Below, in pieces: positions 1 to 64,000 of a stretch of 64,000 bases of DNA. Made by a program: the position numbers and the translations under genes. The stretch is from Siphonodentalium dalli. Taxonomy: Eukaryota; Mollusca; Scaphopoda; Gadilida; Siphonodentaliidae. Numbering within the stretch: the first letter of the stretch is position 1; every line of letters begins with the position of its first letter. The notes under the pieces are model-generated. The model did no database searches. It had not been told where the DNA came from and saw only the letters and a program-made list of their open reading frames with translations. The stretch is taken from positions 135,287,990 through 135,351,989 of the forward strand of contig CP136067.1 of NCBI GenBank assembly GCA_032622095.1, written 5' to 3'.

Positions 1-341
1 CTTGTTGAAACCGGATGGAGTATTAATTACATAGTGGAGCAGCAGAGACCAGAAAAGGGCCTTATTTTTTTTACTAGTTGAATCATGTCGCCAACCACCA
101 AGACGTATTATATATCAAATTGTTCGCACGGATATGGGGAATATGAAAACTGAGTTAGCAGAAGCCTAAATCTGTGCGAACAGAGATTTTTTGGGAAAAC
201 CACTTTTTTGTATATATATATATTTCTGGAGGACGGTGCTCGTTGTGTGTCAAATGACATCGTCACTCAGGCACCGTTCTCCAAACACCAGCTTATTTTA
301 CCAGCTTCCCGTAACATCACCATCTTCATATTTATTAACAG
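1..341. other. Possible intron end with a small hairpin
   Basis: No frame here looks coding. An imperfect 13 bp inverted repeat (228-240 with 270-282, GGAGGACGGTGCT against the complement of GGCACCGTTCTCC) follows a short TA run at 210-222. The stretch ends in a good splice acceptor (a T-rich tract then AACAG at 337-341), so it may be the tail of an intron belonging to the exon at 342. Confidence 0.3.
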
Positions 342-419
342 CTGTTTACCAAGGAGTGTGGCTCCCGTGAGTTTCGTATCGCGTTGACAGATCCCCTGCG
401 CACCAACATTGTTGACTGA
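342..419 (+). CDS. Candidate terminal exon, unknown protein
   Basis: This is an open frame of 25 codons plus TGA that starts directly after a strong acceptor (AACAG at 337-341). It begins LFTKECGSREFRI and ends with TNIVD then stop. The composition (Lys, Arg, Glu, Asp, Thr) is unlike the AT-driven Phe/Leu/Ile/Asn peptides typical of the surrounding DNA, and GC rises locally. AATAAA at 423-428 follows at once, too close to serve as the usual signal unless the transcript runs on; another AATAAA is near 679. A donor-like GTGAGT at 367 would allow an internal exon instead. I do not recognise the family. Upstream exons would lie left of the window. Confidence 0.4.
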   Translation: MFTKECGSREFRIALTDPLRTNIVD

Positions 420-422
420 TAT

Positions 423-428
423 AATAAA
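423..428 (+). promoter_or_regulatory. AATAAA polyadenylation-like hexamer
   Basis: The canonical hexamer lies four bases after the stop codon of the candidate exon at 342-419. Such hexamers are common by chance in AT-rich DNA, so the only support is position and strand. Confidence 0.2.
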
Positions 429-1024
429 CTGGTATGTAATATTAATGTATGTACACTTGCGTCACAATAACTAGGTGCAACTGCATTCCATGTAAATACG
501 ATATGCAGTTCATTGTAAAATTTCAGATGATATGCGTGAGAGCATCAACCGTTAATATAAATCATTGTTTGGTGAATAATGTATTCTGCCAAGAGACGCC
601 AACACAACAATATGTGATATTTCGGCGTTAGTTTATTATTGAGATTGTTGTGTATATGTGGCTTTCATTTCAAGCAATGAATAAAGTCAGGGGATCAAAT
701 TTGTCTCGGGTCACCGGTGGTGTCACCATTTTGAGGTATATGGGATTGGGTGTTCCATTATGGTGTCAGTTACGCCCTGACGTGTCGTATTTGGGTGCAA
801 CACCATCTACAGATAAAACTGCGCAGTTGGTAGGATGGAGTGTTAGTGTGGGTTCGTTATGTAAAACATTTTCGGTCAGAAATCCAAAACGGCGCACATA
901 CGTCCATGGACTGATCGAATAGGCGCGATACATATCACATAATTATTTAACATTACTGAAACTACATACTAGCGGACCCACCATATAAATTCGTCGTCAT
1001 GGACATGACGAAGTTATCCTGAAT
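429..1024. other. Unassigned stretch, possible 3' UTR
   Basis: GC is higher than average from 680 to 930. An open frame at 650-922 (+) would give a Cys- and Gly-containing 90-residue peptide, but I see no splice context and no known motif. It could be 3' untranslated sequence of the exon at 342-419, or chance. Confidence 0.2.
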
Positions 1025-1035
1025 GGGGGGGGGGG
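1025..1035. repeat. G11 homopolymer
   Basis: A run of eleven G, one of ten long G or C tracts in the window. Confidence 0.9.
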
Positions 1036-1344
1036 TGCCCATGTAAGAAAATCCGATTGCATCACACTAGTCATCAATGGATTCACAATGTTCATCCCCT
1101 CTCGGATCCCCATATTTCATAAGTAATGAAATTATATGGATATTGTTTGCACCATGCATCCCTCGTTTCTTAACTTGGACCACAATTAATCCTCATGTTT
1201 CGACTAATCAGACCAAACCATATGAACTACAATACATTTTATTCTAACACACCCCTTTGGGTCGGAATTTTCCAGTTGGGACCCTAACAAGTATTTTGAG
1301 GTTTCCCATAACAAATCAAAATGTGGACTACAGTCTATTCGAAA
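1036..1344. other. No gene seen
   Basis: AT-rich DNA. At 1253-1300 phrases such as GGAATTTTCCAGTTGGGACC resemble the stretches near 8740-8920 and 41575-41650, suggesting a worn interspersed repeat. Confidence 0.3.
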
Positions 1345-1396
1345 GTTAAAAATTAAAAATTAATATAAAATTAAAAAAATTAAAAATTAAAAACAA
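1345..1396. repeat. AAATTAAA low-complexity tract
   Basis: Degenerate tandem AAAATTAAA units with almost no G or C. Confidence 0.8.
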
Positions 1397-2634
1397 ATTC
1401 GACAAGTTTTAACTCTGAAATTTCCTACTGAAGGCTGCTGGAGGATCGGAATTTCCTACTATTAGTATGGTTGTTTACCAAATGGGAGGGGGGTACAAAC
1501 GCCATATCGCCACATCCATGTTTGTATGTATACATATACGATCTCGATTGTAGGTGTGTGTAAAACGGCGTTAGCGAAGTAGTGTGGTCGTTGAAGCAGT
1601 GAACCTATAACAAATTCATAATAAGCTATTTTAGGGTATTTCTTTCTGGCTGAATCTGGGGAACAACATATCCAAAATCCTCTGAAATCCGCTTTGTGGA
1701 ACATTTTCTAGAGATCATTGAAAAAAATGTCCAATTTATGGCTTTTTTGTAACATGTTCCATTTCTGATGGAATAGACACTTCCATGACATTTAAATTTA
1801 AGTTATAAATATGGCAGAAACATGTAACAAAAACATATTATTATAGTTGTCATGACTGACATGTCATTCCGTGTACCATTAGATTGTCACAATCCAAAGA
1901 GTCGGACATAAGGGAGACCGGAAGTGGTACATTTTGGCCAATTTTCGCCAAATTTCACCGAATCGTTTTCATTTATAAGAAAAGTAATGTGTTAAATGGT
2001 CATTTATGCCAACACATACTATGTTAAATAAATATATGATAATTATGAGTCATGTCACGAGGATTTGGCCCTTCGTGTCCCTAAAATTCGAAAAAGATGT
2101 AATCAATTTCGAAGACAAATTATTATTTTAATGCCCAGAATATCCGGCATTGAACAGAGCAGTGTAGTGAATACGAATTAGATGTCAGAAATGAACCACT
2201 AGTGCCCATTTTAGCAGAAATGATGGTTTCTTGCACTTTCGAAAATGTGGACACAATGGTGACGAAAGCTGCCGAAAGTAGTAGAAAGTAATTGAGAAAT
2301 TGTTGCTAAAGTTCACCAAATAGTTTTCATTGGGACGCCATTTATTGGGATAAATAGCTAGTTGCACCACCATAAATGATGTCCAGTCATAATTCGATAA
2401 CTGTGAACTATATACGGTACCGATGATTTGTCCATTCGTTGTCCCAAACTGGCGGCGAAAATTGCGGTCGAAAGTAACAAAAATAAGTAGTATAATTAAT
2501 TTCTAACTAAATCTTCTCATATCGAATATAATGTACAGCCAATAGTCACGTATACCATCGACTGAGTGTCCAAAGCAACGACACTAGTATTCAAATACAT
2601 CCAATGAGTGTCCCAAATCAATGAACGGCTGTCC
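1397..2634. other. Unassigned; weak internal repeats
   Basis: No coding frame stands out. Related phrases recur about every 200-380 bases (TTTCACCGAATCGTTTTCAT near 1955, and TTCACCAAATAGTTTTCAT near 2311). This suggests an old, diverged tandem region leading into the foldback-arm copy at 2635. Confidence 0.3.
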
Positions 2635-3350
2635 CAATGCAATTATTTGGGTTCTAGTCCATTCCGGTACCTCAAACATTGGAGTTTACAGAACACGATA
2701 AGAAATTTCACCAAAAATTGTGATTCTAGTAATATTTTAAACAAGAAATGAGCAGATCTGTGCAATGCAAGTGAAGCATATCATTACCTGTGAATATTCC
2801 AACTCATTGGAACCAAAATTGTTACTTTGACTCAAAATGTTTGCCAAAATATGGAAAATGGTAGATATTGCCCCAGCGTGTCCTGCCTTCGCTTGCAACT
2901 TGTGGTTGGTGTATAAAATTTGCTATTGTGCCTTCTATTCGTTGAACACTAACATGATTGATGCACCATGGTTAATTGTTACTATTGTCACCACTGACAT
3001 TACAAGAAACGTTGGATTTATCTCTCACAAACTTGACATAACTATCGGAAAAAATCACTTTTCATGTTTTGGACCATTTTGTTCACGTGAAATGTAACTA
3101 TCTTTGGTATAAAAGGTGTTTATTGTTTGGACTATCTTAAATGTGTTACACTACGGTAGTTATGGAACAAATTACTCAAGATTGCTTCCACAGTGGCAAC
3201 CAAATTTATTAAAAAGTTGATTCTTTACGTATATCGCGAACATAATTATCTACGTTTTTCGAAAAAGTAGCAAATAATGACTCACTTGGTTATTGTGCAT
3301 GTTAGTTAATCAACTGACAACTATATGTTTCGATTGTTGTCATGACGCCA
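2635..3350. mobile_element. Diverged copy of the 9.4-13.8 kb foldback arm
   Basis: This matches 9910-10625 in the same orientation, and the complement of the 12.6-13.4 kb arm, over its whole length, with many substitutions. Shared landmarks are the GTGAATATTCCAACTCA phrase, the segment ending CCATGGTTAATTGTTAC near 2965-2983, and the GACTCACTTGGTTATT phrase near 3280. A frame starting at 2837 stays open for 86 codons and aligns codon for codon with the frames at 10032 and 13234. It is a single arm; no inverted partner lies nearby. Confidence 0.75.
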
Positions 3351-3565
3351 TTGTCCGAAATCCATTAATATGCACTAAAAGTGAAACGCTATGCAATCAA
3401 GCATCAACAATTCATAGGAATGTCTAGATGTGTTCCAGATATTTTATGATGTGCAGACGTTGATGCACAGTGTTGATGACCGGTGATGGAAATTGCTACA
3501 AGCATTTGTGTTCAGGATTTTGCCATTTGAACGTTCAATATTGTGTCACAAATCATTGCAAACAA

Positions 3566-3806
3566 GTATATGAATTCAAGTATCTAATATTCCCTTCAAT
3601 TTATCAAGTAGTTTGTGCGCCTAAGCTGACAGAACGTACCCAAAACATTGCTAACATTGGAGTATATGGGTCCGGCGAGAAGGGTCAATACGACCTTAAA
3701 TGACTAAAATATAAAAATTAGTCGCACCGATTCTGATAGACGGGTACTATATGAATTCACATCTGCAATATTCCCATCAATTTGTCAAGCAGTTTGTGCG
3801 CCTGAG
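3566..3806. repeat. Direct repeat of about 60 bp, spacing 181 bp
   Basis: 3566-3625 and 3747-3806 share TATATGAATTCA, then TATTCCC, TCAATTT, TCAAG and AGTTTGTGCGCCT, at roughly 80 percent identity by eye. Confidence 0.75.
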
Positions 3807-4941
3807 CAGTCGCAGCACTTTAGGTCTTGTGGGAGATCGTCTGAGTTGATATACATGCAAATAATTCACTGATTGGCTTGATGCATTGATAGTCACATTA
3901 ATGTTTGAGACAGTTGCTCGCTCTTTTTTCATACACACGATGATCCAGGCTTTAGTTAGATCAGGACAAGTTTATTTATTTAAGTTTTACATTTTTCGAA
4001 GCTTCTTTCCGAAGGGTGTCGGGAAGGAAATTTATCACCCACCGTCCCATATGGCATGCAACATGTCATAGCTTAATATCATCTCCACTGAGGCCCATGA
4101 GGTTATTAACCGTTAAAGAAGGTCTATCTCTTCCTGTAACAAGTGTTATATTGATTCCTTGGCGTAAAATAATACATGTGAATCGAAGACCCCTGCCATT
4201 AAACGCTTCTATCGATTAATATGGATTATACATGTATTTCGAATAATTTATTGCATAACATGTGCGATCGTTTATCTAATGATCAGTGGTGGTTACTTTT
4301 AACAAATACCATAAATTATATTGTGTACGTTTGTCATAACTAAACGTTAAATAGACTCAGTATCGCTATGGAATAAAACAATACAAAAACTAAAACTGGG
4401 ACATTTGACGTTTGAAACGTAGCAATGGAAGAACTCTAATATTCTGATATCGCCTGAACGGTGTATATATGTCCACCTTGATCATCGAATTAGATAAGAA
4501 AATATTCGAAATAAAAAATATGAAGTACTGACCGTGCATCTATACCCTGACAATTATTGAAAACTCTCCTTTTATAAACCCCAACCTAATGCGTAACAAT
4601 CACGAACCGTGGTGTCACTAATTTGCAGTATTATTGATTTTAATTTGCAATTAAAATGAGTTGAGCATAAATGGTGTTATGACTGAGATAAAACCATTCT
4701 ACGTATATGTAAGGTTCCTATTGGTCCATTTTTAAAAAATAAACAAGCTTCATTCCGCTCTCCGTCAAAGGAGTCCCACAATTTAACCAGCAAAATAACA
4801 GGACATTAACAGCCCCACCAGTAGTGGGTCTACCGTTCCAAAACTTAATTTGAAGTTTAAAAAATAAGGGGGGTAGCCAAACAATCCTAGTTCATAATGA
4901 ATTTAAGTATATAAATATATATAATAAATGCTTGATTCAAC
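3807..4941. other. No feature seen
   Basis: AT-rich DNA without coding signal, tandem structure or strong inverted repeat. Short overlapping frames at 3886-4219 have no recognisable motif. Confidence 0.3.
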
Positions 4942-5039
4942 GTGGTCATGGGATTTTAACAGCGATAAAAATCCAGCAAACTCATTCAGGGTTCTTGCAA
5001 TTTGTTGAATGTTTCGCGCAGTCAAAATCCCATGACCAC
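4942..5039. repeat. 16 bp perfect inverted repeat
   Basis: GTGGTCATGGGATTTT at 4942-4957 is exactly complemented at 5024-5039, with a 66-base spacer. It may be the termini of a ~100 bp miniature element; no clear target duplication is visible. Confidence 0.7.
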
Positions 5040-6137
5040 ATTTAATCCGCCGCGTATTTGTTGTACATGAACACATTGGTAGTCCATCATTGTCATCAAC
5101 TTATGGTACATAATTCTGATATCGCCATTGGCATTTCAATTATAAACACCAATGTTCTAATCCAATTAGCATCACTAAATTGAAAATAACAGAATATTAA
5201 CATATTTTGATCACCTCGTTCAATTTTGCTGAAGAATTAAAATTTCACAAACTTTCACTAATTTTATACAGAAAATGGAACTTTTATTCAAAATAACATT
5301 AAAAAAATACCAACATTGGTCTTTAAAATCAGAATGATCCTTTATTCCGAAAGTAGATGTAGTCTAGAACATTCTAGGGCATGGTATAAAGTTCAATACT
5401 ATTGTTGTAGTAGATTGTCGGTTTGTATCGATAAACTTTTCATGAAATTTCAAGGAATATACACACATTTATTCTGAAATATTAGAGTCGTTTCCATGAC
5501 AACCAAATCAACGCCCAACCATATAAGCCATCCAATCGGGTAGGCCACATCAAAATATTCAAAATGACATATCACAGTCCATTTGATAGTGTGTTGTTCT
5601 CAACCAGCACTGCGATTCCAAAAATGTTCTCACTAAAAAACCCTAAAATTACCCAAAAACGGCGTTCCAACCACCACACGGACTCATATCTCCAATAGGA
5701 ACGTTCAGCTGAGTTCACATATCGTCCTTATACCATTCAACCAGAATTGACTTAAAATGAAAATGAATGTTGAAAAATGCAGCCTTCCATTATTCGATCG
5801 ATGGCATTTATTGACAATACCGTCGATATGTGACAATACTTTTGGGGGCCCGTTTCCATGACAACCGCACCACTTTCAGATCCGATAGTAGGTCATATCA
5901 ATTAGCCTACAACCTCACCTTTCCAAAGATACCAAATTTGTCCTTAAGTACGGTGGATATATTAAATCGATTTTTTTTGGGTCTCTGCCGCTCACATATT
6001 AACCCATGTGAGCAGCGAGACGGGGAGCTGCCATTCTCTGCACCCTGTTCCGCCCCTGGTCACTCAGATAATCCATGACTGCGATTGTTTCAAGTACATA
6101 TATAATTATAGCATGGGGTCTAATAATCATGCCGATA
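5040..6137. other. Unassigned with short dispersed repeat and hairpin
   Basis: CGTTTCCATGACAACC occurs at 5489-5504 and again at 5851-5866, which suggests a worn interspersed repeat. A small hairpin GCTCACAT / ATGTGAGC lies at 5990-6013. No convincing exon. Confidence 0.35.
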
Positions 6138-6485
6138 TTAAAGTTCCTGTCTCAGATTAAAGTTGCATTATCCGAATTAAAGCTCCTAAATTACCATTTC
6201 TTTGGCTTCGGGGGTAAAAAATATTTGATTCCAGTCGAGGAACCCATCAAAGCTCAGAGTGATCACATATCGAAAAACGTTGTCAAACGGTCTCGGACAA
6301 AATTGCGGATGAAGATGGATAACTCTAAAATCAAGTGGTAATTCGGCCAAATTTCGTGACTGATAATACGGCCAGATTTTACAATTAATCGATTCTGATC
6401 ACTAACGCGTATTTCGAAGAAATGTTGTTGTTGTTGTTGTATCTTGATGATATTGGGACCGTCTGATCGGATTGAGTACCTTTAA
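6138..6485. mobile_element. TTAA-flanked MITE, family A, copy 1
   Basis: It is flanked by TTAA at 6138-6141 and 6482-6485. The right end reads GATTGAGTACC before TTAA, the terminal motif of the copies at 16857 and 42754; the left end is decayed. It carries the family core TTTGGCTTCGGGGGTAAAAA (6201-6220) and a GTT run at 6424. TTAA target sites are typical of piggyBac-type elements; assignment to that superfamily is inference from the target site alone. Confidence 0.65.
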
Positions 6486-7065
6486 CTTATGTTCAGTCCA
6501 TCCGGTATACTTGGGTATACTAGAGAGTTAGGATTTATAGCATTCATGGAGATTATATATAGGAGTATAGATAATTAACCAACTAATGTTACACTCTCCC
6601 CCCATGTATGTCTTGTATTCAATTGATTTTAACATTTGAACGCGCAATGAAGAGATGTGCATAAATTATGAATAACAATATTTTATACCAGATGGGTTAT
6701 ATATTTGGCTAGATCATTGCATGTCATGAATCTCTACTCTGGCTACGTCCGTAGAGTTCATAATCCACCAGTTCAAATCATGGGAACTTGTTCATGTTCT
6801 GATAGGGAAGTCTATAATATATTTCTTAGGTATAATACCTGTTCCTCAGTTAATAATTATGTACCGTTATTCCACAGTAAATGTAGGTTCCATGCAGCTC
6901 AAGATTGCATACTTGAAAAATAGAATAGGTCAATTTGTTGAGCCAAGTCTGATTGGCATCCCTTACAATCGTGGAATTTCTTGCGAAAATCAATTCAATG
7001 TTTATTGAGATATCGACTCACAGACATGGCAAATAAAATCATGCAATCTTGAGTTGGTACCATAT
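6486..7065. other. No gene seen
   Basis: AT-rich. A 72-codon frame at 6705-6923 has no motif and no splice context I would trust. Confidence 0.3.
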
Positions 7066-7078
7066 CCCCCCCCCCCCC
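7066..7078. repeat. C13 homopolymer
   Basis: A run of thirteen C just before the dispersed repeat copy at 7085. Confidence 0.9.
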
Positions 7079-7084
7079 ACTGAA

Positions 7085-7200
7085 ATATATTATTAAGGAA
7101 CAAGTACTAACAAAGAAATATATTCCCTGCGTTGTGTGTTGAATGCTATAAAGTTTCCCGTCAAAACATCAAGTAGAAATTCAAGACATGATCTAATTCT
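7085..7200. repeat. Dispersed repeat X, copy 1
   Basis: It matches 35890-36045 in the same orientation: both carry TAACAAAGAAATA, then CATTCCC or TATTCCC with GCGTT, a TATAAGG/TATAAAG TTC phrase, GTCAAAAC, and ATTCA(A/T)GxCATGATCTAA. The second copy has about 40 extra bases. Confidence 0.6.
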
Positions 7201-7434
7201 TGTCGACCCATTCCTGTATTATATAAAAGAAATATATTCAGCACATGCTTTGGAAACAGATATAATCGAACATTTTACTACCATATATGGCTTGAAATAC
7301 ATCTCAACATAATTATTTATTATTATATTATAATTATTATTACGTTCCTGTCTGAAACGCCACTTGTATCTGCAGATGAAATTTTAAAATAACCATCAAA
7401 TTATTGACAACGGGAACCATTGTTATCACAGAGA

Positions 7435-7560
7435 CAAATAAGATCCAACAGAAACGCCGCATCGCGCATCGACAAAGATTGCGACGCGGGAAAGCTTGCG
7501 AGATCGGCAATATCCGCCGTCCGATCGCAGCGACGTCTTTCAATAGAATTGTTATAGAAG
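7435..7560 (-). CDS. GC-rich island, weak exon candidate
   Basis: GC jumps to over 50 percent here within DNA of about 30 percent. On the minus strand one frame reads ...RTADIADLASFPASQS... and stays open to a donor-like GTGATA (complement of 7426-7431). A plus-strand frame is also open across the island, and I see no clear acceptor. It could be an exon, a decayed gene fragment or a foreign insertion. No family recognised. Confidence 0.15.
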
Positions 7561-7727
7561 TGCAGGCGTGGTATTGGGGTCACAATTCCAACTTACAGTA
7601 TCCGTTTTATGTCTGTTTTCGTGTTTGCGTTTCAATTCTGAGGTCCGTATTATGTTCACTCCAATTTAAACTTTTTAATTCTAATATTTTAGTTCCAACA
7701 TTAGACCTTTTTGTAGTAGATTTAAAA

Positions 7728-8092
7728 TATTAAAATAAAACTATTAAGTAAGAATTGAAATATAAAGTTAGAGTTACAATTAAAATATAAGAATTACAAT
7801 TTTCAGTAAGAATTAAAATATGAAGTTATAATTAAAATATCAAGTTAGAATTAAAATATAAGAAATAAAATGTTAAGTTAAAATTAAATTATTAAGTAAG
7901 AATTAAAAGATTAAGTTAGAGTTAAAATGTTAAGTTAGAATTAAAATATAAGAATTAAAATGTTAAGTTAGAATTAAAATGTTAAGTTAGAATTAAAATA
8001 TAAGAATTAAAATGTTAAGTTAGAATTAAAATGTTAAGTTAGAATTAAAAATAAGAATTAAAATGTTAAGTTAGAATTAAAATGTGAAGTTA
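7728..8092. repeat. Minisatellite, ~17-19 bp AT-rich unit
   Basis: About twenty units related to TTAAGTTAGAATTAAAATG. The left half is degenerate and the right half (7950-8092) nearly uniform, as if expanded recently. Confidence 0.9.
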
Positions 8093-8222
8093 GGATTGTG
8101 ACCCTAATAACCCTCCATACATCACAGCCGTATAAAGGTCTCAGTACTGTTGGCTATTTCCCAAATCCAACGCGCGAATGCACAACGGATTCAACGCATC
8201 ACAATCGTCTGAACACTCATTT

Positions 8223-8581
8223 TACGAAAGCGCATTAGGGCCATCCGAAACACCCCCAAATATACAAATATACCCAACATTACTCGTAACATGAAAGTCA
8301 TTGTATAACGACTTACAACTCGTTTTGACGACATGCAAGTCGTTATAACAAGTTGTCTGAAGTCGTTGTAACGACTTGTAGACAAATTTACAAGTCGTTA
8401 TAATGACTTGTTTTTATTTCTACAAGTCGTTATTACGACTTGTAAATTTTTCTTTAAGTCATTATAAAGACTACCGAGTTTTTGGATGTCGTTATAAACC
8501 CATGCATGTCATTATAACGAGTTGTGTATTTGTATATTTGGGGTGCGGTGGTGTTTCAGATGGCCCTAATTCGCTTTCGTA
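8223..8581. mobile_element. MITE made of nested palindromes
   Basis: Terminal inverted repeats of about 45-50 bp begin TACGAAAGCGCATTAGGGCC (8223) and end in the complement GGCCCTAATTCGCTTTCGTA (8562-8581), with indels. Inside, at 8296-8525, are about six palindromes related to AAGTCGTTATAACGACTT with different degrees of decay. No transposase frame. The target duplication is not obvious. Confidence 0.75.
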
Positions 8582-8697
8582 CCCCATTTAGCCCCAGGTT
8601 ACACCTTCTTATAATATCTTTGTAACATACGGGTCGACCTATACATTGTGATAAGTTCTGGTGCAACAGAAAAAGAGTCTAACGACATGGCTATAGT

Positions 8698-8713
8698 GGG
8701 GGGGGGGGGGGGG
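8698..8713. repeat. G16 homopolymer
   Basis: An uninterrupted run of sixteen G. Confidence 0.9.
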
Positions 8714-9440
8714 ACACCTTGCTATTTCCAACTGAACCCCCATTGAACCAGAACGAAATATCAAAGTCTTAGAAACCCAATTTGTACCCTTTGGTTGGAA
8801 TTTTACAGCTAGTGGTGCAACTTTCTAAATGTTAGAAATTTCCAACCGAACACCCTCTACGGTAATTTTCAACAGCCCCAACCCTTTAATGTTGGAAATT
8901 GTACAGCTGAGGGTCAATTTTGTCCAAAATATATACTGAAAATTTGGTCTAAAAAACGAATTTCAAAATTTGGTTGCAAAAATAAAACTATCCCAACGGT
9001 TTTATCTTAAAAATTCCATTCCAACTGATGCTGGCATTACATGTCAATTTACAACTATTTAAAATTGAGACACCCCCCCCCCCCCTCCCGAGGGGCTCCC
9101 ATTTCCAAAAAACACTGTCGCCATGTATGTCCCTGCTCTTGCACGATAAATATTGTTCATATTTGCTGAGCTGATCAGCCTGAGTTCTCAATTATGATCT
9201 TTATATGGCTGCATTTGTTAGAGACACGTTTCACATTTACCGTAGATTTTTTTAATTATTGCTGCTATGTCACAATTGTTACGAAAATATGCAACATCAT
9301 GATCATCATATGGACACCTGTGAATTGCATTTTCATTATATTATCAAGTTACGTGCAATGCATGGTGCACAATGAGTCAAGGGGAACTCCATGTGCGTAT
9401 GTTTGAGATTTTGTGGTGATAAAACATACCTCCCGTCATT
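8714..9440. other. Worn repeat plus C13 tract; no gene
   Basis: 8725-8920 repeats phrases such as GAAATTTCCAAC and TGTTGGAAATT that also occur near 41575-41650 and 42105-42155. A C13 run is at 9073-9085. The 9194-9406 frame is AT-driven and unremarkable. Confidence 0.35.
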
Positions 9441-10031
9441 ATACATCCGGCCGCCAGGTCACGGATGCGTGTTTTGGCGTATAAAGTTTTTTTCTCTGCG
9501 GATTTTGTAAATTCAGGTATCCGACATCAAGATTTTATCGGCTGGCCATCTGTCAGCCTTGAGCAATTTTTTGTATAGCGCCCTAAAAAGTATACCCCCC
9601 CCCCCCAATTTTTTTCACAGACGTAAAACCAGTTACTTGGAATTTATTGCAAACTCACATGACTAATCTAGTAAAATATATATATTTTCATGAAGCTAAA
9701 GTATAATGACACTATTTTGGCCCAAAATTGAAACTCACCATCCAAGATGGCCACCAAAATGGCCGCCGGAAGTTGAAAATATATCATTTTTTCACAATTA
9801 TATTCTAGATCAGTTCATGATGTTTGGAACTGGTTGAGTAATATGACTTTATTTTGTATTTTTTATATTAACTGATCATTGGAGCAATTATATATGCCAT
9901 TATTGGGGTCCTATTCGCTTGTGATCCCTCAAATATTCGATTTTACAGAAAGCGGTATAAAATTTCACAAAAAATGACAACTGGGATTCTAGTCATATTT
10001 CAACAAGACATGAACAGAAGGTTGCAATTAT

Positions 10032-10331
10032 GTGAGGCATACCATTACCTATGAATATTCCAACTCACTGGAACTAAAATTCTTACTTTGGCTCATAATG
10101 GCTGCCAAAATGGCCGCCAAAATGTGGAAAATGGTAAATATTGCCCTAGGGTGTCCCGCAATCGCTTACAAGTTGTGGTTGATGTACAAAATTGGCTATT
10201 CTGCTTTCTATACATTGAATACTAACATGTCTGCTGCACCATGGTTAATTGTTACTGTTATCGCCACTGACATCACCAAAAATATTGGACTTTTCTCTCA
10301 AAAACTTGACATAAATATCGGCAAAAATTAA
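10032..10331 (+). other. 99-codon frame conserved in the foldback arm
   Basis: This frame, its inverted counterpart at 12935-13234 and the diverged version at 2837-3097 stay in register with no frameshift. The peptide begins MRHTITYEYSNS, has an (MAAK)2 run from ATGGCNGCCAAA repeats, and a hydrophobic middle. The shared frame may only reflect absence of indels between related copies. I recognise no family and do not claim it is translated. Confidence 0.2.
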
Positions 10332-10849
10332 CTTTTCAGGTTTGGATCATTTTTTCTAGTAATATGTAACTATCTTGAAAGGTGTTTATTGTATTGGTCT
10401 ATCTTAAATGTGTCACACTACGGTGTTTATATACCAAATTGCTCAAAATGGCTTCCAAAATGGCAATCAAATTGGTAAAAGTTATTTTTTAACATATATC
10501 ATTATAACATTATATATATATAACATTATTCTCTGCGTTATCCGAAAATGTAGCAAATTGTGACTCACTTGGTTATTATACGTGTTAGGTAATTAACTGA
10601 CAACTAAATGTTCTATTATGGTTGTCCCAGTTCCGAATGGGGCATGACAAATTCATTTTAAAGTATGTAAATTTGCGGAGAACCTCTTTTGTGATTCTGA
10701 CCATATTATTGATAGGAAATGGGCAGAACTTTGAGACAGAACTGAGATGAACCATAATATGTGTCTCTTCTGGTCCATTGTGATAAACCAATATCAACTG
10801 GATACAGGATGGTTGCCAAGATGGTAGCCAGGGAGTTACTCCATGTGAG

Positions 10850-12440
10850 GTGAATTAGGTATACATGGAGTTAATGTATGTCATGAATGATGTGAATATT
10901 TATACAATGAGTGACTATATGGTTATGAGTGTGTTGTCCATAGTGAGATGTATTGGTATACAGGGAGAGGTCATGGTCATGTGTGGGGTGAATCGGTATG
11001 AATGGTGTGACTGTATGGTGTATGGTTGTGTGTATCATGTACGGGTGCACATTGTGTGCCTGTATGGACATTGATGTGGTATATGGATGTAGCTACATGG
11101 TCATCTATGTATTGATTATATATATATGGAGTGACTGTAAGGTCATGGGTGGAATGTACATGTGTTTCTGTATGCTCACGAATGGGGTGTGTGGATAAAT
11201 AGTGAGTGATGTTATGGTCAGGGGTAATGTGTATGGTATACATATCCACCTCACCATTGGCCATATCACTCACTGTATCCTTATTTGTCACACCATAGCC
11301 GAATAGCCACGAAAGATATACTAATACACCCCAGCCATGTCAGTATAGTCACTCCATGTGAGCATATGCACATCATCCGTGGCCATATAGCCACTCGCTA
11401 TATACACATACACCTCGCCTATGACCATATAGCAACACGATTGTATATCCGCATAACCTACACATGACCATACCGCCACGAGTTGCCAAGCAGGAACACC
11501 AGGTATACTCACACACCTGACAATTTAGTCACTTCCTGCATATATATTCATTACATCGATGATCATACAGTCACTCCTTGTATACCTACTCATCACACCA
11601 TTGACCATACAGTCACTACCTGTATACATATTCCACACACAGTCATATAACCACTCGATATATACATATGAAGCTCACCCTAGACCATAGAGTCACTCCA
11701 GGTATACATGTGCACCTCACCACTGGCCATTCAGTCCTTCCAGATATACAAAATCCCGCACACACGACCACTCATACCATCCATACTTGCATATACACCT
11801 CACACATGACAATTCAGCAATGCAATGTATAATCATACACGCCATCCATGATCATACAGCTAATCCCTACACACCCACCAATGATAATACATCCACGATA
11901 TATATACATATACATTACTACAAGGACACTTCCTATATACCCACACGATAATGTCCACCCAGCTTACTCCAGGTATGCATATAGACTTCAATCATGACAG
12001 TACAGTCATTCCATGTATACCACACATTACCCGTAACCATAAAATCACTCACTATTTATTCACACACCCCATCCATGATCATACAGAAAACACATGTACA
12101 TCCCACCCATGACCTTACAGTCACTCCATATATACATAATCAATACATAGATGACCATTTAGCTATATCCATACACCACACCAATGTCCATACAGGCACA
12201 TCGGATGCAACCGTACGGGATAGACACAACCATACACCATACAGTGACTCCATGAATACCGATACACCCCACACCTGACCATGACCTCTCCCTGTATACC
12301 TATAAATATCACTATGGACAACACAAGCATAACCATATAGTCACTCATTGTATACATATTCACATCATTCATGACATACACTAACTCCATGTATGCCTAT
12401 TCACCTCACCTCTGATCATAGAGTAACTCCATGTCTACCA
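10850..12440. repeat. Minisatellite, ~45-50 bp unit, strand switch near 11240
   Basis: About thirty degenerate units built on ATGACCATACAGTCACTCC and TGTATACATATTCACCTCAC. Left of about 11240 the units read as the complement (GGAGTGACTGTA...); right of it they read forward. The unit orientation switch marks the inner border of the left arm of the foldback element. Confidence 0.85.
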
Positions 12441-12934
12441 TCTTGGCATCAATCCTGTATCCAGTTGATATTGGTTTATCATAATTGACCAGAAGAGCCA
12501 TATATTATGTTTCATCTCAGTTCCGTCTCAAAGTTCTGCCAATTTTCTTTCAATAATATGGTCAGAATCACAAAAGAGGTTCTCCGCAAATTGCCATACT
12601 TTAAAATTAATTTGTCATGCCCCATACGGAACTGGGACAACCATAATAGAACATTTAGTTGTCAGTTAATTACCTATCACGTATAATAACCAAGTGAGTA
12701 ACAATTTGCTACATTTTCGGATAACGCAGAGAATAATGTTATATATATAATATTATAATGATATATGTAAAAAATTTTTTTTTAACAATTTGGTTGCCAT
12801 TTTGGAAGCCATCTTGAGCAATTTGGTATATAAACACCATAGTGTGACACATTCAAGATAAACCAATACAATAAACACATTTTAATCCAAAGATAGTTAC
12901 ATATTACAAGACAAAATGGTCCAAACCTGAAAAG

Positions 12935-13234
12935 TTAATTTTTGCCGATATTTATGTCAAGTTTTTGAGAGAAAAGTCCAATATTTTTGGTGATGTCAGT
13001 GGTGGCAACAGTAACAATTAACCATGGTGCAGCAGACATGTTAGTATTCAATGTATAGAAGGCATAATAGCGAATTTTGTACATCAACCACAACTTGTAA
13101 GCGATTGCAGGGCACCCTAGGGCAATATTTATCATTTTCCATATTTTGGCGGCCATTTTGGCAGCCATTTTGAGCCAAAGTAAGAATTTTGATTCCAGTG
13201 AGTTGGAATATTCATAAGTAATGGTATGCCTCAC
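12935..13234 (-). other. Inverted copy of the 99-codon frame
   Basis: Near-identical to the frame at 10032-10331, within the opposite arm. Differences are scattered substitutions (for example the Leu/Ser and Ile/Lys changes near residues 15-22). Same caveats apply. Confidence 0.2.
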
Positions 13235-13929
13235 TTATTTGCAACCTTCTGTTCATTTCTTGTTGAAATATGACTAGAATCCCAGTTGTGATTTTTTGTA
13301 AAATTTTATACCGCGTTCTACAAAATCGAATTTTTGAGTGTTCACAAGCGGATAGGACCCCAATAATTGCATGTTTAATTGCTCCAATGATCAGTTAATA
13401 TACAAAATACAAAATAAAGTCATATTACTCAACCAGTTCCAAACAGCATGAACTGATCTAGAAGATATTTGAGAAAAAATGCCATATTTTCAACTTCCGG
13501 CGGCCATTTTGGTGGCCATCTTTGATGGTGAGTTTCAATTTTGGCCCAAAATAGTGTCATTATGTCTTAGCTTCATAAAAATATATACATTTTACTAGAT
13601 TAGTCATGTGAATTTGCAACAAATTCCAAGTAACTGGTTTTACGTCTGGGGAAATCTGGGGGGGGGGGTATACTTTTTAGGGCGCTATAAAAAAAATTGC
13701 TCAAGGCTGACAGATGGCCAGCCGATAAAATCTTGTTGTCGGATACCTGAATTTACAAAATCCGCAGAGAAAAAAACTTTATACGCGAAAACAAGCATTC
13801 GTGAATTCCGGGTGTTTGGCGACCGGACTATATGCAGTTATGCATGTGGAGAAATAAGTATTCAGAGTTTCAGGGCAATATTTTTTTTCGAAATTTATTT
13901 GACTTGATTTAGATCCTCGTGTATAAAAT

Positions 13930-14200
13930 ACCATGTTTAGCCCTTCGATGGCGGGAGTGCTGTTGATGCAGCATTAAAGATCCCGTGCCAGTGCATTCTC
14001 TTATATATATACAAGTCTCCGACAGGGAGCCTCGTATATATCAGATAATGTTCTGGCTTACAAGTTCAAGGTAAATATTGTTAGGCCAATTTATTTCCTA
14101 ATATATGCGAGGCCCCCTGTGTGAGACACGCATATATATTAAAATGCATTGGCACAAGGTTTTCGCAAAAACATTGGTCACCTCGCATATTATAAGAGAA
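13930..14200. repeat. Dispersed repeat Y (complement at 24.79-25.03 kb)
   Basis: It shares CAGCATTAAAGA, GTGCATTCTCTTATA-type and GTAAATATTGTTAGGCCAAT phrases with the complement of 24787-25027, and a shorter relative lies at 44025-44100. The AATGCATT...TATATATGCGAG hairpin phrases link it to the palindromic elements at 15913 and 49741. Confidence 0.65.
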
Positions 14201-14322
14201 TGAATTGGCCTAAAAAATATCTTTTTTTTATAAATTTTTCTTTAACCATTTTTGTAATTTTTCTTACATTCCTTAACAATTTTTATCATTTTTTCTTACA
14301 TTCTTTAACGATAAAGATTCTT

Positions 14323-14368
14323 ACGATGACGACAATGATAATGACGACGACGAAAACTACGACGATGA
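14323..14368. repeat. GAC/GAT-rich microsatellite
   Basis: Impure (GACGAC/GATGAC)n run. Confidence 0.75.
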
Positions 14369-14402
14369 TTGAAGTTTAGTTGTAAATAATCCTCCTGTCC
14401 AT

Positions 14403-14432
14403 TTTTGGTTCTTCAATTCTCAAGAACCAAAA
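14403..14432. repeat. 11 bp stem hairpin
   Basis: TTTTGGTTCTT (14403-14413) pairs perfectly with AAGAACCAAAA (14422-14432) around an 8-base loop. The half-site GAAGAACCAA recurs at 14480. Confidence 0.7.
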
Positions 14433-14621
14433 CAGCAGTAATTGTAGGCAATTTTGGTTCTGCAACTGTGTTTGAAGCACGAAGAACCAACTACTGGGGT
14501 TTCAGCTTGGTTCCTGTGCTCTTTGTTAACGGTGTATGGGGAACCTCATTCTGCAAATGACATACACATTATTTGCAGGTGTACTATATCAATATTTACC
14601 CATACACATATATTTTTGCAG

Positions 14622-14852
14622 AGTGGAACTGAAAGGTCACACACATGTCGTGTATCGGCGCGACGCGACAGGGACTATTACTACACCCTCCCCGAATCAA
14701 ACAGATCTACCCAGGTATCGGGGCGGCGGGACAGGGAGTACTACTACACCCCCCCGAATCGGAACAGATCGACGTGGAACCAGGGTATCTCATCGGACTG
14801 GACTACGAAAACAAATATGTCCTGAAATATTCGAAATGCGATGCCGCTAAAG
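14622..14852 (+). CDS. GC-rich exon candidate with 63 bp in-frame duplication
   Basis: A good acceptor (T-rich tract then TTTTTGCAG at 14613-14621) precedes a GC-rich block holding two 63 bp tandem copies (starting near 14655 and 14718), so any frame repeats every 21 residues. Three plus frames are open over most of it: one gives RRDRDYYYTLPESNRS then RRDREYYYTPPNRNRS and stops at about 14826; one reads into ...YLIGLDYENKYVLKYSKC... and reaches a donor-like AAAG/GTTACA at 14852. I favour the last on composition. It could also be a decayed element fragment. Family unknown. Confidence 0.3.
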
Positions 14853-15465
14853 GTTACAAACACCTAATTATTTCCCATAGGCGACAGTGTTAACTAGAAG
14901 TCCCACCGGCCATGGGTTAAGCCTATTTGAACTTCAAGTGGTCAATTTTCCCTTAGAACGTCATCCGCTGCACCATTCTGTGACAACAAACGCGCCCTTT
15001 TCGGTATTTTTTTCAAACGATAATCTTGCATTTCCACAACTACCCCATTTACTGCACAAAAATCAGAAGCATAAAAATACCCAGAGCCCTTCCATAACTT
15101 CGGGACCACACCAGATTCTTCCTGGACATCTAAACATACATGATCGCCATATTTACGTAGGCTATGCTTTTCTGTTCCCGCTTAGGGATATTTCCCTCAA
15201 TGATAATCAACCAATCAGCAGCCAGATTTAGTTTTTTGTTGACTCGAGTTTCCCTACACAAATTCAAGAAGCGTAACCCTATATAATTAGTTGCTTGTAA
15301 CCTAAACACACCCAAGAAGCGAACGTGATGCCGGTGGAGTACTCTCAACTCGATTCTTGTGGAACGAAAATCGGCCAGATGGTGACTTGAATGGGCGAAG
15401 ATGCAGAATATGATTTCAGCACGTTTTCGTTTGGGGCGATAGTTCAACCAGAGACCACGGGATGA
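14853..15465. other. Unassigned, open on both strands
   Basis: A 114-codon frame (14887-15231, +) and a 105-codon frame (15130-15447, -) overlap. Neither has a recognisable domain, a clear start context or splice sites I can defend. GC is somewhat raised, so unrecognised coding sequence is possible. Confidence 0.2.
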
Positions 15466-15809
15466 TTAAAGAGGCATACTCCAAAATTACTATTTCTTTG
15501 GCTTCGGGGGTAAATAATATCTGATTCGAGTCGAGGGAACCATCCATCAAAGCTCACAGTTATCAGATATCGATGGAATATTTGTCGGCCTGGCAAATAT
15601 TCGACGAATGATGACCGACATATTCTCGATATCAAATTGCGTTAAACAAAATGTTACCCTTTTGGGCATTTTTATATTATAGTTGACAGTGGTTAGTATT
15701 ATTTTTTGGCAATTAATCAATTCTGATAACTGAAGCGGCATATTAAGAAATGTTGTTGCTGTTGTTGTTGTTGTTGGAATCTGATGATATGGGGACTATC
15801 GAATCTTAA
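15466..15809. mobile_element. TTAA-flanked MITE, family A, copy 2
   Basis: TTAA at 15466-15469 and 15806-15809 brackets the same layout as 6138-6485: TTTGGCTTCGGGGGTAAAT near the left, then TCGAGTCGAGG, a GATATCGAT phrase, and a (GTT)n run followed by GGAATCTGATGATATGGGGA at the right. Terminal motifs are worn. Confidence 0.65.
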
Positions 15810-15912
15810 ACTAATCGCTAACCGATAAAAAGAAGATAGTTTTGTAGAGTCAGTAAAAATGGACTAAATTATATCGATGTGTTGTGTTGTTGAGCCATGG
15901 TATATGCTAAAT

Positions 15913-16371
15913 GTGACCCGTCATATCAAATCCAGTCGTAAGTCGGGATATTTTTTACTCTGTGCCAATACATTCTCTTATATATGCGAGTCGACCATAG
16001 GTCGCCTCGCATATATAAGAAAATGCATTGGCCTAACAATTTTTTATCATTTTTTTTAAATAAATGTTTCTTAATTTTTTAGGACATAAAATAAAAAAAA
16101 CATCCATTACCCTGCAGGGAGCCCCACACATATATAGAAGCATATAGAAGAGTGTCGTCTGCTCATGTTTGTCTGGGGCTCTGTATGGGTGAAATTATAA
16201 AATTGTTAAAAAATACAAGAAAAAATTATTAAAATTGTAAAAAATTGTTAGTCCAATGCATTCTCTTATATATGCGAGGCGACCTATGGTCGACTCGCAT
16301 ATATGAGAGAATGCATTGGCACAGGGTAAAAAAAATCCCGACTTACGACTGGATTTGATATGGCGGGTCAC
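15913..16371. mobile_element. 459 bp palindromic element with AAAT direct repeats
   Basis: The arms start GTGACCCGTCATATCAAATC and end in the complement, with one or two mismatches per 20 bases. The 4-base direct repeats AAAT (15909-15912, 16372-16375) look like a target duplication. Each arm contains a 69 bp hairpin (15964-16032; 16251-16320) with ~30 bp stems. No coding frame. The same hairpin pair occurs at 49884 and 50032 in an element with different ends. Confidence 0.8.
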
Positions 16372-16375
16372 AAAT

Positions 16376-16739
16376 AGAGTAGCAATTATTCCGAATTGGT
16401 GTATATGTATAGATTATACTTAACTTATACACGTTCTATGAACGAAAAGACACCAACGGGCCTCAAAAGTGGACATTTTTCGCGTAATGAACTACTACTG
16501 ATAAGAATCACGAATATAATTATAGGGTAATACATCACTATAATTTGTGTTCTTAATTCTATCAGTTGTCGTTTTGCCTTTACGATTACTGTTTCGATAA
16601 GCCAAGTAGAGTATCAATTATTTCGTAGCTACAGTTCCCGATCCCTTTCCGCTTACAATTGTCTTAAGCTTGCACACAAGTGAAAACAAAACTTCACCGA
16701 TTCATTTCACAATAGAGTTAATTCGTGACGTCACAGAGT
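16376..16739. other. No gene seen; one CRE-like site
   Basis: TGACGTCA at 16726-16733 is the only recognisable short motif. No coding signal. Confidence 0.3.
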
Positions 16740-16817
16740 CCCGATAAAAAAAGTCATATTGCACACTTGGGAGTCCAATATGACATTCGGGAGTCCAATA
16801 TGACTTTTTCCCGGATT
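16740..16817. repeat. 20 bp direct repeat inside an inverted repeat
   Basis: GGGAGTCCAATATGAC at 16769-16784 and 16789-16804 are exact direct copies. Outer CCCGATAAAAAAAGTCATAT (16740-16759) is complemented by ATATGACTTTTTCCCGG at 16799-16815. Confidence 0.75.
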
Positions 16818-16856
16818 ATTACGTGGCGGCTTTTGCCCAATCAGAAATTGTGTTAG

Positions 16857-17343
16857 TTAAAGGTACTCAATCCGATAAAACTCCTCTCAATTACTATTTT
16901 AATGGCTTCGGGGGTCAAAAATATTTGATTCGAGTCGAGGAAGTCACCCATCAAAGCTCAGATTTGTTAGATATCGATTTTAAAAATCTATTATTTTTCA
17001 TTATCGGGAATTCTTTCTGGCCCAGAAGACAGTCAAAATTTCGTTATTATTACCACTTGATTATAGAGTTATCCATCCTTGTCTGTTTGAATAGAGATTT
17101 GGCGTAAAATCTCAAGCAGGTTACCAAATTGACGGCAGTTATTAGTACTCATCTCGAGCAATTAACAAATTTAAAAAATCAATATCTAATAACTCTGAGC
17201 TTTGTTTGATGGGTTCCTCGACTCGAATCAAATATTTTTTACCCCCAAAGCCAAAGAAATAGTAATATAGGACCCTCTGATCGGATTGTTGTTGTTGGAA
17301 TCTGTTGAGATGGGGACCCTCTTTACGGATTGAGTACCTTTAA
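16857..17343. mobile_element. TTAA-flanked palindromic MITE, family A, copy 3
   Basis: TTAA duplications lie at 16857-16860 and 17340-17343. Termini are AGGTACTCAATCCG and its complement CGGATTGAGTACCT. The two halves are imperfect inverted copies over about 110-130 bp, each holding the TTCGGGGGT / ATATTTGATTCGAGTCGAGG core. A 94-codon frame (16823-17107) is read-through of this non-coding repeat. Confidence 0.85.
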
Positions 17344-17639
17344 GGGATGATGGATAATAATAAAAATTTATCCAACTTGTTCTCGGAGTCCATATTGGAG
17401 TGGTTTGGTTAAACTTAAGCTGTTCTTCACATAAGTTAAATACTTTAATGAGTGTTGTATTTTGCACTGCCTCCTCCCAAGCGGTGATCGATCACTCAGG
17501 CATGCAAGCACTCAGCGGTTCGACATTAGCTCACTTCATAAGTTCTAATATGAATCCTCCGTGACACGTAGTGGAGCAACCACACATGCTGTGCCTCAAC
17601 TTTGCCTTTTATCGGCGACATAACGCTAAGAATAATTTA
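17344..17639. other. No feature seen
   Basis: Mixed composition without a recognisable gene, repeat or RNA. Confidence 0.3.
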
Positions 17640-17830
17640 TGTAAAACAATGCAGTGGTCACGACGGAGACGACATGACAACTTGGTAAGACGTGTCGTGG
17701 GTTGTGCAATCTTGTCTGCATTCTGGCCCACAAATCCAAAATGACGTCATTTCCGCATTTTGGCAATCTCCACACTGTTGCTAACCGGTAGTCACGTGAC
17801 AATTTCTCCAAAATCCATACCCGTGATCTT
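17640..17830. promoter_or_regulatory. Possible regulatory stretch: CRE and E-box palindromes
   Basis: GC is raised and two textbook sites sit 44 bases apart: TGACGTCA (17742-17749) and GTCACGTGAC (17791-17800). A donor-like TTG/GTAAGA follows ATGACAACTTG near 17674. Such sites occur by chance, and no adjacent transcript is established. Confidence 0.2.
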
Positions 17831-17935
17831 TGAAAAAGCACTGATTGATATATAAACAAATATATTACGTCATTCACCTGCGCCTAAGGTATAAACAACC
17901 ACTGGGTGTTGCTAATATCTATATCTATATTTGCG

Positions 17936-17974
17936 AATGTCTGTCTGTCTGTCTGGCTGTCTGTCTGTCTGTCT
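17936..17974. repeat. (GTCT)n microsatellite
   Basis: About ten GTCT/GGCT units directly after the Helitron start. An impure relative lies at 19303-19325. Confidence 0.9.
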
Positions 17975-18099
17975 GTGTTCTATAGAAATTCACAGGGGAC
18001 CATCTAGATGATGCCAAAGGGGTCTACTAGGAGTAACTTTTTACGAGAAAGATAATGGTCGGGGTTAGAATTTTCGAAAGTCACGCCGTTGTTGTCAGG

Positions 18100-20060
18100 G
18101 GCAGAAAAGGGGGGTGGGGCAGAAAAAAAAATGTCGCTGATTGTCACCAAACTTATATATAATCAACCCCATAATATGAGAAATATAATGGTGTGGTTTA
18201 AATATGGCAAAAGTCGCGCCGTTCGCGTCAGGTGTGCCCGGAAGGGCAGAATTTTTTTCTGTCGCCGATTGCCACGAAACTTACATATAATCATACCTAT
18301 GATATGAAGAATCCAACGGTGTGGTTTAAATATGTCAACAGTGGCGTCGTTCGAGTCAGGGATGCACGGAAGGGGAGAGGGGCACCCAAATTTATAAAAC
18401 TAAATAGCGCCGATTTCCACCAAATTGATATATATTCTTCTTCATGATACGAGGAGTCTAATTGTGCGATTTAACAACGCCAAATTGTTGTCGTTTGGAT
18501 GAGGGATTGGGAGGGGTGGGCACTAAATCTGATAATAATTGGTTTAGTAGCCGATTGCCACCACACTTATACAAAATCATCCCCATGGTATGAGAAGTCT
18601 AATGGTGTGGCTTATATCTGTCAAATTTGGCCTCATTCGAGTCAGGGATGCATTGAAAGGGACAGGGGCACCACAATTGATGCACAATTGTTTTAGCGTC
18701 AATTTCCACCAAATTAATGCACGTTCTTATCCATGATACGAGGAATCTAATCGTGTGATTTAAAGACGCCATAGTGGTGCTTTTTGTGTGAGAGATGGGG
18801 AGGGGACCGATTGGCACCAAATTTGATAAACAAAATTGTTTAGTCGCCGATTATCACCAAACTTATAAACTATCATCTCCATGATATCAGGAGTGTTATT
18901 GTGTGGTTTAAGGATATCACAAGTGGGGCCATTCGAGTCAGTGGTGTATAGAGATGAGAGGGACACAAAAATTATATCGATATGTTTAGTGCAGATTTCC
19001 ACCAGATTGATACACATTCTTATCCGTGATATTAGGAATCTTATCGTGTGATTTAGATACACCAAATTGGTGCCCTATGGGGACCTTAAATTTTATACAA
19101 ATTTGTATAATCGCCAATTTTCACCAATTTCATATATATGCATCTCTATATATAACTCTAATGAGCCTTAGTGTGTGCAGCTTGAGTCCGAAATAGGGAC
19201 GGGAGGGTCACCAAAACTGATACAAAATATTTTTAGTACCAATTACCATCAAATTCAGACACGTTCTTCTCAGATGATACAAGAAATAAAATGTGCTGGC
19301 TGTCTGTCTTTCTGTCTGCCTGTGTGCGATCTATACATAACTTCACGCGGTACAATCGAGATGGCACCAAGGCGTTCTAAGGGATGTAACTTTTTACAAG
19401 GAAGTTAATGGTGCGGGTTTAAATTTTCTAAAATGACGCTGTTGGTGTCAGGGGAAGAAAAGGGGGAGGTCAGCAACATTAAATAAATATGGTGAAATAG
19501 TTTTGTCGCCTATTTTCACCAAACGAATACATAATCACCTCCGCAATGTGGCGTTGTTCGAGTCAGCGTTGCACCAACAATTGATTCAATAAACAATTTT
19601 AGCCCAGATTTCCACCAAATTGATATATTATTCTCCTATATGATACGAGGAATATCATCGTGTGATTTAAAGACGCCAAATTGCTGTCGTTTGGGTGAGA
19701 GATGTGGAGTCATAACTATTCTCAGAATTTGTTTTGTTGCTGATTACCACCAAACATATAATCATCGCCAGTATATCATGCACCCATGAGTCTAATGGGC
19801 GTGGTTTAAATATGTCAAAAAAAGGCAAAAGCTGATACAAATATATTTGGCACTAATTTCCACTAAATTCATACACGTTCTTCTCAAATGATATACCATG
19901 AATTAAATCACATTTGGTGTCCTTTGCGTCACGGATTGCGAGCGGATATGCACTATTATTGATCAGATTGCTATTCGCCGATATCCACATATAAGTTATA
20001 TATAGTCACCCAGGCCATCTCCATATCATATTAAGGAGTTTTGGGCGTTCACATTTCACA
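18100..20060. repeat. Helitron core: ~145 bp units in ~290 bp dimers
   Basis: Phrase A (TTCGAGTCAGGGATGCA) recurs at about 18350, 18636 and 18933. Phrase B (GTGATTTAAAGACGCC) recurs at about 18463, 18755 and 19048, and again near 19662. The spacing is therefore about 290 bases, with A and B units alternating. Identity between units is moderate, so the array is old. Confidence 0.75.
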
Positions 20061-21061
20061 ATCCCGACAAATGGTGACCAACTCAAGTCACGTGAACAAT
20101 TATATCTTCTTAACTGTCATATGTATATGGGGATGATAAACAGGGCATTCACACAATGAGCTAGCAAAAGAGATGCATAGAAGAAGCATTAAACGTATAT
20201 TGATCATTCTATTGAAGAGATACTTATATTTGTGCAAACTGAGAGACATCGAACTGTCAGAGGATTGCATATATATTATAACAAAATTGAGTCTGTTCCA
20301 TTCAATACAGTTTCCAGAAAAAAGTTACAATTTGTCAAGAGATATGGATGGCCTGTTCGAAAATAGTGGCCACAGTGTGCAGTCAAATATATATAGTTTC
20401 TTCTGATATACAAGAAATGCAGTTAGTAGCACAAGACTTTTCAGGATCCCCCAATATTGACATCTGACAAGGATTTTAGAACAGACTCATCGACTGACAT
20501 AAACAACTCAAAATCTCGCTTTGTGCCTGGCACATATAGCTGATATACGTACGCAACAACAGTTCATTTAAACTGAGAATATTTAGCCAATGCATGTATA
20601 TAGCACCAATATATAGCACCTGGAAATTTCGTTGAAACATCTGTATCTTCATGGAGATATGATAGACAGTCCTCGAGATCTTAGTCCAACCCACTAGATT
20701 GACTGGTACATCTCAATATGTAAAACCCAATTGTCATATATTATTTATGCGAACTAATGTGGTTATGATGTTCATGTATCATATTATAACGTCTGATGTA
20801 TACGCAGTTGTAAATAAATAAATACTTCATTATTGGTGGAACGGATTAATCGAGACAAACAGAATGACAACTGACAAGGTGAGCCACTACTTATATTCCA
20901 TGACTGTAATAATCATGTTTTGTGATGCTATTTGAATATACAATTTATGAGAAAACGTATAGTACTTTAAGCGAGAGTATTCTCTATTCCCAACAAATAT
21001 CCACAACATACAGAGGGTTTCACATCGCATTAACCTGGGCAACGCCGGGTAACCCTGCTAG

Positions 21062-21995
21062 TACTGAATATATATGTAAAATTCCCCGACATTCACCCTC
21101 AAAATTAATGAGATACAGTGTAATATCTCAGGGGGGGGGGGCTTAATTATTTGGAGAGTGTTTATAATAATATATATCTTTAAATTTTTGAAATTTTCTC
21201 TTAGATATAACTTAATTACTTACTGAATACATACAATCATATAACAATGATACCACATGGGTCAATGATACCTTTTGATACCACTATTTATACATATACA
21301 TGAGTCATGGGATAATTGTTAGAATATGTTTTATGCTAGTATTAACATGGGTTGTTGTTAATCGAGGGCAAGGAATGTCAAGGATGTAGCTTTTGAAGTG
21401 ACATTCTATTTTTGGAATCCTTGCTGGATACAATATGTTGTTGTTGTTGTTGTTGGATACAGTGTACGCTAATCAATGTTTTAATATAGTTTTAATTTGC
21501 TTCTTGTAATTTGTCATTGTAACGGTTCACTTTATATAATCCATGGTGAAATATGGTGTATCTCTTTCGCTGAATGTTATAATTATCGGTAGAAGACACC
21601 AGTTAATAGAAGTTTCTGTCACTAGAAACCAAGTTATTTCCCCAACAATCGACCCCAGGATTCTTGAGATACAGTGTAATATGTCAGGTGGAACAATCAA
21701 TGTTGGACATCAAATGTTGCTATTTTTTCAGAAAGTTCTCTGTTCACCAGTGATTTTTATAATATGTATGACACAAGATGGTTCTTTTGCAAGTTTTTTT
21801 TGCATAAAGAGAGTCCCATACCTTTAAATATGGTGTATCTCTTCCTGGCCATAATTACAACAACAACAACATAATTTTTAATATAAGTGCAAAATTTTCC
21901 GACAATTGATCTCATGATTCTTGAGATGCAATGCGATATGTCTGACTCAGTCTGAGGGGACTTACTTATGTTGAGGTGTTTTATATTTACTTCAG
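21062..21995. repeat. Degenerate ~285 bp tandem repeats; G11 and GTT run
   Basis: AATATGGTGTATCTCTT occurs at 21550 and 21828, each followed by a GA(C/T)(A/C)C phrase, TTCTTGAGATACAGTGTAATATG-type sequence and a G-rich step; a third partial copy is at 21075-21141, ending in G11 (21131-21141). (GTT)6 lies at 21436-21455. This repeat explains the 94-codon frame at 21543. The last 20 bases are a pyrimidine-rich acceptor. Confidence 0.6.
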
Positions 21996-22131
21996 GGTGA
22001 ACTCCAGGAAGATTGGCACTCTAACGGAAACAACCGAAGAAACGGGCCCGGTTAACAACGTTGTGATAGGGCCACCACTTCCAGACTACTATGAGGGAGT
22101 CAAACATGTTAAGCCTGCTGGCGGTCTTTAA
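21996..22131 (+). CDS. Likely terminal exon, unknown protein
   Basis: This is the strongest coding signal in the window. A pyrimidine-rich acceptor (TTTTATATTTACTTCAG ending 21995) leads into a phase-2 exon: one base finishes a codon, then 44 codons and TAA at 22129-22131. The peptide starts VNSRKIGTLTETTEETGPV and ends VKHVKPAGGL, with a Pro/Asp/Tyr step (PPLPDYYEG) about 15 residues from the end. The Thr/Glu/Pro/Gly/Val composition and local GC near 48 percent contrast with flanking AT-rich DNA. It reads like a hydrophilic C-terminal tail. ATTAAA at 22217-22222 could be the polyadenylation signal. No earlier exon ending in phase 2 could be picked out. A minus-strand frame over the same bases is probably a shadow. 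Confidence 0.5.
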
Positions 22132-23138
22132 ATAATTGTGTAAATAATATTTGATTGATTTAAAAGAAATGTCAAGATCTTGTGATTCAATGTATTTATT
22201 GGGAGACATAGCTGCAATTAAAATCTAACCCAAAACAAGGGTTGTGTAATGTCAATTATATCCGAGAAATTGCCATTTTTTTTTTTTATAAGTGTGACAT
22301 TATGTGAACTTAAGTAACGTTCACACGTCTGCGTTGCTTTGCACCCGATACGCATAGCATATCAATATATATATAAGGTATTTGTGGTTCAAATACGCCA
22401 CATATATATAGGGTATTTGAGTGGATCAGACTGATGTCATGCTCAATACGCCACCTAAATATACTTATTGCGCGTTCTGTGCAGATTCTCATCACTGCGT
22501 GTCCTGACCGCCATCTTGGATATAATAATCGTCGCTTCAAAAGTTTGACGGCTTCTAATATCATTGTATTGCAGTGTTTAGCTATAGTTTTGATTCAGTT
22601 TGGAACATATTAATGATATTTATATATATAGTAAATCCCAATTTCGCCTTTTCTCAGTTTTCACTCACTATTAACGGAAAATGGGCGATAAGACCAGAAT
22701 ACGCAGTTATATATACGTATTTCAGCTTCCAGTACGATATATATAGCCTCGCTATTCGTCATGGACAGTGGCGCATCTGTGTGAGAGGGCGGCGCACTGT
22801 AGTTCAAATGTTCTCTATATATTATTAAATACTTATTGGATAATCGTTCACTGCAGCACACGCGCGTATGTATGGGCCTAGATTGCCCTATATGTCCTAT
22901 ATAATGGTGACGTTTACCACTATAATTAAGTTCATAATAAGCACCTGTAAAGTCCTATATAATTAATTTTAAATGGACACGAAATTAAGTGTGATTTAAA
23001 AATAATTGCATATAAAATATAGGATTATTTTGAATATGTTATACAAAAATAATATCAAGGGCGAGGTCGCTGTTGCATCGTGGAGTGGGGTTGTGGTGGC
23101 AGTCTATAAAGGAACTTAGATATTATTCTGAATCAATT
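22132..23138. other. Possible 3' UTR, then unassigned
   Basis: 22132 to about 22230 may be the 3' UTR of the exon before it. From 22310 to 22830 short frames exist on both strands over tracts rich in TATATA and in repeated GGTATTTG / CAAATACGCC phrases. An isolated CCGCCATCTTGGAT (22510-22523) matches the AAGATGGC core found in the large arrays. Confidence 0.3.
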
Positions 23139-23640
23139 AGGCCTATAGGGCCTATATATGCCATTTTGTTGGAATCGGGCTTGGGACTCGGAGGAAGAAT
23201 TTAGCTAGGATAGGTTTGGGTGAATACTCTATATATACATCCGGGCATGCCTTAGGGCCTATACATGCCTAGATTTATGGGTGGAGGATCGCTCGAGAAT
23301 GATTATTTATCGATAATAACATATAGCCTACCGGTATCCATGCATCCATGTTTTACAGTTTATAACATGAACACGATATGGATACAATTATATGTACGTG
23401 TAGGCCTACGTATGTAGTATATATAGGCCTGCATATATATATATGTATATATCTAGGCCTATATATAGGCCAATACTAGTTTATGAAATTCAGAATGTGC
23501 ATATTTGTAACCGTACGGCAGGCGCCCGAATTTTAGGGGGGGCTAAGACTTTTTACCCAAATTTTTGTTACATGATATATGGTTGTAACACATTTTTTGT
23601 AGAATATAGCTATATACATTGTATAGGCCTATACTGGTTA
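23139..23640. repeat. TAGGCCTA-rich segment
   Basis: The palindrome AGGCCT or TAGGCCTA recurs at least seven times within 500 bases (for example 23139, 23402, 23425, 23455, 23465, 23623) among TATA runs. The cluster is real; its function is unknown. Confidence 0.6.
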
Positions 23641-24786
23641 CCGGTAATTCGCGGTCTATAATTATAACAAAATAAATTCAAATTAACCTTAAATATGTAT
23701 CATTCTGGCAGAAAATGTAATTTGCCGTAATTTCCCCTTGAAATACCATTCAATTTGACCGAATTAATGACAATTATCATATTTTAACTATCGTCACCCC
23801 GACACAGACATATAGTTCGATCCAGCTTTTGGATAATTTTATTCCTAATTTTCAATAGAACGCACGTGATACATTTTGCACGTTATTTTTTTCGTCTGGA
23901 GTGGATTTATTCCACTGGAGATGTTCTTTGTAGAGAAACAAACTTATCACACACGTATTGCTGTTATTTGACAATAAATTAACTGTTCTTTATATGGACC
24001 AGAAACTGCGAGTGGGAGATGTTCACAAACAGCTTATTTAAGTTGAACACTGAGAACAGCTTCAACAGGTCTGGAAAATAATGACGTGGAAATTCAGCTT
24101 CTTCAAGTATAACTATAAGTTATAACCAGTGAAGGGTCTGGGAAATGTGAAAATTCAGCTGTCCTAGTTGATTTTGAACAGCTATATATTATACTCTCTA
24201 GCTGGTCACTTTTATGCAACATGACAAAATATTTAAAATGCGCATAAAAAACTGGTCCGACTCCAAGTCTGCTCGTTAGAAAACCAGCTAAAATATCATA
24301 TTTGGATAGACAAAATGCTATTTTTCATCCAAGACTTCCCCATTCCATGTCTAAAAAATACTGCTAATTTTATTTTAAATGAATCAGTAACGTTCCGTAA
24401 GGTCACATCGGGTCATCACTATGCACCAAGCTATTAATCGCTCACTTACACTACTGTATCTGTATCTGTAGATATTACAGTGCAGGAACCAATTCTGGTA
24501 CTGTACTGTTATTGATATGATTGACACGATATTCATACAATATGATACATATAATTTATAACTGCAGGGTTTTTTTTTTTATGCACCATCCGCTTATTAT
24601 TTCTGTCAGTTCCGAATTAGGCAGTTCTGAATGTTTTGTTCACAAAAAGTCCTACTAGTATCCAAACTTTACAATCGTACATGATTCCTCTACAAACCAT
24701 AATTGCTTTACCAAGAACTTTCTCAAATTAAGGACACCAGATTCGTTCATTTAGAATTTTAATTCTTTCATGACTGGAACTTCCTG
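23641..24786. other. No feature seen
   Basis: AT-rich DNA. A loose direct repeat of CAGCTTATTTAAGTTGAACAC-like text occurs near 24030-24180. No exon. Confidence 0.3.
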
Positions 24787-25027
24787 AAATGAACTTCCTG
24801 AATGTGCCAATGCATTATCTTGTATATGTGAGATGCAAATAATTTATATGAGAATACATTGGCCTAACAATATTTACCTTGTGTTGACATTGTAAGCCCT
24901 TGGATTCACATATATATGATCGAGACTCCTATGGGAGACCGGCCCGCATTTACCGTATAAGAGCATGCTTACTGCTTAGTATATGGTCTTTAATGCTGCA
25001 CCAGTGCAGCTCCCATCATGAAAGGGT
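24787..25027. repeat. Dispersed repeat Y, copy 2
   Basis: Its complement matches 13930-14200. It ends GAAAGGGTTAA at 25019-25029, the same terminal motif (CCCTTT plus TTAA) seen in the elements at 44544 and 49741, so it may be a relic of that TTAA family. The other terminus is not clear. Confidence 0.6.
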
Positions 25028-25200
25028 TAAGAGACCCGTAAACAGGGACACCAGAGAAGGGTGCATGCAGGGGCATTGCCCCCCCCCCCTGCCCTGGCCC
25101 AGGAGAGTCCAGTGGGTACCCGAAAAGTGCCCTGCTGACTGGTTTGCCCCGCTTGCCCTTGGGTGCTTCCGGTGTCCTTGCCCGTAAACAGTTTTTGATG
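25028..25200. other. GC-rich block with C11 and imperfect inverted repeat
   Basis: This 170 base block is far richer in GC than its surroundings and holds C11 (25079-25089). CAGGGACACC near 25042 and GGTGTCCTTG near 25172 are imperfect inverted copies, suggesting the ends of a short inserted element. Open frames on both strands are by-products. Confidence 0.35.
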
Positions 25201-25321
25201 TGCATTTTCCCAATTTTGTCTCATTGCATAACAGTTACTGACTGGAGGGTACCGTGTAATATATAGCTGAATTAAGCTATTGTAGCTGAATTTTCACATT
25301 TGCCAGATCTGGTGATATTTT

Positions 25322-25608
25322 TAGCTCAACTTGACAAAGTCAAGTTTGAGCTATAATTGCCATGGGTTGGCATCTTTCGTCCGTCTGTGCGTGAATGTAC
25401 TAGCAGCCATCTGTCAATAATTTCCATTAGAACACCTACAGGTCACATCTCTCATCCGATCGTCACCAAACACATATGGATCTTTAGAGTGACCTCTAAG
25501 CTCTAGATGGGAGCCTTAATTTTTTTCAGAAAATCGTTAAAAAACATGGCCATCATCAATTTAAAATTTGAATCCATCGGCACACCCGTATTTATTGGAG
25601 AATTGTTT
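25322..25608 (+). mobile_element. Type-2 Helitron-like element, 5' part
   Basis: It starts with TAGCTCAACTT and a hairpin (25323-25352), then a CCGTC-rich lead and one type-2 unit (CACACCCTACAGGTCACATC-like, CATCCGATC, CACCAAACTTCATATGGATC in relatives). It is cut at 25608 by the type-1 element and resumes at about 29571 with ATTTTACAGGCATGTTTA, the text expected from intact relatives at 30020 and 33730. Confidence 0.65.
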
Positions 25609-28600
25609 TTAGCTCAACTTTACTTTGTAAAGTTTGAGCTATTGCCATGGCTTGGTATCCGTCGTCCGTGTGAGTGTGTGTGTGTGCGTGTGTGATGCGT
25701 CAACAATTTCCTTAAGCACAGGCTGCAGTTCGTACCTTTGGTCAGATTATTATGAAATTTGTCATGAATGTTAACAATGACATGTAGATGGGAACGAGTC
25801 ATTTTGGGGTCATTTGGCCGAAAAACATGGCCGCCAGCAGCCATCTTGGATTTTACTCTTTGTATGACTAAATTCTTTAGCACGGGCTACAGGTCGTACC
25901 TTTAGTCTGATCATTTAAAAATTTGTCTTGAATGTTAACAATGACATGTATATGGGAAAGAGTCATTTTGGGGTCATTTGGCCGAAAAACATGGCCGCCA
26001 GCAGCCATCTTGGATTTTACTCTTTGTATGACTAAATTCTTTAGCACGGGCTACAGGTCGTACCTTTAATCTGATCATCATAAAATTTGTTATGAATGTT
26101 AACAATGACATGTAGATGGGAACGAGTCATCTTGGGGTCATTCGGCTGAAAAACATGGCTGCCAGCAGCCATCTTGAATTTTGCTCTTTGTATGACTAAA
26201 TCCTTTAGCACGGGCTTCAGGTCGTACCTTTAGTCTGATCATCATAAAATTTGTCATGAATGTTAATAATGACATGTAGATGGGAACGAGTCATTTTGGG
26301 GGCATTCGGCCAAAAAACATGGCCGCCAGCAGCCATCTTGGATTTTACTCTTTGTATGACTAAATCGTTTAGCACGGGCTACAGTTCGTACCTTTAGTCT
26401 TATCATCATAAAATTTGTCATGGTTGTTAACAATGGCATGTAGATTGGAACTAGTCATTTTGGGGTCATTCGGCCGAAAAACATGGCCGCCAGCAGCCAT
26501 CTTTGATTTCAAAATTGAATTCATTAGCATGGGCCACAGGTCGTACTGTTCGTCTGATCATCAAAAAATTTGTCATAAATGTTAACAATGACATGTAGAT
26601 GGGAACGAGTAATTTTGGGGTTATTCAGCGGAAAAACATGGCCACCAGCAGCCATCTTGGATTTTACTCTTTGTATGACTAAATCCTTTAGCACGGGCTT
26701 CAGGTCGTACCTTTAGTCTGATCATCATAAAATTTGTTATGTATGTTAATAATGACATGTAGATGGGAACGGGTCATTTTGGGTTCTTTCGGCCAAAAAA
26801 CATGGCCGCCAGCAGCCATCTTGGATTTTACTCTTTGTATGACTAAATCCTTTAGCACGGGCTTCAGGTCGTACCTTTAGTCTGATCATCATAAAATTTG
26901 TTAGGAATGTTAATATTGACATGTAGATGAGAACGAGTGATTTCGGGGTCGTTCGGTCAAAAAACATGTCCGCCAGCAGCCATCTTGGATTTTACTCTTT
27001 GCATGACTAAATCCTTTCCCGCGGGCTGCAGGTCGTAGCTTTGATCGGAACTTCATGAAATTTGTCATGGATGTTAACAATGACATGTAGATGGGAACGA
27101 GTCATTTTGGGGTCGTTCAGCCAAAAAACATGGCCACCAGCAGCCATCTTAGATTTTACTCTTTGCATGACTAAATCCTTTGGCGCCGGCTACAGGTCGT
27201 ACCTTTTGTCTGATCTTTATGCAATTTGTCATGAATGTTGACATTGACATGTAGATGGGAACGAGTGATTTTGGGGTCGTTCAGCTAAAAAACATGGCCG
27301 CCAGCAGCCATCTTGGATTTTACTATTTGCATGACTAAATCCTTTGGTGCGGGCTGCAGGTCGTACCTTTAGTAGAATCTTCATGAAATTTGTCACGGCT
27401 GTTGACATTGACATGTAGATGGGAACAAGTCATTTTGGGGTCGTTCGGCCAAAAAACATGGCCACCAGCAGCCATCTTGGATTTTACTCTTTGCATGACT
27501 AAATCCTTTGGTGCGGGCTGCAGGTCGTACCTTTGGTAGAATCTTCATGAAATTTGTCATGGCTGTTGACATTGACATGTAGATGGGAACGAGTCATTTT
27601 GGGGTCATTCGACCAAAAAACATGGCCACTGGTGGCCCATCTTGGATTTCAAAATTAAATCCATTGGCGCGGGCGGGCTACATGTCGTACTATTCGTCTT
27701 ATTGTCATGGAATTTGTCATGAATGTTAACAATGACATGTAGATGGGAACGAGTCATTTTGGGGTCATTTGGCTGAAAAACATGGCCGCCAGCAGCCATC
27801 TTGGATTTTACTCTTTGTATGACTAAATTGTTTAGCACGGGCTACAGTTCGTACCTTTAGTCTTATCATCATAAAATTTGTCATGGATGTTAACAATAGC
27901 ATGTAGATTGGAACGAGTCATTTTGGGGTCATTCGGCCGAAAAACATGGCCGCCAGCAGCCATCTTTCATTTCAAAATTAATTCATTAGCATGGGCCACA
28001 GGTCGTACTGTTCGTCTGATCATCATGAAATTTGTCATGGATGTTAATATTGACATGTAGATGGGAACGAGTCATTTTGGGGTCATTTGGCCGAAAAATA
28101 TGGCCGCCAGCAGCCATCTTGGATTTTACTCTTTGTATGACTAAATTCTTTAGCACGGGCTACAGGTTGTACCTTTAGTCTGATCATCATAAAATTTGTC
28201 ATGAATGTTAACAATAACATGTAGATGGGAACGAGTCATTTTGGGGTCATTCGGCCGAAAAACATGGCCGCCAACAGCCATCTTGGATTTTACTCTTTGT
28301 ATGACTAAATCCTTTAGCACGGGCTTCAGGTCGTACCTTTAGTCTGATCATCATAAAATTTGTCATGAATGTTAATAATGACATGTAGATGGGAACGAGT
28401 CATTTTGGGGGCATTCGGCCAAAAAACATGGCCGCCAGCAGCCATCTTGGATTTTACTCTTTGTATGACTAAATCGTTTAGCACGGGCTACAGTTCGTAC
28501 CTTTAGTCTTATCATCATAAAATTTGTCATGGATGTTAACAATGGCATGTAGATTGGAACGAGTCATTTTGGGGTCATTCGGCCGAAAAACATGGCCGCC

Positions 28601-29570
28601 AGCAGCCATCTTTCATTTCAAAATTTAATTCATTAGCATGGGCCACAGGTCGTACTGTTCGTCTGATCATCATGAAATTTGTCATGGATGTTAATATTGA
28701 CATGTAGATGGGAACGAGTAATTTTGGGGTCATTCGGCCCAAAAACATGGCCGCCAGCAGCCATCTTGGATTTTACTCTTTGTATGACTAAATCCTTTAG
28801 CACGGGCTTCAGGTCGTACCTTTAGTCTGATCATCATAAAATTTGTCATGGATGTTAACAATGACATGTAGATGGGAACGAGTCATTTTGGGGTCGTTCA
28901 GCCAAAAAACATGGCCACCAGACTTCTTCAGATCATCTTAGATTTTACTCTTTGCATGACTAAATCCTTTGGTGCGGGCTGCAGGTCGTACCTTTGGTTG
29001 AATCTTCATGAAATTTGTCATGGCTGTTGACATTGACATGTAGATGGGAACGAGTCATTTTGGGGTCATTCGACCAAAAAACATGGCCACTGGTGGCCCA
29101 TCTTGGATTTCAAAATTAAATCCATTGGCGCGGGCGGGCTACATGTCGTACTATTCGTCTGATAATCATGAAATTTGTCATGGATGTTAATATTGACATG
29201 TAGATCGGAAACGAGTCATTTTGGGGTTGTTCGGCCAAAAAACATGGCCGTCAGCAACCATCTTGGATTTTACTCTTTGCATGACTAAATCCTTTAGCGC
29301 TGGCTACAGGTTGTAGCTTTGGTCGGATCTTCATAAAATTTGTCATGGATGTTAATAATGACATGTAGATGGGAACGAGTTCTTTTGGGGTCATTCGGCC
29401 AAAAAACATGGCCACCAGCAGCCATCTTGGATTTTACTCTTTGCATGACTAAATCCTTTGGCACAGGTAAGACATTTCAATCAGCATCTTTCCTATTTCT
29501 CCATTTACTGTAAACCATTAAATTATATTCCCCTACCTAAGTTGAGCTACAGTGTCATTGACACTTTCAT
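25609..29570 (+). mobile_element. Type-1 Helitron-like element, ~23 units of ~164 bp
   Basis: The 5' end is TAGCTCAACTT (25610-25620), part of a hairpin at 25611-25640. The 3' end has the complement AAGTTGAGCTA (29539-29549) and a perfect hairpin AGTGTCATTGACACT (29551-29565). Between them lie about 23 tandem units of 155-165 bp, each with CATGTAGATGGGAACGAGTC, TTTTGGGGTCATTCGGCC and CATGGCCGCCAGCAGCCATC phrases. Short subterminal inverted repeats, a 3' hairpin and a satellite core fit Helentron/DINE-like non-autonomous elements and the bivalve 'pearl' type; that placement is from memory of those families. No protein is encoded; frames of 60-90 codons are products of the repeat. Confidence 0.7.
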
Positions 29571-31275
29571 TAAATTTTACAGGCATGTTTAAATGTAGGA
29601 TCGAATCTAGATCGACTCTGGGTGGGAGCTATCGAAAAACATGGCCACGAGCAGCCATCTTGGATTTTACTCTTTGCATGAGTAAATTATTTGGCACACC
29701 CTACAGACTGCAACCCTCATCCAAGCATCACCAAACTTGATATGGATAATCGGTGCGACCTCTAGATGGGAGCCATACAATTTTTTTGAATTACGTTGAA
29801 AAACATGGCCATCTTGGATTTTACTCTTTGTATGATTCGGCACACCCCACAGGCAATCTCCCACATCCGATCATCACCTAACTTCATAAGTTTCTTCAGG
29901 GTGACCTCTAGATGGAAGCCATCAATTTTTCCCGAAAATCTTTTATAAAACATGGCCGACAGCAGCCATCTTGGATTTCAAATTTGAATTCATCGGCACA
30001 CCCTGCAACCCGCATTTATTGGATAGTTGTTTTTAAAATTGACAAGCATGTTTAGGACCACCTCTAGATGTAAACAATCAAAAACTTTCGATAACAAACA
30101 TGGCCGACACCAGCCATCTTGGATTTTCCACTTTGCATGACTAAATCCTTTCGCACACGCTACAGACCACATCCCTCATTCGATCATCACCAAACTTCAT
30201 ATGGATCTGTTGGGTGACCACTAGATAGGAGCCCTCATTTATTTTCTGAATTTCGTTGAAAAACTTGGCTGCCAGTGGCCATCTTGGATTTACTCTTTGT
30301 ATGACTAAATCCATCGGCGTGCGCTCTACTGGCCACAGCCCTCGTCCGATCGTCATCAGATGTTAGGGGTGACCACCAGATTGGAGCTATCTAATTTTTT
30401 GAAAAACATGACCGCCAGCAGCCATCTTGAATTTTACTCTTTGCATGACTAAATTTTTCAGCACACCCTACAGGCCACATCCCTCATCCGATCATGACCA
30501 AACTTCATATGGATCTTCAGGGTAACCACTAGATTGGATCCATTATATTTTTCACAAATTTTGTTTGAAAAGATGGCCGCCAGTGGCCATCTTCGATTTT
30601 ACTCCTTGTATGACTAAATCCTTTGGCACACCCTAAAGGCCACCTCCCTCATATGATCATAATTCAGTGACCACTTGATAGGAGCCATCATTTTTTTTCT
30701 GAATTTCGATGAAAAACATGGCTGCCAGTGGCCATCTTGGATTATACTCTTTGTATGACTAAATCCTTCGGAGTTCGCACTACAGGCCACAGCCCTCGTC
30801 CGATCATCATCAAATTTCAAATGGATGTTAGGGGTGACCACCAGATTGGAGCCATCTAATTTTTCCAAATTTTGTTGAAAAACATGACTGCCAGCAGCCA
30901 TCTTGGATTTTACTCTTTGCATGACTAAATTCTTCGGTACACCCTACATCCACATCCCTCATCCGATCATCACCAAACTTCATACTAGTATGGATCTTCG
31001 AGGTAACCACTAGATTTGATCCATCATTTTTTTCTCAAATTTCGTTCGAAAACATGGCCGCCAGTGGCCATCTTGGATTTTACTCTTTGTATGACTAAAT
31101 CCTTCGGCATGCGCACTACAGGCCACAGCCCTTATCCGATTGTCATCAAATTTCAAATGGATCTTAGGGATGACCACCAGATTTGAGCCATCTAATTTTT
31201 CCAAATTTTGTTGAAAAACATGACGACCAGCGGCCATCTTGGATTTTACTCTTTGCATGACTAAATTCTTTCCGG
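29571..31275 (+). mobile_element. Type-2 Helitron-like element, remainder (~11 units)
   Basis: About eleven diverged units of 145-165 bp continue the element begun at 25322. They share the AACATGGCCGCCAG and CCATCTTGGATTTTACTCTT core with type 1 but carry CACCAAACTTCATATGGATC and GTGACCACTAGATTGGAGCC phrases instead of the type-1 middle. Greater divergence between units indicates that this array is older than the insertion inside it. The 3' end is not clear near 31275. Confidence 0.65.
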
Positions 31276-31846
31276 CACTCAACGTGTTAACATATTAAAA
31301 ACCATTGGATTAAATGTTAATCATTAGCCTCTTGTCTAAAGAAATGTAGAGGTCTGTCATACAGGTTAGATAATGTGTGAGCTTGAGGATGTCATATAAT
31401 TTTCTGTATTTTTATAAACAATTTCTATGCTCTACCCGAACAATAACATTTAGTCTGTCAAACAATATGAGAACTGGCAAAATCACAAATTGGAACGAGT
31501 GCAACTAATTAATTATCTATTCGTCGAAGCCATTATACATATACTAAAATGAGATTCAATTTCTAGTTTTGTTGACAGACTTAATGACACCATATAACAA
31601 GATATCTCTAATTCATGAACCTGATGTGACAGTCATTATTCATTTCAGATTTATTATACCCCCATGACTGAAGGAAATGGTGGATAAATAATTATACTGA
31701 ATTACATGCGTCTGACCCTGCATCTGTCCAAGCAGATATCTCCAAAACCTGTTGTTGGATCTCAATGATATATGGTATGGTTGTTTACTACTGTGAGGAT
31801 ATTCAATACAGCTTGGGTTTTCCATTCTACAGTTATCCATATTTGT
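31276..31846. other. No gene; worn repeat flank
   Basis: AT-rich. 31650-31790 (ATACCCCCATGACTGAAGG, then CATCTGTCC and CCAAAACCTGTTG phrases) resembles 43395-43580 and 33420-33500, an interspersed family with a 'CTGTC(C)' lead. Confidence 0.35.
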
Positions 31847-33411
31847 TAGCTCAACTTTACTTTGTAAAGTTTGAGCTATTGCCATGGCTTTGTCAGCCGT
31901 CGTCTGGTGTGTGTGCGTGTGTGATTCGTCAACAATTTCCTTTAGCACGGGCTACAGGTCATACCTTTGGTCGGATCATTATGAAATTTGTCATGGATGT
32001 TGACATTGTCATGTAGATGGGAACGAGTCATTTTGGGGTGATTCGGCATAACACATGGCCGCTAGCGGCCATCTTGGATTTCAAAATTCAATCCATTAGC
32101 ACGGGCTACAGGTCGTACTGTTCGTCTGATCATCATGAAATTTGTCATGGCTGTTAACAATGACATCTAGATGGGAACGAGTCATTTTGGGGTCATTCAG
32201 CAAAAAAACATGGCCACCAGCAGCCATCTTGGATTTTACTCTTTGCATGACTAAATCCTTTGGCACAGGCTACAGGTCGAAGCTTTGGTCTTATCATTCT
32301 GAAATATGTCATGGCTGTTGACATTGACATGTAGATGGGAACGAGTCACTTTGGGGTCATTCGGAAAAAAAACATGGCCGCCAGCGGCCATTTTGGGTTT
32401 CAAAATTCAATCCATTAGCACGGGCTACAGGTCGTACTATTTGTCTGATCATCGTGAAATTTGTCATCGATGTTAATATTGACATTTAGATCTGACCAAT
32501 TCATTTTGGGGTAATTCGGCAAAAAAACATGGCCACCAGCAGCCAGATTTCAAAATCAATCCATTAGCACGGGCTACATGTCATACTGATCATCATGAAA
32601 TTTATCATGGATGTTAATATTGACATTTAGATGGGAACGAGTCATTTTGGGGTCGTTCGGCCAAAAAACATGGCTGCCAGCAGCCATCTTGGGATTTTAC
32701 TCTTTGCATGACTAAATCCTTTGGCATGGGCTCCAGGTCGTAATTTTGGTCAGATCTTCATGAAATTTGTCATGGCTGTTAGCAATGACATGTAGATGGG
32801 AACGAGTCATTTGGGGTCATTCGGCAAAAAAACATGGCCACCAGCAGCCATCTTGGATTTTACTCTTTACATGACTAAATCCTTTGGCACAGTCTACAGG
32901 TCGAAGCTTTGGTCATATCATTATGAAATTTGTCATGGCTGTTGACATTGACATGTAGATGAGAACAAATCATTTTGGGGTCATTCGGTAAAAAAAAACA
33001 TGACCGCCAGCGGCCATCTTGGATTTCAAAATTCAATCCATTAGCACGGGCTACAGGTCGTACTATTTGTCTGATCATCGTGAAATTTGTCATCGATGTT
33101 AATATTGACATTTAGATCTGACCAATTCATTTTGGGGTAATTCGGCAAAAAAACATGGCCACCAGCAGCCATCTTGGATTTCACTCTTTGTATGACTAAA
33201 TCCTTTGGCACGGGCTACAGGTCCTAACTTTGGTCAGATCATTATGAGTTTTTTTGGGGTCATTCGGCAAAAAAACGTGGCTGCCAGTGGCCATCTTGGA
33301 TTTTACTCTGCATAAATAGGCCTTTTAAATTTCCACGTTCCTAATCACTCCATTGACTATAACACATGAAATTATTCCCTTTCCAAGTTGAGCTACAGTG
33401 TCATTGACACT
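31847..33411 (+). mobile_element. Type-1 Helitron-like element, second copy (~9 units)
   Basis: TAGCTCAACTT at 31847-31857 and hairpin at the 5' end; AAGTTGAGCTA (33385-33395) and hairpin AGTGTCATTGACACT (33397-33411) at the 3' end. The core holds about nine units, some shortened, so copy number differs from 23 to 9 between the two type-1 copies in this window while the termini are nearly identical. Confidence 0.75.
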
Positions 33412-33499
33412 TTTCATTTATCTGGAAATGTTGGTTATTTGTCCGTTTGACGAGATACATGTATCTCAGCAATAGGTTGCCGGATCTCAATGAACAACG

Positions 33500-33795
33500 A
33501 ACTGGAGGAAGTCAAGCTTGAGTCCATCAATAAATTCCTTTGGCTCACCCTAGAGGCCACGTCCCTCATCTGATCATCACCAAACTTCATATGGATCTTC
33601 AGACTGACATCTAGATGGGAGCCTGACTTTTTTCCTGAAATTTGTTAAAAAAGCATGGCCACAACCATCTATCTTGGATTTCTAATGTGAATTCCATCAG
33701 CACACCTTGCAGCCCACATTTATTTGAGAATTGTTTTGAAGCTGTACAGGCTTGTTTAGGATAACCTCTAGATGCCTGATGGGAGCTGCCAAATT
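33500..33795 (+). mobile_element. Type-2 unit fragment
   Basis: Two type-2 units (TCATCACCAAACTTCATATGGATC; AGCATGGCCACAACCATC; CTGTACAGGCTTGTTTAGG) without termini. Confidence 0.6.
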
Positions 33796-34181
33796 TGAAT
33801 GATTTGAAATTGCCATATTGAGCATAACATATGTGAATAATCTTGTTTGAAAAGGGTGATGTGGAGGCCATATTTTTATTTCCTTGTTAACAATTTTGAG
33901 ACCGTTAACTAAAAACAGTTGGCGACCGATTTCAATAATTCTTTTGCGACAGATCCATTCTTTCAGGCAAAACACTTGACGAGCGCCATCTTCTGATGTG
34001 CACCCCTTGTTTGTTCCCTCTGGTGTTCTAAATAAATATATCTAGATACTACATCACACTCCTTGTTATTGTCATTGACTTAATGACTTATTATAAGGTT
34101 TCTGAAATTTTGCTGTCAATTGCAGATAATTCTATCTGTCAAATTTATCAACTTAAAAAATATGACTTTTCTTATTTGCAG
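33796..34181. other. Unassigned; weak exon-like segment
   Basis: An acceptor-like CATTCTTTCAG ends at 33966 and is followed by an 18-codon open stretch (KTLDERHLLM...), but the only donor is poor. I do not call an exon. The segment ends in the acceptor TTTTCTTATTTGCAG (34181). Confidence 0.15.
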
Positions 34182-34294
34182 GTTTAACAATATGGACCTT
34201 AAGTGAGCTTATAGGTAATCCATCTGAACAAACAGTTGTACTATTCAGTGGAATATATGGTAGTTTCCAATCTCCTGAATGCAGGGAACAATAG
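34182..34294 (+). CDS. Exon candidate, strand uncertain
   Basis: After a strong acceptor (ends 34181) one frame is open for 36 codons to TAG (34292-34294), including SELIGNPSEQTVVLFSGIYG near its middle. It has believable composition. The minus strand also offers a strong acceptor (complement of 34283-34300, TGTTCCCTGCATTCAG) and an open frame beginning DWKLPYIPLNSTTV. Both cannot be judged from sequence alone; the plus reading has no internal donor, the minus reading ends at a weak one. Family unknown. Confidence 0.25.
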
Positions 34295-35138
34295 ATACAT
34301 ACAATGTGAGTGTCAGTACTAGTTTGCCTTAGTTTTGTAATTGTTTTCAGTTTTGGAAGTAACATGTAGAAAATAAGTTTGTGATGACACATTCTGGAGA
34401 ATTCCAGCACCGTATATGGACTTAGAAAATAAATAGGTGTCAAAAATAAAATGTAATAACTCTGTTTGTTGAAAGAAGGGTTCCTTGACTCAAATAAAAA
34501 AAAATTCACCCTTGAAGCCAAAGATATAGTAATTTATCGGTGTTATATTGGACAAGGCATCTTTAACCACTAATATGGGACATTGTCCAAAGAATCATTA
34601 AAAATCATCAAACCTTTTAGAATGAAAAAATCAATGGCATTAAATCCGAACACCAATCCATACACCCTTTGGACTGACTTTTCTGTTTGATTTAGATAGG
34701 TGTATGGGTTATAGAAACTAGCAGATCCATTCAAACTGACCTCGCAAGTAAATAAAGGGACCTGAAACAACTTGTGTGTTGCTTAAAAGTTTCATGTAAT
34801 ACACTTCTGGCAATTCATGTCAGATTAAGATTTGTCGAGAAATTGGTAGCTTTAAAACCATCATCACAAATTGCTCTGGAAAAATGGTTGTTGGTGATTC
34901 TCTGCATTTTTCCGGAATAATCCATAAGGCCATTAATTACCATTAATTTGAGGGTATTTTATGTGCAAAGACTTTAGATATCGTGTCTGTGCGGTTGGTG
35001 TTTCATATTTCCAAAAGCGAAAATTAGAGTTTGAAAGCAAAAACCCGACTACGGTTAAATTTATAGTTGATTACTTTAGTTTTGGGCGGTATTTCGGTAT
35101 ACCGATTATAATAGGTAAGATTTTCAATATCATTACCT
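34295..35138. other. No gene; relic of MITE family A at 34440-34570
   Basis: 34465-34545 preserves the family A core in complement (GGGTTCCTTGACTC, CACCCTTGAAGCCAAAGATA) with a TTTAA near 34563. The rest is AT-rich with no signal. Confidence 0.4.
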
Positions 35139-35440
35139 AGACCCCCGAAGCCACAACATATAGTTTTTGCAGCTGGCTCAACTAATTTCGTGGGTGGTTA
35201 GCAATCACGGCGTTCGTGGCTGACGAAATATGGCGGCTCAGCCGGCTGAGACGTTATCATTCAGTGTATTTTCGTGTCCGAAATTGTCCTATTAATCCCC
35301 AGTTATAGACCCCAAGTCCTTCGTTTATTTTTGCCATTATGGAAAATCCCGGCCAACACCAAAAAGAATACGTGCATGTGGTCTGGAAATATACGGGTTC
35401 ACCACAAATGCTTAAAAAACTGCAAGAATGTACTATGTAG
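35139..35440 (+). other. Possible promoter and first exon
   Basis: GC is raised and two starts are of interest. ATG at 35230 sits in AAATATGGCGGC, the arrangement seen where a YY1 site overlaps a start codon, and opens 21 codons (MAAQPAETLSF...). ATG at 35339 opens 33 codons (MENPGQHQKEYVHVVWKYTG...) to TAG at 35438, with donor-like steps AAT/GTACTA and TAT/GTAGAT before the stop. Joining either to a later exon is conjecture. No family recognised. Confidence 0.2.
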
Positions 35441-35884
35441 ATTCCCACCTAATCGGTAGGCCTATAAGTCACATTGGGACTTCTTTCGACTTCAGACTGC
35501 TATCATCACTGACATCTTACGATATATGCATGCATCATTGAAGGATGAATCCTTATATATTATTTCAAACTATTTTCTATTCTATTTGGAATAAAACATT
35601 GTTTTGTGCATGAATCGTTTGTATCTGTCTCCTTTGTGAAGAAACTTGTATCCTACGGCCCGCGGTGTCCCCGATAACGGAGACAACCGTCGCATTAGAT
35701 TGTGTATTAATCCATCATGAGTGCTACGCAGGGGAGCTTGACCCAGAATTGCTTTTGCGTTAGGTCGCTTACAACAATGATTTTCGTGACAGGGAATAAA
35801 ATGAATATTTATCGCGGAATCGGGTCTCAAAAGTCATGTAAATAATGTAATCTCGAGCTGGGAACTTCACGTACCGATGAATAA
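35441..35884. other. Unassigned; minus-strand frame at 35582-35830
   Basis: The 82-codon minus frame (MRPDSAINIHFIPCHE...) lies over a GC-raised patch (35650-35770). No domain and no clear splice sites. Confidence 0.15.
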
Positions 35885-36060
35885 ATCATTAAGCAACAGG
35901 TATTAACAAAGAAATACATTCCCCGCGTTATTTTTCGACTTTATAAGGTTCTCTGTCAAAACTTTAAAAAAGTTCCCGTGTTTTGTACTGGTGGAATATG
36001 ATCTCTACGGGCGTCAGCTGGAGTAGAGATTCATGGCATGATCTAAGTACAGTTGTGCTT
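35885..36060. repeat. Dispersed repeat X, copy 2
   Basis: Homologous to 7085-7200, including TTAACAAAGAAATACATTCC and the CATGATCTAA phrase. Together with the copy at 7.1 kb this shows an uncharacterised family. Confidence 0.6.
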
Positions 36061-36104
36061 GATATATAACGCATGCACATGGTTCAGCCATTTTTAAATT
36101 TTCA

Positions 36105-36185
36105 TGTGGCTGACGTTAGGATAATATGGCTGGTGGCGGCTTGTGGCCAATATGGCTGGCGGCGTGCGATGGCGGCTTCGGGCTC
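36105..36185. repeat. Cluster of ATGGCGGC / ATGGCTGG motifs
   Basis: ATATGGCTGGTGGCGGC, AATATGGCTGGCGGC and GATGGCGGC lie within 60 bases. The flanks (GTGGCTGACG before, CTCTATCATTACC after) resemble 35213-35268, suggesting a small duplication of the 35.2 kb island. Confidence 0.45.
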
Positions 36186-36298
36186 TATCATTACCATTAC
36201 CGTCATTTTTTTTCCATAATCGGTAAACTTTGAAGACGGTATTATGGTGGTTACAGGTCATACAGGCCTGTTACCTGGTACATTGTGGTTTACATTTA

Positions 36299-36385
36299 TC
36301 AGAATACAAAGAAACCGGGGACAAAATCCAGCCCACTATTATATTGCAAGTTATGATTGCATAATTCTGTGCTATCTGTAAACCA
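36299..36385 (-). CDS. Weak minus-strand exon candidate
   Basis: A strong acceptor on the minus strand (CGTCCCACACATTCAG, complement of 36386-36401) precedes two open frames: one of 28 codons to TGA (WFTDSTELCNHNLQYNSG...) and one, phase-compatible with the candidate at 37001-37154, that runs about 37 codons to a stop near 36270. Not recognised. Confidence 0.2.
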   Translation of the reverse strand, partial: WFTDSTELCNHNLQYNSGLDFVPGFFVF

Positions 36386-37000
36386 CTGAATGTGTGGGAC
36401 GTACAGCTCATTATTTCCCGGGGTGTTATTGAGTGGGAATGATTGATCACGTTCATAAACATGGATTTATATGTATGATTTATAATAATTCACCCGGGCA
36501 GTGAATAATAGTTTTATAAGTTAAATACTTCGAAAGTAATACACCTTATTTCTGGCATATATTAAAAGCATTATACTTATTCATACGCGGCGGAACATTC
36601 CAATATCCAACTTAACAGCACATGCAGGGGTTATTTCAAAGCTCTTGGATGTATAGCTGAATGATGCTTCCATAACTCGGAATTATTACCTGTATTTGAG
36701 ACCAGTGTACCTTGTCATCAATCCATGCATGATGCATGCAGACAAATGATACATAGCCACTGTTTGTTAATCCATAATTGTATCAAACGGAGCGTTGGTG
36801 GTGTGTGTTTCCTTATTTATTGTAAGCTGTGTAGCTATTCGATTTCCTCCAAAAACAGTTGACTTGTGTACAAAATGATCTCTACTCAACGGGGTTTGAA
36901 GGGATTACCGGTAATTGAAATAATCAGTAATACGATATACCGCAGTATGGTTTTAGGATTACCACAGTATTTTTGTGCTTAAATACTGCCCAGCACTAGA
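36386..37000. other. No feature seen
   Basis: AT-rich DNA with scattered ACCGGTAA-type motifs near 36900. If the two minus candidates around it are real this is an intron. Confidence 0.25.
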
Positions 37001-37154
37001 TTACTTCAGCAAACCATTAACAGTTCCTGTCTCTTTTATTGACTGTGCCATGGTTGTGATTCCATCAACGGAACCAACAGTTGTTTCTATTCCCAACAGA
37101 CTATTATCAACATAGAACTTTTCATTGCAAAGATTCCGCGTGCACCTATACTTT
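37001..37154 (-). CDS. Minus-strand exon candidate
   Basis: On the minus strand a strong acceptor (GTCTGTCACTCTTCCAG, complement of 37155-37171) opens a phase-2 frame of about 50 codons: KYRCTRNLCNEKFYVDNSLL at the start and TMAQSIKETGTVNGLLK at the end, then TAA (complement of 37001-37003). A donor-like GAA/GTAATC overlaps the stop, so it could be internal and splice in phase to the segment below 36385. Composition is hydrophilic and non-repetitive. The plus strand is also open here, which weakens the case. No family recognised. Confidence 0.3.
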
Positions 37155-37210
37155 CTGGAAGAGTGACAGACACTGATTAAGGTTATCGAGAAATAATCTG
37201 GCTAATTAAG

Positions 37211-37264
37211 TAACAACCAATTATTTTACAGTATTTCGTAACAACCAATTATTTTACAGTATTT
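37211..37264. repeat. 26 bp perfect tandem duplication
   Basis: TAACAACCAATTATTTTACA plus GTATTT at 37211-37236 is repeated exactly at 37239-37264 (period 28). Confidence 0.9.
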
Positions 37265-39048
37265 TGTGAATTGACAACAATTATTTTTATATACCGGTAA
37301 ATTCTTTGTATTATTTTTATATTTATATTTTATATTTACATAAATTATTTTTGTTTTTATATAAGTTCTTTGTATTCTTTTACAGATGAGCAGCATGTGT
37401 TATCATACCAATGATAACAGTGGGATAATCCAAAGAATTGAGGCTCCAGAATATAATTGCTGAGGTGATTGAGTGGGAACAGAACATTTTGCTCAAACTT
37501 TCTTTCAAAAGTTTATATCCAAATCACTAGGAACACACAATGTCATTCTGATTATCTGAGATATGGATTATATGTTATAATATAGTGAATCTCATTGGCT
37601 GAATTAGCCCAAGTTTCTTTGACATAAACCAGCTCGTGCTATCGGTAGAGGAAAAATTTATCACATTATTCTTTTATAGCAGACTATAGTCACAGATTTA
37701 CATGAAATATAATCAACTTTATCCTACATATCAGCATGGAATGATGTATTATAATCAAACCTTTGTTAAAATAGGTGTAGAATATGTCATGAAATTAGAG
37801 GTAACCATGAATTATATCATGATTTGTTATCGATTTCAAAAAGATCCAACTTCATCCCAAATCTTTTCGGCAACATTCAGATTTTCAAGAACAACAGTTT
37901 TGACTGTGAAAGATGGAAACTCACCCAAACAACGAACATGTGAACGCAAGCAAATACTACTTTTATTCCAATATTATATTACTGATAAAAGGTTATTAAA
38001 TGGCAAGTGATGTCATTACTGAATGAAATCGAATGAAATCGACGTGTGTACTTGTCTGTAAACAGCCTACTTTTCCATCAGTGTATATTCGAAATTTCGA
38101 GTTGGCAATTTCGACTTAAATTCGAATCGAATTTGACTTTCGTATTTAATCTCGAATATTCGCAGGACCCTAGTTTCGTCCTTTCATTTTTACCAAAGTT
38201 ACAGCCCTTGTTTAACTTGAGAATTTCTGAATTTTGTCTCTGTATGAACATTTCAGCTTGTACCTTGGGCATGGAATATCAGATTTGGTTGTGCTTGCTT
38301 TGTTGTATTGATAACCCACTTTAAGGGGAAAGGATACCCACTTCTTAGATTTAGACAATAAAAAAAAAATTCCATCCATTGACCACTCTCTAAACTGAGC
38401 ATTGGGGGCATATGACATGCTTGGCGTACGTTGCACTTGTTTTACAGTAATTGGTTGTTTTAGGTGACCAGGTCAACAAAGTCTGCTATAAAATAGTATA
38501 TGGACTGGGCATGAACTGAACCAGTATTGTTCCAACTGGTTACCCATTTCACTAGCTGGTTTTGTCCAAGGAAATTTGGACTTGGGTACAATCATTGTTG
38601 CTTGTTTATCGGAATATAAATCATTCTGAACTGAGAAGTAACTGCATGTTTACAATTGTGCGTAGTTCAAATGTTTCGTTGTATGAAATGGTCTTTAAAG
38701 ACATATTGTGGACTTATTTCATTGAATACAATCAATCAGTTAGTATCCAAACACTATTGGAAGTTTCAGCCTTGTTATTTAGCATAGGCTATCAGCTGAG
38801 CCAAGGCAAATTATTTGGCAAAAAGAAATTCCGTAGGCTATTTTGTAGCTGAGGCAAATTTCAGAGCCAGCCGAAGTTTTTTTTGCGCAAAATTATAATC
38901 GACTACCAGTACTAATAAGTTCCAACAGTAAACTGAAGTTATAGAGCACAACAGCGCATACAACTATATGGATCTTAGGTTTTTAGCGGAGGAAATTTTT
39001 TCGGCCTGGTCAATTTCTTAGCCTTGGCTAATTATTGCTAATTATCAG
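37265..39048. other. Unassigned; AT-rich frames without motif
   Basis: A good acceptor (TTGTATTCTTTTACAG) ends at 37385 and precedes a 25-codon frame ending TGA at 37461, but no partner exon is evident. Frames at 37702-38010 (102 codons), 38046-38324 (92) and 38562-38852 (96) are rich in Phe, Tyr, Ile and Asn as expected from AT-rich DNA. 38080-38160 is rich in TTCGAA-like text. Confidence 0.2.
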
Positions 39049-40333
39049 GGCTGAAGGGTGTCAGACCGGTTTTCCGAAGACCTATTACTACGAAGGCCCA
39101 CAACTCCGAAGACCCGATTCTCCGACGGCCCACAACTCCGAAGACCCGATTCTCCGACGGCCCACAACTCCGAAGACCCGATTCTCCGACGGCCCATAAC
39201 TCCGAAGATCCGATTCTCCGAAAGCCCATAACTCCGAAGGGCCGATTCTCCGAAGACCTATAACTCCGAAGACCTATAACTCCGAAGGGCCGATTCTCCG
39301 ACGGCCCATAACTCCGAAGGTCCGATTCTCCGAAGGTCCGATTCTCCGAAGATTTTGTTTTATCGGGGTATTATCGTTTACTAAATAGTGTACAGTCCAG
39401 TGGCGAAGCCAAGGGGTCCCAAAATTCCCACTGCCCCCATTAAACCTCTACTTGCTATTTCAGACAATATGGGCCCCTACCAAAACATGTCCAATGTCAT
39501 GTAAACGCCCGGAAATCGTTCATGGGGCATCAAAATATTCAAACTTTTCCTACTGCCCCCACCTAAATGGGAATCCTGGCCCGCCACTGACTATACACCA
39601 GATACTATAACGTTACGTTGGCCCATGAGATGCCAAAGTAAAATGTACATGGGTGAACGGGGAAGAACTTGTCGCCCCTGTGCATGTTAGGCTACTCTGA
39701 CATTCTTGCAGCGTTTCGTTATAATATACCCGGTGCACACCAGTGGTGGAGCCAGGGTTCCCATTTAGGGGTGCACATTAATTAGCATATGTGGGGGATA
39801 TGTGGGGGATATATCATGCATATGATATGCCGAAAGCATATCACGAAGGCCTGATTTGGGGAGCGCATACATGGGAGGGGTCGCCCCCAATCGTTGGTCC
39901 GGGGGCTCCCCTGGGCAGGAACACTGTGAATATTTGAATGCCTAGGAGGGATTTCCTGACGTTTACATGACATTTGACATGTTTTTTGGGGGCGGTCTTC
40001 CCTAGGGCCCCATTGACCCCGCCACTGGACTGTACACTATTTAATAAGCGATAAAACATGATCTTCGGAGAATCGGACCTTCGGAGAATCGGACCTTCGG
40101 AGAATCGGCCCTTCGGAGTTATAGACCTTCGGAGTTATGGGCGTTCTGAGTTATAGGCCTTCGGAGTTATGGGCTTTCGGAGTTATGGGTCTTCGGAGTT
40201 ATGGGATTTCGGAGAATCGGGACTTCGGAGTTATGGGCTTTCGGAGAATCGGGGCGTCGGAGAATCTGACCTTCGGAGAATCGGACCTTCGGAGTTATGG
40301 GTCTTCGGAAAAACGCTACGTAACCGGCTGAAG
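39049..40333. mobile_element. Foldback element with 16 bp repeat arms
   Basis: The left arm (39062-39350) is a tandem array of 16 bp units such as CTCCGAAGACCCGATT and CTCCGACGGCCCACAA; the right arm (40058-40318) is its inverted copy. Inside, GTGTACAGTCCAGTGGCG (39391-39408) is complemented at 40015-40034, and inverted homology continues inward past AATGTCATGTAAACG (39494 and complement at 39962), with a further nested pair near 39560 and 39760. The 8 bp GGCTGAAG at 39049-39056 and 40326-40333 could be the target duplication. Long inverted repeats made of short tandem units recall sea urchin TU elements (family resemblance from memory). Peptides such as GFRRIGSSELW are read-through of the units. 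No transposase. Confidence 0.8.
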
Positions 40334-41039
40334 ATTGGGTAGCAATTAACTCAGATTGTCAAAAATTGCAACCACATCAGCTGTACTATTACAAAGGACA
40401 CAACGGTTGAACTACATATAAATGAAAATATTTATTACTTTACTCAGGACGTTGAATGGTTGCACCAATAATTTTTACTGCATTTAATTGTATTGCAAAA
40501 GTGATTCTCTTTCAACCTATTTGGGGTATCAAATTTATGAAAATAACTTATTTTAGTTGTTATAACCTCAGTGGAGTGTTTCAAGTTCAATCTAGGGTTT
40601 GGTCACACCTTTTCTGATGCAGTTGTGCCCCTTTTTGACTGATTATTTTGTTGTCTAGATGAAAACTTGAATAAAATTTGTCAAAATTCCGTAGAATTTG
40701 AATTTGCTAATTAAGTGTCATCATAGACAGTTGGAAGTAAAGTTTGATCCATTGATTGATGCCATTATTTAATTTTTTCGCTACCATAAAAAAAGTGCCG
40801 CCTTTTTCGGCCTTTCATTTAAATTTGTGGCATTTTTTGTGCTCTGTGATAAGTCAGCATGCCAACTCAAAAAAAAAACCATCCAACTTTACCATAGCAC
40901 ACCTGATTTACATCTTGTTTCAATTTTGATGGGCCTAAGTTTCATCAGACTATTAAGAATTCAATCCCAATATGCCTTCAATTTTATCATCTTTCTGCAT
41001 CATGAAATTGTGACCAATATTGTTTAAATTATCATTGTA
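40334..41039. other. No feature seen
   Basis: AT-rich DNA with no exon, tandem repeat or inverted repeat noticed. Confidence 0.3.
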
Positions 41040-41400
41040 AAAATTTAAATTGAATATTGCTCACATTATGCGGACAACCTATAACTGTTGTAATATATTG
41101 ATCATAACTCAGTCAAAAGTCACCGGACCTTGACCAAATTTTAACATGACCCGTGTCATCTTAAATGCGAACGTTATATTAAATAACAAGAACTTCTGTT
41201 CAATACTTCTCAAATTATCATCTGTACAACCCAAAAGTGTGTTTAAAAATTGAGCATAACTCAGTCATAATCAGTGGACCATGACCAGTTTGAACTTGAT
41301 CAGCTAGTTCTCGATTGTCAACTACATACTTAATTTTCATGGAATTCTCAGTAACATTATCCTCTGAATAATTGTCGGTGGACAACTATGTTTGGATTTG
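41040..41400. repeat. 'CATAACTCAGTCA' dispersed repeat, two units
   Basis: GATCATAACTCAGTCAAAAG (41099) and GAGCATAACTCAGTCATAAT (41252) are 150 bases apart, each followed by a GGACC(T/A)TGACCA phrase. A relative with GGGCCATAACTCAGTTTAAA and a GGACGGACG tail lies at 45005-45160. Confidence 0.55.
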
Positions 41401-42753
41401 TTTTGATGAAATATACAGTTCAAATTGGAATCAAGGTTAGGACCAATGATTTCTGCTAGTATTTGATTTTCTTGTATTGAGTGTCAAATTTGATGTTTTT
41501 AGACCAAGTACTGATATTTCCCTACAATCAGTCAAATATTGGGACTGAAAACAAAAGTAGCTATCAGTCGTTTGGAAATTTCCAACCAGTGTTGTTGGGT
41601 TCGGAAATTTCCAACAGTTGGATAGTTTTAGATACCAGTTGGAAAAATCTAACAGCAGGAGGAGGTGCAAATGAAATTGCTCCAAAAGTTAGATCTGCTT
41701 CCAGCATGGAGTGTAGTTGGACATTCCAAGTTTCCCCCCTCAATTGTTTATTCACAAAAAAAAATTACATGTGTATAATCTAATTTGGACCCAACTCACT
41801 GGCATGCCTTTTTGAATTTCAAATTTCGGCAGTAGTAGATGTTTTATATTCACACAATAATTAAATTACAGCAAAGCATCGATAATGATTCAAAAGTCTG
41901 GTGAAATTATTGTGAGGGAGTGGCATAACCAGGACTGGCTGTCTTCCTGTCACCCCCCGGTGTCAAAATAATAAATAAATTACAGTTATTATTAGGTAAC
42001 TGAGCACATGGGAATATAAGTACATGTATCATTAAAAGTACAGTTTTGAAATTCTGAGTGAATTCAAAGTTAGTATTACATTACAACTCTTGTCCCAAGT
42101 TTTCTAACTGTTGGAGATTTCCAAATTAACACCCCTCTAATGTTGGAAAATTTTTCAAAAGATGGTCATTTCAGATAAAAAGGCATAAATTTCACAATAG
42201 TTAAAAGTTAATCAAAGTCACGGACGGGTGATAGTAATTGATAATATGGTATTCAAATAAGGTTTCAAATAAGGTTTCTGACTGTAGATACTAATTGGCC
42301 CACTTCAGACATTCAAATTTGATTTACCCCTACAAAATACATAAAATGTGTAATGTATCAAATTACATGTGTAAGACTGCAATGTAAAAACAATTCTCTG
42401 GAAAAGAGTATTTTGATTCGGAGTGAGACCGCGAGCTGCCCCATAAAGAAAAATTACAATAATTGTTCTCGAAGGGTTGCTTGTGGTTCATATGTACCAC
42501 ACAGTCATGTGTTAAAGTTTTGTTTGTTTCTTCTATTCACTATATGTATCTATAATTATTTCATATTGATTATTATAATATTATGTTCCAATAATACATG
42601 TATAGTTGATACTTAATATATTTATCAGAATAAAGAAAGTGTGAAAAACTTGTCTTTCATTAATGAAACATTTTGTCTCTCCTTGGGGTTTGGAAGGTAG
42701 GAACATGGTATGTTCCATTTTAAAAGTAATATAGATTTTCTCTGAAAACCAAA
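41401..42753. other. Worn repeats; no gene
   Basis: GGAAATTTCCAACCAGTG and GGAAATTTCCAACAGTTG occur 29 bases apart at 41574 and 41603, with relatives near 42115 and 8840. Overlapping frames on both strands at 41437-41783 arise from this repeat. Confidence 0.35.
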
Positions 42754-43241
42754 TTAAAGGTACTCAATCCGATAAAGCTCCTCTCAATTACTATTTCAAT
42801 GGCTTCGAGGGTCAAAAATATTTGATTCGAGTCGAGAAAGTCACCCATCAAAGCTCAGATTTGTTAGATATCGATTTTAGAAATCTATTATTTTTCATTA
42901 TCGGGAATACTTTCTGGCTCAGATCTCAGTCAAAATTGCGTTATTATTACCACTTGATTTTAGAGTTATCCATCCTTGTCTGTTTGAATAGAGTTTTGGT
43001 GTACAAATCTCGAGCAGGAAACGAAATTGACGGCAATTATTAGTACTCATCTCGAGAACATAAGAATTTTCAAAAATCAATATCTAATAACTCTGAGCTT
43101 TGTTTGATTGGTTCCTCGACTCGAATCAAATATTTTTTACCACCAAAGCCAAAGAAATAGTAATATAGGACCCTCTGATCGGATTGTTGTTGTTGGAATC
43201 TGTTGAGATGGGGACCCTCTGGTCGGATTGAGTACCTTTTA
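42754..43241. mobile_element. TTAA-site palindromic MITE, family A, copy 4
   Basis: Left TTAA (42754-42757) then AGGTACTCAATCCGA; right end TCGGATTGAGTACCT then TTTA (43238-43241), a one-base change from TTAA. It is about 90 percent identical by eye to 16857-17343 across both arms. Frames at 42822-43043 (+) and 43070-43471 (-) are read-through of this element. Confidence 0.85.
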
Positions 43242-44543
43242 GGTGGTACAGAATTAGATATAATTTCATCATTGATGGTCATGGCAATTTGTTCAGGAAA
43301 CTTAAATCTTACTAAATTTAAGATACATATACAAAATTTAGGTTTATTCAGCAACCTGGGACCCTTATCTACATGTGATGCAAGTTTTGGTTTATTTTGC
43401 ATGAAAATGTATACTGCGTTGACTTTGCATCTGTCAGTCTGTTTGTCCATCCAGGTATATATCATGGTCACGGGTTATCAGATCTGAATGAAATTTGGAA
43501 TGGAGGTTTACTGGGGTCATGAATATATATAGCCCGCCTGTGAGGATATCTTAGCTATGGGTTATCGAATCTGAATGTAATTTGACTTCATGACTTATTT
43601 CCCTAGAGTACCAAATGAAGTCTATATCTTCCATTCTAGAGTGATGTTTCTTTGTTATTTAAAATTTAGCATTTTCCGTTTGAAGGATATCCTCCTGTTT
43701 ATTTAAATTTGGTTTGCTGTTCTGACCATCTTTCAATTTGGCACCATGGGGATATTCCAGCACCCAAGGTGCGACTTATTGTTTATGATACAATCAAATC
43801 AGTAGTAGATTAAGCCTTTCAAATTTTCAACTGAGGAACAGATACTTCTATGAATAGACTGTGATATTTGAATGAGAGGCCGATAACGATCAGCAGATGT
43901 TAACCCATCCCTTGGCGATAGTAAATTACTATGATCGGAATCATAAATGAGAGTTTTTATGTTGAATTGTCGAGTATATTGTTATATACTATTATAGACA
44001 AATGTACACAAATTATTGGAATTTATGGGTCACTCGCATTTATATAAGAGAATGCACTGGTACAGGATCTGTAATGCTGCACCACCACAGCCTTGGGTTA
44101 AATGTGAAGACGGTGACCTGGATATGGAATACTTGGGTTAAGAGAGTCCAATTTAAGTTTACACTCATGATGTATCATATTCTACCAAAAACACCCATCA
44201 AGATAAAGACACCTCGCTGCTGACCCATTAATATCAATTATATAGCAGAGCTGTCGACAAATCACAGGCAATGTTTATATTGAAGGCTGGCATCTCTATT
44301 AAACCAATAACATTTATACTGACATCAGGCCATCTGTAGAGTGATATACTCAGCTGTGCAATGCAGCACATATGTTCTAGTCTACTGTTAATATCATGTG
44401 ATGTGTATTGTTGAAACTTTTTTTTAAATTAGATACCATAGCTTTCTTTATCTGCACATTGGCATAAGAGACATCAGAAAATAATATAGCCTTATCAATA
44501 GCTAAGTAGTCCAAAGGCATGGGATGGAATTGGTGAATGGGGT
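43242..44543. other. Worn repeats; no gene
   Basis: 43395-43580 is a 'CATCTGTCAGTCTGTTTGTC' family repeat with two GGTTATC(A/G)(A/G)ATCTGAATG units about 90 bases apart. 44025-44100 is a fragment of dispersed repeat Y (TATATAAGAGAATGCACTGG; AATGCTGCACCACC). Confidence 0.4.
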
Positions 44544-44758
44544 TTAACCCTTTCAGTGCCAAGTCCGATTTTTGTATCAACCCATATTTCCTTGATCATT
44601 TTTCAAATTTATTAATTATAATAATGTAATACATTGATGGAAAGAGCTCTTAGAGCTTTTACCATCAATGTATCACATTATTATAATCATCAAATTTGAA
44701 AAATGATCAAGGAAATATGTGTTGATGCAAAAATCGGACTTGGCACTGAAAGGGTTAA
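44544..44758. mobile_element. TTAA-flanked hairpin MITE (CCCTTT ends)
   Basis: TTAA at 44544-44547 and 44755-44758 flanks a 207 bp near-perfect palindrome whose arms begin CCCTTTCAGTGCCAAGTCCG. Arms of about 100 bp differ at only a few positions around a small AGAGCTCTTAGAGCT centre. TTAA duplication plus CCCTTT termini is typical of piggyBac-related MITEs (established for that superfamily; placement here is inference). Confidence 0.85.
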
Positions 44759-45534
44759 AGTCGCTCCAAACAAATTTACCAGTACATAACACAATAATTT
44801 GGACCGATTTAAACCAAATTTGGTGTGGTGACTCGGGGTCCCCTTGGCAGAGTTATAATGGTGTTAGTTTTTCAAATTTTGTTAACTTTAAACAAAAAAT
44901 ATTTTATTATATTTTGTTTTATATTTATATATATATATTTTTTTTTTAATTAAGCAAGGAACTCAATCTAATTTTTTTTTAAGAGTGAATATATTTTTCG
45001 AAAAAGGGCCATAACTCAGTTTAAAACAGTCGGATCAAACTCATATTCGAACTCGATCTGTATTTTGGGCTGAGACACTCACAAATTTGGTTGCGATCAG
45101 ATAGAAAATGTTTCAGTTATCGCATTATGCGTAAATTGTCTATGGACAGACGGACGGACGACGAGTGGTCAATTTGGACGTTGACACTATGTTTACCTAT
45201 GGTCAAATTAGTCACATCATCTCCAACTTCATTGTCCAGGTATTTTGGATCAAGGCTGTTGTTATTCTCCATATGCAAGATCAATGCATAATTGCATATC
45301 AACCCAAATATTCATATTTACAATTGCCGATTAGTGCATCACTTAAGAATAAGAATTAATATACATGTATGAAAGTAATGATGAGATATACTAAGTTGTG
45401 AGAAATTTCTAAACATAGTTTTGGTGGTCAAATTTTGAGATGAACATAAAATAAAATATCGATTAGAGAGCTATCATGCTGAATATCATTGTAGATCGAC
45501 TGATGTGTTGTGAAATCCCGTCCAAATTGAGGTC
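44759..45534. other. Dispersed repeat; no gene
   Basis: 45000-45165 carries AGGGCCATAACTCAGTTTAA and a CGGACGGACGACGAG tail, a family related to 41040-41400. 44920-44985 is T-rich. No exon. Confidence 0.4.
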
Positions 45535-45610
45535 CACATTGAGGTAAAAATTGAGGTACAAGGTACAAATTGAGGTAGGGCCTACAAGGTACAAATTGAG
45601 GTACAAGAGG
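45535..45610. repeat. Minisatellite on GGTACAAATTGA
   Basis: Five impure units of ATTGAGGTACAAGGTACAA. Confidence 0.75.
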
Positions 45611-46425
45611 TGTTTCAAACCTGACCATATAAAAAAAAAATTACAAGCCAGTTCAAGATTGAAAATAATATATACATCCTTGAAATTTTGTTGCCAAGAA
45701 TGTATATTTTATTTTTCAAGTAAGTTTATTTTATTTTTCACAAAAATGTCAGTGCATTTCGACCATCTACTTACTACCAAAAGTTTACCGTGTGTTGGCC
45801 TACGATGATTACAGCACATTGGATTTAGTAGCTATGGATAGTACTGTAGTCTTTACCCGTATCTCGCAATGTTTAGTGAACAAATTATGCCACTAACACA
45901 TGGGAGTTGAATAATTGCATAGCACGAACGGCAGCTGATAGAAATTTCCAAGTGAAAATATTTTTAAGTTTATACCGGCGGTGCCATTTCGGTGCATGAC
46001 CGGGGTGCAACTACGCAATGCCAGATCAACACAGTCCTGAGATCCGGCAACTTTTCGTGTTAAGGTTCAGCAGTGGATTGGTGCCCCACTGCTTATTGAG
46101 TTAGGTTATCTACTGAACCGAACCTACATGTATCAGGCTACATGGACAGAAGACCGGCCGGGTTACGGGCCAAAATATTGGATCTACAATAGCGTATGTA
46201 TAGGCCTACCCGATCGATATGTTAGTTACCGGTACTGTTATTTATAAGTATAGGCCTACGTGTACACATGGTATTTTTGACATAATTCTGCAAAATTAAT
46301 GGATAGCTAGGAATACTCTTCTGAGCTAGATACAACCGCTATATTGCTCTAAATGAACATGAAATTATCTTAGGCTATACAGGGTAACATTTCTGGAGGG
46401 TTTCTCCTCATACGTAATTTAATCC
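45611..46425. other. No gene seen
   Basis: Donor-like CAA/GTAAGT at 45719 has no matching exon upstream. TAGGCCTA motifs recur at 46200-46260. Confidence 0.25.
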
Positions 46426-46445
46426 CCGCGCGTGTACACGCGCGG
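46426..46445. repeat. 20 bp perfect GC-rich palindrome
   Basis: CCGCGCGTGTACACGCGCGG reads the same on both strands, in an AT-rich setting. Confidence 0.9.
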
Positions 46446-46971
46446 TAGATATATATAACGTGTGGGTCAGTTTGGGTATGCATATATCTATTTTTCAGTA
46501 TAGTTGCCTAACTTACTGCTACATATTGATCTTTATCACATAGTTTGGGTTCACCATTTCGAAATTACTCAGCTTCGAATAAATTGCATGATTTTGTACA
46601 CCACGTTAATTCGCTGTCTGATTCGATCTGTCTCATATTGCATATTAATTGCAAGGTATAATATATAACGATGTGTATACACATAGCAACATGTTACACT
46701 AAAACTAACTCACATCATTCAGAAACACGACTTATCAAGAGAATGTACGGATGCCTAGATAATTTACTTAACTTTGAGCGATATATAGGACTAAAAATAA
46801 AAACCCGTGTGCTTGTGTGCAACGTTGAGACAATGGACTCTTTTCAAAGGGTTCATAGTGGACATAATTGCCTTTATCTTATAATGAAACTGTTTCATAA
46901 TTAAAATGAATTTATTATGAATGTGTTTTACTAAGAACATCATGATGACATGTTGCAATATTATTTTACAG
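46446..46971. other. No feature until splice acceptor
   Basis: AT-rich. A 77-codon frame at 46671-46904 has no motif. The stretch ends in acceptor TATTATTTTACAG (46959-46971). Confidence 0.25.
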
Positions 46972-47030
46972 AGAAAGAATCACTTTATATTTATGAAAAA
47001 CCAGGAAGTAAATGTTCATTTTGGGAACTC
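46972..47030 (+). CDS. Exon candidate 1 of a possible spliced gene
   Basis: It lies between a good acceptor (ends 46971) and the consensus donor GTGAGT (47031-47036). In phase 1 (two bases then 19 codons) it reads KESLYIYEKPGSKCSFWEL and ends in phase 0. A second frame is also open, ending just after the donor. The next candidate with both consensus sites (51139-51209) begins in phase 0 and is open, as required. The intron would contain the 2.7 kb palindrome. Protein not recognised. Confidence 0.25.
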
Positions 47031-47463
47031 GTGAGTGTAAAACGTCATTGTTTACTGCGTACATATAATATGAAGTTTTGGTAAAACAAATTCAAGGTTA
47101 ACACGAAGATTCGGAAAGACACTGAGAGTGAGAATAACGCATCGCTTTAGACTTGAATTGTAAGTATAACATACGTTATAGAACTTAGATTCTCACAAAC
47201 TATTCAACTATTCTTTTGGTGACTAGTGTCATAGTGATTACTTTTCACCTTTGCTCAAAATTTATACTTGAAGTTACACAATTTCGTGGTATCTGTTAAC
47301 TTGCAATGGTACAGAGTCATAGTCATTATTGGGCGTATTCGAATCTTTATTCGTCTATGATCGTGAACGACATGTTATCAAGATCATATAAATATAGCAC
47401 AATCGGTCCAAGATGTTGTCATCATTGTTGATAAATTAAAGGCTATAGTACTAGTAATACTAA
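47031..47463. other. No feature seen; second donor at 47160
   Basis: ATT/GTAAGTATA at 47157-47168 is a strong donor-like site without a matching exon in frame; it could end an untranslated exon. Confidence 0.2.
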
Positions 47464-50205
47464 TAGTCCACTGTCCAGCGCATTTATGAGAAAACAGTGC
47501 CAAACCTCAAACTAAATTACTAATTGCAACACAATGTTTCTGAGCAGGATTATGACTATTAACCAAATATAAACAACATAGGCCCACTAAAAATAAAAAA
47601 GGATCAAGAAAGCGAAATTGGTAAATTTTGTGAAATAAATAAAAATTTGGTAAAACTAAATGACTCAATTTATAGCTTTTCAATGATGTTTATAAAAAAA
47701 CTTTATTTCACATGTCTTTCCATTCGATTCATATATCTTTTTGTTGAGTACACAATCGTGATTACATAACAGAAAACATTTTCCAGATACGTTGAGTATT
47801 TTACGAGTTATGTGCCTCCAAAATTGGGAGTTTGTCTAATTTCGGAGCCTCAATTTCCAAGAATTAGCTAAAATCCATATTTTATGGTGTAGTATTTTAA
47901 AAACTAGAGAAAAATGAAGGGATGACTTGCTGTTGTATTAGTTGCCTCAATATATTGTGCACAAAAAATTATTACTTCATGCATCTATGATTGAGAACAA
48001 AATGTGTGTCCCATTCTATGGACTTTGCCATACTTGCCTTGTGACACAGAACTGGTGTGATGAAATAGCATATTTGAGGTCATACAACTCAATAAATTGA
48101 TATCCATATGCCCTGTATTTCTCATAACCTCTTACATGTAAGTGTACTAGGTTAAATACACTGTGCTGGAGTTGCTAAAGATGTGCCAAAATCAACTTTA
48201 CGGCCCTGTGAATCCTTAGTATTGACTCTTTTCCAAAAGATGCCATTTTGGACTGTTTTGGGGTGTTTTTGTCCATTTTTAATGTTTTTCTGGCACAAAT
48301 AGTAAATATAAACAATGAATACAATTACCGTAGTGTTCAATGTGTAAAATCATTTGAATGTTCCTCCTAAAACACTTAGTGTTGGAAAAATAGGATTACA
48401 CTGGTTATGCTAATTCAACATTGAACAGTCACTGGATTTCACATGTTTTTCAAGAAACTTACTCCATATTTGAACATTGATAATGGGGTAGGTGAAATCA
48501 GTGCAAATCACAAAAGGCTATGATCTTGCCGCCATATTCTAGTCATTGGAGACAAAGGGTTGTTTTATTCCATTTTGTGTAGATTATTCTTGCATAATAA
48601 AAAGTTTAGTACCGGTAGTTTAGTGGAGGTTTATTTAGAACTTTATGAGCTTGTTATATAGAACAACCCGGAAATAATTCACCATTTCGTCATCAAGTTG
48701 CAACAAAAAGGATCGTAGCTCTAAATATGAACATCAAAACAGGAAGCAGTATACTCTGCATCAAATAATAATGATTGTAGGAGCTGGTGATAATAAAGTT
48801 TTATGCATCAAGGTCCATGTTTTCTGAGATTTTGTCAATATGGCTCCCCTACCCCATTTATATTCAGATATTCAAATTTGGCATCAGTTTCCAAAAAAAT
48901 TTGTGAAATTCAGTGACATTCATTGGCATATCCAATATAATTAAGGCTATTATATCGACACTGAAGTGTTTTAGGAGGAAAGTTCAAATGATTGTACACA
49001 TTAAACACACATTGTTTTCACAATTTTCACAAAAACCTTTAAAAATGGACAAAAACACCCAAAATGGCATTTTTTATAAAAGAGTCAATTCTCAAGATTC
49101 AAAGGGCCATAATTTTATTTTCTGGAATTTCCTTCACAGTGTGTTTAACCATGTATACTTAAGTGATTATGAGAAATAAAGGGAAAATGGATATATATTT
49201 ATTAAGTTGTATGACCTCAAATATGCTATTTCATCACGCTGGTCTGGACGACAGGCAAATTTGGCTGTCCATACAATGGTGGAACACACATTTTGTTTAA
49301 GAATATTTTTGTCCTCTCAATCATAGATGCATAAAGAGAACATATTTTGTGTACAACCTAGAGAGGAAATGACTAAAACAACAAGAAATTCCTTCATTTT
49401 TCTTTAGTTTTTAAAATACAAGACCATAAAAAAAGGATTTTAACTAATTTTGAGAAATTGAGGTTCCGAAATTAGATAAACTCCAAATTTGGAGGCACAT
49501 AACTAAAAAAATACTCAACGTATCTGGGAAAGATTTTCTGTTCCGTAATCAGGGTTGTGTACTCTACAAATTGGATATATAAATGGAAGGCATTGTGAAA
49601 TATAGTTTTTTATAAACATTCTTGAAAAGCCATAAGTTTAGTATTTTTTAATATCAAATTTTGACAAATTTATTTTACAAAATTCATCAATTTCGCATTT
49701 CTTGATTCTTTTTGATTTTTAGTATGTTGTTTGTGATTGGTTAACCCTTTACCCAAAAAACCGGCCAAATAAAGCTTCAACAGCCTAAAATATCTTCAGT
49801 CTGTCTCAATAGAACCATACAAATATGGATATCATTGGAACCGGCTCCTTGACCACATTGTGATAGTTACAGTTATGCCCTGTGCCAATGCATTCTCTTA
49901 TATATGCGAGTCGACCATAGGTCGCCTCGCATATATAAGAGAATGCATTGGCCTAAAAAAAATCTTTTTTTAACACTTTTTACCATTTTTTCTTACATTC
50001 TTTAACAATTTTATAATTTTTAATGTGTTAAGCCAATGCATTCTCTTATATATGCGAGGCGACCTATGGTCGACTCGCATATATAAGAGAATGCATTGGC
50101 ACAGGGCCCTTCTGTTGGGTAAAGGGTTAAAGCACTTATTCCCATGAGAAACTTTGTGTTGCAATTAGTTTGAGGTGAAACCATAAATGCACTGGACTAT
50201 AACGC
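47464..50205. repeat. 2.7 kb inverted repeat (palindrome)
   Basis: 47464-48495 and 48860-50205 are inverted copies at roughly 80 percent identity, with a ~360 base spacer. Paired landmarks: CTCAAACTAA...TTGCAACACAA (47508) with TTGTGTTGCAATTAGTTTGAG (50153); GTGCCTCCAAAATTGGGAGTTTG (47811) with its partner at 49475; GCCATTTTGGACTGTTTTGG (48242) with its partner at 49050. The right arm is 386 bases longer because of the TTAA element at 49741. No coding frame. Confidence 0.85.
49741..50130. mobile_element. TTAA-flanked palindromic MITE inserted in the palindrome
   Basis: TTAA at 49741-49744 and 50127-50130. Termini CCCTTTACCCAA and complement TTGGGTAAAGGG. Each half holds a 69 bp hairpin (49884-49952; 50032-50100) identical in plan to those at 15964 and 16251. 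The opposite arm of the host palindrome shows the uninterrupted site at 47559-47562 (CTATTAACC), so insertion with TTAA duplication can be read directly. Confidence 0.9.
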
Positions 50206-50495
50206 ACATGTACCAGTCTCCACATTGCTGGCCACGGCACAACTGTCTGTCATCGTTTGTCATTCGTCTTCAATGTGGTTGTTCTCTTTCCTATTTTCAA
50301 GACTCCTTGTCAGCTGACAAGTCTGAATGAACATCCACTTACACAAAGTCTTATGGCTGGGACCATATTTCACCACAGCACAACAAATGATTATTACCAC
50401 TTTAGAGCGCGTTCTCTTGTAGATTTATAGTAAGTCAGTATTTTACCCGCACGATATTAAGATTCCATAATTTTGAGGCGAATTTGAGCGTAAGC

Positions 50496-50528
50496 GGGTG
50501 TTAATGAGGCTTTGTTCCATTAACACCC
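50496..50528. repeat. 11 bp stem hairpin
   Basis: GGGTGTTAATG (50496-50506) pairs with CATTAACACCC (50518-50528). Confidence 0.8.
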
Positions 50529-50603
50529 ACTTCCGGTAAAGTCACCGATCACGTGATCACATGAGGACAGAGTGGTAATAATAGTAATAACATGATTTTG
50601 TCT

Positions 50604-50743
50604 GGCGTCATGGTTTATTAACGGCCCTCCAGAATTATTAACAGCCCTCGGGCCTATTAGTGGCCCTTGGCTGCATCTCGGGCCTCTAATAGGCCCTTGG
50701 GCTGTTAATCATTCTTGTCGGCCTGTCAATAAACCATGACGCC
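50604..50743. repeat. 140 bp palindrome
   Basis: GGCGTCATGGTTTATT (50604-50619) is the exact complement of 50728-50743, and the match continues inward through TTAACGGCCC / GGGCTGTTAA and TCGGGCCTATTAG / CTAATAGGCCC with mismatches. The theme 'GGCC...ATTA' recurs in the palindrome at 54029. Confidence 0.8.
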
Positions 50744-51138
50744 TTAAAAAAAGACCATTTTTGTGAGTCATCTTTTATAACCCAATATACATGTACTACT
50801 AGTACTAGTAGGCCTTGATCCAAATCTGGGCCACATTGGGCCCATGGTTGAAAAGTTAATAAATGCGCCAAAAACATGACCGAGTTATACACACACACCC
50901 TCACACACACAAAGATACACTTACAGATGGCAGGTTTTTATATACCGGTATATAGATTAGATCATTTCTGTTGAGTATAATAAGAGATGGCCCCATATAT
51001 GGCTGGATTTAGGTACAGTCTCCCTTTAAATAGATTGTTATATATCATTTTCAACATAGCAATCAACATCATGACCAAAGCTATTTGTACTTTACATAAT
51101 TTCATTCTAAAATAATTTATCTGCCCTTGTCATTTCAG
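50744..51138. other. No gene; ends in splice acceptor
   Basis: CA-rich run near 50890-50912. The final pyrimidine-rich CCCTTGTCATTTCAG (51124-51138) is a strong acceptor. Confidence 0.3.
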
Positions 51139-51209
51139 AATGGTGTATATACATGTGGTCAGAGGTCTATGTACAGAATTAGAAGTTTTGGAACTGCTAG
51201 ATGTGACTT
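51139..51209 (+). CDS. Exon candidate 2 of a possible spliced gene
   Basis: Both splice sites are near consensus: TTGTCATTTCAG before and GTAAGTGATT after. Of 71 bases, frame 0 is open (NGVYTCGQRSMYRIRSFGTA then RCD plus two bases, phase 2) and frame 1 is open too (MVYIHVVRGLCTELEVLELL). Frame 0 joins in phase to 46972-47030 and to 53573. Short length and two open frames keep confidence low. Protein not recognised. Confidence 0.35.
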
Positions 51210-52199
51210 GTAAGTGATTATTTATAGTTTCAATGACAATTAAAGAAGACATTCCTGCAAACATTGGTGGATTTTTATTAATTTCTGCCGGCCAGGAATG
51301 GGCATATTGAATGGAATGATTATCCCAGACAAAGAAAATTATGAAATAAATATAGTTTGTTAGTGTTTTATTGAATGGTATGGCCCTGCAGTCATTATTT
51401 GAAGCGGTTCACACTTGAATGTGCTCCAATGGGCCACAGCGCCATACTCTTCAATAAAACACACTCAAACTACATTCATTTCTTATATTCATAAATAATT
51501 TTTCTGAAATTAGGATCAGGGAACGATCCAGGGCTGTTTTGAAACCTGTTACAGGTGAGGGCGCCAGAACTCTGGAAGGCCAAATGTCCCGAAATTCCTC
51601 AGAGCTCGATTTAACTGAATTTGTATCACGACTTGCAATGCAATTTCCAATTTCTGCTAACCAATTTAAAATAAAAAAATAGTATTGGTAGGGAATGCTA
51701 TACAAAAACTACCCAGTATAACTATAACAAATTAAAAAATTAAATTGACCCTGGGGTGTCCCAAAAATATATATGGATTCTTGACTGGTTTGGATATAAT
51801 TAATACCATGCAGCAATGTGAGTTAGCCCAATATGCCACCTGTGAATTATCAATCGATTAGTCTGTGGCCATATTCTTAAAGGCATGCACGCCTGTTCTA
51901 ATAATTTTAGTCATCTAGGTCAAGAAGATGTGACATTGGTTCATGTTATTGTTTGTATTGGGTTATAAAATTCATGACCCATTTGGCAGTTGACAAATCA
52001 CCAAAATCATAGAAGAAAACTGCATTTTAAGCAATGGTTTAATGACAAAATTTTACCAAAATATTTCTGTGGAAACTTGTTAAAGAAATGAACATACATA
52101 TCAATCAAACAAGATATTCCACTATTTTTGCAGCTAAAACACGCAGTTTTAGAATAAACTTGACATCAAGCACCCTTCAATAGTTGAATAGATTATTTT
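51210..52199. other. No feature seen
   Basis: AT-rich. A minus-strand 84-codon frame at 51451-51705 has no motif. Confidence 0.25.
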
Positions 52200-53080
52200 C
52201 ACTTTTTATACTCCCGTTTTTAAAATTGGGACATGTTATGTTATTGGTTCATCCCTGCGTCCGTTCGCTTTTGGTTTCTGGATAATATATTTTTCTACGG
52301 CTTAGCGTTGCTGTTAAAACTGTTTTCAATGGTATCACACATTTATGAATGAAAAATACAGCAAAAAATATTATACAGTTCTTCACAGCAGCAATTTTGA
52401 TGAAAGAAGTTTTTAACACTCATAAGTTATCAGGTGGGTGCATTTTAGACTTCTGAGTTAAGACATGTGCGACCCATAACAATATATTACAATTAATGAA
52501 ATGCATAAATATGATTGATGAAAGTTAATGTTTTTTTTTCCTTTTTGGATGGAATTCTTACTGTACCCAGAACATATCTTCTGCTTTTATTTTCACTCCA
52601 TAGTATTTGCTACTAGCAAAAGTAACATTCAGATTGTTTAAAAAAATGTTGACTTTAGTGCTATAATGATTACAGTCCACAAACTCCACATACTCATCAT
52701 AGCAGGAGGGACGGGAGCATATATTAAAACCCATCTCCTGTGAAGCACTACATTTTTTCTGGTAAAGTTTGGGTAATTATATACCAATACACAAACAAGA
52801 TTTCCATTTGTTTCCTGGTAAAGTGTACATAAATGTCTGTGAACACTTTAGCTTATTATCTCCTGAAATTTCTTTTCGGGGACTATAGAAATCAGAAGTC
52901 CGTCCGTCTGTCCCAGATGATTTCTGGATTATCACTTTATATATAGTTTTAGTTATCTGATAGTTTTAAAATTTCCTATGTGGATAACTCACATGAAAAT
53001 ACAGCTTAAGTTCGAATTTGGGTTTGGTCCACCCATTTTAGCCAGAGTTATGGTCCTTGTCAATTTAGAATTTGCCCATT
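52200..53080. repeat. Dispersed 'CCAGAGTTATGG' repeat family
   Basis: 52205-52290 has the ACATGTTATGTTATTGGTTC and GTCCGTTCGCTTTT lead also found at 61800-61865. 52890-53070 has a CCGTCCGTCTGTCCCAGATG lead, then TTTGGGTTTGGTCCACCCAT and CCAGAGTTATGGTCCTTG. Relatives lie at 53820-53945, 56340-56960 and 61800-62165. Confidence 0.6.
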
Positions 53081-53120
53081 ATTTTGGTTTCCATGTGATA
53101 AATTTAGTTTCAGAATCAGA

Positions 53121-53141
53121 TAATAATAATAATAATAATAG
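53121..53141. repeat. (AAT)7 microsatellite
   Basis: Seven ATA/AAT units. Confidence 0.9.
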
Positions 53142-53572
53142 TATGATACAAAAAGTTTAAAGTGATGAGAAACACTCCTGTATGGTAATCAAATAGAAAT
53201 GGAGAATACTCTTGTTCAAAGTAGTAATTTTTTACAAATAGTATATCCAAATTGACAACACACACTGTCATTCTAAAAGATGAATAAAATGCAGTGACTC
53301 TCGATGGCAAAATCATTTTTGTTAGTTTTAATATAGCAGATAGATGTGTCCCGAATCGAGTAGAAAATATTTACAATTGAGTGTAGTTCAGACGATGTTT
53401 TCTATGGAGTGGTATGGTTGATTAGCTTCAAAAATTTGGCGATGTTAGTAGAATGTTACATTCATCCAGTTGTCATAGTAGCTGAATACTAACTAATCAG
53501 TTTCACGCACCCGAACAAGTACATAAATGTTTCTTTCAAGAAAACATGAGAATTGACAGGTGTCATTTTCAG

Positions 53573-53613
53573 GTCATCTTCCTGCCACCACTATCCAATT
53601 ATTGGTATTGATG
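53573..53613 (+). CDS. Exon candidate 3 of a possible spliced gene
   Basis: A strong acceptor (GTGTCATTTTCAG ends 53572) and donor-like G/GTATGA (53614). In phase 2 it reads SSSCHHYPIIGID and ends in phase 1, consistent with the preceding candidate. Continuing in phase, an acceptor at 54496 (TTTTTTAATCTTTCAG) would give nine more codons and TAA at 54526-54528. At 41 bases the evidence is thin. Confidence 0.18.
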
Positions 53614-53633
53614 GTATGACATTTTATCTGATT

Positions 53634-53820
53634 GCCCTAAGTAATCGACCCCTTAACCACAGCAGAATTATGGGTAACTTTTCAGGATTTAGTCGGAAAT
53701 ATGGCTTGTTGCCACTCATCCCGAGAGCTTTCCGATGAATGGCAACAAGTCATATTTCCGACTAAATCCTGAAAAGTTACCCATAATTCTGCTGTGTTTA
53801 AGGAGTCGATTACTTAGGGC
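53634..53820. mobile_element. 187 bp near-perfect hairpin element
   Basis: Arms of about 87 bp starting GCCCTAAGTAATCGAC and ending GTCGATTACTTAGGGC differ at only a few positions, around a 13-base centre. ATT precedes and follows it (53631-53633, 53821-53823), a possible 3-base target duplication. High arm identity suggests recent origin. Confidence 0.8.
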
Positions 53821-54028
53821 ATTACTGTATATCGATAACTCATGAATATACAGGTCAAGTTCAAATTTTGGTTCCGTCCGCCTTTTTTTACCAGAGTTAT
53901 GGTCCTTATTGGCTTATAATTTGACTATTATTTTGGTTTCTGAGGGAGAGCTTAGCTATAGTTATCTCACCGGTGGGAAAACAGTTTTATCATCTCTCCC
54001 GGTTGGTATAATTTTTTTTCCATAAACA

Positions 54029-54107
54029 AGTTATGAGGCGTCGGTCTGTCGTATTAGCCCCCGGCCTGTGGCCTCAGGCCAATACGACAGATGTCGGCCT
54101 CATAACT
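54029..54107. repeat. 79 bp palindrome
   Basis: AGTTATGAGGC (54029-54039) is complemented by GCCTCATAACT (54097-54107); inward GTCTGTCGTATTAG pairs with CAATACGACAGATG and the centre is GGCCTGTGGCCTCAGGCC. Confidence 0.8.
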
Positions 54108-54970
54108 CGGCCAATATGGAAACAACCTATAGATAACTTATATTATTAACTTCTTCACTGCTGACTGATATTGTGTGCAAAGCCATTGACATTATAGTCC
54201 AATAATGTACTTCGAAAAATATAACGGGAATATCGAAAAACATTAACACTGACTCTGTGAAATGGCTTTTCTCATTCACAATCCTGGAAGATTATACACG
54301 TTATCAAACTATAAGATACAATTGTTCCCATGTAATATGTCTCTTAGTTGATGCTATTAATAATGAGCAACCCCATGTATGCTGTAGTAGGTTCGTACTC
54401 ACGTATGGCACACTGTGTGACATTTTAACATCCATACCGAGTACTGACATATTAGCAGCCAAAAGGTTAATAGATTGGATTTTTTTAATCTTTCAGTTAT
54501 TCCGAATATCACATCATTCACATGTTAACTTGGACTATATAGTATTATCAAATGAGTCAGAGTGACAGAAAGAAAGGAACAGATAGCAACTCTCTTACAA
54601 GTGCGTATAATCTAATTGAATAATTCAGCACTAGTAGTGTATTGTATACTAGTACATAGACAGAACACAAAGTGCATCTTAAGGGGGAGACGCACGCTTT
54701 TCATAAATCCAGTCAAAATGGCAAAATCTTCATCTTTATTGTATGTAGAATCTGAGCACAAGGGATTATAATACATTTGAGAGGTTGAAAATATTATTTT
54801 AGTTTTTCCCCTTTCGGTACCAAGAACTGTTAGAATAATTCATGAACCCATGACCCACAACTCATCTCAGCCCAATTGTTCATTGAACAACAGACATGGC
54901 ATGAAAATTTTGATAATTATTTATGGGTAGTTGCCTTTCTTAATGAAAATAATCATTAAATAAAGAATAA
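54108..54970. other. Unassigned; 102-codon plus frame
   Basis: 54257-54565 (+) is open for 102 codons with several Cys, but contains the acceptor described for exon candidate 3 and has no recognisable domain. The rest is AT-rich. Confidence 0.2.
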
Positions 54971-55579
54971 TTATACCCCCCCCCCCCCCCCCCCCCCACA
55001 ACGAAAACGAAGTTGTGGGGGTATACTGTAATTAGCTTGTCCGTCGTCCGTCCATCGTGCGTGGACATAAATTTGTCCAGAGTTTTTCTCAGTCGTTTTT
55101 TGTATCATTTTCCATGAAACTTGGCACAGACATCAACCACCATGGGAACCTTATTAGCACCTGCTATTATGACTTCTGGTGGAGTTATCCCCCTTTTTCG
55201 ACTTAGAAATTATTGCAAAGTTTATAATTTGGTACGAGCTTTTATTCCTATATCTTTAGGTAAATTTTTTTTTAACTTGGCACAGAAATTGAGTACCATA
55301 GGAACCTGTGCACCTAGGATTATGACATCTGTCTCACTTTTTTTGGTGGAGTTATTCCCCTTTTTCGACTTGGAACATTTCGCAACATTATTCCTACCTT
55401 TTTCGGTCAATAGGTTTAGGATTAGGGTTAGGGGTTAGGGTTATGCACCTGCAATGGGAATCTGTTATTTTATTATTTTAACTAAATGTTTACTGACATT
55501 TGAAACATCTTAGTGTTTTAAAAACACGGGGGGTATCCCTAGACGTACATTAGTCCCATTGGGACAGTCACATCTCTAG
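54971..55579 (+). mobile_element. Short Helitron-like element, copy 1
   Basis: The 5' end is TTATACCCC (C22 at 54976-54997) with a hairpin closing at GGGGGTATACTG. The 3' end has a hairpin GTCCCATTGGGAC (55553-55565), ten bases, then CTAG (55576-55579) before T. The core holds units with GAAACTTGGCACAGACATCA, GGAGTTATCCCC and TTTTTCGACTTAGAAA, and a TTAGGG-like stretch (55415-55442). Hairpin-ten bases-CTAG is the Helitron 3' plan; the 5' hairpin is more like Helentron-type relatives. No protein. Confidence 0.65.
55415..55442. repeat. Interstitial telomere-like TTAGGG units
   Basis: Four impure TTAGGG repeats inside the Helitron-like element; a parallel stretch is in the second copy. Confidence 0.8.
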
Positions 55580-56153
55580 TTAAGTCTCCTCTCATGATCT
55601 TGAGATATAATATCACATGAACTGCACTTTTGAAAAAAATCTATTTTACACAGTGTTTTACAGTGAAATTTTAAATATTTTTCATGCCATATGGCACAAA
55701 AGTAAAGTAAATGAGGTTATATTATCAAATTGGTTGATGGTTCTTAAATATTGTCACAATAATCGCTTGTACCAAATTTCACAAAGAAATTCCTAACAGA
55801 TTTCGAGAAAATTGTATACATAGACAGAATCCATTTTTAAATACCAGGAAATTTTGGCAAAACGTGCGTCTGACCCTTAGTCAGGAATCTTTTATCGAAT
55901 GAGTTGCGGATGGTGCATGGATATATTTCACGCTGGAATGTAACTATGCGCTGTTGCAACAAGTTCAATAATAGATTAGAGATTATGATGCAAGTTGTGT
56001 TCTGTATTTATTCTACACAGTTGTGTCAGATAAGTTCAATCCATGACTGTCAACTTTGTTGATAATATAGCTACCTCTATTGTGATTTATGTCTTATGAA
56101 AAATCACCAGAAGTTGATCGTTGACGTAATTTACATCATCTTTCTTGGCGACA
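55580..56153. other. No feature seen
   Basis: AT-rich; no exon or repeat recognised. TGACGTAA near 56123 is a CRE-like half match upstream of the small frame at 56154. Confidence 0.25.
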
Positions 56154-56327
56154 ATGTCAACGAAAATAGTTCCGGCTTATATTCCACTGGAGGTATACGC
56201 TACTATGTATTCAATGGCTGGGATTTCGTTGATTACATATGCCTTATGTCAATGGGTGTGGAATAATTATACTCTAGTAACATTTTATACACCAATGCCA
56301 TATGAAAAAACTGTATTATGTAACTAG
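56154..56327 (+). CDS. Small frame with one hydrophobic segment
   Basis: ATG in the favourable context GCGACAATGTC opens 57 codons to TAA. The peptide starts MSTKIVPAYIPLEVYATMYS, has a hydrophobic span (about residues 19-33, AGISLITYALCQWVW) that could cross a membrane, and ends with a polar tail. It resembles small single-pass proteins in layout only; I cannot name a family. No splice sites are needed. Could be chance in AT-rich DNA. Confidence 0.2.
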   Translation: MSTKIVPAYIPLEVYATMYSMAGISLITYALCQWVWNNYTLVTFYTPMPYEKTVLCN

Positions 56328-56339
56328 TCTATCCATCAA

Positions 56340-57000
56340 TCTGTCTGTCATGCCATCCGACGTCCTTCTGTGAACATTTGGTTTCCGGATGATAACGGTA
56401 GTTCTACTGACTAAATGGTATAGAGGTCCAGCTCGATTTTGGGGTCAGGATTTTTTTTTTAATTTGGGCTTAATTTTTGTTTCCAGGTGATAACTTATAC
56501 ATGTATGTAATATGATATGAACTGAATGGAATGAAATTTATGAAGGTTGACAACCATAAGATATGGGTCGACAAATTAAATCATTTTCACCAGAGTTAGA
56601 TACCTTTTTTTACTTTGAAATTGGGGGGGGGGGGGGTGTTTCCAGATGATGACTTCAGTTAATGTTCACTGAATGGAATGAAATTAGGAACACATTTTTA
56701 GAACCATAACATATATGGGTTAAGATAAATTGTTGTTCAATCCACCCATTTATACCAGAGTTACAGACCTTTATACTCTTGAAATTTGGGTTTTCTTTCT
56801 TTCTGGATGATAACTTCAGATTATGTTGACTGAATGGAACGAAATTTGGTGTGCGGTGTTGAAACTACAAAATACACCAAGTTCACCCATTTCTACTGGA
56901 TCTACAGACTTTTTCATTTTGATAACGGCAGATCTAGTGCTTGATTGATTACTACAAACTTGGAATGTCACTGAATGGGCTCAAGGTATAATCTGTGCTC
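56340..57000. repeat. 'CCAGAGTTA' family, ~165 bp units, with G14
   Basis: Three to four units, each with a GATGATAACTTCAG-like step, ACTGAATGGAATGAAATT and CACCAGAGTTA / TACCAGAGTTAC phrases. G14 lies at 56623-56636. Confidence 0.65.
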
Positions 57001-57050
57001 GATTTATGGATTCGTCCAACAGACGTATGGGCCATTTTTTATTCAATTTT

Positions 57051-57195
57051 AGCTCAGCTTGACAAAGTAAAGTTTGAGCTATTGCTATGGGTTGGTGTCC
57101 ATTGTCCATAGAGATCCGTCAACAATTTCCGTTAGCACACCCTACAGGTCACGTATCTCTCATCCATTCATCACCAAACTTCATATGGGAGCCAT
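57051..57195 (+). mobile_element. Type-2 Helitron-like element, 5' fragment
   Basis: AGCTCAGCTTGACAAAGTAA begins a hairpin closing at GTTTGAGCT (57072-57080), followed by GTCAACAATTTCCGTTAGCA and the type-2 phrase CATCACCAAACTTCATATGG. The rest is lost. Confidence 0.65.
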
Positions 57196-57831
57196 CATTT
57201 TTTTTAGCAGAGTTATTGCCCTTTTTAGACTCAGAAATGTAAGAAATGTTTTCCAAAAAACATAAGTTTGTCCCAGTTTTTGCCTCTTCAATTTATGGTA
57301 AATTGTTTTGAAAATTATTTTATCATTTGTTGACTTTGATATTATTTCCATATGGCTACACATATGTCACCATGTAGTGAAATTTATACTCAGCCCTTCA
57401 CATTATAACGTCTTCATTCTCCGTACCATATACTGACACGGCCATAATGCATAAAAACATTCACATTTTATGTTTAAATACTGGTAAGCACTATATATTA
57501 GTTTTGTTTTGCACCACTGATATATAATGCTCTCTAACATATCTACTTGAAATTGACCTAAGTTGACTTTTGTAGACATGTCAAATAGCATAATTATGTT
57601 GCAATGTTGTCGCCTCGGTGCTAAATGTTCTATATCCATTTTGGTGAGAAAATGAGATGACGGTATTGTTCGATTCGGCATGGTATTTTCTGTCTGAAAA
57701 ACAAACGATATTGAGTATATCATGTACCAGATACGAATAAGAGGCTGTGCAAATATTTTCCATCTCCCAAATTAGTTTTTCTGCCAGTGCTGTATTGTTC
57801 TATCTCTACTGTGAACCAATGAATTGATTTA
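57196..57831. other. No gene seen
   Basis: AT-rich. A 106-codon minus frame at 57403-57723 has no motif or splice support. Confidence 0.25.
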
Positions 57832-58585
57832 TTATACCCCCCCGCAACGAATTGTGGGTGGGTATACTGGTATCAGCTTGTCTGTCCGTCCGTCCGCCCG
57901 TCGAGCCGTCTGTCCGTCCGTGGACACAATTTTGTCCGGAGTTTTTCTCAGTCGTTTTATGATCATTTTCAGTGAAACTTGGCACAGACATCAACCACCA
58001 TGGGAACATGTGCACCTGCGATTATGACGTCTGTCAGACTTTTTTTGGTGGAGTTATCCCCCCTTTTTCGACTTAGAAATTTTTCGCAACATGTATAATT
58101 TTGTCCGAGCTTTTATTCCTACATTTTTGGCACAGTTATTTAGTACCATGGGAACCTGTGCACCTGCGTTTATGACGTCTGTCTGACATTTTTTGATGGA
58201 GTTATCCCCCCATTTTCGACTTAGAAATTTTTCGCAACATGTATAATTTTGTCCGAGCTTTTATTCCTACATTTTTGGCACAGTTATTTAGTACCATGGG
58301 AACCTGTGCACCTGCGTTTATGACGTCTGTCTGACATATTTTGATGGAGTTATCCCCCTTTTTCGACTTAGAAATGTTTTCGCAACATGCATAATTTTGT
58401 CCGAGCTTTTATTCGATCAATAAATTTAGGATTAGAGTTAGGGGTTATGGTTAGGGTTAGGTTTAGGCTTAGGGTTACCTGTTGAGATAATTTCAGTGCC
58501 AAATATATGGTAATGGCTACTTCATTCAAACAACATGAATACGGGGGGTATTACTTAGTCCCATCTGGGACAAGCCCATCTCTAG
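57832..58585 (+). mobile_element. Short Helitron-like element, copy 2
   Basis: Same family as 54971-55579: 5' TTATACCCCCCCGCAACG, (CCGT)n lead, 3' hairpin GTCCCATCTGGGAC (58558-58571), ten bases, CTAG (58582-58585) then T. A ~122 bp segment (GAGCTTTTATTCCTACATTT to the TTCGACTTAGAAA step) is present in two tandem copies, making it longer than copy 1. A telomere-like stretch lies at 58425-58478. Confidence 0.7.
58425..58478. repeat. Interstitial telomere-like TTAGGG units
   Basis: About seven impure units (TTAGGA, TTAGAG, TTAGGG, TTATGG, TTAGGC) at the same place in the element as in copy 1. Confidence 0.8.
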
Positions 58586-59613
58586 TTTATTTTGTACCAC
58601 ATGGTCGCATAAATTTGAGGATTATAATGTTCTATCTCAAACTGACAATGGGAAATAATGGCTGTCAACATGTTTGGGTGGAAAGAGTGTTTTTTCTCTT
58701 ATATGAGATAATCTTAATTATAGCAGAACTCTTTGGTTAAAATAATACAGAAAATGACATAATGTGCAAGTTTTGTACTTTCTAATGATTTAAAAACCTA
58801 AGAACCACGCTTTAGCACTTGAAAAAAAAGCTAAATTGTTCAGCAAAGTGTAATTCTTTCTCCAAACACATGTCAATTAATTACAAGAATAATACTGGCA
58901 TTTAAAGCAAGACAATTTAAACAGATTAGTTTTTCATTTTCTGGGACAAAATGAAAACAACATATGGTGAAAATAAAGCAGACATATACGGAAACCAGGT
59001 GGTAAACAAAAACAAAACAATAATGGATATAGAACAGTATAGCGCCGATGCGACGATGTGACAACAATGGTATGATATGTCATTTTCAAGGTAGCTAGAC
59101 CATATATATAAACATATAATGTGAATCGGTGCTATCAATGCCATTCATATCGGTTGGTCAATGGCTCATTTTTGTGGAACTCTGTGTTTCGCTGTCAGCA
59201 CATAGAGATGTACGGTATTTGCACCCAGTCGGTGGTCAATTGTGAGTTCCACACAACAGTGGCTTGGTCAGATTGAACAATGTGTGATTGCCGTATCGTA
59301 CGCAGTTGTCATATCTTGCGCCAAATTCTGACACTCGCAAGATTGCTTGTATTGAGACGGCTTTGGACCACTCATATGTCGATGGATCTTATCAGCATGA
59401 TTAATCCTGATGTCCCTGCATTGCATTTTTCGGATTGCATCCTCCTTCATGAAATATATTTGAGCAGAAGTGTTTGATATTTTAGATTTCACCAAGTCGA
59501 TCAGTCACTATCTAATTTCTCAAATGAGATATTTTCCCCAAATAAATAAATTCCATACTTTCGAGTATTAATTGGTTTTGAAACAGAACATTTATCAATT
59601 CTATATTTTTCAG
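58586..59613. other. Unassigned; possible coding patch 59140-59480
   Basis: GC is higher at 59140-59440. A minus frame (59268-59495) contains RHMSGPKPSQYKQSCECQNL with believable composition, and a plus frame is open too. No confident splice sites. Weak evidence of an exon or pseudogene. The segment ends in acceptor CTATATTTTTCAG (59601-59613). Confidence 0.2.
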
Positions 59614-59633
59614 GAGCTGAGAAATGATGGAAG
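59614..59633 (+). other. 20-base segment between consensus splice sites
   Basis: GAGCTGAGAAATGATGGAAG lies between a strong acceptor and donor GTGAGC. Only frame 0 is open (ELRNDG plus two bases). A microexon is possible but this could be coincidence. Confidence 0.12.
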
Positions 59634-60268
59634 GTGAGCCCTTCAAAGACTTTTAACGTTTTGAATCATGGTCCTCTTCAACAAGAGTAAGGCTCAGCTG
59701 ATATTCTCCATTCTAATGCAGTATGATCAATTTGAATTGAAATGTTTTAATTATGAATCATGTTTTATATCTGATGTTGATGCTTCTATAATGCAAATGA
59801 TATGTTTACACCAGTGACTCAAACAAAATGCCCAGCAGAGTGTTTTGAGTAAATTTTGCAATGATGCATGCATGCATATGGTTGTTCCTAAGGATACCAA
59901 TGTTAAGGGAAAAAATAAGATTTTATTAAAAAAAACACAAAGTTATTGGTACAGTATGAATATGGCCTCACTTGTAATTTTAATGGTCATGGATCGATGG
60001 AGACCCAAAGCAACTGAAAACTTGTGGCTTCAAGGAATATGTTCCAGTTACTCTTTTACAAAACTATTTGCTGACACTGAAAGCTGAGTTCTGAAGGCCA
60101 CATATTTATGATAATCTCACACCCTATATCAAAACAGTTTCCTAACAAGTTAGACTTCACGAAGCCCTTTGTTTGACTAATGTTTGTCAAATTGGAGTCG
60201 TCGCAGCAGTAAGCTCAGTACACAACTAATTAATATAATTAAAAAATATTGATTTTCCTAATTGGCAA
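59634..60268. other. No feature seen
   Basis: AT-rich; frame at 59845-60087 is unremarkable. Confidence 0.25.
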
Positions 60269-60905
60269 ATTTGTGAATCTCTAATTGCGCTTAAGCACAA
60301 AAAGAGAAGATCTAATTGCGCTTAAATGCAATAAGGAAATGTATAATTGCGCCTAAGCAAATATTTTATTGCGTTTAAGAGCAATAAGGCATATCTTATT
60401 GATCTTAAGCACAAAAAGGAATCTCCAATATCACTTTAAAAGCGCAATAAGGAATATTATTATTGCGCTAAAGTCAAATCAAAATCTTCCTTACTACGCT
60501 TACTAGTAAGTACAATTAGCCACATTACATAAACGCTAATTCAAATGGTGTAGTACATATACAATGTATAGTGCAATGGGTGGAGTTTATTTGTGACCTG
60601 GTGACTGTCCACGTGTAAAGGCCTATTCGGATTCTACTATTTGCACAGAGGGGTGATCTCATGATGGGGATATTAATTGCGCTTAAGCGAAATAAGTATG
60701 AGGAGCCACAGATGTAATTGCAATGTCTTATTTCACTTAAGCTCAATAAGGAGTCCCTAATTGTGCTTAAGCGCAATAAAGAAAATTCTAATTGAGCTTA
60801 AGCACAATAAGAGAAGATCTTATTGCTCTCATAAGATCAATAAGGATTCTCTAATTACGTTTAAGCGCAATAAGGAATATTCTTATTGCGCTTAAGTGAA
60901 ATTCC
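60269..60905. repeat. Array of palindromic units ATTGCGCTTAAGCGCAAT
   Basis: About twelve units of 33-37 bp occur in two blocks (60269-60480, 60670-60905), each built on a palindrome around CTTAAG, many decayed (for example ATTGTGCTTAAGCGCAAT near 60759). Units are joined by AAGGA(A/T) spacers. The middle 190 bases lack units. Confidence 0.85.
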
Positions 60906-61779
60906 GTCTACAGTTAACTCGGCAACACAGTCGGCTGACAGCAATAATTGTAAATTGAAATCATCAAACCGCATATAACAAAAAGGAAACCTACTGCATG
61001 CTTTTGACTGAACACATTATATCATTCGTGGGTAATTGTGCACGCAAATATCAATTTTCCAATCGGTATTTGCTTGTACCCGTTCATGATATTTCTCGTT
61101 TTCAGTCAAAAACCATAGTTATCCTCTCGTATCATCGTTGATTATATGCCCTCCTAATCAATATATCGATCGCTCAGCACAATTTCAAAGAGTCTGAATG
61201 CATGCCCCTTTAATACTTTCGTCATCATTTTGAAGACAAAAGCTAAGGGCCGTCATATGGAGACATTTATCGTTAGAAAAACTGGATGTTTCTAGTTGAA
61301 ATCTAAAGAGCATTGCTTGGGCGACAATTGAACTTACTCGGGCGACAACTGAACATACAGGGCAGGAATCGGAGCGAAAACATAAATCACCGATTACAGC
61401 ATTTTGCTGGCTTTTTAAGAAAAAAAATTATAGGGGAACATGTCCCGGTTGAAGCTAGAGGTAAACAATTAACATAATATGTTATTAAACATACATTATA
61501 TCTGTGTTTTTAAGTTTTTCGGCTGGTATATTTGAAATATGCTCAATCGACAAGCGGAAAAACTCACAACGGAATTGGCATTTGCTCGGGCGGAATGATA
61601 TTTCGAGGAGCGGATCCTCCACAGTACCCTGACCATGTGGAAAATATTCAGGTTTTCTGGACCTGAATGATGCTAAATTGGATACCCCCAGTATATTTTG
61701 TAAACAGGTGCATGTCCGATATGTGTTAACATACACTCAAGAGACATACTGACATACTGAGTCAATTTCAATGTCATTT
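60906..61779. other. Unassigned
   Basis: A short direct repeat CGGGCGACAA(T/C)TGAAC occurs at about 61319 and 61339. An acceptor-like TCTCGTTTTCAG ends at 61105. A minus frame (61485-61736) over a GC-raised patch is open for 83 codons without a known motif. Confidence 0.2.
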
Positions 61780-62165
61780 TTTTATGCCCATTTTGAAAAA
61801 AAAACAGAACGTATTATGTTATTGGTTCTTCCTTCCGCCTGTCTGTCTGTCCGTTCGCTTTTTTTTCGTTTCAGATGATAACTTTAATTTGTCTAAGCAT
61901 AATGGAATGTAATTTGGTATATTGGTTTACTAACACAAAATACAGATCATGTTTGAATTTGGGTTTTGCCCACCAATTTTCACCAGAGTTACGGCCCTTT
62001 TTGTTAGAATTTGTACTCAATTTTCATTTCTGGATGATAACTTCGGTAAATCTGAACTGAATGGAATGAAATAAGGTATGTGAGTTTACTAGCCCAAAAT
62101 ACAGATCAAGTTTGAATTTGGGTTCCACCCGCTATTTTTTGCCAGAGTTGTGGTCCTTATTTCTT
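61780..62165. repeat. 'CCAGAGTTA' family, two ~165 bp units
   Basis: Lead ATTATGTTATTGGTTCTTCC and GTCTGTCTGTCCGTTCGCTT, then two units each with GATGATAACTT, AATGGAATG, ACAGATCA(T/A)GTTTGAATTTG and GCCAGAGTTG / ACCAGAGTTAC. Confidence 0.65.
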
Positions 62166-63104
62166 CACTCAGAACTTTCTGATTATTAGATGTCACATTT
62201 CTAAATTGCTTTTAAAATGGATAAAGACTTTATCATAAAGTTATACAATTAACACATTCAACATAGAAAATGTATTTCTTCCTCATGATGTACAGATATG
62301 TGGGTTACTATTTTCAAGTTGAATGAAATGGAAATAGGTCAATCAAAGGGAACTCTTATTATATGAAAACAAATTATGTTCAATATTTTTTTCTGATATA
62401 CCACTTCACTGAAGTATAGAAAATAACCATCAATTTTCAGTTTATGATTTGCTGTTCCAAATCTTGACATTCTTGTTAAATACCATATTTACATAAAAGT
62501 TTATCGGATAATTAATAATGAACATAATTTGATACTCTGAAATTGACAGCGATTTGTAACAGAAGTAAGCATAATTCCAGGGCTCAAAATGCAAAGATGT
62601 TTTGAAAAAGTTAATACATTTCATTGTACTGCACTTAGGTCTTAACAATTTAAGAAATACTGGGATCAATGACCAAATTACATGTATACATTGTTCTCTC
62701 TTCTTTCTCAGCTTGAATGCTGTTGTTGAATAATACAATACTTTGATGAAGTAATAAAATCCTCTTTCTTATTATACTGTTGTTAGTTTGTCTTCATTAT
62801 TCCATCAAAACTAATACATCTAATACCCGTATTGGATCATGATATGGTAGTATATACTACCATGACATGTATCAGGTACGTATATATGGATTTTCGTTAA
62901 AATCAGGATGGGTGGGGGTGATGTATATACAGATGTGAATATAAGGATATGGATTATAAATAAGGGCAGCCAAACACGTTACAAGTGAAAGTGTCCCAGT
63001 GCCTTATATTGACCTGATGTGCCATGCACTATACTAACTGAGCTGCCAGGGGGGTCCCTTAGGCTATATATCTGTATGATGAATGTTTATGTCATAGTAC
63101 AATA
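62166..63104. other. No gene seen; tRNA-like phrase at 63033-63048
   Basis: TGGCAGCTCAGTTAGT on the minus strand (63033-63048) resembles a tRNA A-box, but no B-box or folding acceptor stem follows. It may be a trace of a tRNA-derived SINE. A 98-codon minus frame at 62442-62738 is AT-driven. Confidence 0.2.
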
Positions 63105-63330
63105 CAAAGCCACTTGATTTTAGAGTTATCTATCTTCGTCCACAATTTGGTCGGTTTGACAAATACTTTCCAGGCAGAAAAATGTACGTATCTCAAGAAA
63201 TAACAGAATTCAAATATCGATATCTGATCACTCTGAGCTTTGATGAGTGGGTTCCTTGACTGGAATCAGATATGTTTTATCCCCGAAGCCAAAGGAATAG
63301 TAATTTAGAGGTGTTTAATCGGATCATCAT
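63105..63330. mobile_element. MITE family A, partial copy 5
   Basis: It matches the right half of 42754-43241 (CTTGATTTTAGAGTTATC, TCGATATCTGATCA, GGGTTCCTTGACTGGAATCA, CCCCGAAGCCAAAGGAATAG) with many changes; the termini are not preserved. Confidence 0.6.
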
Positions 63331-63589
63331 CGTTAATAATAACACTTTGTGCATCAGCACACTCAGATGATATACACTGAATTGTAAATCATTTGTGATG
63401 AAGCGCAAGTATATAACACCAACTGACTTAACTCAAAGTATTAGAGTAAGAGTCCATCTCATATATGGTATGGTGGAGTCTTAAGCCTATATTTGAGTGA
63501 TCTATTCTGGTCAAAGTCAATTTGAGTTCAGGTGGAATCACTGGGATTCACTGCATATTCATACTGATTTGCATATCAGCCCAAATAAA
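63331..63589. other. No feature seen
   Basis: AT-rich DNA with no recognised signal. Confidence 0.3.
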
Positions 63590-63740
63590 TTATGCTTAAG
63601 AGTAAATATGATTTATTTGCGCTTCAACAAAAATGATTTGCACTTCATGGGTAAATGATTTGCGCTTCAGCATAAATATTTGCACTTATGTCAGCCAACA
63701 TGACCCCTATTATTTGCACTTCAGTAAATTAATGTTTCAA
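63590..63740. repeat. Minisatellite on ATGATTTGCGCTTCA
   Basis: Six impure units of about 20-26 bp (TTTGCGCTTCA / TTTGCACTTCA followed by an A/T spacer). Confidence 0.75.
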
Positions 63741-64000
63741 TGAAACTGCAGTTCAACTTGGAGAGAGGTTCCATAAGAAGTTCCTTAAGAAAAATACTAT
63801 TGTAAAAATACCATTCTAAAATATAACATGGTAATTTGGACAACTGTACACCCGTACTATGTATTACCATGTAAACACTCCAAATAATACTCTATTAAAA
63901 ATATACTTGTAATAATGTACAAGTTTTACTATATTAAATACACTTCTATTACAGTATTACCAGTTACTATTGTGTTATTGTATTTATGAAGATTCTGACA
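63741..64000. other. No feature seen
   Basis: AT-rich with loose TTACTAT / AATAATAC echoes; no gene. Confidence 0.3.

Follow-up and report, generated by a model that had tools for sequence, protein, structure and literature searches.

The window, by which we mean the whole 64-kb stretch of DNA analysed, has a GC content of 36.8% and, judged from its sequence, looks like non-coding DNA of a eukaryote, probably an animal: it contains no stop-to-stop frame of at least 150 amino acids (the longest is 134), ARAGORN finds no tRNA in it, and it gives no match to Rfam at gathering scores. Tandem arrays with units of about 164 bp occupy 25709-29467 (23 copies) and 31938-33247 (about 8 copies), an array of 166/308-bp units lies at 30086-31270, and a TTAGGG-like tract is also present. 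Inverted repeats are numerous. One of them is an imperfect palindrome whose left arm (47473-48495, forward strand) aligns with the complement of 48845-50197 once an element within the latter, here called element A, is taken out. The right arm (48845-50197, reverse strand) is thus broken by element A, and a 349-bp spacer (48496-48844) lies between the aligned arms. Element A occupies 49741-50130 and measures 390 bp including the TTAA at both of its ends, or 382 bp between them, while at the mirrored place in the left arm a single, unoccupied TTAA (47559-47562) pairs with the TTAA adjoining the element. The initial annotation had described the two places in these terms, and both its coordinates and its letters hold for the right-arm block, as does the single left-arm TTAA; in the arm alignment, the left arm does not lack homology beside 47559-47562 but carries it on both sides.

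The two sides of the site differ in how this homology is expressed. On the inner side, 47559-48495 matches the complement of 49744-48845 with an E-value of 1e-169 and 73.7% identity over 974 gapped columns; when the inner arms are realigned without the TTAA, 693 of 861 ungapped columns are identical, corresponding to a K2P distance of 0.23. The outer arms are identical at 59 of 79 columns, and beyond the site two anchors stand out, 47519-47541 against 50169-50147 (22 of 23 bases) and 47473-47488 against 50197-50182 (15 of 16), with GTCCAG(C/T)GCATTTATG forming the outermost match of the two arms. Local alignment of the outer flanks scores 52, which none of 2000 dinucleotide shuffles reaches (maximum 36). 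Because alignment between the arms is poor over the first 16–17 nt beyond the TTAA, homology on the outer side depends on the anchors together with the conserved spacing from anchor to TTAA (17 nt in the left arm and 16 nt in the right). Just beyond the palindrome, at 50596-50751, lies a separate short inverted repeat that is 80% self-complementary over 158 columns.

Element A begins with TTAACCCTTTACCCAA at 49741-49756 and ends with its reverse complement at 50115-50130. Its left terminal inverted repeat, CCCTTTACCCAA (49745-49756, forward strand), is identical at 12 of 12 positions to the right one (50115-50126, reverse strand). Inward of the left repeat follows a subterminal stretch (49757-49876) for which no relative was found in the window (best other match, E 0.24), and then a 76-bp module (49877-49952, forward strand) that is itself a hairpin with 27-bp arms at 49884-49910 and 49926-49952. 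An AT-rich spacer (49953-50031) separates this first half from a second half on the opposite strand (50032-50107), to which it is complementary at all 76 positions. By eye, no target duplication could be recognised around the module inside element A. Folded as single-stranded DNA, the element is far more stable than its shuffled counterparts (z −22.9; 0 of 100), and its longest stop-free stretch is 66 codons. The 14-mer TTAACCCTTTACCC has two exact sites in the window, which are the two ends of element A; with up to three mismatches allowed it has four sites against a mean of 6.2 expected by chance, so that the ends alone do not constitute a repeat within the window, and only one copy bearing them was found in the 64 kb. 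TTAA-bounded pairs of perfect 12-bp inverted repeats set 80–1500 bp apart are, as a class, well above expectation, with three in the window and none in any of 100 dinucleotide shuffles; when up to two mismatches are tolerated, the window contains 10 such pairs, compared to a shuffle mean of 0.63 and a maximum of 3.

These features very probably identify element A as a non-autonomous MITE of the piggyBac type that used a right-arm TTAA as its insertion site and is missing from the left arm. As described in one study (PMC2872659), piggyBac elements target TTAA and have terminal repeats of 12–19 bp with CC[C/T]T, and MITEs are usually shorter than 500 bp and without coding capacity. Element A shares with the superfamily and its MITEs the TTAA target, flanking the element on both sides, the single TTAA at an empty site, here a paralogous one, and 12-bp CCCT ends (CCCTTTACCCAA, 12 of 12); it is short (382 bp) and non-coding (at most 66 codons). 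It differs from piggyBac itself in that the window contains no transposase for it. Mobilisation was presumably by a piggyBac transposase: an enzyme supplied from elsewhere in the genome would recognise the CCCTTTACCCAA ends, and element A would have entered an older inverted repeat at a TTAA of its right arm and duplicated that TTAA, leaving the left arm with its TTAA unoccupied. Kolobok is another superfamily that duplicates TTAA (PMC9587614 and PMC6004289), and the window does contain elements of one family whose ends, TTAA-AGGTACTCAATC, are Kolobok-like. Element A shares the TTAA target with Kolobok and the T2-MITEs, but Kolobok termini are 5′-RR and YY-3′ according to PMC9587614, with purine-purine ends (AG... 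in a Xenopus table) among Kolobok and T2-MITE elements, whereas those of element A are CC...GG. We therefore regard a Kolobok-type origin for element A as highly improbable.

Other elements of these kinds are found nearby. The AGGTACTCAATC family is represented by two copies, 16857-17343 and 42754-43239, that are 93.6% identical over 486 columns, the former with TTAA at both ends and the latter with TTAA at its left end only; part copies lie at 6157-6485, 15480-15574, 34442-34552 and 63110-63324. At 44544-44758 there is a further TTAA element with CCCTTTCAGTGC ends (CCCTTT) and a perfect 12 of 12 repeat. It is nearly a complete palindrome (92% self-complementary over 215 bp), a fold-back piggyBac-like MITE. 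A second palindrome (9459-13804) is larger and less diverged than the host of element A, its arms being 1.8 kb long and matching at 1643 of 1777 columns; a stretch at 2637-3329 is related to it (77–78%). No filled and empty pair was found in this second palindrome, where the sole gap of at least 8 bases is 8 long.

The initial annotation went further, holding that the sequence itself proves a TTAA-duplicating insertion that took place after the palindrome had formed. There is good support for a TTAA element having inserted here and duplicated its TTAA target; the claim of proof for its timing goes too far. Since piggyBac transposases usually excise precisely and without a footprint (PMC2872659), a left arm that had once been filled could look empty, and the empty site alone therefore does not establish the order of events. 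A more informative comparison is that between the inverted repeats inside element A and the arms around it: none of 88 pairs in the element (76 from the module and 12 from the ends) differs, whereas 168 of the 861 columns of the inner arms do (Fisher P = 2.8e-8). This difference indicates that element A postdates the divergence of the two arms, unless its hairpins have been homogenised. It argues against a history in which the element once occupied both arms and then vanished from the left one, either through precise excision or through recombination of its two TTAA copies. Precise piggyBac excision, as described in that source, would leave the left arm just as it is observed, but element A would then date back to the divergence of the arms, and we consider this history very unlikely, although the argument from age fails if hairpins are homogenised. 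The hairpins of element A could have stayed identical through gene conversion or template switching, which would lend it a false youth. The pairs also come unevenly from the element, 76 of the 88 being from the module, which may not share the history of the ends. The related elements described below speak to both sides of the question. The module halves of element B are close too (3 mismatches, with a further 2 between its ends), while those at place C differ at 17 sites and 3 gap columns, and homogenisation therefore does not always hold: module halves do decay in this DNA.

Even a secure age for element A would leave the geometry to be considered, because a comparison of filled and empty sites dates the insertion to after the arm sequences split and not necessarily to after their head-to-head arrangement. 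The insertion could predate the palindrome if two repeat copies that had already diverged were brought together. In such a history the apparent palindrome consists of two oppositely oriented copies that were inserted separately, one of which had already received the MITE when they came together. The arms are indeed diverged (168 of 861 inner columns, and 20 of 79 outer columns, differ), no test shows that they were once identical as a palindrome, and the palindrome as a whole has, by eye, no clear target duplication of the kind that a single insertion would leave, except for a possible 2-bp TA. Two observations weigh mildly in the other direction. The arms have no relatives elsewhere in the window at E ≤0.01, so that a dispersed repeat of that sequence is unsupported here, and the two copies sit close together around the 349-bp spacer, although two full-length copies would align equally well. 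We judge the joining of separate copies to be unlikely, and favor insertion of element A into the right arm of an inverted repeat that already existed.

The hairpin module of element A recurs in the window, where one interior is found at five places and is flanked by ends of three or more kinds. The closest relative is in element B (15912-16372), whose module matches that of element A at 97.3% over 73 columns and 98.6% over 74 columns, inside terminal repeats TGTGACCCG(T/C)CATATCAAATCC... that are unrelated to those of element A. These long terminal repeats, TGTGACCCG(T/C)CATATC, give no significant match to element A, and at the outer edge of the module the two elements agree from approximately CCCTGTGCC inward and diverge outward. 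By eye, no target duplication was recognised around element B; its middle (16056-16191) has no other match in the window at E 0.01. The remaining three places carry diverged forms of the module. Place C (13937-14213) contains decayed copies (76% and 79%) as well as a partial one (89% over 38 columns), with module sequence at 13982-14209; its left end is TTAGCCCTTCGATGG, and its right end was not found. Place D (43900-44101) has TTAACCCA and TGGGTTAA as its ends, which have only 8 matching bases, and half a module (44024-44066; 84% over 43 columns) between them. Element E (24759-25030) is bounded by TTAATTCTTTCATGA and, on the opposite strand, by TTAACCCTTTCATGA, and contains a decayed module (24803-24863; 69% over 72 columns). 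An end of element E matches the left end of place C at 78% over 45 columns (E 0.002) and a subterminal stretch of place D at 84% over 25 columns (E 0.009). C, D and E look like members of one TTAA family, even though the right end of C is missing and the ends of D share only 8 bases.

One tentative explanation for this distribution is that the 76-bp double-hairpin module acts as a portable cassette, moving among transposon families whose ends are unrelated (A; C, D and E; B), perhaps across superfamilies and possibly via hairpin-driven template switching, so that different transposases might spread one interior. Common descent with changed ends, or nested insertion, are possible alternatives for the shared module.

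Searches outside the window returned little that resembles either the element or its module. The hairpin 24-mer and the gapped palindromic pattern have no exact matches in viral contigs, the 20-mer has none in prokaryote genome contigs, and 47440-50240 has no match among phages. The 16-bp end of element A is present in ten viral contigs, in which the longest matches to the element span 20 bases (95%) and 23 bases (87%). We take these ten contigs to be chance matches and not relatives, as the exact inverted 12-mer partner is present in none of them. The 23-base match was likewise set aside; it is a further, inexact end-like site in one of these contigs, oriented away from the first site there, and the two bound no element. 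Among the papers listed in literature searches, judged by their titles and the openings of their abstracts, none names the hairpin module, whose sequence entered these searches as the exact string CCCTTTACCC and not by similarity.

The nearest described case that we found for a shared interior is the CMITE group of Acropora corals, in which interiors are more conserved between families than ends (PMC2872659). Element A resembles the CMITEs in its TTAA duplications, its non-coding character and its CC[C/T]T ends (CCCTTT in most CMITE families), as well as in having an interior better conserved between families than its ends; that source also describes a CMITE locus with filled and empty alleles. 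There are differences too. CMITEs, as described there, are about 100 bp long with a different 75-base interior, whereas element A is 390 bp long with a double hairpin inside, and the empty site that corresponds to it is one arm of a palindrome, a paralogous sequence and not an allele. The 60-bp CMITE consensus finds nothing significant in the window (at best 13 identical bases, E 0.10), and by this measure the CMITE interior is absent from the window of element A.

The insertion record at this locus is itself mostly ordinary. Its value is that a filled and an empty site in one sequence fix the ends of a transposon and its target duplication without recourse to a second genome. The shared hairpin interior is the less ordinary part and worth following: if one interior is truly shared across superfamilies, the CMITE puzzle, in which interiors are more conserved than ends, would become testable in another genome.
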